Shown here piece by piece: positions 1-58,997 of a stretch of 58,997 nucleotides of DNA; positions within the stretch are counted from its first letter, which is position 1; every line of letters begins with the position of its first letter. Both the position numbers and the translations under genes were made by a program. A model generated the notes under the pieces. That model was given only the letters and a program-made list of their open reading frames with translations. It made no database searches and was not told the origin of the DNA. The stretch is from positions 1-58,997 of the IMG/VR virus record IMGVR_UViG_3300029999_000505. One strand, 5' to 3'. The DNA comes from a virus.

Positions 1-159
1 TCAGTGGCTCTGGTGCTCTTCGGGATCGTGGCTGCGCTCGTGTCCATGTGGTGCTCGCTTGCTTGTATGGCTGCGCGCTGGTTCTTTGGTGCCCTCACAA
101 GAAACTGACTCGCTCGAACTCACTGGTACTCCCGTCAGATTTGGCTCGCTCTCCTTCAT
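1..159 (-). CDS. Possible 52-residue ORF inside repeat array A
   Basis: An open frame from ATG at 159 to TGA at 3-1. The start follows GGAGAGCACCC, a usable ribosome binding site. If the molecule is circular, the TGA is directly followed by the ATG of the gene starting at 58997. The protein is rich in Ser, Glu, Pro and His and resembles no family I know. The whole frame lies in an array of short DNA repeats, and arrays elsewhere in the window read in similar frames carry stop codons. It may be a by-product of the array rather than a gene. Confidence 0.3.
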   Translation of the reverse strand: MKESEPNLTGVPVSSSESVSCEGTKEPARSHTSKRAPHGHERSHDPEEHQSH

Positions 160-167
160 GGGTGCTC
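11..167 (-). repeat. Array A: about 9 TGG...CTC units, ~18.6-bp period
   Basis: On the plus strand, units begin near 11, 29, 49, 68, 87, 106, 124, 142 and 159. They alternate loosely between a short form (TGGTGCTC) and a longer form (TGGCTGCGCTC or TGGCTCGCTC), separated by 8-11 nt of unrelated sequence. All units point the same way; in the transcribed (minus) sense they read GAGCACCA or GAGCGCAGCCA. The array fills the gap after the HNH gene at 181-708 and, if the genome is circular, precedes the gene at 58059-58997. Function unknown. Confidence 0.8.
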
Positions 168-180
168 TCCGCCATGCTGG

Positions 181-708
181 CTAAAAAAAGTCCATTTCTC
201 GCGTCGTCGGAACTGGCGGCGCGCGCAACTGCTTTACTGCTCCCTTCGGCTCGTCGGGAAAGTGCCTGTTCTTGATCCCCATGGCGCCGGCGCGCAGCCG
301 CTTTGTGACGTTGGCCGCGCCCACCCGTGAGAGCTTCTCTTCGACGAACTTCATTAGCGCGATAAAGTCATGCGGCGGCATCGCATCTTTCATTTTGTTG
401 CAGTCCGCGCAGCTAACGACGAGGTTGTCCAGATCGGCGCTGCCGCCCAGATCCAACGGGTTATAGTGATCGGGCTCGAAGCTGATGACATCTACTGGGC
501 GCGGGCAGTAGTGGCAACGCACGGTTCCCAGGCCCACCTTCTCCATCGCCCAGGCGCGGAACTCTGCCAGGCTAAACGGGAGCTCGCGCCCAGGTCTGCG
601 CAGCTTGCCGGCGCGCTTGCCAGTCTTCCAATACTTCGGCTTTAGGCGCGCGGCCATCGAGCGGCGCTTGGTCGCGGTTATCTCGTCGAAATCGTGTTTG
701 GAGATCAT
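181..708 (-). CDS. HNH endonuclease family protein
   Basis: 175 residues. The centre carries a treble-clef HNH signature: C65-x2-C68, then D80-H81, N95, and C100-x2-C103-N104-K105. HNH nucleases bind a divalent metal at the DH...N...H/N site and nick or cut DNA; the two CxxC pairs hold structural zinc. The N-terminus is basic (several K/R before residue 40) and could bind DNA. The ATG overlaps the TGA of the small upstream reading frame (ATGA), so the two are translationally coupled. In a replication operon it could act in recombination or packaging, or be a homing-type nuclease; the sequence does not decide. Confidence 0.85.
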   Translation of the reverse strand: MISKHDFDEITATKRRSMAARLKPKYWKTGKRAGKLRRPGRELPFSLAEFRAWAMEKVGLGTVRCHYCPRPVDVISFEPDHYNPLDLGGSADLDNLVVSCADCNKMKDAMPPHDFIALMKFVEEKLSRVGAANVTKRLRAGAMGIKNRHFPDEPKGAVKQLRAPPVPTTREMDFF

Positions 709-849
709 ACGGCGTCGTCTGTTGGCTCAGGCTCAGTCCACTTGGCGATCTCTTCAATGCGTTTGCTGCGCTCTTGTGCCTCTGGGCTGCTTAGCTTGCG
801 GTCCATCGCGTCTAAGTTGCCCGAAATGAGGCTCGGGATGGGGTCTCAT
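705..849 (-). pseudogene. Small gene split by a 1-nt frameshift (or 33-aa ORF from 806)
   Basis: Reading from ATG at 849 and skipping one C in a CCCC run (840-843, GGGG on the plus strand) gives a 47-residue protein. It ends in a TGA that overlaps the ATG of the HNH gene as ATGA. The span is 145 nt, one more than a multiple of three. Without the frame change only a 33-residue ORF from the internal ATG at 806 remains. The C-terminal half (SPEAQERSKRIEEIAKW) looks like an ordinary helical protein. No family recognised. Sequencing error, real mutation, or start at 806 are all possible. Confidence 0.4.
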
Positions 850-869
850 TTCGCGCAGCTTCTCCCAAT

Positions 870-2249
870 TTAGTAAAACTCCGGATCCCGCTCCTGCTGG
901 AGCGAATACTGCTGTGGGCCCTGCGGAACCTTCACGGCTCCGCCCGATTCAAACATCAAGCTCGTTGTGTAATGAACGGCCAGCTTGCCGGTTTCGCCGT
1001 TGCGCTGCTTGGCGATCACCATGTGACCGTCAGGCAGAATCTTTTCGCTGTTGTCATCGATCTCGCGATGAATCAACACGACCGTGGAGGCTTCGTACTG
1101 GATGTCTCCGGACTGGCGAAGGTCAGCGAGCGTCGGCATCATGTTGCGGCCGCGCCCTGTCTTCTCGGTCAACGAGCTGAGCACCAGCACGGCCAGGTGG
1201 TCTTCTTTGGCCAGGTTCGCCATCTTCACGCAGCCATCTGTAACAGCGACGTTGCGACTGTCGACGGCGCCGAAGTTCATCTTCTGCAGATAGTCCACGC
1301 CGACGAACCGGGTGCCGTTCTTCCGCTTGGAGATGCGTGCCCTCGAGCAGATCTGCGGCGCCGTGAGGTTCGTGTCGTCGTCAATGATGAGCGGGAAGCG
1401 TGACACCTGCTCCTCTGCTGCCCGCAGGATGGCTAGCTCCGACGATGGGAGCAGTCGCGGAGTGCGGAGCCATCCAAAGCGCAACGACGCCACACCGGCC
1501 CACAGACGACGCAACATCTGCTCCTTGGTCATCTCCAGCGCGAAGCAGTGTGCCGGCACCTTGTCGAGCCCGAGGCGAATCAAGGTTTGCACAAGCGCCG
1601 ATGATTTCCCCTGCCCAGGGCGGCCGCCCAGGACCGCGAGTTCCCCCTCGACCCACCCGCCGATGTGGCTGTCGAGCGAGTGCAGGCCTGTGGGCAGTCC
1701 AAGAAACGGGCGCTCGTCCTCACGCTCCTGGAGTAGCTTTGCGAACTCACGCTGTGACGTTTGCGCGAGCGGTTCAATGTCCGCAGTGGTGTCCGCGCTG
1801 ATATGCATCAGCCTGGTGTCCGTGTCGGTCAGCAGGGACTCTACGGTGACGCTTTGCTCCTCCGCCATCGCGATAGCGGAATAGCAGACGGTGATCAGCG
1901 CCCTGGCCTGTGCCTTTTCCTTGACGATGCGCACGTACTCTTCAATCGACGGACGCCGCGGCAGGCATTCGGTCAGCGAGAACAGGTACGGCCTGCCGCC
2001 AACCGCGTCAACCTCCTGGTGGCTTTGCAGGGCGTCTGTGAGCGTCACGATGTCTATCGCACGGCCGTCAGCAGCAAGCTCAGCCATGCGCGCAAAAATG
2101 CGCTTGTGTGAGTCTAGATAGAAATCGTTATAGGAAATCTGGTCAGCCTGATTATAGGCGCTGACCCCGTCGAGCAGAACGGCGCCGAGGATGGACTTCT
2201 CCGCTTCGATACTTGCGGGACGGCTGCGCTCGAAGGCCTGCTCGTTCAT
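870..2249 (-). CDS. dnaB: Replicative DNA helicase, DnaB-like
   Basis: 459 residues, the usual DnaB size. Residues about 10-130 match the N-terminal helical domain (ASIEAEKSILGAVLLDG opening). The RecA-like C-terminal domain has Walker A GGRPGQGKS at 208-216, a Walker B-like FVGVDYLQ near 320, and the DLRQSGDIQYEA helicase motif. The usual SQLNR segment is altered to SSLTEKTG. It should unwind the fork 5'-3' as a hexameric ring on the lagging strand. It starts inside the stop of the upstream small gene (ATGA) and lies two genes downstream of the initiator/loader candidate. No phage polymerase is evident, so host replication proteins are probably recruited. Confidence 0.93.
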   Translation of the reverse strand: MNEQAFERSRPASIEAEKSILGAVLLDGVSAYNQADQISYNDFYLDSHKRIFARMAELAADGRAIDIVTLTDALQSHQEVDAVGGRPYLFSLTECLPRRPSIEEYVRIVKEKAQARALITVCYSAIAMAEEQSVTVESLLTDTDTRLMHISADTTADIEPLAQTSQREFAKLLQEREDERPFLGLPTGLHSLDSHIGGWVEGELAVLGGRPGQGKSSALVQTLIRLGLDKVPAHCFALEMTKEQMLRRLWAGVASLRFGWLRTPRLLPSSELAILRAAEEQVSRFPLIIDDDTNLTAPQICSRARISKRKNGTRFVGVDYLQKMNFGAVDSRNVAVTDGCVKMANLAKEDHLAVLVLSSLTEKTGRGRNMMPTLADLRQSGDIQYEASTVVLIHREIDDNSEKILPDGHMVIAKQRNGETGKLAVHYTTSLMFESGGAVKVPQGPQQYSLQQERDPEFY

Positions 2250-2530
2250 CGGGAAGCCGCCAGTACAGCGAGAGCCACGGCCAGGGCTTCATTCCAGTTC
2301 GGCCCCGTGTATTTGCACCCGTGAACGCGAGCGATGGCAAAGACAGCGTTCAGCGACTCGCTTGCGTCAATCGCCATAAGCTTTGCTGTCAGACTGTCCA
2401 GCGCTATACGCAGCGCGTCCCGCTGGTCTTCGATTGCGAATGGATCTTTACCATGTGTGCCCCCGCACACGCTGCATTGATCGAAGTCACTGCGGTAGAC
2501 GAATTCGTGATGTGTATCAGTGGCGTTCAT
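2246..2530 (-). CDS. Small CxxC protein, paralogue of its upstream neighbour
   Basis: 94 residues. The N-terminus (MNATDTHHEF) is followed by one CSVC pair at about residues 19-22. The C-terminal third, GCKYTGPNWNEALAVALA, closely matches the out-of-frame end of the adjacent gene at 2527-2920, so the two arose by tandem duplication. The start overlaps the true stop of that gene and its own stop overlaps the helicase start (both ATGA), placing it firmly in the replication operon. Function unknown; one CxxC pair suggests metal binding through a dimer or a partner. Confidence 0.75.
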   Translation of the reverse strand: MNATDTHHEFVYRSDFDQCSVCGGTHGKDPFAIEDQRDALRIALDSLTAKLMAIDASESLNAVFAIARVHGCKYTGPNWNEALAVALAVLAASR

Positions 2531-2920
2531 CGCGTCGCGGCCTCCAGATCCAGTGCCTTAAGCACGGCGTTTGCGGATGCAATATCGTCTTTCCAGTTCG
2601 GGCCGGTGTAGACGCATCCGTGAATGTTTGCGGTTTATAAAGACCTCGGCAAGTGAGTCGCATGCGTCAATCGCTTTGAGTTTGTCAGTGAGCGTCCGCA
2701 GGGCTGTCGCGACGTTGTATAGCTGCTCGGCTAGGCGGTCTCTCTTCGCAATGAGTTCGGCAGGGCCCTCGATCTCCGCGTGTCGCCCGCATAATTCATA
2801 CTCCCGCTGTGACAGATGGACATAGCGTCTGACGCCTTGACCCTTTACTTCAGCGCCGCAGTGCCTGCAGCGGTCAACCTGTGCCGGTACCGGCTGGTCG
2901 ATCAACGGTGTGGCGTTCAT
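2527..2920 (-). pseudogene. Frameshifted paralogue of the 2246-2530 gene
   Basis: From ATG 2920 the open frame runs 120 residues to 2558, but its last 30 residues are basic and out of character. One extra C near AACCGC (about 2630) separates it from a second frame encoding HGCVYTGPNW and ending in TGA at 2529-2527, overlapping the next ATG. That tail aligns residue for residue with the neighbour's HGCKYTGPNW. The span (394 nt) is one more than a multiple of three. The N-terminal CRHC motif matches the neighbour's CSVC. A real insertion, an assembly error, or a +1 frameshift would all fit. Confidence 0.7.
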
Positions 2921-3849
2921 CGCGTGCCCTCCACGTCTGTGAGCAGTACGTGAACCGGCTTTGGTTTGCTTGCCTGGTCGTAGTTGCCGTTGAGGATGTT
3001 GCCGACGTTCTCCTGGTTCCTGATCAGGAAATCAAAGTTCGCCTTCCATCGTCGGTCGTTGTCACCCATGCAGAAAGGGCTCTTATGGATCTTGTCAAGC
3101 ACGGCTTTGAATCGCGCAGGTGTTAAACCCTCGCTGATCCTCGACCGCAGCTTGTCTGCGCGTGCTGGGCTCAGCGGTAGCTCAACTGCTGGTAGGGCGC
3201 CTCGGACCTTGTTCCAGAAAGCTGCATACTCTGTCGGCGTCCTGTTCTTCGTTGGGGGCGTTAGCTGGAACAGGGCGGGGTCGGCGGCGCCAGCCGTCGA
3301 CACTCTCTCGGTCTTAGAATGCTTTTTCCTTAGAACAGGCTCCGGCTCAGGCTCAGGCTCAGGAGCAGGCTCTGGATCAGGAGCAGGAGCAGGAAGTGGC
3401 TTGTCCGGGCTTTCTGTGCGCACGGCGTGCCCGTTCTTTTCGTGGGCTTCTGGATATTTTGCCTTCAGCCTCTGGCGTTCTGGGTCTGAGAGCCTCCGCA
3501 TACGGGTTGGCTCTCCGTTTGCGTACCGTTCCCCACCTCGCGAAAGCTTGTTATCTGTGGCGTCATCGCTGTGGATGTGCCAGTCGTGGATGATCAGCCG
3601 ATGTGTGGGATCGGGCTCAAGCAACCCAGCGGCCAGCAGCGCCTCTACCATTGCTGCTGGGTCGCCGTCATAGAACATTTCCATCGCGATATCCTCATTG
3701 CTTAACCGTCCGATTGCACCGCTGGGCGCTTGCTCGGCAGTCACATGCCACAACGACTCAGCAACACCTAGAGCGAAGCATGGGCTGATCTGCAGCAGCG
3801 TCGCCAGCCGCCTCACCTTGCGGTGCGTGAGTGTTCCTCGCAGCGCCAA
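2917..3849 (-). CDS. Phage replication initiator / helicase loader-like protein
   Basis: 310 residues from a TTG start right after the stop of the ATPase gene (TGATTG). The N-terminus (MALRGTLTHRKVRRLATLLQ) and the following ~100 residues resemble the winged-helix DNA-binding head of phage O/DnaD-type replication proteins. A Pro-Glu repeat linker covers about residues 150-172. The C-terminal part (SPFCMGDNDRRWKANFDFLI) is the typical tail of such proteins, which bind the origin and load DnaB. Its place two small genes upstream of the DnaB-like gene supports this. The linker is encoded by a hexanucleotide repeat. Confidence 0.75.
   Translation of the reverse strand: MALRGTLTHRKVRRLATLLQISPCFALGVAESLWHVTAEQAPSGAIGRLSNEDIAMEMFYDGDPAAMVEALLAAGLLEPDPTHRLIIHDWHIHSDDATDNKLSRGGERYANGEPTRMRRLSDPERQRLKAKYPEAHEKNGHAVRTESPDKPLPAPAPDPEPAPEPEPEPEPVLRKKHSKTERVSTAGAADPALFQLTPPTKNRTPTEYAAFWNKVRGALPAVELPLSPARADKLRSRISEGLTPARFKAVLDKIHKSPFCMGDNDRRWKANFDFLIRNQENVGNILNGNYDQASKPKPVHVLLTDVEGTR
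3336..3393 (-). repeat. GGCTCA hexanucleotide repeat in the initiator gene
   Basis: About nine imperfect copies of GGCTCA/GGAGCA lie in frame within the replication initiator gene and encode a Pro-Glu linker. Repeats in the middle of an initiator gene recall lambda O, where the origin iterons lie inside the coding sequence. Here the repeat could equally be only a flexible protein linker. Confidence 0.6.
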
Positions 3850-5736
3850 TCAAGCACCCGCTGTCGTGAGTGCGGTTGTGGCGTCGAGTTCCGTAGCCGT
3901 GATGCCTTCTGCTTTCGAAAAGGTGTAAAAAGCTGTGCCCTGGGCTTCGAAGGTGCCGGCGATTCCGGTAGACGTCAGAATGGCCTGGTCAAGGTCCGAC
4001 GCAAGAAGCCCCTGGGCGAAGCTCCACTTGTCTTGTTTGTCGAGAATCTCAGCCGCGTCTGCGATGACAAACTTCAGCCCGGTCCACATTGCGATTGCAA
4101 TCGAGAACGCTACGCCGAGTCTGTAGCTCTCCGACTCGCTAAGCTGGCTTGGCATGAGAACGATGTGTGGGGCGTCCGTCTCGGTGATGCGCAGCTGATA
4201 CGGCTCAATCGTGAAGGCAAGCGCGTAGCCCCACCACGCAAGCACGGCGTTGACCCTTTCCGTGAAGAGGTCCAATCGCTCTGCGATGAGCTTCGCCTTG
4301 ATACCGTTCTGTCCGAAGTAGTCCAACAGCTTCTCAAGCTCGGCCAGGCGTGTTTCAGCAACACCGCGTTCTTCAAGCTGCTTCGTGTAGACTCGCTGGG
4401 CTTCTTCAAGCTCGACGATCTTTACCAGCACCTCCAGCCCGCGAACTACCCTAGCCTTCAGCGCTTCCAGGTCCGCGTGCAAGGCCTCGAGGGTTTCTGG
4501 AAAATCCGGTGGCTGCTGTTCTGGCCCTTCAAACAGGTTGCTGTGCTGTTGGCGTAGATTGGTAAGAGACGTGGTTACGGCATCCTGCCGTTCTCGCTCG
4601 GTCGTGTCCGCTGCAAGCTGGGCAATGGCCCCAGCACTATCGCCGCCTTCCGCGAGTTCCTTTTCTAAGCGATGGACGGCAGCGTGCGCATCATTGAGCC
4701 GTGTCATGTACGGCGCATACATTGCCTTTCGGGACTCCTCAGTAATAAGCGATTTGCAGGTTGGACAAACGCCCTGCTCGTCATGCTTGCTGAGCTTTTC
4801 GATGGTGGCTTCGATGCTCGCTTGCTCGGCGCGCTCTGTGACCAGCAATGCGCGAATCTCCGCGTGTCGCGCCTGTAGCTTCGCGGAGGCCTCCAGCTTC
4901 TTACGGGCGGCCGCGGTCAGAAGGTGTGGGAAGGCCGCCACCAGTCCGGCTAGGCGGTCGATTTCCAACTGACTACGCTGTTGCTGTTCCTTTTGTTGCT
5001 GGGCGCCGGCTGCGCGGGTCGATAGAAGTGTGATTTTGCGGTTCACTTCCGCCTGCTGTGTCTGTATCTCCGTGAGCTTTGCTTTCACGGTGTCCCGACT
5101 TCCGGTCAACGGCTCGGGTTCAACAATGGACTTGAGATCACGCAGCTTGCGGTTAACCTCGGTTCTGGCCATCGTGATCGACTTGTGTGTCGCTTCGATA
5201 GTGGCGAAGAGCGAAGGCTTTTCGATCACAGCAAGGTGGTTTGCTTCGAGCCAGGTCACGACGTCCTTATCCAGCTCGAGCTTCTCCGGAAGGAGCACAC
5301 GCGCCAGCAGTGACGCCTGCTCGTGCTCATTCATCCTGATGAATCGCCACGCATTCAGTGTGGCGTTGATAACGTCCGGGGCGGCAATCTTCTCCACAAG
5401 CCACTCCTGGGCCTGCTTTCCCAGGATTGTGTGGCCCTTGGTTTGTACTTTGAAGTTGCGGCCGGTCGTGCGATCGAGTGTGAGCGTAATGACAACGTCG
5501 TCGGAGCACTCAAGGGCAATAAGGGCGGTCTGCGCACCTTGCTCGATGAGCTTTTCAAATCCCTTGCCAGCCTCGTCGGTTACAGCGCAGCGCCCAGATA
5601 GCGCCATCTCGACGGCCAAGGCTAGCCCGCTTTTTCCACTTTTGTTGAGACCTCGGATGAAGTTGATTCGCTCCAGTGCCAGCGTCGTGTGACGGTGGCT
5701 GCGAAAGTGTTTGAGTTTAACTCTGTCTATGCGCAT
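3850..5736 (-). CDS. Rad50/SbcC-like zinc-hook ATPase
   Basis: 628 residues. The start MRIDRVKLKHFRSH and Walker A GLNKSGKSG (29-37) are typical of SMC/RecF/Rad50 ATPase heads. Residues about 180-480 are heptad-rich coiled coil with a zinc-hook CPTC at 324-327. The C-terminal half-head has a signature-like SQLSESESYRLG and a Walker B-like FVIADAAEILD. Such proteins dimerise through the hook and hold DNA ends, usually with an SbcD/Mre11 nuclease; no SbcD-like gene is seen. The adjacent Cas4-like nuclease is the obvious partner candidate. It is about half the length of bacterial SbcC. Preceded by AAGGAAAGCAACG before the ATG. Confidence 0.85.
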   Translation of the reverse strand: MRIDRVKLKHFRSHRHTTLALERINFIRGLNKSGKSGLALAVEMALSGRCAVTDEAGKGFEKLIEQGAQTALIALECSDDVVITLTLDRTTGRNFKVQTKGHTILGKQAQEWLVEKIAAPDVINATLNAWRFIRMNEHEQASLLARVLLPEKLELDKDVVTWLEANHLAVIEKPSLFATIEATHKSITMARTEVNRKLRDLKSIVEPEPLTGSRDTVKAKLTEIQTQQAEVNRKITLLSTRAAGAQQQKEQQQRSQLEIDRLAGLVAAFPHLLTAAARKKLEASAKLQARHAEIRALLVTERAEQASIEATIEKLSKHDEQGVCPTCKSLITEESRKAMYAPYMTRLNDAHAAVHRLEKELAEGGDSAGAIAQLAADTTERERQDAVTTSLTNLRQQHSNLFEGPEQQPPDFPETLEALHADLEALKARVVRGLEVLVKIVELEEAQRVYTKQLEERGVAETRLAELEKLLDYFGQNGIKAKLIAERLDLFTERVNAVLAWWGYALAFTIEPYQLRITETDAPHIVLMPSQLSESESYRLGVAFSIAIAMWTGLKFVIADAAEILDKQDKWSFAQGLLASDLDQAILTSTGIAGTFEAQGTAFYTFSKAEGITATELDATTALTTAGA

Positions 5737-5762
5737 CGTTGCTTTCCTTCACTCCTAATCTT

Positions 5763-5826
5763 TGGTGCTCTCCAGGATCATGGTTCACTCGTGCAGGTTT
5801 GGTGCTCCCTGCCTTCATGGTTCTTC
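5763..5826 (-). repeat. Array D: 4 TGG...CTC units, 18-19 bp period
   Basis: Plus-strand units begin at 5763 (TGGTGCTC), 5781 (TGGTTCACTC), 5800 (TGGTGCTC) and 5818 (TGGTTCTTC). The last unit reaches into the 3' end of the nuclease gene. A weaker unit near 5745 coincides with the ribosome binding region of the ATPase gene. Orientation is the same as in the other arrays. Confidence 0.75.
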
Positions 5827-6981
5827 ATCGGGATGTTCGGGGTTAATTCTGCTTATTTTGAAGCTGGTGATCTCCTTCACGGTCTCGATGTCTGTCAGCG
5901 CCTGGTCAAGGAGCACCCGCTTCTTTGCGCTGCGCAGGCTTGCGAGTGAAGTCTTGGAGACATTCAGCTTCGGGGTTAGATCCTCGCCCGATTCATCCGC
6001 GTGTTGCTCGATCACTTTGAGCGTGGGCATCAGCGGCAGGGTGCGCTTCTCTCCCGGCACGAAGCGGGCCTCGTATAACTTGCCGTTGCCGTCCTCCGTC
6101 TGAATGCTTGCAAAGCGAACAGCGGTGCGAAGGATCTCGTTGCTTGACTTTATCGCAGCACGAAGATAGATCACATATCGGAGTCGTTCTGGACCCGTCA
6201 TTGTTGCATATGGATTCCAGTCATTTACCTGGCATCGTGCGGTCCGCAGCAGTGGGCAATACTCGCACGCTTTCCCTGGGATTGCCTGCGCGAGGCCTTG
6301 AATCTGGTGGATCTGGCGTTGCCGTGCTCTCGCATCACTCAACACCTTCTCAAGCAGCGGCACCTGATCTCGAGTCCACACGACATCGCGGGTCCTGCCG
6401 TAGCGCATGAACACAAGCACGAACCGAACGGTTTTCAGATTTAGATTGTGACGGAAGAGAAGAAGTGGATAGAGCTTAGCTTGGAAGGTTTCGGGATTGA
6501 TCATCTCGAAGTAATTTTTGTAATCCCAGATGGTCGCGTCTTCCATCGTTTCCATCGTCACCAGGTCCGGGGTGCCGGCTGCGTCTGGATCGTAAAAGCG
6601 CAACTCCGTTGTGAGGATCGTCTTCGGATTAAACTTCATGGAGCCTATGAAACCGTTCAAGATCTCCTGGGCTTCCTCTGTGAAGGTTGGTAGCAAGCTT
6701 TTGAAGAAGTTCCAATCTTCCTGCTGCTGTGTGTCACGGAGGTGGGCCACGTAGAGCGACATGCAGTGATGCCCCTCTTGTCCGAGGGAGCTGTACTCGT
6801 TGGGCGGTGAGTGGATGCCTGCAACGTATTGCGCCTGGTAGGAGGCTGGGCACGCCATCGACTCATACATCGACTGACTAAGTGGTGGCGGCTCCGCCTT
6901 CGGCGCTACGGTGACCTGCTCTATGGTCAAAGGCGTTGTGCTGCTGATGAGCGTGGCCTTCTGTGAATCAATGGTGTTCAT
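5815..6981 (-). CDS. Cas4/RecB-like PD-(D/E)XK nuclease with Fe-S cysteines
   Basis: 388 residues from ATG 6981, chosen because it overlaps the upstream stop (ATGA). The nuclease core has H71, E126, GTPDL (D139) and IWDYKNY (D153, K155). Four cysteines are arranged as in Cas4/AddB: C44 near the N-terminus, then C239-x2-C242-x7-C250, suggesting a 4Fe-4S cluster. Such enzymes resect duplex ends to give single strands for recombination. It lies between a conserved putative recombination protein and the Rad50-like ATPase, so end processing for phage recombination or replication is the likely role. Confidence 0.85.
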   Translation of the reverse strand: MNTIDSQKATLISSTTPLTIEQVTVAPKAEPPPLSQSMYESMACPASYQAQYVAGIHSPPNEYSSLGQEGHHCMSLYVAHLRDTQQQEDWNFFKSLLPTFTEEAQEILNGFIGSMKFNPKTILTTELRFYDPDAAGTPDLVTMETMEDATIWDYKNYFEMINPETFQAKLYPLLLFRHNLNLKTVRFVLVFMRYGRTRDVVWTRDQVPLLEKVLSDARARQRQIHQIQGLAQAIPGKACEYCPLLRTARCQVNDWNPYATMTGPERLRYVIYLRAAIKSSNEILRTAVRFASIQTEDGNGKLYEARFVPGEKRTLPLMPTLKVIEQHADESGEDLTPKLNVSKTSLASLRSAKKRVLLDQALTDIETVKEITSFKISRINPEHPDEEP

Positions 6982-7421
6982 GCGAGCAGTCTCCTGGTGT
7001 CTGTAATCGTCATTAGATCCGGCATGCGTGGAATGACGTGATCGGCCAACGTGCGTCCATCTTTGAGAACGACGTAAGGCATCACGACAGTGCGGATGTC
7101 GATGACTCCTGAGTCGGCTGCCTCGAAGAGGGCCTTTAGGTGCCAGTACAGAACGCGCCACACGCGGCGGTTCTCTTGATCGATGGCTGTCGCAAGGCCG
7201 TTCTGCGTGCGCAGGTAGCCGTTGCGGTCTTTCGTGACGTTCTTGCAGATTGCCATTACGCGGATGTGGAACAGAACATTCTCGACCATGATCTTGGCCT
7301 CGAAGCCCTCACGGGGCGGCTCAGAGACCAGCATCAGACCTGTACCGCGGTGGCCATAGATCAGCTTTCGAATGGCATCCTGCGACTTCGAAACTCCAAC
7401 TTCTGTTTTGTCGTAAGCCAT
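6978..7421 (-). CDS. Conserved hypothetical protein of the recombination module
   Basis: 147 residues, soluble, no signal or membrane segment. Mixed alpha/beta pattern with a hydrophobic strand (KIMVENVLFHIRVMAI) and an ARG-rich centre. No catalytic motif recognised. It starts 3 nt after the stop of the gene at 7425-8621 and overlaps the nuclease start as ATGA, so it is co-translated with both. A small accessory of the nuclease or annealing protein is an inference from position only. Confidence 0.7.
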   Translation of the reverse strand: MAYDKTEVGVSKSQDAIRKLIYGHRGTGLMLVSEPPREGFEAKIMVENVLFHIRVMAICKNVTKDRNGYLRTQNGLATAIDQENRRVWRVLYWHLKALFEAADSGVIDIRTVVMPYVVLKDGRTLADHVIPRMPDLMTITDTRRLLA

Positions 7422-7424
7422 TTG

Positions 7425-8621
7425 CTAGAAGTCCTGGGCGTCGCCGAGCTTGCCTTGGGCTGGTGACGTCGTGCGCTTGCCTTTGGGCGGAATGACCTCA
7501 CCTGTCGGTGTCTTCGGCTTTGCCGCCGTCTCTTCTGTTGCCGGCTTCGTCTCTGCGGCCGGCGCCTTCGTCTCACCCTGGGAGGATTGCGTGTCAGCCG
7601 TGGCGGGTTTTGTCTCAGTCTTTGCCGGTGTTGCGGCGGCGGCCTTAACGGCCAGCTCGGACATGATGACCACTAACCGTGCGATGTCAGAAATGTTGCG
7701 GCCGATCTCGCTTGACAGTTTGGCGTCGTTCCACTTCAGCTTCTTCGCCAACTCGCGGAGTTGAGGAAGTTGTGGAACCTCCTCTTCAGTCGGAAGCGTG
7801 GTCGATACGCGGTAGTCGTCCCAAACAGAGTTGCCTTCACGGATGCCGGTGAAGATGCCGCGCAGCGTGGCAATCTGATCCGGGGTTGTGTCCTTGAGCG
7901 GATGGCCAAGGTAGTCCTCGAGCATTGCAACGTTAACGCCGACAGTGAGAAAGGCATCGGCCAGCTTTGCGCGGACCGCTTCGGGATGCTTGCTTGCTTC
8001 CTCCTTGGTGACCTGACGTGCAACCTCTAGAACCTCGTCGACCAGGTGCGACGGAATTACTTTCAGGATGCAGTTGCGCTCGCCGATGGATGCGTATTTG
8101 TTGCTCAGCTCGCGCATCTCGCGCTCATCGGGCTCAATCCACTCCGTGCTCTTCTCGCGCTTCCCGTTGACGTTGGTCCACTTGGTCCGCTGAATTAGCT
8201 TCTTGAAAGTTGCTTCCGCGAGGCATCGCATGTTCGTTTGCATGTCCCATGCGAAGCTGCGTATCTGGCGGTCGGTGTCGGTCTCACGAATCACCTCAGT
8301 GCCGTAAACCAGGTTGCCCCAGACGCGAGCGCCCTCGCGTGCGATGTATGTCGACGGTCCCGTCACAATGTTTTCAACCCATTCCTTTGTGACCGGATCC
8401 TGCTTCTTGCCACGTGGAAAGCTGTAGGTTGCCTTCTCGGCCAGCCGCGGCGAGGCCTTGACTGCGTTCAGCAAATCTTGGCGAGCCTGTGATTCGCTAC
8501 GCTTGAATCGCTGAGCAACCATGATGGCGGCCTGGGTCTCGGCCTGCACACGTGCTGTACTGCTGGCGATGTTTGCCTCTCCTGGCATCTGGAGGGCTAC
8601 GTTTCCGTTCTCACTGTCCAT
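7425..8621 (-). CDS. Conserved phage recombination-type protein (annealing candidate)
   Basis: 398 residues. The core contains GPSTYIAREGARVWGNLVYG and, later, GERNCILKVIPSHLVDEV. I recall these signatures from a conserved phage protein usually found next to RecB/Cas4-type exonucleases, as here. By position it may be a single-strand annealing protein or recombination mediator, but I cannot identify it as RecT, Erf or Redβ from sequence alone. Residues about 320-398 form a low-complexity Ala/Pro/Thr/Lys tail, probably disordered, as in many ssDNA-binding partners. It overlaps the upstream zinc-finger gene by 11 nt. Confidence 0.65.
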   Translation of the reverse strand: MDSENGNVALQMPGEANIASSTARVQAETQAAIMVAQRFKRSESQARQDLLNAVKASPRLAEKATYSFPRGKKQDPVTKEWVENIVTGPSTYIAREGARVWGNLVYGTEVIRETDTDRQIRSFAWDMQTNMRCLAEATFKKLIQRTKWTNVNGKREKSTEWIEPDEREMRELSNKYASIGERNCILKVIPSHLVDEVLEVARQVTKEEASKHPEAVRAKLADAFLTVGVNVAMLEDYLGHPLKDTTPDQIATLRGIFTGIREGNSVWDDYRVSTTLPTEEEVPQLPQLRELAKKLKWNDAKLSSEIGRNISDIARLVVIMSELAVKAAAATPAKTETKPATADTQSSQGETKAPAAETKPATEETAAKPKTPTGEVIPPKGKRTTSPAQGKLGDAQDF

Positions 8622-8847
8622 TGGCTTGTTCCGATCCTTTGCGCAGGCTGCTACGACGTGGATTCTGAATACAGATCTGCAGGTGGCGGCGCATGTCGCG
8701 CGTGCCGAACGGCAGGGTGCAAAACTTGCAAGGCTTGAACACGCGACGCGCCGGCCGTCCCTGCCTCCACGCCCTACGACTCAACTCAGAGGCTAGGGCC
8801 GACGACGGGATGCCACTCAAATCAACGCTTCCGGTTGCTTCATCCAT
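8611..8847 (-). CDS. Small C2HC zinc-finger protein, first gene of the early operon
   Basis: 78 residues. One zinc-finger-like module, PCKFCTLPFGTRDMRRHLQI followed by C, gives Cys-x2-Cys...His-x3-Cys. Flanking segments are strongly basic. The ATG has AGAGGAAC upstream at suitable spacing. As the first gene of the leftward early operon it could be a DNA-binding regulator. A similar module (KPCKYCGKLFGARELRQH) occurs in the 266-residue protein at 44274-45074. Confidence 0.75.
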   Translation of the reverse strand: MDEATGSVDLSGIPSSALASELSRRAWRQGRPARRVFKPCKFCTLPFGTRDMRRHLQICIQNPRRSSLRKGSEQANGQ

Positions 8848-9229
8848 ATAGTTCCTCTGCTGTCACCTTTTTCCGCTCTGACGTCATCCCTGCTGCCAAC
8901 GCCACATTTCACTAACTTATGCAGTCTGGAGCTGTCTCCGACTAACTGCGGCCATCTAGCTATAGCTCACATAACATGCGTTGTAGCCAATGAAGACGCG
9001 GTGTTGCGCGTCATCGGTGAAAGAGACACTAACATGACGATCCGCTATGTACAAGTTTGCGGTGTAAGTAATAAACGCGCATCCGGTAAACCGTTGTATA
9101 GTCTCAACTAACGGACCTAGCGCATCGTGCAGGATCCTTCATACCGCGCGGCGATTTCCACAGGCTGCATTCATCGGCGAACGGGTGACGGAGCGGCGGG
9201 ATTCGCTCACCCAGAAAACGGAAGGTTGG
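8848..9229. promoter_or_regulatory. Divergent intergenic region with a 10-bp palindrome
   Basis: 382 bp separating the leftward early operon from the rightward late region, so it should hold both promoters. I cannot assign -35/-10 boxes with confidence. A perfect palindrome AGCTATAGCT at 8958-8967 is a candidate operator. No convincing small ORF seen. Confidence 0.4.
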
Positions 9230-9589
9230 ATGTCAAAGCGGGCCGTGCTGTGCGATATAGACGACGTGGAAATCGCTCACGTTTCCTATTCAGAGATGGA
9301 TGACTATATCGAACGCGGCATCGTGGAGCGTCTGACGCCAGTGCGGTCGAAGACGCATCGATTTCGATTACTGCATCCATCTGAGGCGTCAAAGGAGACG
9401 CTTATTCCACACATCAGCCCCTGCAGCTTGCCGGCGAATCTGAGTCGTGAAAATGCCGGTGAAGCTGGTATTCAGGAGGGTTTCTGGGCGCGCCGAAAGG
9501 TGCGTGCGTGGCCAAAGATTGGGACGGTGAAGATCGGTGATCACTGTCCGTTAATTCCTCGCAGACGGCGCCTGGTCGCGCAGGCGTGA
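9230..9589 (+). CDS. Hypothetical protein, first gene of the rightward region
   Basis: 119 residues from ATG 9230, preferred over an upstream GTG at 9185 because GGAAGG lies just ahead. The first 50 residues (MSKRAVLCDIDDVEIAHVSY) look folded; the rest is basic and poorly structured. No family recognised. It is directly followed by the membrane-protein gene (TGAATG), so it could be part of the lysis cassette or a regulator. Confidence 0.55.
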   Translation: MSKRAVLCDIDDVEIAHVSYSEMDDYIERGIVERLTPVRSKTHRFRLLHPSEASKETLIPHISPCSLPANLSRENAGEAGIQEGFWARRKVRAWPKIGTVKIGDHCPLIPRRRRLVAQA

Positions 9590-10150
9590 ATGTACAAAGC
9601 ACTTGCGAGTTACATGACGCGTCGGCATCTGGTCATCTGGCGGATGCTTCGTGAGAGTAGGGTTGTGGATCGCGTGAAGCTTGGGCTAATGGTGACGTCC
9701 CTGGTACTGTGCAGCGGGGCAGCTGGATCCGCAGTAGGCGCGTCGTTTCTGATGGAGCCGCGTAAGCACCTAAAGGTGAATACAAGCCTGTTCATGCAGG
9801 CCGTAGCGCCGCCTGAAACTCGCACCGTGGTGGTTGGCGGCCCAAGCACAGAGACGACGCTAGCTATCGACGGTGTCAAGCTGGATCAGCTTACCCAGCA
9901 GAACTCGACGTCGATCGATGATCGCCACACGATTCATGACCAGATTGCGGCAATCGCTACGGTGGAGGTGAATCACTACAACCTGCTTAGCGACAGGCTG
10001 AACGTTAACGATGCGAGAGTGACTAGCATAGGTTGGGTGCTCGGGACTCTCTTTACGATGTCACAGGGGATTGTTTTGTTTTTTCACCTGGACAGACGCA
10101 GGCAAAACACCCGAACTGCTTCGTCGCGCAGAAGGCGGGTCGGCGAGTAG
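9590..10150 (+). CDS. Two-helix membrane protein, holin candidate
   Basis: 186 residues. A basic N-terminus is followed by a hydrophobic helix at about 31-54 (LGLMVTSLVLCSGAAGSAVG), a polar central segment of about 85 residues, and a second helix near 143-163 (GWVLGTLFTMSQGIVLFF), then a basic tail. It sits directly before the lysozyme gene, where holins normally lie. The long central segment is unusual for a canonical holin, so a pinholin partner or another envelope protein is possible. Confidence 0.55.
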   Translation: MYKALASYMTRRHLVIWRMLRESRVVDRVKLGLMVTSLVLCSGAAGSAVGASFLMEPRKHLKVNTSLFMQAVAPPETRTVVVGGPSTETTLAIDGVKLDQLTQQNSTSIDDRHTIHDQIAAIATVEVNHYNLLSDRLNVNDARVTSIGWVLGTLFTMSQGIVLFFHLDRRRQNTRTASSRRRRVGE

Positions 10151-10170
10151 AAGAGAGCAATCCTGCAAAA

Positions 10171-10722
10171 ATGTATATCGATACTGCCGTCACTGCAATT
10201 GCCGGGTTTGAAGGGCGTGTCCACTGGATGTATCTGGACACGGAGGGAAACGTCACCGTTGGCGTCGGCGAGGAACTTGCCAGCCCCGAGGCAGCAATCA
10301 AATTTCCGTTTCGTCGGCAGACCGCCGAGCTTGCGGAAACCCCTGAGATCATCGCTGAGTACGCGCTCGTAAAGCTCATGAAGCCTGGTCTGGTGGCCAG
10401 CGCTTATCGTCGCATGTCGTCACTGCTATTGGACGACATCGCGATCACTCAGACTCTTCGGTTCACCGTCACCGAATACGCAGAAGAGCTCACAAAGCTA
10501 TTCCCGTTATTTCCTGGATTTCCCGATTCGGCAAAGGTCGGTTTGCTGGATATGCAATTCAATATGGGCATCAATCGCCTGCGGAAAGACTTTCCAGACT
10601 TCTGCAACGCGGTCAATTCACTGAGGTGGCCGGTAGCTGCGATGCAGTGTCACCGGGCCGCTGTGTCTGCGGCACGCAACGCTTGGACAGCAGAGCAGTT
10701 CGTTAAATGCGGGACGTTCTAA
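10171..10722 (+). CDS. Endolysin, T4-type lysozyme
   Basis: 183 residues from ATG 10171. The N-terminus shows the T4 lysozyme catalytic triad at the same spacing as T4 (E11/D20/T26): E14 in FEGRVHW, D23 in YLDTEGN and T29 in VTVGVG. The C-terminal part, GLLDMQFNMGINRLRKDF, matches the conserved helix with an N-x-G motif. It should cleave the MurNAc-GlcNAc bond in peptidoglycan. No signal peptide, so release would need a holin. Its 3' end overlaps the HNH gene by 16 nt. Confidence 0.85.
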   Translation: MYIDTAVTAIAGFEGRVHWMYLDTEGNVTVGVGEELASPEAAIKFPFRRQTAELAETPEIIAEYALVKLMKPGLVASAYRRMSSLLLDDIAITQTLRFTVTEYAEELTKLFPLFPGFPDSAKVGLLDMQFNMGINRLRKDFPDFCNAVNSLRWPVAAMQCHRAAVSAARNAWTAEQFVKCGTF

Positions 10723-11192
10723 AGCAGCTTCTTCCGCGGCGCATTCCAAAGCGGCCCTGTTCCACGCCTGGTTGCGCTGAAACGACGGAGCACGGATCAC
10801 GATGTCCAGGATGTCAAAAGCTTTACCAGCAGCAGCAGGACGAACGTAGACAGTCACCGTCAAGGCGCGGTTACGACGCCGATCACAACAGGCTTCGCAT
10901 TCTTGCCTTTCTTAGAGACGGGTGGCGCTGCGTTGATTGCGGCTGGGAACCAGACACTGTACGCGACTTCAGGCTTTACGGTCTTGGAGAGCCGGCGCGC
11001 GAAGTCATTCTCGAGGAACTGCGGATTAGATGGACCCGCGGTGAGCGTCATCTGCATGGCGATCACCAGATTCCTATACAGGACCGGCCAGAGTCCCGGC
11101 TCGATCTTGACAACTATCGAACGCGCTGCAACGAGTGCCACAGCGCAAAAACAATGCGTGAATCAGTATCCACGCTTCACAGAAAGTTCTAA
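10707..11192 (+). CDS. HNH endonuclease with N-terminal zinc knuckle
   Basis: 161 residues. The N-terminal CSTPGC...CPGC looks like a zinc knuckle (residues ~18-36). The HNH domain follows: RRGYDADHNRLRI, a CVDC pair, HGDH, then NYRTRCNECHSAK. HNH proteins of this kind are common near phage packaging genes, where some stimulate terminase cleavage. The terminase lies 4 kb downstream here, so this role is only an inference. Confidence 0.85.
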   Translation: MRDVLKQLLPRRIPKRPCSTPGCAETTEHGSRCPGCQKLYQQQQDERRQSPSRRGYDADHNRLRILAFLRDGWRCVDCGWEPDTVRDFRLYGLGEPAREVILEELRIRWTRGERHLHGDHQIPIQDRPESRLDLDNYRTRCNECHSAKTMRESVSTLHRKF

Positions 11193-11195
11193 ATC

Positions 11196-11525
11196 ATGGA
11201 ACTTGTCGTTCTCTTACACCGAAAGGATCTAAATCGCATCATGGGACAAATCGACGATCTAAACGCAGCAGTAACAGTGATCCAGAACGGCATCAGCACG
11301 TTGACAACCGAAGTGCAAGAAGTCATCTCTGACTTCCAGACAGCGGAAGCTGCTCTGGCAGCAGGCTCACCAGATGTTGATCTCAGCGGCCCGATTTCTG
11401 CACTCACCACCATCGCGTCTAATCTAAGCGGACTAAACAGTCAGCTTGCGGCTGCGATTCCTGTCGCGTCGTCACCCGTTCCTCCTCCACCGCCCGCCGC
11501 GCCTATTATTCCTGTCGGCGCCTAA
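11196..11525 (+). CDS. Hypothetical coiled-coil protein with Pro-rich tail
   Basis: 109 residues from ATG 11196 (internal ATG 11241 also possible). Residues about 16-90 are regular amphipathic heptads; the tail is PPPPPAAP. No family known. Similar short coiled-coil proteins with proline tails occur near phage lysis and packaging genes. Weak ribosome binding site at both candidate starts. Confidence 0.55.
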   Translation: MELVVLLHRKDLNRIMGQIDDLNAAVTVIQNGISTLTTEVQEVISDFQTAEAALAAGSPDVDLSGPISALTTIASNLSGLNSQLAAAIPVASSPVPPPPPAAPIIPVGA

Positions 11526-11597
11526 AAGCATTCGAGGCAATCCAGGGGCGTGTGTGTGTCATGGCATGCGCCTCTGATGAAAAGGACGGCGCACAAC

Positions 11598-12077
11598 ATG
11601 GAGTTCTTTCATCACCAACATAATGCGTCGACAGTGAATGTCGTCCCAACTCCGGGAGTAAACGTCACGATGACTACCGAAACACTGTTACAGAAGATCG
11701 AAGGTGGCGAAAAGAAGTTCATCTCCGTTCTTGAACAGGCTGGCAAGGATGCGGAAAAGGGTCTGGTGTTCGCGCAGAAGTACGCGCTGCCGCTGGCATC
11801 GTTGGCTGGCATCTTGTTCCCTGCGGCCGCGCCTGGCGCCACTGCGGTGGTCACCGCTGTAGGCTTGATCCAGAACGCGGTGCTTGAGGTTAAGGCAAAG
11901 GCCTCGGCGTTGCCTACTGGACTGACACCAGCACAGATGCTGGCAGACGAGATACAGCTTGTCGAGCCTGCTGTTGTCTCCCTGCTCGCGTCTGAGCACA
12001 TCACAATTGACAGCGCCGAACTGGCGGCCAAGGTGCAAGCTGTGGTTGCCATCCTCAACAGTCAGGCGGTGCTATAG
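11598..12077 (+). CDS. Hypothetical Ala-rich protein with a hydrophobic centre
   Basis: 159 residues from ATG 11598, chosen for the AAAGGACGG upstream; ATG 11670 is an alternative. Residues about 60-95 are hydrophobic (LASLAGILFPAAAPGATAVV) and could enter a membrane; the rest is helical. It stops directly before the next ATG (TAGATG). Function unknown; a membrane-active accessory of the lysis region is possible. Confidence 0.5.
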   Translation: MEFFHHQHNASTVNVVPTPGVNVTMTTETLLQKIEGGEKKFISVLEQAGKDAEKGLVFAQKYALPLASLAGILFPAAAPGATAVVTAVGLIQNAVLEVKAKASALPTGLTPAQMLADEIQLVEPAVVSLLASEHITIDSAELAAKVQAVVAILNSQAVL

Positions 12078-12374
12078 ATGCCGCCGCTTCTGCAGTACGA
12101 CCCCACCGGCGCAACGTTCTCACCTATCCCAGCGGAGGAGTATAAAAAGCTGGTCGCGACGTTGGGCACAAACTCGAAGGTCACCAAGCTTGTAAGCAGC
12201 GGTGACACCGGCTCGTGTGAAGTGCAGGGCGTTGACTTCGCGTGGGCCTACTACGACGCCACTGCAAGCCTAAAGGTGACAATCACTGCGAAGCACGGCC
12301 TGTTCGTTGCGCACGTTCCGAACGCTACCATCTTCGATCACCTAAACGACGAGTTCATGTCCTCGCTCGCCTAA
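12078..12374 (+). CDS. Hypothetical protein
   Basis: 98 residues, compact alpha/beta composition, no membrane segment or metal motif. Starts immediately after the upstream stop. No family recognised. Followed by 209 nt without a gene (12375-12583) containing a G-rich tract at about 12470-12483 but no clear terminator. Confidence 0.55.
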   Translation: MPPLLQYDPTGATFSPIPAEEYKKLVATLGTNSKVTKLVSSGDTGSCEVQGVDFAWAYYDATASLKVTITAKHGLFVAHVPNATIFDHLNDEFMSSLA

Positions 12375-12583
12375 GCGCACCAGCAATCCTCGTTGACCTC
12401 GCCACTGAGCCTCTGGGCACACGGACGGGGCCACAAGTAGGCCCAGCGGAGACCCTGCGCCCATGCAAGGGGGGAGGGGGGGTCAAATCTCTACAATGCC
12501 CGACCCTGTACCGCACTGCAAGCCATCCGCAAACTTTCGCAGGTTTACAACTTTGTTTCTTCCCCGAGAGTTGGTCAAGGAAA

Positions 12584-13210
12584 ATGCCGGTCGCTTCAAG
12601 GTCAATCAGTAAGGCTGTCGCAAAGAGAAAGCAGTCGGCGAGAGCGGTCCCAGTTGTCGGGACTCTGCAACTCACCGACCTGATCCCAGACAAGCGGAAC
12701 GCCAACCGGGGCACCAAGCGCGGGGGCGAGCTGGTCGCGTCATCACTGCGCGACTATGGCGCCGGTCGTTCCATTCTCCTCGACAAGCACGGGCGGGTTA
12801 TTGCCGGGAACAAGACGGCGATGCAGGCGGGTAAGGCGGGTTTCGCCGACGTGCTGGTGGTGAAGACGCGCGGCAAGCAACTGGTCGCCGTGCAGCGCAT
12901 GGATCTGGACCTGGATGTGGACGACGCGGCGAAGGCGCTGGCGATCGCGGACAACAGGACCGGCGAGGTCTCACTGGAATGGGATGCCGAGATTCTCAAG
13001 GACATGGCCGGCGAAGTAGACCTTGCCCAGTTCTGGACAAGCGACGAGCTGAGCAAGCTATTCGGCGAGGCCAGCCCGCTGCAGGGGATGACGCAGGAGC
13101 AAGGGCTATCCTATCGCGTCATTGTCGAATGCGATGGGGAGAAGCATCAGGCCACGATCATGCAACAGCTTGAGGCCCAGGGGTTGAAATGCCAGCTATT
13201 GATTTCGTAG
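12584..13210 (+). CDS. ParB/Srx-fold domain protein
   Basis: 208 residues from ATG 12584, preceded by AAGGA. Motifs follow the ParB-like pattern: LIPDKRNANRGTKRG, the GNKTAMQAG box in place of GHRR, and ALAIADNRTGEVSLEWD. The fold is shared by ParB CTPases, sulfiredoxins and several phage enzymes acting on nucleotides or DNA bases. It overlaps the ABC-ATPase/GNAT gene by 22 nt, so the two are coupled and probably act together. A role in partition is unlikely in this setting; DNA modification or packaging regulation is a better guess. Confidence 0.75.
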   Translation: MPVASRSISKAVAKRKQSARAVPVVGTLQLTDLIPDKRNANRGTKRGGELVASSLRDYGAGRSILLDKHGRVIAGNKTAMQAGKAGFADVLVVKTRGKQLVAVQRMDLDLDVDDAAKALAIADNRTGEVSLEWDAEILKDMAGEVDLAQFWTSDELSKLFGEASPLQGMTQEQGLSYRVIVECDGEKHQATIMQQLEAQGLKCQLLIS

Positions 13211-14322
13211 TCGAATCTCAGATCGACCGCACCGTTCGCGTGAAGCAACTAGAAGCAATGTTTGACGTGCCGGCCGCGGAGCGAGCGCGCATCGCGTTCA
13301 AAGGCGACTGTCCCGTTGAGACGTTCGACTGGAACGTCGGACTCATCGTCGGTCCCTCGGGCTGCGGTAAGTCGTCCATTCTCTCGCGGCTGTTCGCAGC
13401 GCCTGTGCAGCTCACCTGGAAGGCCAAGAGCGTCGTGGATGACTTCGACCCTGCGCACTCCATGCAGGACATTTCGGAGATATGTCAGTCGGTCGGCTTC
13501 AACACGATCCCGGCGTGGATGCGACCATACGCGGTCTTATCGAACGGCGAGAAGTTTCGCGTGGAACTGGCGCGGCGTCTGCTGACAAGCGAGGCGCTGA
13601 TAGCCATGGATGAGTTCACCTCGGTGGTCGATCGCCAGGTGGCGCAGATCGGCGCGCATGCCGTTCAGAAGTATGTGCGTAAGCGTGGCAAGCCGCGGTT
13701 CGTGGCGGCGTCGTGTCACTATGACATCCTCGATTGGTTGCAGCCCGATTGGGTGCTGGAGCCAGCGACCATGCACTTTGCGCGGAGGTCACTTCAACGA
13801 CGGCCACCCATTGACATTGAGATTCGTCGCGTCCGATACGAATACTGGGCCCTCTTCGCGCCGTTTCACTATTTGACGGCGGATCTGAATCACGCTGCAG
13901 TCTGCTATTGCCTTTACGCCAACGGGCAGCCTGCCGCGTTCGCCGGCGTTCTGCATCGACCACACCCAAAAGTAAAGAACATCAAGGGGCTCTCGCGTCT
14001 CGTAACGCTGCCTGATTGGCAGGGACTGGGGCTGGCGATGATTCTTGCTGAGAAGCTCGGCGCTGCCTATCGCTCGGCTGGATTTCGCTTCCGGACCTAC
14101 CCGGCGCACCCGGCGCTGATTCGTGCGTTCGGCAAGTGGCCCCAGCACTGGTCACTAGAGAAACGAGCCGGGACATACAGCCCACGCGAGGGGAGAAGCT
14201 CGACGTTGCAGAGCGCAGATAAGGAGCACGCGCCAGGCTTCGGGGGGCGCCCCTGCGCCACTTTCGAGTATGTTGGCGCGCCTATGGAAAGAGCGGAAGC
14301 TCAGGAGTTTCTGGCGGCGTAG
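13189..14322 (+). CDS. ABC-type ATPase fused to a GNAT acyltransferase domain
   Basis: 377 residues. N-terminal ATPase: Walker A GPSGCGKS (55-62), ABC signature-like LSNGEKF (117-123), Walker B LIAMDE (137-142). C-terminal GNAT-like domain about 205-310, with FHYLTADLNHAA, AFAGVLHRPHP and the acyl-CoA loop-like LPDWQGLGLAMILAEKL. There are no membrane segments, so it is not a transporter. Fusions of this type occur in phages beside ParB-like genes. The GNAT fold is also used by Mu Mom, which modifies adenine, so base modification is a hypothesis. The 3' end overlaps the opposite-strand ASCH gene by 41 nt. Confidence 0.85.
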   Translation: MPAIDFVVESQIDRTVRVKQLEAMFDVPAAERARIAFKGDCPVETFDWNVGLIVGPSGCGKSSILSRLFAAPVQLTWKAKSVVDDFDPAHSMQDISEICQSVGFNTIPAWMRPYAVLSNGEKFRVELARRLLTSEALIAMDEFTSVVDRQVAQIGAHAVQKYVRKRGKPRFVAASCHYDILDWLQPDWVLEPATMHFARRSLQRRPPIDIEIRRVRYEYWALFAPFHYLTADLNHAAVCYCLYANGQPAAFAGVLHRPHPKVKNIKGLSRLVTLPDWQGLGLAMILAEKLGAAYRSAGFRFRTYPAHPALIRAFGKWPQHWSLEKRAGTYSPREGRSSTLQSADKEHAPGFGGRPCATFEYVGAPMERAEAQEFLAA

Positions 14323-14689
14323 CTGGCAGCAAGAGGGAGACGGCGTAGAGACCTTGCGCGCCTCTTCGACTGATGGGATGTTCAAGACGGCGGGGGTTGC
14401 GCAGCAACCAGTGGTAGTGGCCAGGGTCGGCCCACATCGAAGTGGACGTGCGGATGCAGCCCGTGAGTTCGACCGTCCCAATAATGGCAGAGCGTCTCAG
14501 TCTATGCGGGTTCAGCAGAAGCGTTCCGCAGATGTCGGCATCCACCTGTGCCCCAGCGTGAATCGCCAGGAGGCCGCGGTACGGGGTCCCCCAGGTGCGG
14601 TTCTCTACATCCTTGCCGAGAGCGAAGATGGCCTCGGCCCAGTGCGCGTGAAGCGTGATGCATTTGCAGAGTGTTTCGGTGCCTGTCAC
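14282..14689 (-). CDS. ASCH/PUA-like domain protein on the opposite strand
   Basis: 135 residues from a GTG at 14689. The N-terminal half has the ASCH pattern: CITLHAHWAEAIFALGKDVE, then NRTWGTPYRGLLAIHAG. ASCH domains have a PUA-like RNA- or nucleotide-binding barrel and are common in phages. It is the only leftward gene inside the rightward late region, between the ABC-GNAT gene and the small terminase, so it looks like an independently acquired gene. It lacks a clear ribosome binding site. Confidence 0.75.
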   Translation of the reverse strand: MTGTETLCKCITLHAHWAEAIFALGKDVENRTWGTPYRGLLAIHAGAQVDADICGTLLLNPHRLRRSAIIGTVELTGCIRTSTSMWADPGHYHWLLRNPRRLEHPISRRGAQGLYAVSLLLPATPPETPELPLFP

Positions 14690-14728
14690 AGAGTTCAGTT
14701 TATCTCAGCGGATGGAATCAGGGGGGGT

Positions 14729-15247
14729 ATGGGTTTACGTGGTCCAGCACCGAAGCCGACAGCCGTCCGGAAGCTCGAAGGCAACCCGTCGCGCCGCCCG
14801 TTGCCGGAGAATGAGCCGCAGTATGCGCTAGGTGTGCCGACGAGACCAAAGAAGATGAGCCGCCAGGCGAGAGCTGTCTGGGATGAGCTTGTCGGGGAGA
14901 TGCAGTACACGGGGCTGCTCTGTCATGTCGACCAGCGAGCTCTGTGGCAGCTGGCCGAAGATGAAGCCATTCTCTCCGAGGTCTACTCCGGCATCTGGCA
15001 GATGGTCGCTGCACTCGAGAAGAAAGCCCGCGAGGAGAAAAAGAAGATCCCCGGCGGCGCTCTCTTCGCGATTCTGAACATGACCAGCGGCCGGCTTGCC
15101 ATGAGCGCCATTCGCAGTCTCGCCAACCGCGTCATCATTGAGCGCCGCGAGTTTGGTCTGACTCCCTCGTCGCGCTCGCGCATCGAGAGTAACCCAGACG
15201 GGGCACGCGGGATCGTAGACCCGCTTGAGCTGAAGCTGTGTGGGTAG
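14729..15247 (+). CDS. terS: Terminase small subunit, P27 family
   Basis: 172 residues from ATG 14729 behind AGGGGGGG. The opening MGLRGPAPKPTAVRKLEGN is the hallmark of P27-family small terminases. The central helical part (SRQARAVWDELVGEM) and the basic C-terminus follow. It recognises the packaging site and hands DNA to the large subunit. It overlaps the large terminase start (GTG 15240). Confidence 0.92.
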   Translation: MGLRGPAPKPTAVRKLEGNPSRRPLPENEPQYALGVPTRPKKMSRQARAVWDELVGEMQYTGLLCHVDQRALWQLAEDEAILSEVYSGIWQMVAALEKKAREEKKKIPGGALFAILNMTSGRLAMSAIRSLANRVIIERREFGLTPSSRSRIESNPDGARGIVDPLELKLCG

Positions 15248-16934
15248 TCGTGAGTACAAGCCAGCCACTTGTTTCTGGTGCAGCGCCGACACGTGGTGCG
15301 AGACGCGCGACAACGGCAAGCCGATGTGCCGCGGTTGCAAGGTCGAACGCTTCTACTCAGAGATTCTTTATCCGCCGCTCGGGTATCGCCTACTCGGCTG
15401 GCACAGAAAAGTCATCCGAGACATTTTCGGAACCGTGCGGCTGGAAGACGGGGCGCGGCGCTACCAGCGCGGTTACGTCTCGACAGGTAAGCAGAATGGA
15501 AAATCGTTTCTCACGGGCGGGTTGCCCCTCTATCACATCACCATGGAAGACGAATTGAACCCAGAAGCCTATGGCGCAGCGGCCGCCAAGGAGCAGGCCG
15601 GCATCGTCTTCAAGGCAGCGGCCATGCTGGTGAACGCCAACCCTGATCTTCGCTCGCGGCTGAAGGTTATCCCCAGCACCAAGCGTATCGTGCGGCGTGA
15701 TGGCGGCGGCATGTATCAGGTGCTCTCAGCGGATGGCGACGTGCAGGACGGCATCAGGCCGAGCCTGCTGATTCGCGATGAGATGCACCGCTGGAGGAGT
15801 TCAAAGGCCGAGACGCTGTACGACGTCACGACCAAGGGGCAGATATCTCGCGACGAACCGCTGGACCTTGCAATCACCACAGCGGGCGCTGAGTACGAAT
15901 CGCCGCTGTGGTTTCAGGAGTATGAGCTTGCTAAGCAGGTGCTGAGCGGCGCCGTCCCCGTGCCTGGCTTCTATGCAGCGATCTGGGAAGCGGACAAGAA
16001 AAAGCTCGATGCGGATCCAAACTATTGGAAATCACGAGAGGCGCGCGTCGCCGCAAACCCCAGCCACGAAGACAACGGTGGGTTTCTTAAGGACAGCGCT
16101 ATCGTCCGCGAGATGGACAAGGCGTTGACTCAGCCGGCTCAGAAGACGAAATATCTTCGCTACCATTTGAACACTCCCATTGCCACGCAGCAGGCTCCCA
16201 TCATCGACATGTCCAAGTGGCTCGCGTGCGGAGGGGATGTCGATCTGCGCGAGTGGCCAACCTACGATGTGGACTATCTGATCAAAAAGTGGAATCTGCT
16301 CGACAAGCCGTGCTGGGTTGGCGTTGACGCGTCATGGACAACCGATATGACCGCGGTCGTGTTCGGCTTTCCACCGTTCGGCGGACTCGCTGCATGGACC
16401 TTCCTACCGTTCTTTTGGGTGCCACAAGAGCGGGTCGCGGAGCTTGAGCGCATCTGCCGTCTGCCGTTCTCGGACTGGATTGCCCGCGGCTTTCTTGAGG
16501 CCACGCCGGGCAACGGTATCGACCTCCGCGCGGTCAAGGAGCGAATCCGCTGGGGTAGGCAGATGTTTGAGCTGCGCGACCTGGCGTTCGACCGCTGCAA
16601 CTTTCGCACCGAGGCGATGGAGCTCCTCGACGAGGGCATCAACGCGGTGGAAGTGCAACAGAACTTCATGCAGTTGGGTTACCCTACCAAGTTCATTCTT
16701 AGCTCCTACCTTGACCAGAAAATCCGCCACGGCAATAACCCGATCTACAACTGGCACGCTGCCTGTCTGCAGCTTCAATACGACCGAAAGGATAACTGCC
16801 AGCCATCGAAGCCCGAGCGCCTCAAGTCATCCAAGCGCATCGACGGACTCGCGGCCACTGTGACCCTTCTCAACCGCGGCCTGGTCGCCGAATCCGACAC
16901 GATCCCATACACCGGACTCCGGAGCCTAAACTAA
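15240..16934 (+). CDS. terL: Terminase large subunit with N-terminal zinc knuckle
   Basis: 564 residues from GTG 15240. ATPase: STGKQNGKS (81-89), Walker B SLLIRDE (175-181), coupling motif AITTAG (211-216). RNase H-like nuclease: GVDAS (D363) and a second acidic residue in DRCNF (D451). This is the HK97-type packaging motor, which cuts concatemers and pumps DNA into the prohead. Unusually, residues 11-33 carry CFWC...C...CRGC, a probable zinc knuckle ahead of the ATPase. Confidence 0.95.
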   Translation: MGSREYKPATCFWCSADTWCETRDNGKPMCRGCKVERFYSEILYPPLGYRLLGWHRKVIRDIFGTVRLEDGARRYQRGYVSTGKQNGKSFLTGGLPLYHITMEDELNPEAYGAAAAKEQAGIVFKAAAMLVNANPDLRSRLKVIPSTKRIVRRDGGGMYQVLSADGDVQDGIRPSLLIRDEMHRWRSSKAETLYDVTTKGQISRDEPLDLAITTAGAEYESPLWFQEYELAKQVLSGAVPVPGFYAAIWEADKKKLDADPNYWKSREARVAANPSHEDNGGFLKDSAIVREMDKALTQPAQKTKYLRYHLNTPIATQQAPIIDMSKWLACGGDVDLREWPTYDVDYLIKKWNLLDKPCWVGVDASWTTDMTAVVFGFPPFGGLAAWTFLPFFWVPQERVAELERICRLPFSDWIARGFLEATPGNGIDLRAVKERIRWGRQMFELRDLAFDRCNFRTEAMELLDEGINAVEVQQNFMQLGYPTKFILSSYLDQKIRHGNNPIYNWHAACLQLQYDRKDNCQPSKPERLKSSKRIDGLAATVTLLNRGLVAESDTIPYTGLRSLN

Positions 16935-18323
16935 GTGTTCCCAGCCATCACGGACGCGGTAAAGAGTGTCGTCAAAGCGGTGCGCGCCGGCATGGGCGAC
17001 GAAACGCTGGAGCTGGACATCAGTGGTCGCAAGAGCGGCGGCGGCGTTTCCTTTGACGCCGTTAATGCTGGCTGGTACGCACGCAACGGATATCCGGGCA
17101 TTTACACGATGCTCTCTGGCGGTATGCCAGCCTGGTCGGGAGAGCCTGTCAGCCTGGGGACCGCGCTCAACCATTCGGTCGTGTGGGCATGCAACAGGCT
17201 CATAAGCGAAACCCAGGGCGCAACGCCGCTCGCGATGCTCCAGCAGAAGAAGAACGCAAAGGAGCTGGCAACCGATCACCCGATGTTCTCGGCCCTGCGC
17301 AACGCGGTCAACGACGAGATGTCCGCGATGAGCTTCAAGGAGACACGTACCAGTCACACGCTGCTTGACGGCAACGGATACGCTCAGATCATCCGGCGCA
17401 GCGCCACTGGCACCGCCATTGAGTTACGTGGCTTGGACCCAGGCCAGGTGCGCGTGGACCGCGAGAAGACGGGCCAGCGCAGGCTGGTCTACATCATCAA
17501 GGACGGGCTCACCAGCAACGCAACGAACAATGAAACAACGTATGCTCTGACCCCTGGGAAGGCGCAAGACATCCTCCACATCCGCGGGCTTGGGTGGGAC
17601 GGGTTGCGCGGATATTCCGTCATCACTATGGCCCGGCAGAGCATTGGGACTGCCATCTCAGCAGAACGCAACGTAGCCAGGTTCTACGCGAACGGCGGAC
17701 GCATACCGTACCTGCTCACCAACGACAAACACTTTGAGAATGACGCCGCCTTTGACAAGTTCCGCGCTGACTGGGAAAAGACATACGCCGAGCCGCATAA
17801 GGTACCCATCCTCGAGAACGGACTCAAGTATCAGCAGATCGGCCTGAACGCAGTCGATTCGCAGTTGATCGAAACCCGGCTATTCGACATCCATGAAATC
17901 TGCCGTTGGTTTCTGGTGTCCCCGCATCTGGTTGGTGACCTGAGCCGCGCAACCTTTTCCAACATCGAGCAGCTTGCCTTGGAATTCATCAAGGTCACGA
18001 TGCAATCGTGGTTCACCAGGTGGGAGCAAGACCTGTGGCGCTGCCTCCTAACGCCAGAAGAGAAGGGCCAGGGCTACTACTTCAAGCACAACACTAACGA
18101 GCTTTTACGCGGCGACTTCCTGACCCGGATGCAGGGCTACTCAATCATGCTTCAGAACGGTATCGCAAGCGACAACGAGGTGCGCGACCTCGAGGACTGG
18201 AATCCGTTCAAGGGCGGCGACGGTCACTACATTCAGCTCAACATGCAGACGGTTCCGCCTGCAGCAGGAGCCGCCACAGCACCAGCAAGCCAAGCACCAT
18301 CGCTTGTTCGCATCAGCGAGTGA
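16935..18323 (+). CDS. Portal protein, HK97 family
   Basis: 462 residues from GTG 16935, directly after the terminase stop. Family features include AWACNRLISETQGATPLAML (written here as VWACNRLI...), the wing and stem helices, and FDIHEICRWFLVSPHLVGD followed by a C-terminal crown helix. Portals form a dodecamer at one capsid vertex, for DNA entry and tail attachment. The Ala/Pro-rich C-terminus is probably flexible. Confidence 0.93.
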   Translation: MFPAITDAVKSVVKAVRAGMGDETLELDISGRKSGGGVSFDAVNAGWYARNGYPGIYTMLSGGMPAWSGEPVSLGTALNHSVVWACNRLISETQGATPLAMLQQKKNAKELATDHPMFSALRNAVNDEMSAMSFKETRTSHTLLDGNGYAQIIRRSATGTAIELRGLDPGQVRVDREKTGQRRLVYIIKDGLTSNATNNETTYALTPGKAQDILHIRGLGWDGLRGYSVITMARQSIGTAISAERNVARFYANGGRIPYLLTNDKHFENDAAFDKFRADWEKTYAEPHKVPILENGLKYQQIGLNAVDSQLIETRLFDIHEICRWFLVSPHLVGDLSRATFSNIEQLALEFIKVTMQSWFTRWEQDLWRCLLTPEEKGQGYYFKHNTNELLRGDFLTRMQGYSIMLQNGIASDNEVRDLEDWNPFKGGDGHYIQLNMQTVPPAAGAATAPASQAPSLVRISE

Positions 18324-18365
18324 TAAATCGTTCCTGTTTAAAAGAGGGGTTTAAAGGGGTAAACA

Positions 18366-19460
18366 ATGGCAGCTAAACAGCAAAAGCGATCCATCCCGGT
18401 ACAAATCAAGGCGATGGCCGAGGACGGCAGCTTTGAAGGCGACCTCGCAGTCTACAACCAAACTGACCTGGGCGGCGACCTAATCGAGCCCGGAGCCTTT
18501 GCCAAGACGATGAAGGAACGCGGCGGCACGGTGCCACTGCTGTGGCAGCACAACGCGGACACGCCAATCGGCTCTCTCACTCTGATCGACAGCCCGACAG
18601 CCCTTAAGGTGAAGGGCCAGTTACTACTGGAGCTGCCGGACGCGAAGAAGGCATACATCCTGATCAAGGCCAAGGTCATCAAGGGTCTGTCGATTGGCTA
18701 CGACACCATCAAGGATTCTGTCGAGAACGGCGTCCGCATGTTGAAAGAGGTACGGCTCTGGGAGGGCAGCATCGTCACGTTCCCAATGAATGAAATGGCC
18801 ATGATCACATCCGTGAAGCGCGCCGGCGCCGGGGCACCGGAAACCAAAGATGACTTCACCACGGAGCTTGCGCAAATTCAGCTTCAGGACGTCGGCTACC
18901 AGATGCGCTACGCATTGTTCCAGGCGCTCGGCTCCGTGACCTGGGCAAGCGGCCTGACGAAGGAGGACAAGGTGGCAGCTTCGCAGACCACCATCGAGCA
19001 GTTCCTGGCCGCCTACATGGAGTATCTGCCACAGTATCTGGACTACTTGGCAGCTGAGTACGGCGATATGAGCCTGATGAACAAGCTGCATCATGAAGAG
19101 AAAAGCTTTGCACGTATGCTGAGCCGCGGCGTGAAGATGTTCGCGGCCGTCCGGAAGCTAGAGAGCAAGGAGGGCCGCAAGTTTAGCGCGGCCACCAAAA
19201 AGAGTTTGGACGAGGCCCACGAACACGTTAAGGGCCTCTCCGATATTTTCGGAGCACTTTTCGATGATGAAGCCGACGACGATACCGACGATACCGAAGA
19301 CGACACCAACGACACTGACGGTGACGACGACGGTAACAAGGGCGGCGGCACTCCAGCATCGCAAGCCGCAAAGAAAAGCAAGCCCGAGCCGGTAGCAGAA
19401 GACCACTCGGCAGCCGAAGCAATCCTCACCAACATGAGGGCGCTCATCCCGAAAGCGTAA
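18366..19460 (+). CDS. Prohead protease with acidic C-terminal extension
   Basis: 364 residues. The N-terminal ~180 match the HK97-type serine protease: H62 in LLWQHNADTPIG and S109 in KGLSIGYD. It processes the capsid delta domain during maturation. The remaining ~180 residues form helices and then a very acidic stretch (DDTDDTEDDTNDTDGDDDG). That region could serve as a built-in scaffold, since no separate scaffold gene is seen. Preceded by AAAGGGGTAAACA. Confidence 0.9.
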   Translation: MAAKQQKRSIPVQIKAMAEDGSFEGDLAVYNQTDLGGDLIEPGAFAKTMKERGGTVPLLWQHNADTPIGSLTLIDSPTALKVKGQLLLELPDAKKAYILIKAKVIKGLSIGYDTIKDSVENGVRMLKEVRLWEGSIVTFPMNEMAMITSVKRAGAGAPETKDDFTTELAQIQLQDVGYQMRYALFQALGSVTWASGLTKEDKVAASQTTIEQFLAAYMEYLPQYLDYLAAEYGDMSLMNKLHHEEKSFARMLSRGVKMFAAVRKLESKEGRKFSAATKKSLDEAHEHVKGLSDIFGALFDDEADDDTDDTEDDTNDTDGDDDGNKGGGTPASQAAKKSKPEPVAEDHSAAEAILTNMRALIPKA

Positions 19461-19496
19461 CCAATTCTGGAAATCCAATAGAAAAGGACTTCGACA

Positions 19497-20723
19497 ATGG
19501 AACTAAAAGACCAGCTCACTGCCCTGCAGACAGAGCTGAAAACCTACGTCGACAAGGCTGCCGCTGAGACAAAAGAATTTGGCACCATGGCCCTGTCAAC
19601 CAAAGAAACCGTAACCAAGATTCAGGCCCAGCTAGACGGGATCGATCTGAAGCTTGCGAACAAGATCATTGCCGATCAGGGCCAGGGACCAACGTTGGCC
19701 AAGACCGTCAAGGAGTCTGAGAGCATTCAACGCCTGCTCAAGGACCGTCGTGGCAGCGCCGTTCTGCACCTGAAGGGAAAGGATGTCATGGAGCTGATGG
19801 ACAAGAAGTCAATCATCAGCGCAACGGTATCCGGCACCTCTGAAGGCGATCCGCTTAACCCAGTTGGAGTCGCAACCACCGGGGTGTTGCAAATCGACCG
19901 CACTTCAGGGATCACGGCGGAGGCGCGTCAAGTCCTAATGATTCGGGACTTGCTACCCTCGCGACCGACCACCATGCAGGTGGTGGATTTCGTGAAAGTT
20001 AGTCAGCCGCTTTCCCCTGGCTCTCCCGTTCCTGAGGCATCGCTCAAGCCGGAGAACCAACTCACCTTCACTTCGATCAGCGAAAAGGTAAGGCTGATCG
20101 CAACCTGGATCCCGGCGACAAAACAGGTGCTTGACGACTTTGTTGAGCTGATGGGATTCATTAAGGCCAGCCTTCCGTACTACATCAATTTGGAGGAAGA
20201 GCTTCAGCTTTTAGCAGGTGATGATACCGGTGAAAATCTGCACGGTCTCATCCCGCAGGCATCCACGTATGTTCCAACGTACCTGAATTCAGTCAGGGGT
20301 TGGAACTTCATGGACGTCATCGGAACTGCTATCCAGCAGATCAACGCGGCCAAGGAGATCGATCCGACATTCGTTGTGCTCAACACGAACGACTGGTGGA
20401 CCATCCGTTTGACCAAAGACTCTTTTGGCCGGTACATTCTGGGCGACCCGCAAATCAACGTGCGACCTAACCTCTTCGGGCTTGATGTGGTTTACACCAC
20501 GTCAATCGCGCAGGGTACGTTTCTCGTTGGCAACGGCAATCAGGTGGCAGTCGAGATCCGCGACCGCATGGAAATGCAAGTGGAAATCTCGACTGAGAAC
20601 GCTGATTACTTTGTTCGCAACCTGGTGGCGATCAGGGCTGAGAAACGGATGGCGCTGTTGACCAAACGTCCCAACAGCTTTGTCAGCGGCACCTTCAGTT
20701 CTTCACCAAGCCAAGTAGCTTAA
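19497..20723 (+). CDS. Major capsid protein, HK97 fold
   Basis: 408 residues. Residues 1 to ~100 form a helical delta-domain-like segment, probably removed by the protease. The HK97 core starts near TVSGTSEGDPLNPVG, with conserved VDFVKVSQPLSPG, EKVRLIATWIPATKQ and the A-domain strands near the C-terminus. It builds the icosahedral shell. Followed by a short gap with alternative hairpins. Confidence 0.93.
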   Translation: MELKDQLTALQTELKTYVDKAAAETKEFGTMALSTKETVTKIQAQLDGIDLKLANKIIADQGQGPTLAKTVKESESIQRLLKDRRGSAVLHLKGKDVMELMDKKSIISATVSGTSEGDPLNPVGVATTGVLQIDRTSGITAEARQVLMIRDLLPSRPTTMQVVDFVKVSQPLSPGSPVPEASLKPENQLTFTSISEKVRLIATWIPATKQVLDDFVELMGFIKASLPYYINLEEELQLLAGDDTGENLHGLIPQASTYVPTYLNSVRGWNFMDVIGTAIQQINAAKEIDPTFVVLNTNDWWTIRLTKDSFGRYILGDPQINVRPNLFGLDVVYTTSIAQGTFLVGNGNQVAVEIRDRMEMQVEISTENADYFVRNLVAIRAEKRMALLTKRPNSFVSGTFSSSPSQVA

Positions 20724-20735
20724 CCGGCTGAGACG

Positions 20736-20765
20736 GCGGGGCGGCGTAACAGCTTCCCCGCTGTT
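20736..20765 (+). other. Two mutually exclusive hairpins after the capsid gene
   Basis: GCGGGG (20736-20741) can pair with CCCCGC (20756-20761). AACAGC (20748-20753) can pair with GCTGTT (20760-20765), with TTCCCC as loop. The two stems share bases, so only one can form. There is no T-run. The arrangement could damp transcription or protect mRNA between the capsid gene and the next gene. Confidence 0.4.
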
Positions 20766-20787
20766 GAAGCGCACGGCAGAGGAACAG

Positions 20788-21129
20788 ATGAGACTCATTG
20801 CAAATAGTCAACTGCGCGGCGAGTACGGCATGGTTGAAGCGAACCAGCAGTTCGATGTGGCCGACGATACGGCTCACAAGCTAATCAAGACCGGCATGGC
20901 TCGCCAAGCAGCACCTCCGACCATCGAGTACGAGACAAAAGTCATCAACCCGCAAGCTCCTATGGTGAGCCCGCGGAGTCCGTTTCGTGACGTGCCTGTG
21001 TCTAACGCGGAACCGGCGAACGTGGCTACCGAAAGCGATAGCCTGCTTCCAAAAGCAAACCTATCCCCAGGCGGAACTTCTTATTCTGGCGGACGGCCAG
21101 GACGTTCGAGACCTACTGCCGGACGATGA
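20788..21129 (+). CDS. Small head-region protein
   Basis: 113 residues from ATG 20788 behind AGAGGAAC. The first ~55 residues (MRLIANSQLRGEYGMVEANQ) look folded; the rest is Pro/Ser-rich. It may be a capsid decoration or head-completion protein by position. Its last 143 nt overlap the glycosyltransferase gene in another frame, which is unusually long for this genome. Its true end could be earlier if a frame change is present. Confidence 0.55.
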   Translation: MRLIANSQLRGEYGMVEANQQFDVADDTAHKLIKTGMARQAAPPTIEYETKVINPQAPMVSPRSPFRDVPVSNAEPANVATESDSLLPKANLSPGGTSYSGGRPGRSRPTAGR

Positions 21130-21574
21130 CCGCGTTCGCTTAATCCATCTAAGCGAGGTCCGCACCATAGGGGAAAAGCGCAACTTCGGTTGCGGCCGCG
21201 CCCAGGGTGACGTGATCTGTCACTGGGATGATGACGACTGGAGCGCCCCTGGGCGACTCGCCGATCAGATCCCGCGGCTAAACGGTATTGCAGTCACCGG
21301 CTACAACGCGATGCGCTTCACCGATGGCGGCCGCTGGTGGAGGTATCAGGGCACCAGCGACTATGCCCTGGGAACCTCGCTCTGCTACCTGCGCAGTTGG
21401 TGGCAGGCGCATCCATTCAAGGCGTGCAACGTTGGCGAAGATAACGTGTTCGTGAACATGGCGCGCAGCGAGCGGGCCATTCTAAGCGTCGATGCTGGCG
21501 AGCTGATGCACGCCACCATTCACCCAAACAACACAAGCCCACGGCACATCACTGCCAACTGGATACCACTATGA
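20987..21574 (+). CDS. GT2-family glycosyltransferase 1
   Basis: 195 residues from GTG 20987. GT-A fold features: MTCLCLTRNRRTWLPKAI at the start, LLILADGQ, and the metal-binding DDDDW near residue 80. The C-terminal part (GEDNVFVNMARSE) fits the acceptor-side region. It probably transfers a sugar from a nucleotide donor; the acceptor is unknown. First of three GT2 genes between capsid and connector. The stop overlaps the next small ORF (ATGA). Confidence 0.85.
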   Translation: MTCLCLTRNRRTWLPKAIACFQKQTYPQAELLILADGQDVRDLLPDDDRVRLIHLSEVRTIGEKRNFGCGRAQGDVICHWDDDDWSAPGRLADQIPRLNGIAVTGYNAMRFTDGGRWWRYQGTSDYALGTSLCYLRSWWQAHPFKACNVGEDNVFVNMARSERAILSVDAGELMHATIHPNNTSPRHITANWIPL

Positions 21575-21729
21575 GAGGTTCACCTGTGATCATCGTTCTT
21601 ATCGTCCTGCTGCTGGTGTTTGGTTTTGGCGGCTATCGTCTTGGCCCAGGTCTTGGCTACTACGGCGGCGGCGGTCTTAGCCTTATTGTCGTGATTGTCT
21701 TGATCCTGCTGCTTCTTCGGATCATCTGA
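21571..21729 (+). CDS. Small membrane protein, DUF3309-like
   Basis: 52 residues: a short N-terminus, a hydrophobic helix (VIIVLIVLLLVFGFGGYRLG), a Gly-rich turn (YYGGGGLSL) and a second hydrophobic helix. This organisation matches the DUF3309 family of tiny bacterial membrane proteins of unknown role. ATG overlaps the stop of glycosyltransferase 1. An envelope role together with the glycosyltransferases is possible. Confidence 0.75.
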   Translation: MRGSPVIIVLIVLLLVFGFGGYRLGPGLGYYGGGGLSLIVVIVLILLLLRII

Positions 21730-21739
21730 GCCTGGCCCA

Positions 21740-22414
21740 ATGAACAGCACTCTGTCAGTCATCGTCCCGAGTCGCACAATGTCCAACCTGATCCCCTGCG
21801 TGCAGGCGGTAACCCATCTGGACGAGTGTGACGTCATCGTGGTGTGGGATCGCAGCCGTGGGAACGACTGGGCGCCCCCATCGGCCGCCTATCGCGTCCG
21901 CGAGGTAGAGCAGGAGTTCATCTACGCCAGAAACTGCAACACGGGGATCATTTCAGCCGGCGACAACGATGTAATTCTGCTCAATGACGACGCGCTCCTG
22001 GAGACGGCCGGTGGTTTTTCTGCCCTGCAGGCGTGGGCAAAACAGTGTCCAGAGTTCGGCATCATCGGAGCGGTAACCAACGTGACGGGACAGCCGCTTC
22101 AGAGACCACTAGGACACTATTGTCCTGGCGGGCCGCGCGAGGTGCCGCACTTCGCCTTTGTCTGCGTTCTGATCCCACGCAGCACCATCAATGCCGTTGG
22201 GCTGCTCGATGAGCGTTACTGCCTGGACTATGGCGTCGAGGACCGCGACTACTGCGAGATGGTCAGGCGCGCGGGGCTGAAGTGCGGCGTCTATGACGGG
22301 TGCTTTGTCGACCACGCCAGCCTGTCGAGCAGCTACCGCGGCAACCCGCTGGCGTCGCGGTCATATGCGCGGAACTGGGAGTTGTACTGCAAAAAGTGGG
22401 GCGTGCCCGCATGA
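21740..22414 (+). CDS. GT2-family glycosyltransferase 2
   Basis: 224 residues. GT-A features: LSVIVPSRTMSNL at the start, ARNCNTGI, and the donor/metal motif LLNDDALL near residue 75-82. GVEDRDYCEMVRRAG is the typical catalytic-base region. Likely a glycosyltransferase acting on a virion or host-surface acceptor. The stop overlaps the next start (ATGA). Confidence 0.85.
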   Translation: MNSTLSVIVPSRTMSNLIPCVQAVTHLDECDVIVVWDRSRGNDWAPPSAAYRVREVEQEFIYARNCNTGIISAGDNDVILLNDDALLETAGGFSALQAWAKQCPEFGIIGAVTNVTGQPLQRPLGHYCPGGPREVPHFAFVCVLIPRSTINAVGLLDERYCLDYGVEDRDYCEMVRRAGLKCGVYDGCFVDHASLSSSYRGNPLASRSYARNWELYCKKWGVPA

Positions 22415-23118
22415 TTCACGGGATGCTTCGGGTCAAGAATGAGGCGCGCTGGATAGAACGCGTCGTGCGATCCATTCAGGCTATCTGCGATGACGTGTTC
22501 GTGCTGGATGACCACTCAAACGACGGAACTCCGGATCTTTGCAGGGCGCTGGGCTGCGTCGTGAATGATTCTCCATTCACAGACATTCATGAGGCGCGGG
22601 ATAAGGATTACCTGCTTGACAAGGTGTGGGCGGGTGGCGCTGCGCTTGGTGACTACTGCCTCATGGTTGACGGCGACGAGGCGCTGCACCAGGACGATCT
22701 GCCGGCGCTTGCACGGGCCGTGAGTCAGAAGCTGTCATGCCTTTCATTTCACATCGTCTACCTCTGGGATATGGAGACCCAGGTGCGCGTCGACCGCTGG
22801 TACAAAGAGTTCCGTCGACCATCTATGTTTCGCCTGGTCAGCCGTGACCTGTCCTTCAAGCGGACAGGATTCGGTGGGAACTTTCATTGCTCGTCGGCTC
22901 CGGCCTCGCTGCTGGTCAGCGTTACATCTGTCCCTGTGAGGCTGCTGCACTACGGCTACCTGCACAAGGAAGATCGGGTAAGGAAATTTCACTGGTACAA
23001 CTCTGTTGACCCGAACAATATGTTCGAGGACTGTTACCGCCACATGGTCATCGGCGATCTGTTTCCGGCCAGCTCGTCCTTCAAGTGGGCCGGGCCGCTT
23101 GAGGTCATAACGCTATGA
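22411..23118 (+). CDS. GT2-family glycosyltransferase 3
   Basis: 235 residues from ATG 22411. Pattern MIHGMLRVKNEARWIERVV, DDVFVLDDHSNDGT and the DGDEAL metal motif belong to the GT2 subgroup related to SunS/WaaE-type transferases. The C-terminal half (FRLVSRDLSFKRTGFGG) is typical of the group. Coupled at both ends by overlapping start and stop codons, so it is expressed with the head module. Confidence 0.85.
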   Translation: MIHGMLRVKNEARWIERVVRSIQAICDDVFVLDDHSNDGTPDLCRALGCVVNDSPFTDIHEARDKDYLLDKVWAGGAALGDYCLMVDGDEALHQDDLPALARAVSQKLSCLSFHIVYLWDMETQVRVDRWYKEFRRPSMFRLVSRDLSFKRTGFGGNFHCSSAPASLLVSVTSVPVRLLHYGYLHKEDRVRKFHWYNSVDPNNMFEDCYRHMVIGDLFPASSSFKWAGPLEVITL

Positions 23119-23819
23119 GTAGCTGGTATCCATTCGGCGGGGTTGGACCTTACGGAACCTATGGGAACCTCGGGCTCTACGGGGCACTCGTCGTCTACGG
23201 CAGCCTCAATCTAACCGTCACGTCTCCTCAGCAAGTTTTCACGGAGGTGATCACGCTTAATGAAATCAAGTCGTTTCTCAAGGTACCGCAGCGGTCACCA
23301 ATCGACCCAGAGGAGGATGCGCAACTCACGGAGTTCATTTCTGCGGCTCGCGAGCAGGCGGAAATACTTCAGAACCAAGATCTCGTGCAAAAGCAATTCG
23401 ACCTGTGCCATGACTATTGGCCGTCGTATCGGGTTGAGATGCGCAAGCCGCTTCAGTCCGTTGATCTGGTGCAGTACACGGACTCTAACGGCGACGTCAC
23501 GGCAATGGTGGAGGACGTTGACTACATCGTGGATGCCTCAAAGGGTCCAGGCATCCTGGCGCCGCCCTATAACGCAACCTGGCCGACGTTCACGCCATGG
23601 CCAAGCTCTGCAATCCTTGTGCGCTTCACCAGCGGCTATGCGTTGACCGATCCATTCTGGCAGGGCCCTGGGGCACGCATTAAGACCGGAATGAAGCTAC
23701 TGATCTCGGCGTGGTATAACAACCGGCTCCCGTTTGAAAAGGGTGCTGGCCCAGGGCAGGAATATCCGTACACCGTGACGTCCTGCCTCACATACGGCGC
23801 GAACGTTAGGGCGAGGTAA
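23115..23819 (+). CDS. Head-tail connector, gp6-like
   Basis: 234 residues. The first ~40 are Gly/Tyr-rich (GGVGPYGTYGNLGLYG). From TLNEIKSFLKV onwards it matches the helical connector family of HK97 gp6, including DAQLTEFISAAREQAE and a C-terminal helical bundle. It forms the ring under the portal. The Gly/Tyr-rich N-terminal extension is not usual for the family. Confidence 0.85.
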   Translation: MSSWYPFGGVGPYGTYGNLGLYGALVVYGSLNLTVTSPQQVFTEVITLNEIKSFLKVPQRSPIDPEEDAQLTEFISAAREQAEILQNQDLVQKQFDLCHDYWPSYRVEMRKPLQSVDLVQYTDSNGDVTAMVEDVDYIVDASKGPGILAPPYNATWPTFTPWPSSAILVRFTSGYALTDPFWQGPGARIKTGMKLLISAWYNNRLPFEKGAGPGQEYPYTVTSCLTYGANVRAR

Positions 23820-23824
23820 AACTG

Positions 23825-24169
23825 ATGTCGTCGTGGCCGAAGGTTGATCCGGGCAAGATGGTTCACCAGATTACGTTCCTGCAGCAGGTTAAGGGAACGA
23901 ATATCTCCGGCACGGTGATGACGTGGGCTCCTTGGTTAACCACCTGGGCATCAATTGATCCTGTGCGCGGGATTGACATGCTCAAGGCTGGGCAGGACGT
24001 CACCCAGGTTTACCTGACAATAAAGATTCGCTGGCAGACCGGCATTCTGCCAAACATGCGGATCCAATCCGACATGGGCGAGACCTATATCATTCAGGCA
24101 ATCGAAAACCCAGGCGAGCGCAACGTGATTCTAGTGTTGACGTGCCTCGCCATGGGGCTTAATCAATAA
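23825..24169 (+). CDS. Head-tail adaptor/joining protein
   Basis: 114 residues. The order HQITFLQQVKG, AWLTTWASIDP-like core and RIQSDMGETYIIQAI ending with NVILVLTCL matches the phage head-tail joining family (SPP1 gp16-type barrel). It would seal the connector before tail attachment. Starts 5 nt after the connector gene. Confidence 0.8.
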   Translation: MSSWPKVDPGKMVHQITFLQQVKGTNISGTVMTWAPWLTTWASIDPVRGIDMLKAGQDVTQVYLTIKIRWQTGILPNMRIQSDMGETYIIQAIENPGERNVILVLTCLAMGLNQ

Positions 24170-24193
24170 CGCAAGATCCAACAGGGAGGAGAG

Positions 24194-24565
24194 ATGGGCA
24201 CAATGAAAGGGAAGTCAAAGAGACAGATTGAAGTCGTAGAGCGGCCCGCAAAGGCTTCGCAACTGACCGTTTCACAGGTGAACGCGCCGGAGTATCGCGA
24301 GGGCTATGCCAACAGCGTTGAGGTGAAGTTGAGTGTCTGGGACTTCCGTCTCAAGTTCGGCAGGACCGCGCAGACCGCTGATAATCTGACCGTGAACGTC
24401 TTTCAAGCCATCGACCTCAGTCCGCAACAGGCGAAGGCCGTGTGGAATCTTCTCGGACAGCACCTGGCCCAGTATGAACAGACATTCGGTCCGATCAACC
24501 TGCAACAGGTGAGCGCGCCGGCAGCAGAGCAGCCCGTGGGCGCAGGAAGCACCCGGCCGCAGTAG
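24194..24565 (+). CDS. DUF3467-like protein
   Basis: 123 residues from ATG 24194, behind GGGAGGAGAG. The core YANSVEVKLSVWDFRLKFG, later LSPQQAKAVWNLLGQHL and YEQTFGPI, is the DUF3467 pattern. The role of this family is unknown; it is found in bacteria and in some phage head/tail regions. The C-terminus is disordered. Confidence 0.75.
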   Translation: MGTMKGKSKRQIEVVERPAKASQLTVSQVNAPEYREGYANSVEVKLSVWDFRLKFGRTAQTADNLTVNVFQAIDLSPQQAKAVWNLLGQHLAQYEQTFGPINLQQVSAPAAEQPVGAGSTRPQ

Positions 24566-25002
24566 TGGACATCACTGTAAACGTTCTAGACCTCGAAGGT
24601 GTAGAGGGTGCACTCCGGGATGCCGGTCCGAAGCTCGCCAAGCGTGCTCTGCGTGCTGGCCTGAATGCTGGCGCGGATACTATGGTTGCGGCAGTAAAGG
24701 CGCTAGCCCCAGTGCTCAAGGAGGGCACGCCACAGCGCGAGCCTGGCGAGCTTCGCGACTCAATACATTCAAAGATCAAACTCTCGGCCAAGGAAGAAAA
24801 AGGTTATGCACTAATCGGTCCTGAATACAAGAAAGAGGATGGTAGCCAGTCTCCAGGTCTATACGGCCTTTTTGTAGAGTTCGGCTCCGTGCACGGCGAC
24901 AAGCAACCTTTCATGCGTCCAGGCTTCGACGAGTCAAATCGGGCAGCGCTGGATGCCTTCACCGCGGTGATGCGCCAAGGTGTCGATTCACTAAAATCAT
25001 GA
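24565..25002 (+). CDS. Tail completion protein, HK97 gp10-like
   Basis: 145 residues from a GTG overlapping the upstream stop (TAGTG). GALRDAGPKLAKRALRAGLN, then LRDSIHSKIKLS, YGLFVEFGSVHG and QPFMRPGFDES match the HK97 gp10 tail-completion family. It joins tail tube to head. Overlaps the next gene (ATGA). Confidence 0.85.
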   Translation: MDITVNVLDLEGVEGALRDAGPKLAKRALRAGLNAGADTMVAAVKALAPVLKEGTPQREPGELRDSIHSKIKLSAKEEKGYALIGPEYKKEDGSQSPGLYGLFVEFGSVHGDKQPFMRPGFDESNRAALDAFTAVMRQGVDSLKS

Positions 25003-25391
25003 TTGAACAAGGATTCGTGGAGCTTGTCCAGGGTGACGCCGGCGTCAGCGCGATAGCTGCGACAGGCGGGTTTAACGCCCAGTTGCCACCGGACTTCGTA
25101 TTGCCGACATGGACCTATGCTGTTGTTTCAGATCCCACTGATTATCTTCTGAGCGGTCCAGAAACACTCGCGCCGCGCCGAATACAGGTTGACTGCTACG
25201 GAAGCACGGCCGCAGACGCAATCTCATTGGCCAAGGCCATCGACCTTGTTGCAAGCGGCTACAGGGGCACGCTCACGGATCCCGATGCAACCGTGGTGCA
25301 AGGCTGCTTTCATACAAACACTCTGGACTTTTTTGATACCGGCAGCAGGAGCTTCCGGCGAATGCTCGAGTATCTGATCTGGTCAGACTAG
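24999..25391 (+). CDS. Tail terminator-like protein, DUF3168
   Basis: 130 residues. PTWTYAVVSDPTDYLLSGPE, RRIQVDCYG and the YLIWSD end follow the DUF3168 pattern, the family of lambda gpU-like tail terminators that cap the tube at the head end. Last gene before a strong terminator. Confidence 0.8.
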   Translation: MIEQGFVELVQGDAGVSAIAATGGFNAQLPPDFVLPTWTYAVVSDPTDYLLSGPETLAPRRIQVDCYGSTAADAISLAKAIDLVASGYRGTLTDPDATVVQGCFHTNTLDFFDTGSRSFRRMLEYLIWSD

Positions 25392-25420
25392 AGTAGCCAG
25401 AATCATCGCCACGTCCACAA

Positions 25421-25446
25421 GGTCGCTCGGTTGAGCGGCCTTTTTT
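25421..25446 (+). terminator. Rho-independent terminator before the tail tube gene
   Basis: GGTCGCTC (25421-25428) pairs with GAGCGGCC (25433-25440) around a GGTT loop, one G-T pair, followed by TTTTTT. It separates head-completion genes from the tail tube gene. Either a separate tail promoter or controlled readthrough is needed. Confidence 0.8.
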
Positions 25447-25487
25447 ATTGCCCAACCACACGTCACCCACGGAGACCTAAAACCGCC

Positions 25488-25937
25488 ATGACCACATCGA
25501 CCAAAGCATCCATTGGCTATCTTGCAACGTTCTCGATTGCCAACCCTGCCGTTAGCCCGCTGTCTTATGTGCAGATGGCGGAAGTTAAGAGCATCAAGCC
25601 CAGCATCGCGAGCATACCGTCGATTGACGCAACACATCTTCAGAGTCCCAACGCTACTGAGGAAAAACTGCCTGGACTGATAAAGCCTGGGACCGTTGAG
25701 ATGAGCGGCAACTTTATCGGGGACACGACGCAGCTCAGCATCCTCAGCATGGCGGAAAGCCGCTCCGTATTTCCATTCAAGATCACCGCGCCTATTAACT
25801 CGGGCACTCAAGTCTACACGCTGTCTGGCGAAGGATTTATCTCGAAGTATGACAACGGTCCATATGAACCGAGCAAGCTGAGTGAGTTCACGATGACCAT
25901 CGAGATGACCGGCACTGTTACCGAAACTGTCGTTTAA
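25488..25937 (+). CDS. Major tail tube protein
   Basis: 149 residues from ATG 25488 behind GGAGACC. Beta-rich with KSIKPSIASIPSIDATHLQS, KPGTVEMSGNFIGDTTQ and a final strand EFTMTIEMTGTVT, as in siphophage tube proteins (gpV-like/TTP). Position between tail terminator and chaperone genes agrees. It would assemble in rings on the tape measure. Confidence 0.85.
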   Translation: MTTSTKASIGYLATFSIANPAVSPLSYVQMAEVKSIKPSIASIPSIDATHLQSPNATEEKLPGLIKPGTVEMSGNFIGDTTQLSILSMAESRSVFPFKITAPINSGTQVYTLSGEGFISKYDNGPYEPSKLSEFTMTIEMTGTVTETVV

Positions 25938-25948
25938 GGGAGTAGCAC

Positions 25949-26299
25949 GTGACGAAGAAACAGTTGGCGGACAGGCTCATCGAAAAGGTTGAGGTACGAC
26001 TCGACGGTGCTGACTGGCCAATCGTGATCACACATAACGTGCTGATCGACTGCGAAGAACTTACTGGGCTGAACGTACTGACCGGAGAAGCGAACATTGT
26101 GCGTCCGTCGGCCAAACTGATACGCGCACTGCTGTATCTCGCTCTGAAGCGCGCCGGGGCAAAATACACACTTGAGCAGATCGGTGACATGATCGGCCCT
26201 CACAACATCGCCATGCTTCAAGAAGGACTACTCAAGGCGTGGGCTGCCTCAATGCCAGCGGAGGGGGATGTAGCGGACCCTATTCGGGCGGTCGAGTAG
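25949..26299 (+). CDS. Tail assembly chaperone G
   Basis: 116 residues from GTG 25949. Small acidic/helical protein (LIDCEELTGLNVLTGEA) located between tube and tape measure. This is the usual position of the lambda G-type chaperone, which coats the tape measure during assembly. Its 3' end overlaps the G-T frame. Part of the ribosomes would shift -1 near 26260-26268. Confidence 0.82.
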   Translation: MTKKQLADRLIEKVEVRLDGADWPIVITHNVLIDCEELTGLNVLTGEANIVRPSAKLIRALLYLALKRAGAKYTLEQIGDMIGPHNIAMLQEGLLKAWAASMPAEGDVADPIRAVE

Positions 26300-26628
26300 G
26301 ACCGCCGATCACTTGGCTAGACGCCTGGGCAGTTGCCCGACAGGAACTGCAACTGACAGACGACGAGTGGCTGGAGATGACACCGCGCCAGCTTCACGCG
26401 CTACGCAAGCGACAGCTCCAGCAGTTACAGCGTGAGGAGTTGCTCGTCGGTATCATCGCGGCGACCTCCGCGAATTACTCATTTTGTCGCCCTGACAGGC
26501 CCCTCAGCCCAGAGGTCTTCATGCTCCACAAGCTGCCACCGCAGCCACTCAAGCCGGTCACTGGCGAAGACATCATGGCAGCCTTCGCTCACATCAAGAA
26601 ACGCCAACCAACGAAAGGAGCAGCATGA
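26239..26628 (+). CDS. Tail assembly chaperone T part, made as a G-T frameshift fusion
   Basis: This frame has no good ribosome binding site. It continues G after a -1 shift and adds about 120 residues (TWLDAWAVARQELQLTDDEW ... HIKKRQPTKGAA). The G frame (start at position 2 mod 3) to this frame (1 mod 3) is exactly -1. G-T fusions are made at low level in lambda-like phages and recruit the tail tube protein. An independent start at ATG 26239 is less likely. Confidence 0.75.
   Translation: MGCLNASGGGCSGPYSGGRVGPPITWLDAWAVARQELQLTDDEWLEMTPRQLHALRKRQLQQLQREELLVGIIAATSANYSFCRPDRPLSPEVFMLHKLPPQPLKPVTGEDIMAAFAHIKKRQPTKGAA
26260..26268 (+). other. Candidate -1 slippery site for G-T
   Basis: GGAGGGGGA lies in the overlap of the two chaperone frames, before the G stop at 26297-26299. 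It is the only homopolymer-like tract there. It is not a textbook XXXYYYZ heptamer; slipping on the five G residues is the simplest model. Confidence 0.5.
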
Positions 26629-29600
26629 GCGTTGTTATTGGTACGTTGACCATCGATCTTCAGGCAAACACTGCCTCCTTCTCAAAATCGATGGACAAAA
26701 TGTCGCAGCTCTCAGCGAAGACTGCGAACGACATCAAACGATCCCTTGAGAAGATGGCCGTCGCGGGAGTCGCGATGGCAGCAGCTATTGCCACCGGCAC
26801 CGCGGCGCTGATCAAGAGTTCTATCGACTCGGCCTTTGCACTGACCAAGGCGGCCCAGGCAGCTGGCACAACGACAGAGCGCATGTCGGAGCTAAACTAT
26901 GCTGCGAAGCTCAACGGAACGTCGCTGGAGACCGTCACCAAAGGGCTGGAGAAGCTGAGTCAATCCGCCTTCAAGGCGCAGAACGGAAACGTCCAGCTCG
27001 AACACATCTTCAGCAGGCTTGGCGTCACCTACCTGGACAGCAACGGGAAGCTCAGGGACTCCGGCCTAATGATGCAGGACGTGTCAATCAAGTTCGCGCA
27101 CATGGCGGACGGCGCCGGGAAGACTGCGCTTGCGATGGCGCTCTTCGGTAGGGGCGGCGCTGCAATGATCCCGATGCTTGACGAGTACGGGCGCAAACAG
27201 GCTGAGATCAACGACGAAGCGCATCGCTTCGGGCTGGTGCTGTCAACCTCAACGGGTGAGGTCGCGGTCAAGGCTCATGACGATCTGGAGAAGCTAAAAG
27301 CCGTCTTCGAAGGGATGGGCTTCTCTCTGATGGCGGCGACGCTACCGGCGCTGGAAGAGCTGCTCAGCAAACTGGTTCAGCTTGCGAGCGCGGGCAATCT
27401 TCAGGACTTGGCCAAGACGTTCGGCGGTGGCGTCACAACGGCGATTCGCTTCATGGGCGACGCCCTGGGGTTTGCGGTAGCTCATGCGCACGCCCTAAAG
27501 ATTGCGCTCGAGGCGCTCGTCGCGATCCAACTGGGCAAGATCGCGATACCGCTTATCGCAGATCTTGCCGGCGGCGGAATCGAGAAAGCTGGTGCGGGAG
27601 TCGCCCGGCTCGCGGTCAGCCTTTTGGGTCTTGGTCGGGTTCTGCCACAGCTCACCGCGTTCGCTAGTTGGGCAAGCTATACAGCGCGATTCGTGGCTAT
27701 GCTGGCGTCGGAGGAAGGCATCGCGGCCGCGGCGAGCTACGTACTCGGCGGCGCCTTCGCCACTGTGCTGGGACCGGTAACCCTGACAATCGGCGCTATC
27801 GCGGCGTTAGGCCTGGTGCTGTTCAAGTTCCGAAACAGCGTCTTTAGCCTCGCGGGCACGACATACCAAATCCGTGACATCTGGAATGCCGCCTGGATCG
27901 TCATGGGCAAAGCACTGTCCTGGGTTGGCGGGGAGTTCATGAAGCTCGTGAACGTCATGCGCGGCGCGTGGACCAGCTTCATGGCGTGGTTCGCCGGGTC
28001 GGCCATCGTCGCGCTGTTCAAGAAATGGTTCGGCGAAGCTCTTACGTGGGCAGCCGGTATTCTCGGACAGCTCGCGCCGAAGTGGGCCATCAACGCTTTG
28101 GACCAAGCGAAGGCCGAGCGTGAAGCAAAAGGAGCGACCACGGGGGTTGCGCCGACGCCTGGAGCTAAGCCGGCGCTGCCACCAGCAGATACCTCCGGCC
28201 TGGGTAAGCAGACGACGGACGATCCGACGAGCAGGCTCCTGGCGGATCTTCAGGAGAAGGTTGCCGAGTCCGCACAAGTGGTCGCCGCATCCGGCTTGGA
28301 AGAAGAGGCGCAGCGAAAGGTTGCCGCGCAAAACAAGGCCAGCAACGAGATCATGAAGCTGGGCCAGGAGATTGCCAAGGCGACTCACAACCAGACGAAG
28401 GACTATGTGTCTTTGGTCGACGCTGCGACGCAGGCCATCATTCGCCAGGACAATGCGCAGCTCTCTGACAACGACGCTAAGGCGAAGCTAAACGACATCA
28501 TCGGCGTGGGATCGCGCGCGACCGCGCTGAGCATAAGCCAATCCGGTTTGATGATCGCAGCCATGAACAAAGGCAGCGATGCTGTTGCGCGGCAGAGTGC
28601 GCTCGATGAAGCCTGGAACGAGCTGCGCTCGAAGGGCGCGACTCTGGATCAGATACTCGCTCGTTCGGCGGATCTCTATCGTGCTGGACTGGCGAAGGAG
28701 AACGAGGAGATTGCCGCCAACGTGATTGGCATGAAGCAGGAGCTGACGGCGCGGCAGCTCGTGACCGCCGCAACGTTGGGAAGCATCGACGCGCAGCGAG
28801 CCGCGGCGCAGGCGGCGAAGCTGGTCGCGCTGGATAAACAAATAGCGGATGCGCCTGAAGCGATGAGGAAAGGGCTCATGAATGAACGTGCCGCGGTGGT
28901 TGCGCTTACCAATGCGGAGTATGCAGAAGCAGACGCGAAAGAAGCTCTCACGTTACTGTCGCCCTATGAGCAGTACGTTCGCGAGCTAGACGCGCTAAAC
29001 CACGCGGAAGCTGCTCTCGTAACGCTTCGCGGCACTGCGCTGAGTTACGGAGAACAGATGGAGGTGAACGCACGGCAGCAAGAGTTATTCAACAAGATGG
29101 TCGACCGAACGGTTGACGATCTCTTGCGCCAAGACAGCGCAATGGCAGGCGTGGATGCATTCTTTCTTAACATGGAGAAGCAGGCAGAGACGGCTTCAAA
29201 GATTATTTACGACGCGCTGAACTCAACCTTTACAAAGCTCTCCACCAACCTGACATCGCTAATCACGGGGGGTAAGGCAGACTTCGGAAAGATGTTTAAG
29301 GATATCGGCAAGGAGATGCTCGACTCGTCGCTCAAGTCGGGCATGCAGAGAGGCCTCGGCGCTCTTGCAAAGAGCGGTGTGCTCGGCAAGGGGATGAGTG
29401 GCATCCTGGGCGACGCGGTTGCTGGCAAGGCTGACGGCTCGAAGAACAGCCCGTTCTACGTGAAGATGGCAGACGGCGGTTTTGGCAGCGGCCCAGGCGG
29501 TGACGTTGGCAATCTTGGCGAAGGTAGTGGCGGCGGCGATGGCGACGATGACAGCGGGAGCGGTGGCGGCGGGTTAAACAAATTATTTGCAGGTCTTCTC

Positions 29601-29906
29601 GGCAGCCTAATCCCGCACGCTTCAGGCGGTGCGATGTCACCCGACAGCGCATATCTTGTTGGCGAGCAGGGACCGGAAATCATGTCGGGCGCGTCCGGAA
29701 ACATCACAAGCAACGCAGGGTCACAGCGTATGTTATCCGAGTCAACCGGAGCCGCGGCCTATTACACCATCGACGCGCGCGGCACTGATCCCGCATTGAC
29801 AGAACAGCGCACGCGACAGGCAATCATTGCGGCGCACGGCTCCGCGATCAATAGGTCGCTTCAGGCAGGCGCCGAGCACGACAAGCGCGTTCCGGCTAGG
29901 CGGTAA
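26625..29906 (+). CDS. Tape measure protein
   Basis: 1093 residues, overlapping the chaperone stop (ATGA). The N-terminus (MSVVIGTLTIDLQANTASFS) is typical. Helical regions with Ala-rich repeats surround hydrophobic segments near residues 240-480, including TVLGPVTLTIGAIAALGLVL. The C-terminal LNSTFTKLSTNLTSLITGGK segment is the usual tape-measure end motif, followed by Gly-rich linkers. By the common rule of about 0.15 nm per residue the tail would be roughly 160 nm long. Confidence 0.92.
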   Translation: MSVVIGTLTIDLQANTASFSKSMDKMSQLSAKTANDIKRSLEKMAVAGVAMAAAIATGTAALIKSSIDSAFALTKAAQAAGTTTERMSELNYAAKLNGTSLETVTKGLEKLSQSAFKAQNGNVQLEHIFSRLGVTYLDSNGKLRDSGLMMQDVSIKFAHMADGAGKTALAMALFGRGGAAMIPMLDEYGRKQAEINDEAHRFGLVLSTSTGEVAVKAHDDLEKLKAVFEGMGFSLMAATLPALEELLSKLVQLASAGNLQDLAKTFGGGVTTAIRFMGDALGFAVAHAHALKIALEALVAIQLGKIAIPLIADLAGGGIEKAGAGVARLAVSLLGLGRVLPQLTAFASWASYTARFVAMLASEEGIAAAASYVLGGAFATVLGPVTLTIGAIAALGLVLFKFRNSVFSLAGTTYQIRDIWNAAWIVMGKALSWVGGEFMKLVNVMRGAWTSFMAWFAGSAIVALFKKWFGEALTWAAGILGQLAPKWAINALDQAKAEREAKGATTGVAPTPGAKPALPPADTSGLGKQTTDDPTSRLLADLQEKVAESAQVVAASGLEEEAQRKVAAQNKASNEIMKLGQEIAKATHNQTKDYVSLVDAATQAIIRQDNAQLSDNDAKAKLNDIIGVGSRATALSISQSGLMIAAMNKGSDAVARQSALDEAWNELRSKGATLDQILARSADLYRAGLAKENEEIAANVIGMKQELTARQLVTAATLGSIDAQRAAAQAAKLVALDKQIADAPEAMRKGLMNERAAVVALTNAEYAEADAKEALTLLSPYEQYVRELDALNHAEAALVTLRGTALSYGEQMEVNARQQELFNKMVDRTVDDLLRQDSAMAGVDAFFLNMEKQAETASKIIYDALNSTFTKLSTNLTSLITGGKADFGKMFKDIGKEMLDSSLKSGMQRGLGALAKSGVLGKGMSGILGDAVAGKADGSKNSPFYVKMADGGFGSGPGGDVGNLGEGSGGGDGDDDSGSGGGGLNKLFAGLLGSLIPHASGGAMSPDSAYLVGEQGPEIMSGASGNITSNAGSQRMLSESTGAAAYYTIDARGTDPALTEQRTRQAIIAAHGSAINRSLQAGAEHDKRVPARR

Positions 29907-29912
29907 TCGAAA

Positions 29913-30533
29913 ATGTCGACCTTCAACGGGTTGCCCATCTTGCAGATGCCGTCTGTACCATCAGCGCCTCAGACGGTTGAGTTTACGGCTACAGAAATTG
30001 TCGCTGTAAGTCTGTCTCCGTTCACGGCGCAAGTGCAGACGCAGGACTGGCAGCAAGGCTGGCTCGAGGTATCCATCTCGATGCCGCCGCTGACGCAAAA
30101 GCAGGCTCAGCAATGGATCGCGTTTCTGATGAGTCTGCGAGGTCAGCTCAACGTCTTTCTGTGGGGCGATCCGCTCGCAGTGGCTCCGCAAGGCAGCGGC
30201 TTGGGTACGCCGGTTGTGTTTGGTGCTTCGCAGACGGGCTACACGTTAACGACAACAGGCTGGTATACAGACGCGCTCAACGTGCTCTTGCCTGGGGACT
30301 GGATCCAGATCGGGTTTCGCCTCTATCGCGTTGTTTCACCGGTGAACTCAGACGGCGCCGGCAACACGACGATCAGCATCTGGCCACCTCTGCGCGAGTC
30401 ACCGACAGTCGGCGCACCGCTCATTCTCAGCAACGCCAAAGGACTGTTCCGCTTAAAGAGCAATGTCCGCAAGTGGTCCGAGACTGAGGCGCGCTATTAC
30501 GGAATGCAGTTTGAAATCAAGGAGGCGCTCTAA
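29913..30533 (+). CDS. Minor tail / distal tail protein
   Basis: 206 residues. Beta-rich with Trp residues (WQQGWLEVSISMPPLTQKQA) and the segment FYLW-like NVFLWGDPLAV. It lies directly after the tape measure, where distal-tail proteins that start the tail tip are encoded. Exact family not certain. Confidence 0.7.
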   Translation: MSTFNGLPILQMPSVPSAPQTVEFTATEIVAVSLSPFTAQVQTQDWQQGWLEVSISMPPLTQKQAQQWIAFLMSLRGQLNVFLWGDPLAVAPQGSGLGTPVVFGASQTGYTLTTTGWYTDALNVLLPGDWIQIGFRLYRVVSPVNSDGAGNTTISIWPPLRESPTVGAPLILSNAKGLFRLKSNVRKWSETEARYYGMQFEIKEAL

Positions 30534-31112
30534 GTGTCACGCCCGATGACCCCAGCGCAACTCGCTGCGATCACGTCGCCCAACATTCAGCCAGCCCTCT
30601 TTGTTGTGGCGTCGTTTGCTTCGGGTCCGGTCTACATGTGGAGTGGCATCGGTACGACGGTGTGGGGCGGCAACACTTGGAAAGGTATCGGGACTCTCGG
30701 CTCTGTCGCGACGATCGAGGAAGGCGCAACGATTGAAGCGAAGGGGATCACGTTGACACTGAGCGCGATGGACCCGACGTTGCTGACAGGCATCACCGAC
30801 GAGTTTCAGGTTGGTCTACCCGTCATCGTGTATCTGGGTTTCTTCGCGGCGGGAGCACTTATCGACACGCCGCTCATTGCCTGGTCGGGGCGGATGGACC
30901 AACCAACGCTGGACGTGGACGGAAGCACTGCAAGCATCTCGATTGCTTGCGAAAACAGACTTGTCGAAATGAATGTCGCAGTCGACCGCCGCTATACGAA
31001 CGAGGATCAGCAGCTCGACTATCCCGGCGATACCGGCCTGTCCTTCGTCAACGCCATCCAGGACGTCACCATCTTCTGGGGCCACACGGCTTCCTGCGTC
31101 AATAATCTCTAA
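30534..31112 (+). CDS. Tail hub component, DUF2163-like
   Basis: 192 residues from GTG 30534, directly after the previous stop. SPNIQPALFVVASFASGPVY, EEGATIEAKGITLTLSAMDP and NRLVEMNVAVDRRYTNEDQQ follow the pattern of DUF2163 proteins, related to the hub components of gene-transfer-agent tails. It likely sits at the tail tip. Confidence 0.78.
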   Translation: MSRPMTPAQLAAITSPNIQPALFVVASFASGPVYMWSGIGTTVWGGNTWKGIGTLGSVATIEEGATIEAKGITLTLSAMDPTLLTGITDEFQVGLPVIVYLGFFAAGALIDTPLIAWSGRMDQPTLDVDGSTASISIACENRLVEMNVAVDRRYTNEDQQLDYPGDTGLSFVNAIQDVTIFWGHTASCVNNL

Positions 31113-31117
31113 CGCTC

Positions 31118-31549
31118 ATGTTGATACGGCGCAGCGATTGGCAGGCCCGTCTTCAGAACTATCTGCGCCAGCACGCAGGCCAGCCCTTCAGATACGGCTC
31201 CTTTGATTGCTGTTTATTCGTGTGCGACGCAATTCGCGAGATGACCGACACGGATGTGGCTGCGGACTTTCGCGGTCGATATTCCACGGCCATGGAAGCA
31301 CGGCGTCTTATGCGTGCGCAAACCGGGTCGGAGTCCGTGCAAGCAATCACCGAACTCATTACCAGAAAGTTCACGATGACTGAAACCACGATTCTGCTGT
31401 GCCAGCGCGGCGATGTTGCTCTGATGCGCAGAGCGGGCGGTTTCTCGCTCGGCATGATCGCACTCAACGGGCGCGAAATCATGGTTTGTTATCGTCGCGG
31501 TCTTATCCAAATTCCAATGACCCGCGCCATGCGCGTTTGGAGAGTATGA
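31118..31549 (+). CDS. DUF6950 tail-tip protein (NlpC/P60-like, incomplete triad)
   Basis: 143 residues. HAGQPFRYGSFDCCLFVCDA has the Cys expected of an NlpC/P60-like peptidase. The second motif reads GGFSLGMIAL, without the His seen in active NlpC/P60 enzymes. This fits DUF6950 proteins, found at the same position in many siphophages. Either a different residue completes the site or the protein is structural. Overlaps the hub gene start (ATGA). Confidence 0.78.
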   Translation: MLIRRSDWQARLQNYLRQHAGQPFRYGSFDCCLFVCDAIREMTDTDVAADFRGRYSTAMEARRLMRAQTGSESVQAITELITRKFTMTETTILLCQRGDVALMRRAGGFSLGMIALNGREIMVCYRRGLIQIPMTRAMRVWRV

Positions 31550-34500
31550 GCAAGTGGGTCGATATTGCAGCTGGCGCGGCAATGGTCGCGGCTGGGATCA
31601 CCTTCACGGTGCTGTCGGCTGGCTTCGCGACGCCTGCCACCATGCTGCTGATCACTGCCGGTGCGGGCATGGTGATGAGCGGCATCGGTACGCTGCTGAG
31701 CGGAACGGTCGGCGGCACGCACACCACGCGCCGGAATCCGATCGAGCCGTGGAACATCATTTATGGCCGAGCCAAAGTCGGCGGCACGCTGGTCTATGTG
31801 GGCGAGTGGGGCACGAACAATCAATGGTGCGACATGGTCATCGTCCTCGCGGGCCATCCATGCGCGAGCGTCGATGCGCTGCTGTTCGACGGCCAGCGGC
31901 TTCGACTGGACGCCAATGGATGCTGCTTCCCGCCCACCCAGCAGACTCTCCACCTCGTCAGCGTCAGTCGCACGAACGACGTGGTAACACTGGTGTTGCC
32001 GTACGCTGTCACTGACCTTGAGGAAGGCGATTCGCTCATCGTCGAGAGCGTCTCGGATCGCACCTTCAACGGCACGTTTCCGATGACCATCGTCAATCCG
32101 ACGACGCTGACTTATCTCTGTGGCGGTGCGCAGGTCGCAAGCATTGCAAACTCAGGGGTAGTCAAGACCATGTGGCCGAACTACGGCGCGAAAGTTCACA
32201 TGGAAGTGCTGCTCGGCAATCACACCGCAACGTTCCCCGGCATGGTCAGCGGAACTCCCTATGATGGGGACCTCAGTCGGACGCCCGTTCTCAATGCGAA
32301 TAATCCGTGGGGGCCCACCTGCATGCTGCTCGGGAAGACGTCCGTCTTCCTGCGTTTGCATTACTCAGACGCTATCTTCGCAAACGGTCTACCGACGATC
32401 AGCTTTCACGTTAGCGGAAAAAGCGGAATCTACGATCCGCGCACTGGGGCGCCAGGAGCACCGAGTACCGCTGTCGTTGCTCGCCCAACGACTCTCCTGA
32501 ACGGCTGGGGTAACAATGTGCACGCTGGACCATACGAGCTTGGCCAGGACGAGGCGACAAACTGGGGTCTAAACGATGACACGACCTACCCATATCTCAG
32601 TCCGGATGCGGCTGTGGATAATGACACAACGACGGCTGCGTCGGTAAGCATCTATCACGACCACAAGTATGCTGGCTGTATCTGGTCGTTCTCCTCTGTT
32701 GCCTCCCAGCAGTTGTATTTGAACGTGCTCTCGGAGATTCCACTGACCGCCAGTAATGCCCCGGTCACGCAGCGAAGCGCCGGGATCTGGTATTCGCTCG
32801 ATGGAGGCAACAGCTTCACGGAGCTTTATAACCTCGTGGCGCATCCGCTCGGCTACGACTCTGTTCTCCTGCCGCTCACGCAGGACATGAGTCAAGTCCA
32901 GGTCATGGCGTTTACTGACAGCCATGACGATATGAGCCACACCGTCTATGACATCACCGTCGCAGCTGTGTCCATGCAAGCGAGCAATACGGTGGCCAGT
33001 CCGACCGCGGGCTACACTGAAAACGCGGCGCTGTGCATTGCTGACTATCTCGCCCATCCAGTGTGGGGCTTCGGGTCCCCGTATGGAACGGAGATTCCGC
33101 TTCCGCAGTTAATCGCCGCTGCCAACATCTGCGACGAGGCCGTCCCGCTGGCGGAAGGTGGAACGGAATCACGGTACGCTTTGAACGGTCAGTTCAATCT
33201 TGAGATGAAGCGCGGCGAAGTGCTTCAGAACATGCTTACGAGTTGCGGAGGGCGACTCACCTACTCTAGCGGCCAGTTCGTCATCTGGCCCGCCGCGTGG
33301 ACCGGTGCTGTGCCCTTGGGAAGCTTGCCCCCTGTGACAAGCGGCGAATATGTCGCCTGGGCCTACCCGACGACCGCTTCGACTGGTACGGATAGTTCAG
33401 TGGGCGACGTTGGCAATATCAACGTGACTGTCGCCGGGTTTGATGCCTGGGCCGCGAGTGAAGGGAATTCGGCGGGTGGTTATCTTGAGCTGATCAACTA
33501 TAACTCCGGCAATATCTACGTAGGACCTGACGGCCAGCAAACGACCGTAAACCCAGGCGGATTTACGGGCGCGGCATGGAGCGGCTTTGTCATGCCGACG
33601 CTCCCTGGCGACGCAGTAATTCAGGCTATCTATCCGATGCTTACGCTGGCTTCGCCGTCTTCAGAAAACGGGGCTGGTGGTATCTGGGCCGCAGGGTCAG
33701 GCGTTTTCCCGTGGCAGTGGGAACCCCAGAACTACACTGGTCTGGTCGGTGGGAACATTCCCAACGGCACGTTTCCGGCACAGCAATTCTTTGGGAAGCT
33801 TGAGACTGAATTGACCGCAGCAACGGTCACAGGTTGCACCATTGGGTTACGTCTTGCCGGGGTCGGCGGCGCGCTGCCGCAGACCATCATCATTTCTTTC
33901 GTGGGCATCGCGATCTACTACACCAGCGCTTCGGAGGCGACGCCACCCGTTGGTTCGAATCTTGCAATCAACCCTCTTGTAAATGCCGCGGGGCCATTCA
34001 GATGGAGGCAGAAACTCGCCATACGCGATCTCTATAACGGGGTCAAAGGAACCTACATTAGCCCCGTCAATAACTGGGAGGCGAGCGACATTCCGCCTTA
34101 TGCGCAGGACAACGACCACGGCTACTATAGCGGCTCTCCGATGTTTCCCTTCGGAGATGCGAATCTCGCTGCCGATGGTGGCGACAGGCGGTGGCTCGAC
34201 ATCCAGCTTCCGTTTACGATCTCGGTCGCGTGCGCGCAGCGCCTATGCAAGATAGAGCTACTGCGGCGGCGTCAGCAAGGGACCGGAACGTTCATCTTCA
34301 ACATGGCAATGTACCAGGCAACCGTTCTCGACATTATCGAGATGACGCTCCCGCTTCTCGGTTGGACTGGCAAGCTTCTGGAAATCAGCGCGCATCGCTT
34401 CACGATGAATAAGCAGCAGATTGACGGCAACGACGTCACTCTGCTGGGCAGCGAAATCGACGTTCAGGAGACGGACCCGTCTGTCTATGAATGGAGCACG

Positions 34501-34950
34501 ACGGACGAGCTTTCAGCGGCGGGCTTTGCGCTTGGCAGCGGAACGGGCGCAACTGCTGGCGGCGGCGGCGGCGGCACAACGGTCGCGAGTTACGCGACTT
34601 ATAGCAACACGCCTGCCGTCGCGCTGACGCAGACGAACTCGACGACGATCGCACTAGCCGCGGTGTCCGTGTCCTTTGCCGCCGTGACGCTTCTCTATAA
34701 CGCGAGAACGATCACGATCCCCGCACCAACAGCGCCGCAGTGGTATTACATCACGATTGCTGATCCTGATTTCTACGGGGATGCAGGCAGCACTAGTCCG
34801 CTTCAGGTCTTCGCTGAGATGACCACGGAAAAGTGCGACGCGAGCGGATACATCTACATGGGCGCGATTCAGGTAAACGCCAGCGCCGTTGCTGCTCTGT
34901 CTCTACCTGGCGGGGAGCCAGCGCCCGACGCCTTTCTGGTGGGCTCCTGA
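31546..34950 (+). CDS. Central tail hub / host-specificity protein
   Basis: 1134 residues from ATG 31546. A hydrophobic Gly/Ala-rich N-terminus (AAGAAMVAAGITFTVLSAGF) precedes NPIEPWNIIYGRAKVGGTLV, the opening of phage J-like hub proteins. The segment RYALNGQFNLEMKRGEVLQN is the phage tail-tip domain. The C-terminus contains beta-rich and fibronectin-like parts after a Gly-rich hinge. It would form the tail-tip trimer that contacts the host. Confidence 0.88.
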   Translation: MSKWVDIAAGAAMVAAGITFTVLSAGFATPATMLLITAGAGMVMSGIGTLLSGTVGGTHTTRRNPIEPWNIIYGRAKVGGTLVYVGEWGTNNQWCDMVIVLAGHPCASVDALLFDGQRLRLDANGCCFPPTQQTLHLVSVSRTNDVVTLVLPYAVTDLEEGDSLIVESVSDRTFNGTFPMTIVNPTTLTYLCGGAQVASIANSGVVKTMWPNYGAKVHMEVLLGNHTATFPGMVSGTPYDGDLSRTPVLNANNPWGPTCMLLGKTSVFLRLHYSDAIFANGLPTISFHVSGKSGIYDPRTGAPGAPSTAVVARPTTLLNGWGNNVHAGPYELGQDEATNWGLNDDTTYPYLSPDAAVDNDTTTAASVSIYHDHKYAGCIWSFSSVASQQLYLNVLSEIPLTASNAPVTQRSAGIWYSLDGGNSFTELYNLVAHPLGYDSVLLPLTQDMSQVQVMAFTDSHDDMSHTVYDITVAAVSMQASNTVASPTAGYTENAALCIADYLAHPVWGFGSPYGTEIPLPQLIAAANICDEAVPLAEGGTESRYALNGQFNLEMKRGEVLQNMLTSCGGRLTYSSGQFVIWPAAWTGAVPLGSLPPVTSGEYVAWAYPTTASTGTDSSVGDVGNINVTVAGFDAWAASEGNSAGGYLELINYNSGNIYVGPDGQQTTVNPGGFTGAAWSGFVMPTLPGDAVIQAIYPMLTLASPSSENGAGGIWAAGSGVFPWQWEPQNYTGLVGGNIPNGTFPAQQFFGKLETELTAATVTGCTIGLRLAGVGGALPQTIIISFVGIAIYYTSASEATPPVGSNLAINPLVNAAGPFRWRQKLAIRDLYNGVKGTYISPVNNWEASDIPPYAQDNDHGYYSGSPMFPFGDANLAADGGDRRWLDIQLPFTISVACAQRLCKIELLRRRQQGTGTFIFNMAMYQATVLDIIEMTLPLLGWTGKLLEISAHRFTMNKQQIDGNDVTLLGSEIDVQETDPSVYEWSTTDELSAAGFALGSGTGATAGGGGGGTTVASYATYSNTPAVALTQTNSTTIALAAVSVSFAAVTLLYNARTITIPAPTAPQWYYITIADPDFYGDAGSTSPLQVFAEMTTEKCDASGYIYMGAIQVNASAVAALSLPGGEPAPDAFLVGS

Positions 34951-35660
34951 TGGCATCGCAAGGGGTCTTTCTCAATAGCACTGATCCGGCACCACTCGCT
35001 GGCTATCAGAATGCGAAGCCGCAAACTGATGGGGGGGTCCCGCTCACCTCGGTATCGCTCGGGGTGCCGAACACGGGCGGCACCGCGATCAAGGTTGCAA
35101 GCTACACAGCCACAGCATCTGACTGTGGTCTGCTGCTCGTCTTCGAGTCAGCCGTTGCGGTCACGCTGACTCTGCCGACGCTTCCGCCTTTCGCACAGTG
35201 GACAGTGAGCGTCGCGAATAATGGCGCTGGTATTGTTGCGGTTAGTCCAGGAAGTCTGACGCTCGACGGCGGCAGCGGGCTGAACTTGCAGCCGACCTGC
35301 GGCGTGATCATTGCGACCAACGGAACCAACTATTTCAGCGCGCGAGGCGTTGTCGGGACGACGATCTATGACGGAACCGCAGATCCGACAGTAGGCCTCG
35401 GTGTCAACGGTGATCTTTTTATTGAACTCAACGATACGGACGAGGGCGGCGGCGGTGGCACTGGCCCCGAGCCGTTCATGTTCGTTCAGAGTTCTCCAGC
35501 TTACGTCTGGGTGATCGCGCATGACTTAGGCACTTATCCCGCCGTCACGGTGATAGACAGCAGCGGCAATTGGGTCATAGGCTCCGTTCACTATGACTCA
35601 CTCAATCAGGTCACCCTTACCTTTTCAGCAGCTTTCAGCGGTACAGCGGTGCTCGTCTAA
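34950..35660 (+). CDS. Tail-tip attached fibre-like protein
   Basis: 236 residues, starting inside the hub stop (TGATG). Beta-rich with hydrophobic repeats; central VNGDLFIELNDTDEGGGGG and a C-terminal domain VWVIAHDLGTYPAVTVIDSS seen in small fibre modules. Likely a short fibre or adaptor for the larger fibres downstream. Confidence 0.7.
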   Translation: MASQGVFLNSTDPAPLAGYQNAKPQTDGGVPLTSVSLGVPNTGGTAIKVASYTATASDCGLLLVFESAVAVTLTLPTLPPFAQWTVSVANNGAGIVAVSPGSLTLDGGSGLNLQPTCGVIIATNGTNYFSARGVVGTTIYDGTADPTVGLGVNGDLFIELNDTDEGGGGGTGPEPFMFVQSSPAYVWVIAHDLGTYPAVTVIDSSGNWVIGSVHYDSLNQVTLTFSAAFSGTAVLV

Positions 35661-35675
35661 AGGAGACGTCTTCAC

Positions 35676-37109
35676 ATGGCCATCACGTATCTAAGCCCGA
35701 TAAACCTCAGCCAGCAGGAACTCCAAAATGCGAGGATTCAGAATCTTGGTACTGATCCGAGCACGCCCGTCGAAGGTCAGATTTGGGAGAACACGAGCAC
35801 CCACACGCTGCACGTATATGACGGCACGGCGGTTCAGACGCTGGCGTCGCTGGTTAACAGACTCGATCAGTTTGCTGTGCCGCAATCGACTCTGAGCTTC
35901 AATAATCAATCGCTTACCAATCTCGCGCAACCAGTGAATCCGAACGATGCCGCGACGAAAACCTATGTTGATCAGTCTGCGCTTGGACTTAGCGTCAAAG
36001 CATCGGTCGCGGTGGCCACCACGGTTGCGGGAACGCTAGCGACGTCCTTCGCGAGCGGTCAGATCATCGATGGCGTCACGCTCGCAACCGGCCAGCGCAT
36101 TCTCATCAAGAATCAGGCCAGCGGTTCAGACAACGGAATTTATGTCGTCAGCTCTTCGGGCGCTCCTGTTCGCTCGGCTGACTGCAACTCGTCGACTAAC
36201 TACACCGCGGGCGCTTTCGTGTTCGTCGAAGATGGCACGGTCAATCAGGGTGCTGCCTATGTTGTCAACACGCAGGGAACGATTACTCCTGGAACGACAT
36301 CGGTCGCCTGGGTGCAATTCTCTGGGACCTCGCCCACAGCGACCAACCTGAGCGCGGGCGTTCTCGGCTCTATACCTTACCAGTCTGCGGCAAGTACCAC
36401 TTTGATGCTTTCGGGAAACACCGCGGCGACGGATACGGTCCTGGTGTCGCACGGAACGGGATCAACGGCAGCAGCGCCGACACTCTCAAATGCGCCAGCG
36501 TTGAGCGCGGCAAATATGACAAGTTTCCCGACGCTCAATCAGAGCACAACCGGGAATGCAGCGACAGCGACGACGGCTGGCACAACGACCAACGTAGCAG
36601 GGGGTGCGATTGGGTCCATCCATTATCAGTCTGCGGCGAGCACTACGGCGTTTCTGGCAGGGAACACTGCGGCGAGCGACATGGTTGTCGTATCGCACGG
36701 GTCCGGGTCCGCTGCCGTTGCACCCACTCTAACGAACGCGCCGGCTCTTTCAGCAGCAAACATGACAGCGTTTCCTACGCTGAATCAAAACACGTCTGGA
36801 ACTGCTGCAGGGCTCTCGAGCACGCTTGCGGTCACATCCGGAGGAACAGGCGGCGCGACCGCAGCGGCCGCAAAGACCGGCCTCGGCTTCATGACAAGGT
36901 TTGCAGCGAACGTGGGAGACGGATCGACCACGAGCATCGTCGTGACGCATAACCTCGGCACCCAGGATGTTCAGGCCAAGGTGTATCTTGCGACGACGCC
37001 GTTCAACGTCGTGATGTGCGATGTACAGCTCACCAGCACCAACACGCTGACGCTGATCTTCGCCACGGCACCGACCACGGCTCAGTATCGCGTTGTGGTC
37101 ATGGGCTAA
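35676..37109 (+). CDS. Tail fibre with internal ~81-residue duplication
   Basis: 477 residues. The N-terminus (MAITYLSPINLSQQELQNAR ... NPNDAATKTYVD) is a fibre attachment domain. Two copies of a segment containing YQSAAST, VSHG and APTL..NAPALSAANMT follow in tandem. The C-terminus, MTRFAANVGDGSTTSIVVTH, is a trimerisation-type domain. Repeats of TLNQSTTGNAATAT type are shared with the fibre at 37299-38603, which favours recombination. Confidence 0.82.
   Translation: MAITYLSPINLSQQELQNARIQNLGTDPSTPVEGQIWENTSTHTLHVYDGTAVQTLASLVNRLDQFAVPQSTLSFNNQSLTNLAQPVNPNDAATKTYVDQSALGLSVKASVAVATTVAGTLATSFASGQIIDGVTLATGQRILIKNQASGSDNGIYVVSSSGAPVRSADCNSSTNYTAGAFVFVEDGTVNQGAAYVVNTQGTITPGTTSVAWVQFSGTSPTATNLSAGVLGSIPYQSAASTTLMLSGNTAATDTVLVSHGTGSTAAAPTLSNAPALSAANMTSFPTLNQSTTGNAATATTAGTTTNVAGGAIGSIHYQSAASTTAFLAGNTAASDMVVVSHGSGSAAVAPTLTNAPALSAANMTAFPTLNQNTSGTAAGLSSTLAVTSGGTGGATAAAAKTGLGFMTRFAANVGDGSTTSIVVTHNLGTQDVQAKVYLATTPFNVVMCDVQLTSTNTLTLIFATAPTTAQYRVVVMG
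36366..36830 (+). repeat. ~245-nt tandem duplication in the fibre gene
   Basis: Copy 1 starts near 36366 and copy 2 near 36610; both encode YQSAASTT...SHG.GS...APTL.NAPALSAANMT.FPTLNQ. The protein repeats are about 81 residues. Nucleotide identity is visibly high but not perfect. Confidence 0.75.
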
Positions 37110-37113
37110 TCCA

Positions 37114-37302
37114 ATGACGATTGAGTATCTCAGTCCGATCGATCTCGGTGGAAACCCAATTTCCTCCGTTTCGAACCCAGTCAATCCGCAGGACGCGGCC
37201 ACGAAGAGCTATGTAGACGCTGGTGGCAGCACGTCTATCAGTGTGAATGGCGTGAATGCTCCGAGCGGCGGCATAACGGTGAACGGAGTGACTCCGCTAT
37301 GA
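37114..37302 (+). CDS. Mini-fibre with only an attachment domain
   Basis: 62 residues from ATG 37114. MTIEYLSPIDLGGNPISSVS and NPQDAATKSYVD match the N-terminal attachment domain of the preceding fibre (YLSPINL ... NPNDAATKTYVD). It then ends after a short Gly/Ser/Val segment and overlaps the next fibre start (ATGA). It may be an adaptor peptide or a remnant of fibre shuffling. Confidence 0.65.
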   Translation: MTIEYLSPIDLGGNPISSVSNPVNPQDAATKSYVDAGGSTSISVNGVNAPSGGITVNGVTPL

Positions 37303-38603
37303 GTGGAAATTTTAGCAATACGACTCCGGCTGCCACATCGGGAAACGTCAACGCGACCTGGCAAATGGATGGGTCTGGCAATATATCGGCTCAGGTTCCG
37401 ACGCTTCCTTCGGGAGCACAAGGCTTGGTCGTTGCGACGCCAGCAGCGGCGACCGGCATTTCGTCTCTGCGCGCTCTGGTAGCCACCGACATCCCCACAC
37501 TCAATCAGAGCACGACTGGGACGGCTGCGAACGTCACAGGCACCGTCGCGGTTGCTAATGGCGGAACCGGGGCGGCAACAGTGGCGGCGAACTCAGTCTT
37601 CGGTAATTTCACGGGGAGCACGGCAGCTCCAGGCTTTGCGGCAGCGCCTACCTTCAGCGCGGCGAATCTCACGAACTTCCCGACCTTCAATCAGTCTACG
37701 ACCGGGAATGCAGCAACCGCCACAGCGCTCTCTACACCTCTCGTGGTGGGCCAGGGAGGCCTCGCCACGGCCACGGCGCCGGCGTCAGCTCAGATTCCCA
37801 TCGCGCAGTCAGCCAGCGCCTACGCGCCGAAGACGATCAGCGGGGATGGCACTCTGTCGATCGCCGGCGCTCTCGTGGTCACGAAAACCAACGGAACGGC
37901 CTTCGCGCCTTCGGCGACGACGGACACGACGATCGCTTCTAATATCGCGAGCGGTACGCTAGCCGCGGCGCGACTCCCTGCCACGATGTCCGCGACGGCC
38001 TTCAGCGGCAACGTGGGGATCACGGGCACCCTTGCGGTAAGCGGCGCGGTCAGTGCGGCTTCACTCACCACCACGTCATACATCAATACCTTGGGAGTGA
38101 TTATAACCACGACCGGGCAAGCGATAAACATCGTCAACGGTTCTAACGGAATAGGACTCTATGGCGGATCGATTGGAGCCGGCGGGATCATCCAGGCGCT
38201 AGATTCGGGGATACTTTACAGCGGTACAACAGGCTTCGTTATCGCTGACGGCGCTTACTCGGGCGGCGCTCGCTGGGACGCCTCCGGCAATCTGACGGAG
38301 ACCGGAAACCTCGTCGTGACCGGCATTGCTACCTTTGGGGGTTTTCAGAGCAAAACAGCCAATTACACTACGCTGATCACCGACAGTTATGTGCTGATGA
38401 ATTCTGCCTCAGCGACCACAGTCACGGTTACTACTTCAGGCTTGCTTGTCGGACAGAACTTGACCATAAAAAACATCGGCACCGGAGTTGTCACCATCAC
38501 GCCGGTGTCAGGCACGATTGATCGCTCGGCCAGCATGACGCTCTCGATTCAATACCAGTCCGTCGACATGGTTTGGGATGGGTCGAATTTCTGGATCACA
38601 TAA
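37299..38603 (+). CDS. Tail fibre with shared repeats
   Basis: 434 residues, low-complexity Ala/Thr/Gly repeats in the first half (IPTLNQSTTGTAAN, VANGGTGAAT, FPTFNQSTTGNAATAT). A beta-helix-like region follows, and a C-terminal head (TTVTVTTSGLLVGQNLTIKN ... VWDGSNFWIT) is typical for fibre tips. It lacks its own attachment domain, which may be supplied by the mini-fibre upstream. Confidence 0.8.
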   Translation: MSGNFSNTTPAATSGNVNATWQMDGSGNISAQVPTLPSGAQGLVVATPAAATGISSLRALVATDIPTLNQSTTGTAANVTGTVAVANGGTGAATVAANSVFGNFTGSTAAPGFAAAPTFSAANLTNFPTFNQSTTGNAATATALSTPLVVGQGGLATATAPASAQIPIAQSASAYAPKTISGDGTLSIAGALVVTKTNGTAFAPSATTDTTIASNIASGTLAAARLPATMSATAFSGNVGITGTLAVSGAVSAASLTTTSYINTLGVIITTTGQAINIVNGSNGIGLYGGSIGAGGIIQALDSGILYSGTTGFVIADGAYSGGARWDASGNLTETGNLVVTGIATFGGFQSKTANYTTLITDSYVLMNSASATTVTVTTSGLLVGQNLTIKNIGTGVVTITPVSGTIDRSASMTLSIQYQSVDMVWDGSNFWIT

Positions 38604-38622
38604 GAAGGGAAAGGTTTATCGC

Positions 38623-40449
38623 ATGACTTACATTCCAGCAGCTAATCTGCAAGTCCCCTTTTGGGATGCGTACGGACACTCGTTCTTTGCCGGTACGGCG
38701 GGCGGGTTCGATAATACGGATCGGATGGATGGGGCGCTTCGCGCAGCGCTCGGGATTGAATGGTCGGACTTCCGCAATTTTTGTGTTGGCGGTGCGAAGC
38801 TGACCTATACCATCGCCTCGAATGGTGGTTATCCGCAATTTCTGAATCAGATAACCAAACCGGCCCGTACCGCGTGGCCGTATGCTGCCGGTGATGCGGG
38901 TGGCTGCTTCTTAGTGTGGGGCGTAAATGACATCGGCAATACCCCGGTGGCGAATCTTCCCAGCTATGTACAAACATATCCGCATTGCCTGCGTGCTGCC
39001 ATTTCACGTTTTCGCTCATCGGTGATTCACTACATTACGAACGCAACTCGCTGGACCTCGTTCGGAACGAACTTCTCGACGGTTGCGCCAACGGTGGGTG
39101 CAACCAGTACCGGTGATTACTCCAGTGGCAGCATCAAAAAGGTCACAGTCATAGATTCAGCAGGTACCTCAACGGCAACCTACACGGTGCCTACTGACTG
39201 GACTGGCGGTGTCATTGGATTTGGCCTTATTTCTACCTCCGGCACCGCGGGTGGAACGTGGACCTGGGGCGGAACGGTCACCAGTTATATCGATGTCCTG
39301 TTGGGTACGAATGGCAATGGATCGACCACCTACACGGGCGGCAACGCCGCCGTAGGGGGCCAGACACTCGCCTTTGGTTATGTTTGCAGGCGCTTCACCG
39401 TTCCCGCGAGTGGGGCTGGATTGACCATCACCCTGAAGCTGACCCAGGTCGATGCCAGTGGAAGCGCTGCCATCGATGCTGCATGGCTCGAAGCCTACAA
39501 TCCTGGCCCGGTGATCGTACTGAACTGTCCACGGCCGCTCTTGATTGGCTACCAAGGGTACTCGCAAAACACGAATTGGAGTGGCGCGGTAAGTGTCACA
39601 AGCCCGAACGCCGATGTGGCTGCGTTGAACGTCATTATGGCGGGCGTGGTGGCGGAGTTCGATTCGATGGTGCAGTTGGCTAATCTCGACGGCGCATTGA
39701 ATCAAAACAACAGTTTGCCGACCGGTGTCACGTCGCTTTACTTCTCGGACGGTCTGCACCCGAATGAGTACGGCAATGCAAAGTGTTGCGATGCGATCAT
39801 CGCTGCCGTTCAACTATGCCGTCCAAGTATTCCGCTGGGGGAGTCAGCCCAATTCGCCACCCCTAATTCGAGGTCTGGCCCCCGGCGTAGGCCGATCTTG
39901 ACGGGCCAATATCATCTGCCGGAATGCGCGAGCTTATCGTCGTCGACACTCTATTCGTGCGCAGCCGGGGATGTGTTTGCGATTCCTTTCGCCCTTACGG
40001 AGATGCGCATTCTTCCCGTCACGTTTGCGTGTCAGCAAAGTAATGCACCGGCAACCTCGGGGTCCAATATTCGTTGGGGCGTGTATAACGACCCGAATTG
40101 GATCGGGTATCCGCAAGGGCTTGTCTTTGAAGTCCATGCGGCGGCAGCACTCGCACTCGGCACAACGGCTGGCGTAAAGACGCAGAATCCTCCTGTGCGC
40201 CCCCTTGATCCAGGCCTGTATTGGATCGTGTTCAAAGTCGACTCGTTGGGCACAACCGTCAGTCAGCTATTCACAATCGTTGGGCCGAGTCCATACCTTC
40301 CCGCTTGGCAGGCAGCGGGCGGTATAACGAGCGCGATGGCTTGGAAGCTTACTGGCCAAGCTGCCGGTTCGTTCGCCTCACTGATGGCTAACTTTCCCAC
40401 TGGTGCCGTGTTGGCATCAACGGTGCCGCTCGTGAGTATCGCGTTCTAA
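38623..40449 (+). CDS. SGNH/GDSL-hydrolase tail fibre
   Basis: 608 residues from ATG 38623 behind AAGAAGGGAAAGG. Residues 1-400 carry the SGNH blocks: block I YGHS (Ser20), block III GVND (100-103), block V SDGLHPNEYGN (D376, H379). This predicts a Ser-His-Asp esterase, for example removing acetyl groups from host polysaccharide. A beta-sandwich-like insert lies between blocks III and V. Residues about 430-608 form a second beta-rich domain. The canonical GDS is changed to GHS at block I. Confidence 0.82.
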   Translation: MTYIPAANLQVPFWDAYGHSFFAGTAGGFDNTDRMDGALRAALGIEWSDFRNFCVGGAKLTYTIASNGGYPQFLNQITKPARTAWPYAAGDAGGCFLVWGVNDIGNTPVANLPSYVQTYPHCLRAAISRFRSSVIHYITNATRWTSFGTNFSTVAPTVGATSTGDYSSGSIKKVTVIDSAGTSTATYTVPTDWTGGVIGFGLISTSGTAGGTWTWGGTVTSYIDVLLGTNGNGSTTYTGGNAAVGGQTLAFGYVCRRFTVPASGAGLTITLKLTQVDASGSAAIDAAWLEAYNPGPVIVLNCPRPLLIGYQGYSQNTNWSGAVSVTSPNADVAALNVIMAGVVAEFDSMVQLANLDGALNQNNSLPTGVTSLYFSDGLHPNEYGNAKCCDAIIAAVQLCRPSIPLGESAQFATPNSRSGPRRRPILTGQYHLPECASLSSSTLYSCAAGDVFAIPFALTEMRILPVTFACQQSNAPATSGSNIRWGVYNDPNWIGYPQGLVFEVHAAAALALGTTAGVKTQNPPVRPLDPGLYWIVFKVDSLGTTVSQLFTIVGPSPYLPAWQAAGGITSAMAWKLTGQAAGSFASLMANFPTGAVLASTVPLVSIAF

Positions 40450-40460
40450 GAGGCTTAATC

Positions 40461-40652
40461 ATGGCGAATGGTGATGTATTTCGCAAGGTCGGCGGGGCCT
40501 GGGTGCTGGTCGGAAATCTCTCCGGACCTCCGGGAAGCGGCAGCGGCGGCTCCGGAAGCTCGACCACGCATGACGAGCCTCTGACAGACGGAAACAGCAA
40601 TCTTATCTTTGCAGCAGGCGACGTAATCATGGTCTTGGGAGTTGTGAATTGA
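40461..40652 (+). CDS. Short Gly/Ser-rich fibre-associated protein
   Basis: 63 residues. MANGDVFRKVGGAWVLVGNL followed by a flexible GPPGSGSGGSGSS stretch. Similar beginnings occur in small phage fibre adaptors. The stop overlaps the next start (TTGA). Confidence 0.55.
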   Translation: MANGDVFRKVGGAWVLVGNLSGPPGSGSGGSGSSTTHDEPLTDGNSNLIFAAGDVIMVLGVVN

Positions 40653-41602
40653 GCACACTTAGCAGCGTCATTCTTGAGGGCCTGGCGGGGGCGATTCCGG
40701 CGGCCTCGATTGCGGGCCGACTTTACTTCACGACGGACACGCTCCACGTTTTCCGCGATAGTGGCACGGCATGGGTCGATGTGACGCCTGGCGGCGCCGG
40801 GCTCACTAATCCAATGACCACGGCGGGGGACATCATCGTCGGTGGGGCGAGCGGCGCGCCTGGACGGCTGCCTGTGGGCGCCAATGGCCAGGTGTTGACC
40901 ATCGTATCGGGCGCGCCTGCTTACGCGGCGGCTTCTGGTGGCGGTGGTAGTGGCGCTTTCGCGGGGCCGAATGCAGCCTGGCAGTTCGATGATTTTCTTT
41001 CTTCCAACCTTTCGAGCGCGCTGGGATGGGGGCAAAATGGTGGAGGAGCCGGAGCGTACTTTGCGAATGGCGCCTCGAATGCGGCGGATCATCCTGGCAA
41101 TTGGAACATTCAAGCTAACAGCAACGGCCAGTGGCTGTTCGTCATGCTCGGGCCAGCTAACACAGCTTCCACCGTCGCTCTTACCACGGCAGTATCGGCG
41201 ACCATTGTCGCTTGCTGCATCGTAAACAGTCCTTACAGTACGGCGGGTGGCACCACGACCTTTGGATGGTACGACAATACCGGGGGAACCTCGCCCAACG
41301 GCGTCTTTTTCCACCACGACAATATCGTCAACGGAAATGATAACTGGTGGGCGTTCGTGGTGGTGGGTGGCACGGTCACCAAAACGGATACAGGCGTTTC
41401 AGCGATTGCGGCTTGGCATAATCTTGAACTTGTTGTGGTTGGCACGGCCGTCACTTTCCTGATCGACGGCATCAGCGTCGCTACGGGAACGGGCATCGGC
41501 GCTTCCAATTATGCTCCTGGCTTCTTTGCCTGGAACAACGCTGGCCCTGCAACTAACATTTTCTTCGATTGGTTCGCGATGCAACTGGATTTCCCGCGCT
41601 AG
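40649..41602 (+). CDS. Terminal fibre/lectin-like tail protein
   Basis: 317 residues from TTG 40649. N-terminal GRLYFTTDTLHVFRDSGTAW is an attachment repeat common in fibres. A collagen-like or Gly-rich linker and a C-terminal jelly-roll-like domain (WQFDDFLSSNLSSALGWGQN ... FFDWFAMQLDFPR) resemble concanavalin-like carbohydrate binders. Last gene of the late region; it meets the leftward gene tail to tail with a 4-nt overlap. Confidence 0.7.
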   Translation: MSTLSSVILEGLAGAIPAASIAGRLYFTTDTLHVFRDSGTAWVDVTPGGAGLTNPMTTAGDIIVGGASGAPGRLPVGANGQVLTIVSGAPAYAAASGGGGSGAFAGPNAAWQFDDFLSSNLSSALGWGQNGGGAGAYFANGASNAADHPGNWNIQANSNGQWLFVMLGPANTASTVALTTAVSATIVACCIVNSPYSTAGGTTTFGWYDNTGGTSPNGVFFHHDNIVNGNDNWWAFVVVGGTVTKTDTGVSAIAAWHNLELVVVGTAVTFLIDGISVATGTGIGASNYAPGFFAWNNAGPATNIFFDWFAMQLDFPR

Positions 41603-41802
41603 TCGTGATCGGGTAAGAGCGTCGGCAACCGGTCATCAAGCGGTCGATGACAGTCACAGGTACATGCCGCCCCGCAAAACTTGCACGTCTTCCGACAGTC
41701 AACGTGTTGCTTGTGAAAGCACGCCGTCGAGAGATACTTGTGAGGGTCCGCAGGGGGCGGCGTCTGTGTGTGGGCAGGGCTCCTCTGCGGCTGCTTAAAC
41801 AT
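41599..41802 (-). CDS. Small Cys/His-rich protein
   Basis: 67 residues from ATG 41802, which overlaps the upstream HTH gene by 8 nt. The C-terminal half, CFHKQHVDCRKTCKFCGAAC and CDCH, contains seven Cys and three His in about 30 residues, so one or two zinc sites are likely. Function unknown; possibly a cofactor of the two HTH proteins it is coupled to. Confidence 0.65.
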   Translation of the reverse strand: MFKQPQRSPAHTQTPPPADPHKYLSTACFHKQHVDCRKTCKFCGAACTCDCHRPLDDRLPTLLPDHD

Positions 41803-41989
41803 GGGTCTCATTCTCGTCGTTCCCGTGGCGGAGGAGATTCTCCAGTTCCTGCCGTCTGATGAGTGTGCGCCCACCGGCTTTGACGCGTTGGAGTTTGCCT
41901 TTCGAGAGCCACGCCGAAATCGTCCAGTGAGACACGCGAAGCAGTTCGGCCGCTTCTTTTGTCGTCACGTATTCCCCAACGGTGATCAT
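41795..41989 (-). CDS. Excisionase-family helix-turn-helix protein 1
   Basis: 64 residues from ATG 41989, which overlaps the upstream stop (ATGA). TTKEAAELLRVSHWTISAWL then KLQRVKAGGRTLIRRQELEN is the winged HTH of Xis/MerR-like proteins. It could act as excisionase or as a small regulator. Located 3.8 kb from the integrase, with terminators between, so it is expressed separately. Confidence 0.82.
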   Translation of the reverse strand: MITVGEYVTTKEAAELLRVSHWTISAWLSKGKLQRVKAGGRTLIRRQELENLLRHGNDENETHV

Positions 41990-42249
41990 GATTGCTCCCC
42001 TCTCGTTTGTGTGTCGCGTCCGCCTCTGGTGTTGTCTGAAATGAATTTCATAAAGCTGCTCTGAGGGATCCGCTGGATGTTGCCAACGCGCACGTGTGGC
42101 ACCTGGCCACTGTCGATCAACCGCTGGATCGTTACCACGCTGCAACTAAGAATCTGCGCCGCTTCCTTCGCCTTCAGCATTACGTCCGCTTTCGGCGGCT
42201 CTACTACCTCCGTCTTTGCTGAAGCCGACTTCACCTTCTTCTTGGTCAT
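41986..42249 (-). CDS. Excisionase-family helix-turn-helix protein 2
   Basis: 87 residues from ATG 42249 (GTG 42258 possible). After a Lys-rich start, LKAKEAAQILSCSVVTIQRL and VPHVRVGNIQRIPQSSF form the HTH plus wing. It is paralogous in fold to the next gene and coupled to it. Two such genes in tandem suggest a heteromeric or alternative regulator/excisionase pair. AAAGGG upstream serves as ribosome binding site. Confidence 0.8.
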   Translation of the reverse strand: MTKKKVKSASAKTEVVEPPKADVMLKAKEAAQILSCSVVTIQRLIDSGQVPHVRVGNIQRIPQSSFMKFISDNTRGGRDTQTRGEQS

Positions 42250-42399
42250 TTTGGTCACCCTTTCCCTCTCTTGATGTCTTTGCTATCGGGCGCCAGTTAA
42301 GGGAGCTATATCGCCGAGCCTTTCATGAACCCTGTGGAAAAGAAAAAAGTCGGTCGCAGAGGACGCGAGAAGCACCCCCGGCCGGTCGAGTGAGCCAAG

Positions 42400-42431
42400 A
42401 AAACGCCGCTGCGCTTGAAACGCAACGGCGT
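42400..42431 (-). terminator. Leftward rho-independent terminator after the DUF3768 gene
   Basis: ACGCCG-C-TGCG (from 42403) pairs with CGCA-A-CGGCGT (to 42431) around CTTGAAA. In the leftward direction the stem is followed by TTTTC (42403-42399). It ends the small-gene operon starting near 45074. The surrounding 42259-42460 has no gene and should also hold the promoter for the HTH pair; I cannot assign it. Confidence 0.75.
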
Positions 42432-42460
42432 GAAAAGAGTACCCTTCAGTGGATCGTCTG

Positions 42461-42791
42461 TCAGTACTCGCTGGCCAGCATGATCGTTAGGACCCGGCGC
42501 GTCTTTTCGGGGTTCGCCGGGTCTTCACTTCCGTACTCAAGCGATCGGTCGTAATAATCGATCTTCCAAAACACCTTGGGTGTCGTTGTGCGTGATGGCT
42601 CCGAAGTCGCGCTCTCCATGCGGGTTGTTACCGGGTGTAAACGCGTCGAAGGTTTCGACCAGCTCGCGGATGCGGGACTGATCAGCAAGGGGCAGGGCGC
42701 TGATGCCAGGCGTCTGGAGGACGCGACTGGCGACCCCCATAGCCGTCCGGGCGAGGTCATTGAGCTCTGCGATGCGCTGAGTGTCGGTCAT
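42461..42791 (-). pseudogene. DUF3768 gene broken by one extra nucleotide
   Basis: The first frame (from ATG 42791) encodes [14 protein letters not shown] ... [19 protein letters not shown], the N-terminal part of DUF3768. One extra C in ACCCAAGG (about 42575) moves the rest, [19 protein letters not shown] and [11 protein letters not shown], into another frame. Together they make the full family pattern. Span 331 nt, one more than a multiple of three. The start overlaps the upstream stop (ATGA). Unknown function. Confidence 0.8.
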
Positions 42792-43009
42792 GCGCCCCTC
42801 GCGTCTTCTACGCCTATGCCCAGACTCTCCAGCAGCGAATCGAAATCGCTTTCGAGCAGATCGTTGATAGTCGAGACGCCCTCCCCAAGAATCTCTTCCA
42901 ATTCAAGCGCTTTGTCCCAGAGTTCAGCTTGCGCCGCCCCCATCTCCGCGTAGAGCGAACTCCCCGCAGCGTACTCGTCCCGCGTCAGTATCTTCCTCTC
43001 TTCTGTCAT
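42788..43009 (-). CDS. Small acidic hypothetical protein
   Basis: 73 residues, helical and acidic (AELWDKALELEEILGEGVST). No motif recognised. Both ends are coupled to neighbours by ATGA overlaps. Confidence 0.65.
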   Translation of the reverse strand: MTEERKILTRDEYAAGSSLYAEMGAAQAELWDKALELEEILGEGVSTINDLLESDFDSLLESLGIGVEDARGA

Positions 43010-43290
43010 AGCTCCGTCCCTTCTGGTTTCTGTAGCGTGGATTCAAAGTCCTTCGCGAGTTGTTCCCACTGTTCGCTCTCGCCGCGATAGAGACTCATCC
43101 CGGCGATGGCGCGGCAGTGAGCTGCCTTTATCGCGCATGCCTCCGGCCACTCTGCGCCGTAGTCTTTCACCGGGTCGCCGACCTTCAGGTAGTGCTGCTG
43201 GTCATCGAACGCTAGCTCCAGGGCCCATTCAAGCGCTTCCTTTTGCTCGGGTGTGACATCGATCAGCAGATTATGAAAAGGGTTGCTCAT
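43006..43290 (-). CDS. Small hypothetical protein
   Basis: 94 residues, helical (EQKEALEWALELAFDDQQHY), acidic, with one conserved-looking WPEACAIKAAHC segment. No family named. Coupled at both ends by ATGA overlaps. Confidence 0.65.
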   Translation of the reverse strand: MSNPFHNLLIDVTPEQKEALEWALELAFDDQQHYLKVGDPVKDYGAEWPEACAIKAAHCRAIAGMSLYRGESEQWEQLAKDFESTLQKPEGTEL

Positions 43291-43766
43291 CGCGCCGGCA
43301 CCCCCGCCACCGCCCGTAAGAACGCCTCTTGTCGTTCGTTGCGCAGCTCGACCGCGGCCCGTAGCTCGCTCAGCTCATCGCTCAGCTCGTTACTCACCAG
43401 CGGCTCAAGGCTCACGAAGCGATCAGCCAGATTCGCCACTTGAGCGGTCGAGTCGTTAAAGAGTTGCATCGTGTCATTGACGCGCCTGGCGCCCTCTGGG
43501 GTGGAGCAGCCCACTGGTGTGAGAATGATCCCCTCAACCGCTTTGGGAGCGTCTAGGGCGTCACCGCTGAGCATCCAGTTGCCCACAGTGTTCCCGTTTA
43601 CGTCGCGAATGTTCTGCGAGCGGTCATAGGCGTCCAGCTCGTCTGCTGACGTCTCGATGCCGTGAGCTTGGAGCGTGCTGGCGACTGCGTGGAGTGCCTC
43701 TGCTACGTCGTGGACGTGCTGCATAGCGTCATGCTCGCCCAGCTTGATATTGAGTGTGAAGTTCAT
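43287..43766 (-). CDS. Conserved hypothetical phage protein
   Basis: 159 residues. MNFTLNIKLGEHDAMQHVHD followed by helices and NIRDVNGNTVGNWMLSG; I recall this arrangement from small phage early proteins, without a known role. The ATG is preceded by AGGAGAGCACC, the same sequence that makes up the repeat units elsewhere. Stop overlaps the next start. Confidence 0.7.
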   Translation of the reverse strand: MNFTLNIKLGEHDAMQHVHDVAEALHAVASTLQAHGIETSADELDAYDRSQNIRDVNGNTVGNWMLSGDALDAPKAVEGIILTPVGCSTPEGARRVNDTMQLFNDSTAQVANLADRFVSLEPLVSNELSDELSELRAAVELRNERQEAFLRAVAGVPAR

Positions 43767-43770
43767 AAGA

Positions 43771-43823
43771 CGGTGCTCTCCTGTCGGTGTGAGTTCGTTG
43801 TGGTTTGTGGGGGGCTGGTGCTA
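43771..43823 (-). repeat. Degenerate copy of the TGG...CTC array (array E)
   Basis: Plus-strand units CGGTGCTC (43771), CGGTGTGAGTTC (43785), TGGTTTG (43801), TGGTGCTA (43816) at 14-16 bp spacing. Weaker and shorter period than the main arrays, same orientation relative to transcription. Confidence 0.4.
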
Positions 43824-43962
43824 GATCACGTAGGGGTAGTTCGTTCGGACTCGATAGACGTCCTCGCACACCTTCTTCCAGTTCACTGCGTAACCAGCGA
43901 ACCAGCGGGCATTGATGAGAAGACTCAGCAGCTCGTCAGCCGGTCAGCATCAGAGTCTCCAT
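43821..43962 (-). pseudogene. Small gene split by one extra nucleotide
   Basis: ATG 43962 overlaps the upstream stop (TGATG) but runs only eight codons. Skipping one C in ACCGG restores a 46-residue protein containing TADELLSLLINARWFAGYAV and ending VRTNYPYVI. Span 142 nt, one more than a multiple of three. Family unknown. Confidence 0.6.
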
Positions 43963-44120
43963 CACCGAACCTGCACTGTGACGCGGTGGCCGTCGCTCAG
44001 GCGGATATAGCGCTGCGCGGATATCTCAAAGAAGCCGTGCGCGGTGACTTCTCTCGAAAGCGATGGAAGATCGGCTTCGCTCGCCAGGATAGTCTGGGCC
44101 CTCTCGTTACTGATGGTCAT
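43962..44120 (-). CDS. Small hypothetical protein
   Basis: 52 residues from ATG 44120. Ends IRLSDGHRVTVQVR; no motif recognised. The start overlaps the restored stop of the zinc-ribbon gene (ATGA), which supports both readings. Confidence 0.6.
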   Translation of the reverse strand: MTISNERAQTILASEADLPSLSREVTAHGFFEISAQRYIRLSDGHRVTVQVR

Positions 44121-44277
44121 ACAGCTCCTTTGGTCTGGTTGTCTTTCGTGAAGTCGTGACTCATCCCGTCTTTGGGGCAGAGCAGCATCTTCGAGCCGAT
44201 GCGCACGGGTCACGCTGGAGAAGCGCTAACATGTCGGCGTCTAACGACTCACCGCACTTCGAGCAGGTCAGCCTCAA
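44117..44277 (-). pseudogene. Small zinc-ribbon gene missing one nucleotide
   Basis: From a TTG at 44277 (TTGA overlap) the frame encodes LTCSKCGESLDADMLALLQ and then leaves frame at GACCCGTG. Adding one C there continues into IGSKMLLCPKDGMSHDF and a TGA overlapping the next ATG. Span 161 nt, one short of a multiple of three. The restored product has CxxC plus a third Cys and His, fitting a zinc site. If the frame is read unchanged, it ends in a Cys/Arg-rich tail at 44161. Confidence 0.55.
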
Positions 44278-45074
44278 GCGGCACCGCCGAATTCCGCTAC
44301 GTAAGCCTTGGCGCGATTCAAATCGCGAGCGGTCTTGAGGTCGTTCGTCTCGCCCTCCGCGTGCAAGTCGAGCTCGTGCCGCATACCGAAGACGAGGTCG
44401 GCGACCGTGCGATGTTGCCCCATCAGATCGAGTCCACCGATGAAGAATTTCTTCACCGCCTTCTGAAAGCGCTTCGCCTCCTCCGCGGCCTCGATGCCGG
44501 CCTTCTGCTCTTGTTTGCACTTCGGCTTGTTGTGCTGACGCAGCTCGCGAGCACCGAAGAGCTTCCCGCAATACTTGCAGGGGCGCTCGACTTTGGGTGG
44601 GGGCGTGCGAATCGCTCCCAGACGTTTGAAGTATTCGGCAGCATAGGGCTTCAGTTGCTCGTCAGTCATCGCTGTGATGGCTCTCTCGCATGCCTTGAAG
44701 CAAACAAATCCGCCGCAGACGGAGCAGGGATCGGTGGGCGCTGGCGGCACGGGCGTCGCACTCTCAAGTGCCTTGCGCTCGCTGGCCGCTGGCGATGCTG
44801 GGAGCAGGTAGTCGCTTGGTTCTGGCTTGCCCCCCTTCGCGATGATGACAGTCTGAAGGGCTGCAATCTCGGCGATTAGCGCGTCTCGTCCAGCGTCGCC
44901 TTCGTAATGCCCATCCGACAGCGAGTTTTCAATCCCGGCGATTTCATAGCACTCAGGACAGGTACGGCTCGAAAGTGACTGCGCTCCCGTTTCGCGCGTC
45001 TTGCGTCCGCAGGCTTCGCAGGGGAAGATTCCCGTACCGCGCTGCATCAGTGAGTTTCGTTTGAGCTGCTTCAT
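44274..45074 (-). CDS. Multi-zinc-finger phage protein
   Basis: 266 residues. Three cysteine-rich sites: FPCEACGR...CPECYEIAGIEN (residues ~18-50), CSVCGGFVCFKAC near 120, and KPCKYC-like PCKYCGKLFGARELRQHNKP with a final KC near 165-185. The last resembles the C2HC finger of the 78-residue protein at 8611-8847. A helical C-terminus follows. First gene of the operon, behind a recognisable promoter; likely DNA or RNA binding. Confidence 0.75.
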   Translation of the reverse strand: MKQLKRNSLMQRGTGIFPCEACGRKTRETGAQSLSSRTCPECYEIAGIENSLSDGHYEGDAGRDALIAEIAALQTVIIAKGGKPEPSDYLLPASPAASERKALESATPVPPAPTDPCSVCGGFVCFKACERAITAMTDEQLKPYAAEYFKRLGAIRTPPPKVERPCKYCGKLFGARELRQHNKPKCKQEQKAGIEAAEEAKRFQKAVKKFFIGGLDLMGQHRTVADLVFGMRHELDLHAEGETNDLKTARDLNRAKAYVAEFGGAA

Positions 45075-45099
45075 TTTTTGCTTTCCTCTTTTAGTGTGT

Positions 45100-45117
45100 T
45101 CTGACTTACAGGTCAGA
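45100..45117. promoter_or_regulatory. Inverted repeat, candidate operator
   Basis: TCTGAC-TTACAG-GTCAGA is a perfect 6-bp inverted repeat touching the -10 box of the leftward promoter and covering its likely start point. A repressor bound here would block the promoter. Confidence 0.6.
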
Positions 45118-45144
45118 GACTAGCACCGTGCCGCAAGGTGTCAA
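45117..45144 (-). promoter_or_regulatory. Sigma70-type promoter for the 45074 operon
   Basis: On the minus strand TTGACA (45144-45139), 16-nt spacer, TAGTCT (45122-45117). About 40 nt lie between it and the ribosome binding site AGAGGAAAG of the gene at 45074. Confidence 0.65.
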
Positions 45145-45322
45145 TCCGAAACGGCCGCTTCTGGCACCCTCAGTGCCCACCCTTCTCGGAGTCTGCAAAT
45201 CGACTTGCAAAGCGAGGCTCAGGGCGCTGCGCCAGCGCGTCAGGATGACCCCTAAGCGGTCCCAGACGCTCGGGGCGAGGGAATGTGCAGCGGGAGCTAG
45301 AGGGGGGCTTCTAAGAGGCAAG

Positions 45323-45349
45323 AAAAAGCGGGGTCTGAGTAGACCCCGC
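45323..45349 (-). terminator. Leftward terminator beyond attP
   Basis: Perfect 9-bp stem GCGGGGTCT/AGACCCCGC with a 4-nt loop (45328-45349), followed in the leftward direction by TTTTTCT. It ends transcription from the integrase gene after passing attP and insulates the downstream promoter. Confidence 0.85.
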
Positions 45350-45362
45350 GCGCTTCAACTGT

Positions 45363-45410
45363 TGTGTCATTTTTGTGTCAGTTTTTTCCATTTGTGTCAT
45401 TTTTGTGTCA
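45363..45410 (+). repeat. attP P-arm: four TGTGTCA sites
   Basis: TGTGTCA at 45363, 45374, 45393 and 45404, i.e. two pairs with 11-bp spacing within a 30-bp tandem repeat. Spacing of one helical turn fits integrase N-terminal domain (arm-type) binding. Confidence 0.75.
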
Positions 45411-45507
45411 GTTTTTTCTTGTTGCGCTTTGTAGCTCTTGTATGGCACCGCCTTTGTTTACTATAGGTTCCAAGCTCCTACAAAAAACGCCAAGCCGTAG
45501 ATTGCGT

Positions 45508-45555
<48 letters not shown>

Positions 45556-45601
45556 CCCTTCAACAACTTAGGCGACTTCTGAACGACAGCGAGAATTTTT
45601 A

Positions 45602-45619
45602 AGTGTCGAATTTGTGTCA
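45602..45619 (+). repeat. attP P'-arm: paired TGTGTCA-like sites
   Basis: AGTGTCG (45602-45608) and TGTGTCA (45613-45619) again 11 bp apart, between the core and the integrase stop at 45634. Confidence 0.6.
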
Positions 45620-45633
45620 CTTTTTCCCGTTCG

Positions 45634-46791
45634 TCACTGAATCGTTTGGTTTTTCATCTCGCTGAGCTGCGCGAGTTGGGCGGCCGCCTGACGGGGCGCC
45701 TGATACTTTTCGAGCTTCGCCGTCGCTTCGTTCTGATGCTCCTGGCCCGGGTGGGCGTAGCGTAAGACCATCGTCAGCTTGGAGTGTCCCAGCTTCGCCG
45801 CCAGAGTCACGGCGTCGACGCCGGCCTCGGTGCATCGCGTCGCCCAGGTGTGGCGAAAATCGTAGAGCCGGAAGTAGCCAATGTTCGCCGCCTTGCGGGC
45901 GCGATCATGCGCGTTGTTGATCTTCGGCATGGGCTTGTCTGAGTCCAGCTCGTGGGGAAAGAGAAATCTGCCGTTACAGTGAGCCAGCCGCGCGGTCAGA
46001 ATGGCGAAGGCTCGCGCCGTCAGCGACACTTTTCTGCGCGCGGCTTTCGTCTTGCCCTTCGTCACCTTGTAGAAGCTCTGATCCGGGTGCGTCTGGTCGA
46101 GATGAAGATGCCGCGGCTCCATCGCGCAGACCTCGCCCGGCCGCATCCCCGTCTCCAAGATCAGCGAGGCGACGTCATAAAGAGTGGGCGTTGCGTTCGC
46201 AAGATACCGCTCACACTCCTGATACGTCATCACGCGAAAGGTGTCGTCGTCCTCATCGAGAAACTCGACGCCATTTTTGTGAAACGGAGTTCTGAGCAAG
46301 ATGGTGTCGTCACGAAGCGCGAAGTTGAAGACCATGCGCAACAGAGCCAACTCACGATTCACGGTCGCGGGGCAGATCTTTCGTTTTGTCTTCTTACGCG
46401 AGTTCGGGCCCTTACCACGTGCGGTCGCGAAGTCGTTCAGGCGCGCAACTTTGAACTGATCGACGGCGGCGACGTTGATGTTGCCGAGCGACGTCTGCGG
46501 ATCGAAGTGTTTCAGCAACGCGACGGAGCTGACGACGGCTCGCTTGTGAGTTGATGGCGTTCCGGCATGCTTACTTGCGGAGTAGGCAAGAAAGGCATCC
46601 ATCGAGGATTTGAAGGTTGGCGCGTCTCGCCGCTCGACAATGCCGGCCCTCCCCTTCGCGAGCGAATCAATCTTCTCCAGCATGATTGCCTCGGCGGTTT
46701 TTCTGTTCCCCGTGCCCGTCGTTCCCCTGTATCGCACACCGTCGCGTATAAAAGCATAGTGGTAAATCTCGCTGCGTTTAGTCAGTTTCAT
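45634..46791 (-). CDS. int: Tyrosine integrase
   Basis: 385 residues from ATG 46791 (GAGG before it), rather than the longer frame from 46917. N-terminal SAM-like core-binding domain, then the catalytic domain: Arg in ETGMRPGEV, YDFRHTWAT (box II, Tyr in place of the first His, Arg kept), LGHSKLTMVLRYAHP (His and the nucleophile Tyr). It would recombine attP with tRNA-Cys. The gene ends 80 bp from the att core, and arm sites flank the core. Confidence 0.93.
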   Translation of the reverse strand: MKLTKRSEIYHYAFIRDGVRYRGTTGTGNRKTAEAIMLEKIDSLAKGRAGIVERRDAPTFKSSMDAFLAYSASKHAGTPSTHKRAVVSSVALLKHFDPQTSLGNINVAAVDQFKVARLNDFATARGKGPNSRKKTKRKICPATVNRELALLRMVFNFALRDDTILLRTPFHKNGVEFLDEDDDTFRVMTYQECERYLANATPTLYDVASLILETGMRPGEVCAMEPRHLHLDQTHPDQSFYKVTKGKTKAARRKVSLTARAFAILTARLAHCNGRFLFPHELDSDKPMPKINNAHDRARKAANIGYFRLYDFRHTWATRCTEAGVDAVTLAAKLGHSKLTMVLRYAHPGQEHQNEATAKLEKYQAPRQAAAQLAQLSEMKNQTIQ

Positions 46792-46877
46792 TGCCTCGTT
46801 CTCCCTCTTAGTCTCGAAACCTGTCGAGACTATCACACCGGCAGCGCCGTGCTTGAAAACAGAAGGCTTCCGCGCCG

Positions 46878-47122
46878 TCACTCGTTCGGAAAGAGCTTCA
46901 TCCAGCAAGTGCCACACATTCCGCGCTGATCAGCAGCTCGCGCTGGGCTGGGTCGAGTGACGTCAGCGCGTTCTGTGCCAAGTCTCCAGACTGCCAGCGC
47001 TGCCACTCTGCGATGGGAATATCGAGCGGATGACTGGTTCGACACTTCGCGCAGACCACGAGGGCCCGAACGAACGTCTGGCCATCTCGGCTCAGAGTTG
47101 TAACCGATGCATAAGTCGCCAT
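46878..47122 (-). pseudogene. Zinc-ribbon gene missing one nucleotide
   Basis: From ATG 47122 the frame has CAKC near residue 24 and runs to RELLISAECVALAG at 46898. A one-base change at AGCGCGGA leads into GMCGTCWMKLFPNE, which supplies the second CxxC needed for a zinc ribbon. The span to that stop is 245 nt, one short of a multiple of three. The restored ending (LISxGxCGTCW) resembles other small phage zinc proteins. Confidence 0.65.
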
Positions 47123-47126
47123 TTGC

Positions 47127-47402
47127 TTATCCGAGCTTCACGCCGAGCTCGCGCTCGTACATTTGTTTTTCCTGCTCCGCCGAGTCGGCGATGGCCTCGA
47201 AGTACTCCTCTTCCGTAAAGATACCCTTCGCAATGAGCAGCGTCGCCAGGCCGCGCTGATCGCTCATCGCGGCATTGATGCCCACGCGCAGATGCTTCGG
47301 GTTAGTCTCGTGCGGATCGCGTCTCATCGTGGCCGCCACGCCGGTCTGCATCGCGTGCATCGCTGCATGGTGCCGCGCTGTGTTCTCTTCCTTCGTTCTC
47401 AT
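47127..47402 (-). CDS. Conserved small phage protein
   Basis: 91 residues. TARHHAAMHAMQTGVAATM, NPKHLRVGINAAMSDQRGLA and FTEEEYFEAIADSAEQE follow a pattern I recall from small proteins of many phages, function unknown. Its upstream end overlaps as ATGA. Confidence 0.72.
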   Translation of the reverse strand: MRTKEENTARHHAAMHAMQTGVAATMRRDPHETNPKHLRVGINAAMSDQRGLATLLIAKGIFTEEEYFEAIADSAEQEKQMYERELGVKLG

Positions 47403-47800
47403 TTCGTGACCTCGGTGATGCGTTTCGTCGGGTTGATAGCAATGACCAGCGCCAGCAGTTCCGCAGGCGTAGTTTCGATGTCTGTGGTCATATCGACAGA
47501 CATCTCAAGAGCTTCAGGCTGGCGGATGTAATCAGACAGGAAGCTTGTTAGTGCCATGTGCTGCGATCGCGTCAACACTAACGGCCAGACGAACTCGGTG
47601 GTCGCCTCCACCACGTGAAAATATCCATATGCTTCCCACATCGACACCCTAAGTCCGTCTTCGGTAACGACGCCAAATCCGCCGTCCCTATTCCTGGCCA
47701 GGTGGCCTTCCTCATCGATCCCCCACTTTGACACGATCCGTTGGATCGTGCCGTCTTTCACCTTGACGTGGGTTGCGCTTCTAACGTCGCAGGATTGCAT
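47399..47800 (-). CDS. Hypothetical protein
   Basis: 133 residues. Beta-rich first half (KWGIDEEGHLARNRDGGFGV), helical second half. No motif recognised. The first 14 codons overlap the upstream gene, so a start slightly further in is possible. Confidence 0.6.
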   Translation of the reverse strand: MQSCDVRSATHVKVKDGTIQRIVSKWGIDEEGHLARNRDGGFGVVTEDGLRVSMWEAYGYFHVVEATTEFVWPLVLTRSQHMALTSFLSDYIRQPEALEMSVDMTTDIETTPAELLALVIAINPTKRITEVTK

Positions 47801-48438
47801 CGTTTGTTGACCTCAAGCATTTGTTTCGTTTCGACAATGATTTTGTGCAGGATTTCGACGTATGGAGTGCCGACGCGCTTCCAATCTGGGCTCGACCGAA
47901 AACTGTAGTCGTAAAGTCGCTCGTAAACAACCACGACGCCATTGCTAAGGGTGCATTCTGCCTTTTGTCCAGCGGCAGGGCCGCGAAAGAAGGCAGGCTC
48001 AGGATCCACGGACAACAGTTGCGGTAACATGATGCTCTTTGCTGGGCGTTGCGCCTGCTCGATGGAAGCGTCGATCAGTGTTCGTCCAACGCGGAGCACT
48101 AGGTGGCCGCCGAACGCTGGGTAGCGCGAGACCCCTGAGCTTGACGGAAGGATGCCAACGCCCCAGGCGCCGGAGATCGCAAAGAAGCGCTGCTTGTCCC
48201 GCGCATCTTCCGGGAACGGTATGCCGGCAAGCAGCAGCCGTGCCATCGCAGAGTTGTAGATGTACACGGAAACCGGCAGTACCTCAGGCTCATAGCCAAA
48301 GTGCTGAAAGGCCCGGCGCAGGACCCGGCACGTGGCGATACAACAGTTGGACGTGAACTTTCCGAGCATGGCCCTGCGCACGACTGGCGCGAGCGCGTCG
48401 ATGAGGTCGAGCAATTGCGGCTTGGTCTTAGTTGTCAT
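47758..48438 (-). CDS. Papain/transglutaminase-like fold protein (C-H-D)
   Basis: 226 residues. The order NCCIATCRVLRRAF (C32/C33), FGGHLVLRVG (H112) and TLIDASIEQ (D123) matches the Cys-His-Asp triad of papain-like/transglutaminase-like hydrolases. No signal peptide. Such proteins are seen in phage accessory regions with unknown targets. Overlaps both neighbours. Confidence 0.6.
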   Translation of the reverse strand: MTTKTKPQLLDLIDALAPVVRRAMLGKFTSNCCIATCRVLRRAFQHFGYEPEVLPVSVYIYNSAMARLLLAGIPFPEDARDKQRFFAISGAWGVGILPSSSGVSRYPAFGGHLVLRVGRTLIDASIEQAQRPAKSIMLPQLLSVDPEPAFFRGPAAGQKAECTLSNGVVVVYERLYDYSFRSSPDWKRVGTPYVEILHKIIVETKQMLEVNKRCNPATLEAQPTSR

Positions 48439-48697
48439 TCAGGTCCATTGGTATCGGATTACGCATCATTCTGGAGTCGGTGCCGAAACGCAGGAAGCGA
48501 GACTCCATCGGCTCATCGAGACACTCAAACTCAATCATGTGCAGACACTGCGGAGACCACCCTTGCATTGTCACTATTGCGGCGGCGTGTCTCTTGGCGT
48601 AGAGCGACAGAAGCTGATCAAGATCCTCCTCCTTAACGTCAAGGTTCTCGCGGAGAATCAACTTCTGGTCTACAAAGACGCGGACGACGATTCTCAT
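48428..48697 (-). CDS. Small hypothetical protein
   Basis: 89 residues. MRIVVRVFVDQKLILRENLD strand-helix start, then helices. No motif recognised. Overlaps the next gene by 11 nt and the previous by ATGA. Confidence 0.62.
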   Translation of the reverse strand: MRIVVRVFVDQKLILRENLDVKEEDLDQLLSLYAKRHAAAIVTMQGWSPQCLHMIEFECLDEPMESRFLRFGTDSRMMRNPIPMDLNDN

Positions 48698-49017
48698 TGT
48701 GCTCTCTTGTCCTTCATGGCCTCTGTCAGCGCGGCCTGTATCCGTTGCTGCGTGTCTGGGTCCGAGGTGCTTCCGAACACGATAGCGGTGGCAACGCGCC
48801 GCAGGTTTTCAGGTATCCACATCTCCCGGTCAGGAACCCAAAGAATAATTGGTTTGTCGAAAAGGATGTTCGCGCCCAGCTCCATGCAAAGCTTTGGATC
48901 TGGCGTCGAGTTCAGAATTGTAATTGAAACCGCCGCGCTCTTAACCTTCGGGAACAGCGTGTTCTTTGCGTGACGGAAGTAGGCCTCGAGTTCCTTGTTC
49001 GGCTTGCGTTTCGTCAT
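48694..49017 (-). CDS. Rossmann-like protein, nucleoside deoxyribosyltransferase-like
   Basis: 107 residues from ATG 49017. ISITILNSTPDPKLCMELGA-type core (ITILNSTPDPKLCMELGANI) and DKPIILWVPD, followed by VATAIVFG, fits the NDT/TIR/SLOG group, where an acidic residue in MELG acts on nucleosides or NAD. Only part of the family pattern is present. Coupled upstream by ATGA. Confidence 0.5.
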   Translation of the reverse strand: MTKRKPNKELEAYFRHAKNTLFPKVKSAAVSITILNSTPDPKLCMELGANILFDKPIILWVPDREMWIPENLRRVATAIVFGSTSDPDTQQRIQAALTEAMKDKRAQ

Positions 49018-49730
49018 ATCTGCACGCACACCGCGGGGTTTTCTTCGGTCCCGCCAAGCTCCAGGAAGAGGCAACTCTCGCGGCCGCGCAGCCGCGGCTT
49101 CTCTCCCCGCGCCTTCGCATCGACCACGGCGTCTTTGACCTCGGAGAGCGTTTCTGGTGATCGCCACTGCAGGGCCCGTATCAGCGCGCCAGGAAGTTGG
49201 TCCTTGACGTCCTGCTCGACCATGGCCGTGATCTCTGCCGCCAAGTCTGTTCGCAGCAGCTTGATGTCCTCATCGGGAGCCTTGGAGATGATGTGCTCCA
49301 CCCATAGTTCGTAACCGCGCCACACAAGGAACGGGATAGCAGGATCAGCCTTGAGGGCGGCCAGCAGCTTCGGGCAGAACTCGCGCACCTGTCTTATTGG
49401 CGCTGCTAGGATCGGACCCAGGCACTTTTCAATCGCAGCCTCGTACCTGTCAGCCTGGTCTTTGTCGTGGGCAGTGGCCAGCCCTGTGATGGTGCGTTTC
49501 CAGTCTTCGACAACCTCGTCAACGTTCATTAGGCTCCTCTTCTTTCGTGACGTGTATCCAAGCTCTAGGGCATAACGAACCACGCTGCCGAGTGTGCTCG
49601 CGTGACAGACGGCCGACCCTTTGACGTGCTGGTAGAACAGCCTGGGGATGTCGTAAGAACAGATGATCTCCGTGCGGATGCCGGTTGGCTCGCTAGATGC
49701 CAGCGCCTTAACGACCGTCCCCGTCGTCAT
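49014..49730 (-). CDS. Hypothetical helical protein
   Basis: 238 residues from 49730 (overlap ATGA), or 171 from ATG 49529, which has a strong AGAGGAG before it. The C-terminal 170 residues are helical (DEVVEDWKRTITGLATAHDK). The N-terminal 67 residues (SYDIPRLFYQHVKGSAVCHA) may be a separate small domain. No family recognised. Confidence 0.6.
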   Translation of the reverse strand: MTTGTVVKALASSEPTGIRTEIICSYDIPRLFYQHVKGSAVCHASTLGSVVRYALELGYTSRKKRSLMNVDEVVEDWKRTITGLATAHDKDQADRYEAAIEKCLGPILAAPIRQVREFCPKLLAALKADPAIPFLVWRGYELWVEHIISKAPDEDIKLLRTDLAAEITAMVEQDVKDQLPGALIRALQWRSPETLSEVKDAVVDAKARGEKPRLRGRESCLFLELGGTEENPAVCVQI

Positions 49731-50011
49731 CGACGGACGCCCTCCAGCTCGCGTATGAGCACGTCGCGCATGGAGTGCGCCAGGTGGATGCAGCCGAACT
49801 GCTGGGGAACATGCTCACACGTTGGGCAGTACGGAATCTCCAGGCGCACCATCCTCCCTTCACCGGTACAGAAGTCGAAGTCGAGGGTGTGAACGCTGAC
49901 ATAGGCTAGCTCGACAGCGAGCCTTGTACGGCAGCGTGGACACAACCCTGCTTTGTATGGGGTGAGTGCTTCGACAAATTCAAGGAACGTGGATCGGTCT
50001 GGCGTCTTCAT
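49727..50011 (-). CDS. Small zinc-ribbon protein
   Basis: 94 residues from ATG 50011. GLCPRCRTRLAVELA and PYCPTCEHVPQQF supply two CxxC pairs, a four-Cys zinc ribbon. Later H and C residues (FGCIHLAH) may add to it. Probably nucleic-acid or protein binding. Confidence 0.7.
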   Translation of the reverse strand: MKTPDRSTFLEFVEALTPYKAGLCPRCRTRLAVELAYVSVHTLDFDFCTGEGRMVRLEIPYCPTCEHVPQQFGCIHLAHSMRDVLIRELEGVRR

Positions 50012-50026
50012 AGTGGGCATCACCTG

Positions 50027-50344
50027 TCATAAAGGGTCGATTCCGATTTCAAGTGCGGACCTAAGCCATGTCCCAATCTGTTCGCGTGAACGGATTGCTC
50101 TCACGTCAACGCGCAGCTGATTTAGGGTCCGAGCGTCTTCCGGGCCTGTAGATGGCTGCTCCCAGACTGGCGAGCAAATCCATTGCAAGAGGTAAGAACG
50201 TAATAGTGCGATATCGGCCGGGCTCAATGGGTCGCCGCGCAGGTAGTTAAGCACCGCAACCGACAGCCGGCCTCCGGTCTCAAAGGCCCAGTATTTTGGC
50301 GCCAGTGGATGGCCAGGGTCGAGCAGTTCCGTCATGGCGTTCAC
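50027..50344 (-). CDS. Conserved small phage protein
   Basis: 105 residues. LLDPGHPLAPKYWAFETGGR, then LLRSYLLQWICSPVWE and a GIDPL end. This pattern is conserved in many phage accessory regions by my recollection; function unknown. Start overlaps the upstream stop. Confidence 0.7.
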   Translation of the reverse strand: MNAMTELLDPGHPLAPKYWAFETGGRLSVAVLNYLRGDPLSPADIALLRSYLLQWICSPVWEQPSTGPEDARTLNQLRVDVRAIRSREQIGTWLRSALEIGIDPL

Positions 50345-50598
50345 ACCTTTCCTAGATATTCGTAAACCAACATTTTCTTTTCGCTGTCGTCGACGAGAGT
50401 GTCATCCGCAAGACGAAACGTCATGAAATGAATCTGTGGAACAGTTGCGCCAGCCAGGAAGGTCACGCTCAGTTTCGTGACCTTCTCCACCCATAGTGTT
50501 GCGGCAGTCGGTCTATCCTCACGCCGCACAACGACGACGGTGCGCTCGACCAGCTCATGCGCGAGCAGGGACCGACCTATCTCAGGATCCGCGATCAC
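50341..50598 (-). CDS. Hypothetical protein
   Basis: 85 residues from GTG 50598, beta-rich (RTVVVVRREDRPTAATLWVE). No motif. Coupled by overlaps at both ends. Confidence 0.6.
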   Translation of the reverse strand: MIADPEIGRSLLAHELVERTVVVVRREDRPTAATLWVEKVTKLSVTFLAGATVPQIHFMTFRLADDTLVDDSEKKMLVYEYLGKV

Positions 50599-50909
50599 AG
50601 GCGCGCCATGTTCTGTCTTCCGTCAGCGGCCTTTTGCCAGGTGCGCCCGCGTTCTAGATAGGTGATAAGTTCCCCGAGAGTCGCGGTCCCAGACCTGCAC
50701 AAACGATATAGTTCAACGTCGTCTTCTTCATAGGCGACGATCATGCTCATGTTTGTTGGGAACTTAGGTGTCGGGAGAGCGCCGCCGCGGGCCACGGCTT
50801 CCAGCGTAATCGGATCGGCCTTGCGCATCCGTTCGAAGTTGCTTGGCTCAATGATAACGATCAGAAACGTCTGGTTAATTTTCTCGACGTCGATCATGGT
50901 GCAGATCAT
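50595..50909 (-). CDS. Hypothetical protein
   Basis: 104 residues from ATG 50909 (ATGA overlap with the zinc-ribbon gene). IDVEKINQTFLIVIIEPSNF then MSMIVAYEEDDVELYRL; beta/alpha composition, no family recognised. Confidence 0.62.
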   Translation of the reverse strand: MICTMIDVEKINQTFLIVIIEPSNFERMRKADPITLEAVARGGALPTPKFPTNMSMIVAYEEDDVELYRLCRSGTATLGELITYLERGRTWQKAADGRQNMARL

Positions 50910-51157
50910 GTTTCCTTCTCCGCCAGCTTCACCACGCATTCAAGGCACACCACTTGCGCCCCTGGGCTCTGCTTCATCATTTTCATTCCATCTGAGAGAT
51001 ACACTCGTTGCCCGCAGCGCTCGCAGGGAAACGGCTGAGACCCTTGTACTTCAAGCACGCTGCCAACGATGTAATCGACCTGGGTTTCCGAGGTCACCGG
51101 AAGACTGTTCTCGCGAATGAACTTTCTAGCCTCGTCAATAGAGCGCTCGTCAGTCAT
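50906..51157 (-). CDS. Small zinc-ribbon protein
   Basis: 83 residues from ATG 51157. Helical N-terminus; C-terminal FPCERCGQ and VCLECV give two CxxC pairs. Likely zinc ribbon. Coupled at both ends (ATGA). Confidence 0.7.
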   Translation of the reverse strand: MTDERSIDEARKFIRENSLPVTSETQVDYIVGSVLEVQGSQPFPCERCGQRVYLSDGMKMMKQSPGAQVVCLECVVKLAEKET

Positions 51158-51402
51158 AGCCCAGTACCAAGCAGTTCCTTCCGCAGCAGCGCACTGTTGA
51201 CCATCATCATGGCCTTCTCCTGATAGATCCGAGCCATCTCCATCGTCAGCCACAGCAGGCTTTCGACGCTGCCGTCTGTGTCGCGCAGAATGATGTGCTC
51301 GGCAGACGCAACGGCTCGCGTCACAATATCGGCGCGGAGCCGTTCGCTTGCGTCTCGCTGCTCGGCGGTCAGTCTCCTCAAGGTATCGCCATCAGCAGTC
51401 AT
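51154..51402 (-). CDS. Small helical protein
   Basis: 82 residues, helical (LTAEQRDASERLRADIVTRA), no motif. Coupled at both ends by ATGA. Confidence 0.62.
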   Translation of the reverse strand: MTADGDTLRRLTAEQRDASERLRADIVTRAVASAEHIILRDTDGSVESLLWLTMEMARIYQEKAMMMVNSALLRKELLGTGL

Positions 51403-51545
51403 TGCGGTCGCGGTCTGTGGTGGGCGTCTACTTCATGCATGGCGAGCCAACGCCATCGATTCCAAGGGTGGACACTCCGCGGAGGAGGCTCCCCGCAATG
51501 TGGACAGAGAATGCTCACACCGGCGTGCCTACCGACGCGTTTCAC
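51399..51545 (-). CDS. Small CPHC protein
   Basis: 48 residues from GTG 51545, which lies inside the end of the C2H2 gene. KRVGRHAGVSILCPHCGEPP and RSVHPWNRWRWLAMHEVDAH form a compact motif with CPHC and several His, resembling small phage zinc proteins. Stop overlaps the next start (ATGA). Confidence 0.6.
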   Translation of the reverse strand: MKRVGRHAGVSILCPHCGEPPPRSVHPWNRWRWLAMHEVDAHHRPRPQ

Positions 51546-52023
51546 GAAGAAGTAGCTCAGCGCATTCCCTGGTGAACTGCTTTGTAATGTAGCCATGCTC
51601 TTCCGCAAAATGGCGTAGGAACTCTTTGACAGACCCGATTGCAAGCGCGTGAGCGACTGCGGAAAGGGCTGCGGAAACTGAAGCGGGTGACGAGTACTGC
51701 TGGGCGGGGTCGGTGCCGTTGGTTTGCGTGCTAGTTGCGCTCTCATGATTGGGGACAGTCTCCAGACTTGTTGATGATTTTTTCTGATGGGCAGTGCCTG
51801 ATATGTGGTGCTTGAAGCGGCGGTGTCTGCCGAGGTGCGCGGGGCTCTTGAAGTCGTCTTGGCCGCACTCTCTGCAGACGAGTGTGAGTTCCGTGGACGG
51901 TGTGGCTGGTTGTGAATTGCGATGCATCCTTGCTACGTGGATGTTCAGCCCTCGTTCACCCGCGAAACGGTCTGGGCAAATGGAGCATTGAAAGCGGAGT
52001 CTGACTTGCGGTTGGGGACTCAT
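51529..52023 (-). CDS. Two-finger C2H2 zinc-finger protein, head of leftward operon
   Basis: 164 residues. Finger 1 FQCSICPDRFAGERGLNIHV with RMH; finger 2 LVCRECGQDDFKSPAHLGRH with RFKHH. Both are Cys-x2-Cys...His-x(4-5)-His as in eukaryotic-type C2H2 fingers, with a polar linker and a helical C-terminal domain (SAALSAVAHALAIGSVKEFL). Strong AAGGAGGT upstream. First gene of the operon leading to int and divergent from an RHH gene, so a transcription regulator is likely. Confidence 0.75.
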   Translation of the reverse strand: MSPQPQVRLRFQCSICPDRFAGERGLNIHVARMHRNSQPATPSTELTLVCRECGQDDFKSPAHLGRHRRFKHHISGTAHQKKSSTSLETVPNHESATSTQTNGTDPAQQYSSPASVSAALSAVAHALAIGSVKEFLRHFAEEHGYITKQFTRECAELLLRETRR

Positions 52024-52119
52024 TGGGGTGCTCTGAGGACCTCCTTATGGGTGTTTCATGCGTTTCACTGTGGTTTGCGTGCCATCAAAGGTGACCTACT
52101 GTTGCGAAAAAATCAGTCT

Positions 52120-52144
52120 ACCCCAATAAGGGGTCTATTTGACA
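52120..52144. promoter_or_regulatory. Divergent control region: inverted repeat and -35-like box
   Basis: ACCCC-AATAA-GGGGT (52120-52134) is a perfect inverted repeat. TTGACA (52139-52144, plus strand) follows closely, but a -10 at good spacing is not obvious (TTTAAT at 52157 is too near). AAGGGG recurs at 52128, 52150 and 52172. Candidate operator between the C2H2 and RHH genes. Confidence 0.4.
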
Positions 52145-52182
52145 TCATTAAGGGGGTTTAATGTGGGGCCAAAAGGGGCACA

Positions 52183-52434
52183 ATGTGTGTATCATACCAA
52201 CTCAGGGACAGGGGTAGTCTGTTGCCCTGCAGGGACACGCGCCTTAACATTGGCGATGTGGCTAAGATTCCAACGAAGTCCCCGAGCGCGCACGCCATCA
52301 AGCTTCGGCTACCTGCAGATTTGGTGGCCAAGATTGACGAGGAAGCGGAGAAGCTGTTCCAGCCAAGGAACGGCGTAATCGTTCGGGCAATAACGGACTT
52401 CCTGGAAAGTCGCAATCCCAGCACCAACGGCTAA
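52183..52434 (+). CDS. Ribbon-helix-helix (CopG/Arc-type) regulator
   Basis: 83 residues from ATG 52183 (AAAGGGG before it). The C-terminal 45 residues, HAIKLRLPADLVAKIDEEAE then NGVIVRAITDFLES, are a ribbon-helix-helix fold. The N-terminal 35 residues look non-conserved, so a GTG at 52258 is possible. First gene of the rightward small-gene operon; likely autoregulator or repressor. Confidence 0.7.
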   Translation: MCVSYQLRDRGSLLPCRDTRLNIGDVAKIPTKSPSAHAIKLRLPADLVAKIDEEAEKLFQPRNGVIVRAITDFLESRNPSTNG

Positions 52435-52528
52435 AACCGGCCGCCCATTTCCCCGACCACGCGCCGCCACCCGAGAGATGTGCGCTCTCTCGCGTTTAGG
52501 CGTTGGTGTCGTCGTTGGATGGGTTTCT

Positions 52529-52762
52529 ATGATGCTCGATACCGTAACCACGGCCGCCATTGATCGCGCTATCGGGCGCCAGGCGCAGTTGCAGTTCGAC
52601 CGTGAACGGTTCGCCTACGTCTGCGGTGAGTCTAAGGAGTTCATCGAGTACATCGAGATGCTGACCGGCGAGCTGTTACTGGGAAAGACGGCCATACAAG
52701 CGGCGTTGGCGTCCGCGATCACCCTGGGCATCGAGATAGGCATTGCCTTGAGGGAGCAGTGA
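52529..52762 (+). CDS. Hypothetical protein
   Basis: 77 residues from ATG 52529. Helical, with a C-terminal hydrophobic helix (AIQAALASAITLGIEIGIAL) that could enter a membrane. Overlaps the next start (GTGA). Confidence 0.55.
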   Translation: MMLDTVTTAAIDRAIGRQAQLQFDRERFAYVCGESKEFIEYIEMLTGELLLGKTAIQAALASAITLGIEIGIALREQ

Positions 52763-53064
52763 CAGACGAACCGCCAAGTGTGCCGCGCATTTTGCACGCG
52801 GACGGGCGGATCGAGTATGTGATGCCAGCCAACGGCAAGATGTTCACGCTGCCGGAGCTGCAAGCAATAGTCGGTGGCTACATAGAAATGGCGCGAACGA
52901 ATGGGGAACTGGTGATGATCCTGAATGAAGAGGGAAAGCTAAAAGGACTAAAGACGAACCTCTTTGCCACCGCACTCTACCGCTACCGTTCAGCTGATTA
53001 TATTGTGGGCGACGTGCTGCTGGTGGAGCTAGGCTTTCTTGAGGGTGATGACGATGACGGATGA
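52759..53064 (+). CDS. DUF3846-like protein
   Basis: 101 residues from GTG 52759. MFTLPELQAIVGGYIEMART and LKTNLFATALYRYRSADYIV, VGDVLLVE match the DUF3846 pattern, found in many phages and plasmids with unknown role (ArdC-region and early phage operons). Confidence 0.72.
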   Translation: MTDEPPSVPRILHADGRIEYVMPANGKMFTLPELQAIVGGYIEMARTNGELVMILNEEGKLKGLKTNLFATALYRYRSADYIVGDVLLVELGFLEGDDDDG

Positions 53065-53668
53065 GTCATTCCTGCCTGAGATAAACGAGATCATCGACCG
53101 CTTGGCGCGCCGCATAGAAGCGCGCACCCGCGCCGTTGTAGACGTGGACTTCATCGCTGCCGGCGCCGCCGAGCACTGGCAAAAGAATGAAGTGGATCTA
53201 TACATCTGTGAATCGCCAGCCTGGGCTGAGTTCAAAGAAGCATACGCGGCCGGTGTACTTATGCGGGATCACAGCAAGACCCATGGCCGATGGAACGGCT
53301 ACGCCCGGTTCCCTAAGTTGCCCGGTGTTCTCCCAGGGCGTGAGGGGATCTACACATACGTGCCTGTCCATGGCGGCATAACGTTCTTTCAAGAATGGGC
53401 AGATGGGTCAGTCACCTACGGCTTTGACTGTGGCCATCTTTGGTCGCATGAGTCACCTATCAAGGAACTGGGATGGGTCCGTTTAGAAACAGAGAGCATG
53501 GCGCGAGGAATACAAATCGCAGGACGCTTCGAGCGCTTCTATCTCAACGCCGGTGATGATAATGAGAAGAAGGCCAGGGTGCTCGGTCGCATGGGTAAGT
53601 TTCTTCCGGTCGAGGACATCCGATCCAATCTCGGAATCGTGATTAACCTACTCAAAGGTGAGCTATGA
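53054..53668 (+). CDS. Conserved hypothetical protein
   Basis: 204 residues from ATG 53054 (53048 also possible), GAGGG before it. The centre YVPVHGGITFFQEWADGSVT then YGFDCGHLWSHESP is a segment I recall from conserved phage proteins with unknown role. No known catalytic motif beyond clustered His/Cys/Asp. Confidence 0.68.
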   Translation: MTDESFLPEINEIIDRLARRIEARTRAVVDVDFIAAGAAEHWQKNEVDLYICESPAWAEFKEAYAAGVLMRDHSKTHGRWNGYARFPKLPGVLPGREGIYTYVPVHGGITFFQEWADGSVTYGFDCGHLWSHESPIKELGWVRLETESMARGIQIAGRFERFYLNAGDDNEKKARVLGRMGKFLPVEDIRSNLGIVINLLKGEL

Positions 53669-53970
53669 AGGAGCGCATCTGGTGGGCGCTGTGCGGCTTC
53701 TGCGTGGTATACACGGTTGTCGATTTTACCGTGTGGATTCTTAAGGCGAACGGAATAGTCATCAGGGCATCCTCCTATTGGCCTGGGTTATTGTGCGGCG
53801 TGGGCGGGTTCGCGATGGGGGCTGTCGTGCGTCGTTTCGAGAAGTTAAGGCGATCCAGAGCCATGTTTAAGAATCTCGATTACGAGGGCACAGGCTGGCC
53901 TCCGCTTACAAGGCCGCTCCCACCGCCGCCGCCTGCACCTCCGCCACCAGTGAAGCGGGAGCAGCCATGA
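53665..53970 (+). CDS. Two-helix membrane protein with Pro-rich tail
   Basis: 101 residues. Helix 1 about 6-26 (WWALCGFCVVYTVVDFTVWI), helix 2 about 40-58 (GLLCGVGGFAMGAVV), then basic and a PPPPPPAPPPP tail. Coupled at both ends by ATGA. Function unknown; host-envelope or superinfection role possible. Confidence 0.65.
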   Translation: MKERIWWALCGFCVVYTVVDFTVWILKANGIVIRASSYWPGLLCGVGGFAMGAVVRRFEKLRRSRAMFKNLDYEGTGWPPLTRPLPPPPPAPPPPVKREQP

Positions 53971-54590
53971 GTACACCTGACTGCGCACGGTGCCGCGAAA
54001 TCCAAGACGGCGGCAGGCAGGTTTACATCGTCAAGGGCGAACTGGGCGAGTATCTCTTCGACGTGCAGCAGGCGCGAAGCGCTGTCGGAGACGGCCGCCA
54101 TGTTAGCCAGGTCGTGCCCGACTGGATGATGGAGCGACTGCTGGCGGTCAACGAGGAGCACTGCCCAGAGCATCTGGACCACGTTGACCCGACAGTTCCC
54201 GGCATTCTCGGTCAGCGCCTGGGCGGCGTCTGTCTCATCGACGGCAACCACCGCGCGCGACGATGCATGCGCGACGGGCTTCCGTTCCACTGCTACATCC
54301 TCAGCCTGCCTGAAAGCATGAGTTGCCTCATCTACACGGAGCAGACCGACTTTACGCCTGAGCTGATGGCGCGTGAACTGCGCGGCATGCTAATGAACAA
54401 TCCTCAGATTGAGAAGATGGACATTGTGCTCGACGTGACCGACGACGGAAACGAAAGCGAATGCGAAGCCGCGGTAAGAGCGTGCCTTACGGAACAAGAA
54501 AACGCCCGTCTCGGAATCACTTGCCAGCGAAAGGGAGTACGTCATGAGAAACGTCCGACTCGGCAAAGGGATCATGGCATTGAATTGTGA
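53967..54590 (+). CDS. Second ParB-fold domain protein
   Basis: 207 residues. CARCREI near the N-terminus; LIDGNHRARRCMRDGLPFHC corresponds to the ParB/Srx nucleotide-binding box. The C-terminal half is helical. Distinct from the ParB-like protein at 12584-13210. Its substrate is unknown. Coupled to the next frame by GTGA. Confidence 0.6.
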   Translation: MSTPDCARCREIQDGGRQVYIVKGELGEYLFDVQQARSAVGDGRHVSQVVPDWMMERLLAVNEEHCPEHLDHVDPTVPGILGQRLGGVCLIDGNHRARRCMRDGLPFHCYILSLPESMSCLIYTEQTDFTPELMARELRGMLMNNPQIEKMDIVLDVTDDGNESECEAAVRACLTEQENARLGITCQRKGVRHEKRPTRQRDHGIEL

Positions 54591-54607
54591 GAAAGGTGGA
54601 AACGTCC

Positions 54608-54913
54608 ATGCCTGAGCTAACAGAGTTGCTGTACTCCACCGACACCAGCGGACCCTTCAAGCTGTACATCCTCGACGAGGATGGGTATCACAGCGGCGGC
54701 CAGTGGTTCAATTACACGATCCGGTATCCAGACGAGGAGATCACGGTCGCGGCCGCCAAGCAACTTAGCGATGGTGCGGTGGCCAGGGGCCGGGAGGTGC
54801 GTATATGCGACGGCGGCGACTGGCTAGTGTTCCACTCTGTTGACGGCCGCCAGCTTCACCCGGCGCCTGGGATTGACTTCTGGGTCAGGTTGAGCGACGG
54901 AGGCCAATCGTGA
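54608..54913 (+). CDS. Conserved hypothetical protein
   Basis: 101 residues from ATG 54608, AAAGGTGG before it. ELLYSTDTSGPFKLYILDED, QWFNYTIRYPDEEIT: compact alpha/beta. No known role. Stop overlaps the next GTG. Confidence 0.65.
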   Translation: MPELTELLYSTDTSGPFKLYILDEDGYHSGGQWFNYTIRYPDEEITVAAAKQLSDGAVARGREVRICDGGDWLVFHSVDGRQLHPAPGIDFWVRLSDGGQS

Positions 54914-55299
54914 ATTACAGCTTTGGGCCTGAGCGGCATCCGGACTTTCGTTGGTTGCCAACCCCTGTTGGCAAGGTCTGTAGCTGGTGCGTGGAATCTA
55001 TCGATGTCCAAGATACTGGCTTTGCGATCCGCACCATGACTCCAGACGGGCGGTGGCGATGTGAGGTTACTTCAGGGGTGCTGGAGATAGACGGCGGTTT
55101 CTATGTGGTGCAGCACTTAGAGTGCCACCTACGCGGGGTTATTGGTAGCGCGGCGCATGTCCAGCGCCGTTGCTCCTGCTATGTGCCTGGGGCAACGGAA
55201 ACAGACGATCCAGGCCTAACGCGCCGGCAGGCGGCTGCTCTCGCAGTCGAGCTGTGGCGGGTGAACAATGGCGCGGTGCAACCGGCTGCTCAAGAATAA
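54910..55299 (+). CDS. Zinc-binding conserved phage protein
   Basis: 129 residues from GTG 54910. VCSWCVESIDV gives a CxxC; VVQHLECHLRGVIGSAAHVQ and RRCSCYV give further His/Cys ligands. The C-terminal helix (LTRRQAAALAVELWR) is typical. Likely a zinc-stabilised protein of unknown role. Confidence 0.68.
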   Translation: MNYSFGPERHPDFRWLPTPVGKVCSWCVESIDVQDTGFAIRTMTPDGRWRCEVTSGVLEIDGGFYVVQHLECHLRGVIGSAAHVQRRCSCYVPGATETDDPGLTRRQAAALAVELWRVNNGAVQPAAQE

Positions 55300-55311
55300 C
55301 CGAGGAATATT

Positions 55312-55608
55312 ATGCCGCTGACCTTTACGCTTGACGACGATGACGCCGTGCTGCTCATGATGGCTCTGGGCTTTGCGACGGCAGCTGCACAGATGGATTT
55401 TCCGCCGCTGTATCCGAGGATGGTCGAGCTAACCAATCACGTCATATCGAGCGATCCAAGGTTCATTCCCTACGAGGTTCCGACCGGCGCGGACACGATC
55501 CCGTCGATCACCTGCCCGCGCTGCGGGCGCACCAGCTTCAACCGTGGTGATATCAGGAACCGCTATTGCGGCTACTGTCATGCGTTTCACTCCGGGAGCA
55601 CCCAATGA
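55312..55608 (+). CDS. Zinc-ribbon protein
   Basis: 98 residues. Helical N-terminus; C-terminal ITCPRCGRTSFNRGDIRNRY followed by CGYCH gives a four-Cys ribbon. Similar modules with this spacing are common in phage early operons. Stop overlaps the next ATG (ATGA). Confidence 0.72.
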   Translation: MPLTFTLDDDDAVLLMMALGFATAAAQMDFPPLYPRMVELTNHVISSDPRFIPYEVPTGADTIPSITCPRCGRTSFNRGDIRNRYCGYCHAFHSGSTQ

Positions 55609-55847
55609 TATTCAAAGGGGGAGACCGTGTGCGCGTTCGCCTGTTCGGTGACACCGCCTGGACCCTTGGGAAGATAGGTATCGCTTCCGCGAACGGCCGG
55701 TCCATCGCTGTCGTGCTCGATGACGTCGTGCGCGCTTCCGGTGGAGTGATAGCGAATGTTCTTCCCTTGTTCCTTGACGAGGAACAACGCTTCATCTGCC
55801 CGGTGACGTCTGGTATCTACGAGATTGAGCCGATAAACACAGCATGA
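55605..55847 (+). CDS. Small beta-barrel-like hypothetical protein
   Basis: 80 residues from ATG 55605. FKGGDRVRVRLFGDTAWTLG suggests an SH3-like barrel. Coupled at both ends by ATGA. Function unknown. Confidence 0.6.
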   Translation: MIFKGGDRVRVRLFGDTAWTLGKIGIASANGRSIAVVLDDVVRASGGVIANVLPLFLDEEQRFICPVTSGIYEIEPINTA

Positions 55848-56065
55848 AAAAACAGTGGATGACAGATCAGTGCTGGGCGTTTCTGTTCGTGGTGACGGGC
55901 TGCGTCATGGCGATAATCTGCAAGCACTACGGGCTCACCGATGCTATCGGCGCCGGCATCGTAGGCGGCGGCCTGACAGCGCTCACTAAGGCCGAGGCGA
56001 AGCAGCAAAACGTCAACGTCGATCATGTGGATACCTTAACCCAGGGCGAGATCACCAAGCCGTGA
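55844..56065 (+). CDS. Small membrane protein
   Basis: 73 residues. Helix about 12-28 (AFLFVVTGCVMAIICKHYGL) and a Gly-rich segment (AIGAGIVGGGLTALT) that could be a second. Last gene of the rightward operon; converges with the leftward gene at 56068. No terminator seen between them. Confidence 0.6.
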   Translation: MKKQWMTDQCWAFLFVVTGCVMAIICKHYGLTDAIGAGIVGGGLTALTKAEAKQQNVNVDHVDTLTQGEITKP

Positions 56066-56067
56066 GT

Positions 56068-56253
56068 TCAGCCGCAAACACGATTTGTTCTCGCAGTCTG
56101 GAACCGAGCAGTTCGGCCAATCTTCTTGGAGGAGCGAGAAGGCGCTATCCCCATCTTCATCATTGGCAGCCATTCAACATATTCCTCTAACTCGGCGAGG
56201 GACATCTCGCCCTCATCGTCATCGAACCCATGCACGGTGTCATCGCTCACCAT
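56068..56253 (-). CDS. Small acidic/basic hypothetical protein
   Basis: 61 residues. Acidic first half (GFDDDEGEMSLAELEEYVEW), basic second half. Overlaps the membrane-protein gene by 7 nt. Last gene of the leftward early operon if the genome is circular. Confidence 0.58.
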   Translation of the reverse strand: MVSDDTVHGFDDDEGEMSLAELEEYVEWLPMMKMGIAPSRSSKKIGRTARFQTARTNRVCG

Positions 56254-56408
56254 GAGATTGTAGCCTCAACGCAAGCGACGAACATCCAGTAAAAGCCGCG
56301 CCTAAGATCGCGTGCGTAAAAGTACCCGACACTGGCGCCCACCGCGATGACCACCTGTGCGCAGCCAAACACCTTGCCGGCATTCCAATTAGAAAAGTGT
56401 ATGTTCAC
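56247..56408 (-). CDS. Small membrane protein
   Basis: 53 residues from GTG 56408, chosen because it overlaps the upstream stop (GTGA). Helix VFGCAQVVIAVGASVGYFYA, a short basic turn, and a second hydrophobic segment GFYWMFVACVEATISW. I recall similar tiny two-helix proteins from phage accessory regions. Function unknown. Confidence 0.62.
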   Translation of the reverse strand: MNIHFSNWNAGKVFGCAQVVIAVGASVGYFYARDLRRGFYWMFVACVEATISW

Positions 56409-56584
56409 GGTTGAGCGTCTTTCACCCAGCAAGTGCAAATCCCATTCTCGCGATACTCTGCACGCTCACTCTCGTAGGTATCAAGGTCCAATAACACGAC
56501 CGGCATCCAAGTGCGGCTAAGCGGCCCCCACACGTAAAGGCGCGGCGCGTCTGTAATTCTATTAGCACTTGAGCCTAATATCAT
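56405..56584 (-). CDS. Small hypothetical protein
   Basis: 59 residues from ATG 56584, preceded by GAGGTGG. ITDAPRLYVWGPLSRTWMPV, then LLDLDTYESERAEYRENGIC and CTCWV. Two to three Cys at the end. The stop overlaps the next gene start, supporting the frame. Family unknown. Confidence 0.62.
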   Translation of the reverse strand: MILGSSANRITDAPRLYVWGPLSRTWMPVVLLDLDTYESERAEYRENGICTCWVKDAQP

Positions 56585-56627
56585 TCCACCTCAATTCACA
56601 AAGGGGTGAAGCCGATCCCGATAAATC

Positions 56628-56882
56628 TCAGTGATCCCCGGCCAGCGAGATCCCGCAACCACGAAGAAAGTTGCGCAGCTCCTCTGCTCGCAGCATGTGG
56701 TAATGAAACTCACGGATGAGAGCCTCCTCCGCGGCATCTGAACGCTCGCTTGCGACCCACTCACGGTCCCTGTCTATGGCGGCGAGCTCCTTGCGAAGTG
56801 CCCGCTCGGCGGCCGATGGATCAACTGCGCCGCGACAGTCGATGTTGAAGCTGCTACGTTTCTTTGTCCTGGACACCGTCAT
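56628..56882 (-). CDS. Small helical hypothetical protein
   Basis: 84 residues from ATG 56882 behind AAGGAGAG. Long charged helix (AERALRKELAAIDRDREWVA), then FHYHMLRAEELRNFLRGCGI. No motif recognised. Array C lies directly upstream. Confidence 0.65.
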   Translation of the reverse strand: MTVSRTKKRSSFNIDCRGAVDPSAAERALRKELAAIDRDREWVASERSDAAEEALIREFHYHMLRAEELRNFLRGCGISLAGDH

Positions 56883-56945
56883 GCTTACTCTCCTTTGCGA
56901 TCTTTGCCAGGTACGCTGCAAGTCTCACGCTTTGCTCGATTCCTA

Positions 56946-57095
56946 TGGCACTCTCTCGGTTCATGGCTCACTCGGCAGCGTTGGTGCTTTCACCTTGGAT
57001 GGTTCACTCATACCAAGCTGGTGCTCTCGGCTAGATTGGTTCACTCGGCTTCAGTGGTGCTCGCGACAAAGATGGTTGACTCGCGTGTGGTTACT
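56946..57095 (-). repeat. Array C: 8-9 TGG...CTC units, nearly exact 18-bp period
   Basis: Plus-strand units begin at 56946, 56964, 56982, 57000, 57019, 57037, 57055, 57073 and a weak one at 57088. Short (TGGTGCTC) and long (TGGTTCACTC) forms alternate strictly from 56964. Spacers of 8-10 nt are unrelated. In the transcribed sense: GAGTGAACCA ... GAGCACCA. This is the cleanest of the arrays, between the 248-residue gene (stop 57091) and the 84-residue gene. Confidence 0.85.
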
Positions 57096-57837
57096 GGACA
57101 GCCGAAGCGAGAGGCTTGCCGTAGCCATCGACGCGCTTGGTCTCCTCCGTCTTTCCGCCCTTGCCCTTTTTCGGGACCGCAACAGGCTTTTCCTTTGGCT
57201 TCGCCGGCTTCAAGTCGAACTCTGGATCGAGCCCAGGGTCCGCGGCGGCCGCCCGGTCCTTTTCGAACTCATCATGAGGCGGTATTGTTGTCGCTCCGTT
57301 TGGTTTCGCCGGCTTCGACGTCTCTGGACCTGGGTCAGTCGCTTGCACGTTCGGGTTTTCGTCGAGCAGGCTTGGCTGACCGGCCTCGTACAGGATGAAG
57401 ATCGAGGTATTGAAATTGTCGTCCGCGAACTTGAGGTAGCGTCCCGTGCGTGGTAGATAGGCCGTGAAGGTTAGAGAAATTGGCGGATGTTCCTCTTCGG
57501 AGTCGCGCTCGATCTTGAATGAGCACATCCGCACGGCGCCGAATGTAATCAGCTCCTTCTCGTCCTTCTTCTCGCCTGGAGGCAGCCCGAAGACGTGCAA
57601 CAGCATCGGATCGAGTTCCTTGGTGCTGCTGATGGATTTCACCGCATATTCAGGTTTGGCGATGTCTGCGAAAGGCTCGCCAACCCAGGACGGCATGCCC
57701 ACGAGTTGATCTCCAGACAGTGGTAAGCGCATCGACAGCTTGAGGCGTTTCTCCCCTGCTGCGTTACATAAAATGGTTGCGCCATCGATGATGGTCTCGC
57801 GGCGATAGCCTCTGAAGAACGTCTCTTCTGCTCTCAT
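57091..57837 (-). CDS. Hypothetical protein with disordered tail
   Basis: 248 residues. Residues 1-160 are beta-rich (ETIIDGATILCNAAGEKRLK, LTFTAYLPRTGRYLKFADDN). Residues 165-248 are Pro/Lys/Glu-rich and probably disordered. The layout (small folded domain plus charged tail, in a replication operon) recalls ssDNA-binding proteins, but no OB motif can be asserted. Start preceded by GAAAGGACACC. Lies between arrays B and C. Confidence 0.6.
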   Translation of the reverse strand: MRAEETFFRGYRRETIIDGATILCNAAGEKRLKLSMRLPLSGDQLVGMPSWVGEPFADIAKPEYAVKSISSTKELDPMLLHVFGLPPGEKKDEKELITFGAVRMCSFKIERDSEEEHPPISLTFTAYLPRTGRYLKFADDNFNTSIFILYEAGQPSLLDENPNVQATDPGPETSKPAKPNGATTIPPHDEFEKDRAAAADPGLDPEFDLKPAKPKEKPVAVPKKGKGGKTEETKRVDGYGKPLASAVQ

Positions 57838-57902
57838 TTACCCGGTGTCCTTTCGTTCGGTTAGACGTGCGTGTGTTCGTTATCGAAGTAGCTCGCGGTC
57901 AA

Positions 57903-58058
57903 TGGCGCTCTCGTTTCATGGTGCTCCCGTTTCTTCTGGCTAACGCTCAAGTCCTGTGGCGCTCCCTATCGAGTTGGCTTTTGCGCTCTTTGTTTTTGGT
58001 GCTCTCTTCGTTGATGGCTGCGCTCGTGAGCTCTGGTGCGTTCGTTTACGTTGGCTGT
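57903..58058 (-). repeat. Array B: 9 TGG...CTC units, 16-22 bp period
   Basis: Plus-strand units begin at 57903, 57919, 57937, 57957, 57975, 57997, 58015, 58034 and 58052. Short TGGYGCTC and long TGGCT(n)GCGCTC forms largely alternate. It fills the gap between the 312-residue gene (stop 58059) and the 248-residue gene (start 57837). The rest of that gap, 57838-57902, has only weak units. Confidence 0.8.
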
Positions 58059-58997
58059 TTACCCTTCGAGCAACGTGGTTTCAGGCATGTCAGGCCGCCG
58101 CTCTGCCGTTTTGGTGCGCTCCGTGATGGTGGCTAGTAATTCACGCTCGTAAAGTGCAAGCGCAGCCGGCATGCCGTCGATCAGCTCGCAGTTCGGCGGC
58201 GCGAGGAAGTGAACGTGGTTAAGAAGGTGCGTGAACGGGTATGGGAACGGGGGCATCATCTGAAAGCGGTCGAAGTATGCGGCCGCCTGATAGTGAGCAA
58301 GGAACAGCTTCACGGCGTAGCGGCGAGCCCGTGCGTGGATCTGCGCTGGCGGTAGCTTTCCCTCTTTGTAATGCTTGTAGGCATCGGTGGTCTTCTTTAC
58401 TCTCTCAAGCCCAACCTTTGCCTGCTCAGCAAACATCAGCGCGTCGTTACGCTGCTGCTCAATACCCTTGCGGGCGACGTAGACCTTTCCGTACACATCG
58501 TTCTCATTGCTCTGCACCTTGACGAAGCTCTCGCCCAGCTTGAACGCCGTGAGCGTTTTCAGCGAAGCGTTGTAAGGACGCTTCTCACCCTTCAGCCACT
58601 TCTTTGTCGGGTCGAGGCCTGCGAAGCTCCAAATGTGGCCAACGGTCGGGCACTTCTCAATGTCGATGTGAGCCAGAAGCCCGGCGCTGATGACGGGCCC
58701 AATTCCGCAGATGCTCTTGGCCCACCGGCTGATCGCGTTCGCGTCGGTCCACTTGTCGAGCGCACGCTTAATTTGATTCTCCAGGCCCTCGTTCTGGTCG
58801 GCAAGCCACTCGATCACCTGGTGTGGCTCGTTGCCAGCGTTCAGCGTTCGCACCTGGTGGTCCGCGGAGATGCGGTTTTCTTGAAGCATGTAGTAAGCAT
58901 CCACAAGGTATCGAGCCTCGCGAACTGACAACGTTGTGGACGCGTTTGCAAGGTCTTTTGTAAGACGCTGCAGAGGCTCTAAAACAAGTTCGGTCAT
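58059..58997 (-). CDS. IS110-type helix-hairpin-helix domain protein, not a full transposase
   Basis: 312 residues, start codon on the last base of the window. Residues about 95-180 match the C-terminal Transposase_20 domain of IS110/IS116 (ICGIGPVISAGLLAHIDIEK, IWSFAGLDPTKKW, HhH motif). The N-terminal RuvC-like DEDD domain of IS110 transposases is missing and the conserved SG after the GL.P segment is absent. A DNA-binding protein derived from, or related to, IS110 recombinases is more likely than an active transposase. The gene may be complete here; its leader would be at base 1 if circular. Confidence 0.75.
   Translation of the reverse strand: MTELVLEPLQRLTKDLANASTTLSVREARYLVDAYYMLQENRISADHQVRTLNAGNEPHQVIEWLADQNEGLENQIKRALDKWTDANAISRWAKSICGIGPVISAGLLAHIDIEKCPTVGHIWSFAGLDPTKKWLKGEKRPYNASLKTLTAFKLGESFVKVQSNENDVYGKVYVARKGIEQQRNDALMFAEQAKVGLERVKKTTDAYKHYKEGKLPPAQIHARARRYAVKLFLAHYQAAAYFDRFQMMPPFPYPFTHLLNHVHFLAPPNCELIDGMPAALALYERELLATITERTKTAERRPDMPETTLLEG

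Follow-up and report, generated by a model that had tools for sequence, protein, structure and literature searches.

A predicted +1 frameshift joins a small head-module protein to a glycosyltransferase in a soil phage and its relatives

A programmed +1 ribosomal frameshift very probably joins a small head-module protein to a glycosyltransferase, GT-A, in a temperate soil phage and in more than 60 related sequences. The phage is represented by IMG/VR record IMGVR_UViG_3300029999_000505, a stretch of 58,997 bases that we annotated in part and refer to as the window. The predicted fusion, which went unnoticed in the first-pass annotation and is now our main result, lies at the start of a gene cassette located between the major capsid protein and the head-tail adaptor.

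Architecture of the head-module cassette

The window belongs to a temperate tailed phage and encodes, according to its gene annotation, an integrase (45634-46917, -) and a DnaB helicase (870-2249, -). It contains an HK97/D3-like structural module that is read rightward in the order TerL, portal, prohead protease, major capsid protein (MCP), adaptor, head closure and tail genes. No close DNA relative was detected among isolated phages. The nearest prophage relatives reside in Acidobacteriota genomes, among them those of Candidatus Sulfopaludibacter and of an isolate, Acidobacteriaceae bacterium KBS 96, which makes an acidobacterium the most probable host; a genome search returned a match at 1e-40 in 4 of the 299 genomes of the class.

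The MCP (19497-20723, +) adopts the HK97 fold (PF05065, 2e-32; phrog_10, 2e-54), and the N-terminus of the head-tail adaptor Ad1 (23115-23819, +; phrog_40, 9e-11; phrog_40/442) forms an extension rich in Gly and Tyr. The first-pass annotation had placed three tightly coupled GT2 glycosyltransferases and a DUF3309 peptide between capsid and connector. Indeed, we recovered GT-A, the DUF3309 peptide, GT-B and GT-C in the stated order between the MCP and Ad1, with ATGA stop/start overlaps at positions 21571, 22411 and 23115; 10 nt separate GT-B from the gene before it. Two boundaries had to be revised: the ORF listed from 22300 has its true start at ATG 22411 (GT-C), and the GTG at 20987 is very probably not the 5′ end of GT-A, whose frame is shut 18 nt upstream; no Shine-Dalgarno sequence stands ahead of this GTG.

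By profile, GT-A and GT-C are PF00535 GT2 glycosyltransferases, and GT-B is assigned to the glycosyltransferases by its fold. GT-A (20987-21574, +) matches PF00535 with an E value of 3e-14 (53.7 bits, cut-off 23.3) and harbors a DDD motif (HWDDDDW, D81-D83) that is invariant across relatives. GT-C (22411-23118, +) matches the same family (2e-9; 38 bits, cut-off 23.3) as well as PF13704 (3e-8), and features the motifs DDHSxDxT and DGDE together with a conserved C-terminal block, HYGYLxxEDRxRKYxWYN. GT-B (21740-22414, +), a GT-A-fold glycosyltransferase, yielded no Pfam match and only weakly matched the glycosyltransferase family phrog_2456 (8e-4); it has an NDDALL motif with the acidic residues in NDDA. 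In its AlphaFold model (mean pLDDT 91.6), a polypeptide GalNAc-transferase ranked first and other GT-A-fold enzymes matched too. The active-site acidic motifs of all three enzymes are invariant or almost so across relatives.

The DUF3309 peptide (21571-21729, +) is a small hydrophobic protein of 52 aa (PF11752, 2.6e-6; 27.9 bits, cut-off 22.3). It had been proposed to anchor the enzymes in the membrane, an idea that we found unsupported and rejected, as the peptide is not conserved in its slot: similarity searches recovered it in near-identical contigs and in none of the relatives beyond them, and the small proteins occupying the slot in relatives are mostly neither hydrophobic nor membrane proteins. 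Judged from this distribution, the peptide is lineage-specific.

The cassette recurs in related phages

Searches of IMG/VR using MCP, GT-A, GT-B and GT-C as queries showed that dozens of independent virus contigs, as well as prophages of Acidobacteriota, carry the cassette between the MCP and the adaptor, so that its presence in the window is not a chance event. The relatives share a frame that runs from the MCP, the small ORF and GT-A through GT-B and GT-C, whose order and spacing vary, to the adaptor. Additional genes found in their cassettes encode methyltransferases (PF13489, PF08241 and the FkbM family PF05050), NAD-dependent epimerases (PF01370, RmlD), DegT aminotransferases, WbqC, YdjC and more GT2 enzymes, with a GDSL hydrolase and TIR-domain proteins in single cases; by annotation, most are glycan-making and glycan-decorating enzymes. 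Using tblastn against isolated phages, we obtained no match for GT-A or GT-B and a single weak one for GT-C, in GX15bay.

A conserved slip site precedes the GT-A frame

The small ORF that follows the MCP gene (20788-21129, +; phrog_2616-like) starts at ATG 20788 with GAGG upstream. Its unshifted product has 113 aa, and 143 nt of it are shared with GT-A in another frame. In the window, the small-ORF frame reads CCG UUU CGU GAC around the predicted frameshift site UUU_C (20983-20986, +), where a +1 step would lead into the GT-A frame. The predicted fusion (20788-21574, +; TTTC read as one step) comprises 261 aa, with a small-domain part of 66 codons, the last being TTT. GTG 20987, the sole possible GT-A start in the window, is probably an internal valine codon of this fusion.

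We collected the loci in which GT-A is accompanied by a small-ORF homologue in an overlapping frame and dereplicated them at 90% nucleotide identity, retaining 63. Directly 5′ of the first GT-A codon, 59 of these loci have the four bases TTTC and two have TTTT; the exceptions to this TTTY pattern (61/63) are L258 (TAC C) and L060, in its second GT copy (TCT T). For five loci, the slip site lies 3 nt from the tblastn start, the match beginning at residue 2. The small-ORF frame stays open through the junction with GT-A and reads CCn TTT CGT at the slip site in relatives. The first GT-A codon itself varies (GTG in 39 loci, GTC in 16, GTA in three, GCG in two, and others): any valine-like codon serves at this position, which on this evidence is not a start signal.

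We considered whether GT-A might be made independently of any frameshift, with GTG 20987 or some other weak codon as its start, through re-initiation or coupling with the small ORF. The window has a GTG at that codon, the GTG directly after UUU_C is the only start in 22 of the 63 loci (the window included), and 17 have another start further upstream, whereas 19 contain no ATG, GTG or TTG whatever in the GT-A frame between the upstream stop and codon 5. A Shine-Dalgarno-like tetramer (AGGA, GGAG or GAGG, 4-16 nt upstream of GT-A) is found in only 6/63 loci, and an ATG within 60 nt in just 6/63, against an in-frame start within that distance in 114 of the 132 stand-alone GT-A relatives found in other genomic settings. 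Further arguments against independent initiation are the invariance of TTT at a wobble base lying outside the supposed gene and the occurrence of in-frame fusions, described below. We rejected initiation at GTG 20987 as a family-wide mechanism on the basis of the missing starts and the scarcity of Shine-Dalgarno-like tetramers, and deem independent translation of GT-A very unlikely; internal initiation is possible for single phages in which a GTG follows UUU_C.

Comparative controls for the predicted frameshift

Codon usage sets the slip site apart from its surroundings. Its Phe codon is TTT in 61/61 cases, compared with 15 TTT and 45 TTC at another conserved Phe column within the small ORF (n = 60) and with 111 TTT and 262 TTC across the Phe codons of the GT-A domain. 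Parsimony on the GT-A tree gave no codon change at the slip site and 13 at the control Phe column. The stand-alone relatives never have TTTY at the matching place (0/132).

Ten distant relatives carry a similar small N-terminal domain in the same frame as GT-A, with strong similarity in five of them (L257, L261, L105, L262 and L259; E 1e-14 or better) and weaker similarity in the other five, and the two-domain protein therefore exists without a frameshift. The prophage of the KBS 96 isolate reads CCG TTT CGC and has no GT-A start codon, so neither metagenome assembly nor a single contig accounts for the pattern.

In bacteria, UUU_Ynn is known as a sequence on which +1 shifts occur with particular ease (Atkins et al., PMC5009743). 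CGT, the codon following TTT in the window, is a minor Arg codon there (37 of 346 Arg codons), and no stop codon is present at the slip site. A search for a stimulatory RNA structure detected no conserved signal upstream or downstream of the slip site. Transcriptional slippage was rejected, the slip site having no long homopolymer. A Shine-Dalgarno-like GAGGTG is common upstream of the site in relatives. The small domain gave no match by sequence in isolated phages and no informative match in Pfam or the PDB, DUF7210 being hit weakly by two distant members.

Past the slip site, four-fold sites have a diversity of 0.55 within the overlap, compared with 0.62 further downstream, and we rejected dual coding in view of this weak constraint. 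Because the overlap is only weakly constrained at these sites, the unshifted tail of the small ORF is probably not important. The same observation would suit a fusion that is real but regulatory, in which the frameshift serves only to keep the amount of GT-A low and the small domain has no docking role at the head; there is a precedent in influenza PA-X, which uses low-level +1 shifting without evident stimulators (PMC5009743). We regard this explanation as somewhat unlikely, however, as the in-frame fusions retain the small N-terminal domain, suggesting that the domain itself matters.

Enzyme relatives and a candidate acceptor

PDB matches are remote (14-17% identity). For GT-A, the resemblance is to domains of heparosan and chondroitin synthases, which are polysaccharide synthases. 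A GT-C profile compared with the PDB retrieved GmaR (6e-9) and SunS (1e-5) as the best matches, and Foldseek ranked SunS/ThuS first for the confident GT-C model (mean pLDDT 94.9), which, like that of GT-B, matches GT-A-fold enzymes. The best solved relatives of GT-C, namely the S-glycosyltransferases SunS and ThuS and the flagellin glycosyltransferase GmaR, all act on peptides or proteins; the likeness is seen in sequence profile and fold, and the structural alignment shows roughly 14-17% identity.

A candidate acceptor is the MCP itself. Its C-terminus in the window, FVSGTFSSSPSQVA, carries a Ser/Thr-Ser-Pro tail (GTFSSSPSQVA), and an xSP(A) end such as GTFTTSP(A) is present in 57 of the 63 readable MCPs of cassette phages and missing from the other six, a count that leaves out L012, L017 and L026, which have the tail, an unusual gene order and short contigs. 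The MCP stops at GxF in four relatives in which no glycosyltransferase was found at that place (L028, L031, L032 and L034), all related contigs. We treat the link between tail and cassette as only a hint, because so few contigs, and related ones, make up this comparison set and the tail is absent from six cassette phages.

A putative virion-glycosylation cassette

We propose, as a reasonably likely reading, that these genes form a virion-glycosylation cassette expressed together with the head genes, with GT-A acting as a head-tethered fusion. The small protein encoded after the capsid gene would be made in two forms, a short one and a minor shifted one. At the slip site, the tRNA-Phe paired with UUU would re-pair to UUC, and the ribosome, moved by +1, would go on to translate GT-A. 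The product of this shift, the minor form, would be the 261-aa fusion of a head-module domain and a glycosyltransferase, and we infer that the small domain docks GT-A on the head, bringing the enzyme to the particle to be decorated. GT-C might set the first sugar on a virion protein, and GT-B and the tethered GT-A might lengthen the glycan, with the Ser/Thr-Ser-Pro tail at the MCP C-terminus as the likeliest candidate acceptor.

The first-pass annotation had suggested that the enzymes, expressed late, glycosylate capsid or tail proteins or else change the host surface, and the former appears the better of the two ideas. Virion glycosylation by the cassette is plausible, given the soluble glycosyltransferases, their linkage to head genes, the likeness of GT-C to peptide glycosyltransferases, the sugar-nucleotide and methyltransferase genes in cassettes of relatives and the MCP tail. 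Alteration of the host cell surface, as in seroconversion or superinfection exclusion, would agree with the temperate lifestyle indicated by the integrase. Temperate phages often carry surface-altering genes, and D3 is a known serotype converter. The enzymes of the window nevertheless lack a GtrB-type transmembrane segment (the KD peak is 1.75 in GT-B and below 0.9 in GT-A and GT-C), their genes lie within the head module and the first of them is predicted to be fused to a head-module protein, and we saw neither a flippase nor a polymerase among the cassette genes scanned. Gtr-type O-antigen conversion, which involves a GtrA flippase and a GtrB with C-terminal transmembrane helices, was rejected because the three enzymes are free of transmembrane segments and the cassette genes scanned include no flippase, and we consider modification of the host surface unlikely. 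Glycosylation of phage DNA bases, or tailoring of some other small acceptor, seems very improbable: phage glycosyltransferases can hypermodify DNA with glycans, according to a paper cited in PMC12619734, but the genes discussed here sit in the head module and the closest enzymes of known structure work on peptides or polysaccharides.

Discussion

The arrangement described above may have counterparts outside the Acidobacteriota phages. In phage D3, MCP, orf6.5, orf7 and adaptor follow one another in the same order, and orf7 (phrog_4603, named alpha-2,3-sialyltransferase) reaches upstream into orf6.5 in the -1 frame; at the junction lies C_CCA_AAG, a heptamer of canonical -1 type that is correctly phased. 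In Tetraselmis virus S20, the open enzyme frame lacks a start codon and begins at an in-phase C_CCU_UUG; Psp6 has an in-phase T_UUU_UUG in the linker and likewise no start codon in the enzyme frame. D3, Psp6 and S20 may thus use -1 frameshifting to make an analogous fusion. This stays a prediction, because the case amounts to three lineages only, the D3-group genomes being near-identical in this region, and the D3 group also has a GTG in the enzyme frame. The orf7 homologue of PAJU2 is annotated as a structural protein, which would fit with enzymes carried on particles.

We tentatively extend these observations to a recurrent strategy resembling Gag-Pol, which we hold to be less likely than not and in which the small post-capsid protein would be a docking module to which different lineages join different glycan enzymes by frameshifting (GT2 enzymes by +1 at UUU_Y in Acidobacteriota phages, sialyltransferase-like enzymes by -1 at in-phase heptamers in D3, Psp6 and S20), placing the enzyme on or in the particle that it would glycosylate. 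In Gag-Pol enzyme delivery, the structural N-terminal part may localize an enzyme made by frameshifting (PMC5009743); the parallel is one of analogy and not of homology.

Each half of the proposed mechanism has precedents. Mycobacteriophages, for which virion glycosylation is described in Che8, Corndog and Myrna, glycosylate the C-termini of capsid and tail-tube proteins with their own glycosyltransferases (Freeman et al. 2023, cited in both PMC12363180 and PMC12619734), and, as far as these citations describe them, the likeness consists in phage glycosyltransferases acting on virion proteins with a capsid C-terminal tail as the likely acceptor. Our case differs in having three GT2-type enzymes in the head module, one of them in a predicted frameshift fusion, and in its Acidobacteriota hosts. 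Frameshifting by +1 at UUU_Y is represented by YopN-TyeA and by influenza PA-X, at UCC_UUU_CGU (PMC5009743); the shift-prone tetranucleotide is the same as here and PA-X shares UUU_CGU, whereas in the phages, the predicted event joins a head-module protein to an enzyme and is conserved in over 60 sequences. Frameshift extensions are also known for phage structural proteins, among them the T7/T3 capsid, the +1 case of Listeria phage PSA and Ig-like domains (PMC5009743). As is predicted for our set, short and extended forms arise from one head gene and both frameshifted and in-frame versions exist, but the extension here would be a glycosyltransferase, where the known cases add Ig-like or display domains. 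Both frameshift extensions and virion glycosylation have thus been described before, whereas their combination appears to be new, as we found no description of the two joined in the open-access literature searched.

If our interpretation is right, it shows how a cytosolic glycosyltransferase could reach the phage particle and accounts for glycosyltransferase genes lying between capsid and connector. It would also mean that automatic gene calling cuts the enzyme wrongly throughout this phage group, in the window at GTG 20987. Finally, D3 would be the natural place to look for a -1 counterpart, and the phages described here would provide a large natural set of bacterial +1 UUU_Y sites.

Sequence upstream of the +1 slip site

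Upstream of the predicted +1 slip site, one arginine column in the small-ORF frame is encoded by CGG in 49 of 50 cases among the relatives. GAGGTG(A) and CGCGG are common in the same frame, 19-25 nt 5' of the first codon of the GT-A glycosyltransferase gene, and are a candidate Shine-Dalgarno-like element or other stimulator.

Predicted -1 fusions in D3, S20 and Psp6

In phages D3 and Psp6 and in Tetraselmis virus S20, the small post-capsid protein overlaps the frame of a sialyltransferase-like enzyme, and the junction carries an in-phase -1 slippery heptamer: CCCAAAG in D3 (L288, NC_002484; 3706-4424), CCCTTTG in S20 (L293; around 953) and TTTTTTG in Psp6 (L291; around 905). From this arrangement, we predict that the two proteins are made as -1 frameshift fusions. 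The PAJU2 homologue of the D3 enzyme, orf7 (L292, 965-1534), is annotated as a structural protein and follows the head-tail adaptor rather than preceding it.

Other genes and the capsid tail

The window also encodes an ABC-type ATPase domain fused to a GNAT acetyltransferase domain (13189-14322), directly 5' of the terminase genes, and an IS116/IS110/IS902-type transposase fragment (58059-58997, minus strand) that extends past the right end of the window. An overlapping ORF pair (25949-26299 and 26239-26628) lies directly ahead of the tape-measure gene, the usual site of frameshift-made tail assembly chaperones. The head-tail adaptor has an unusual Gly/Tyr-rich N-terminal extension (23115-23250; YPFGGVGPYGTYGNLGLYG) preceding its conserved domain. 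One relative's cassette encodes a TIR-domain protein (L080, 3284-4270; PF13676, 1e-30), perhaps a defence gene, between GT-B and GT-C.

The major capsid protein ends in a Ser/Thr-Ser-Pro tail (window 20679-20720), which is present in most phages carrying the glycosyltransferase cassette and absent from four GT-less relatives. This tail is a candidate glycan acceptor.
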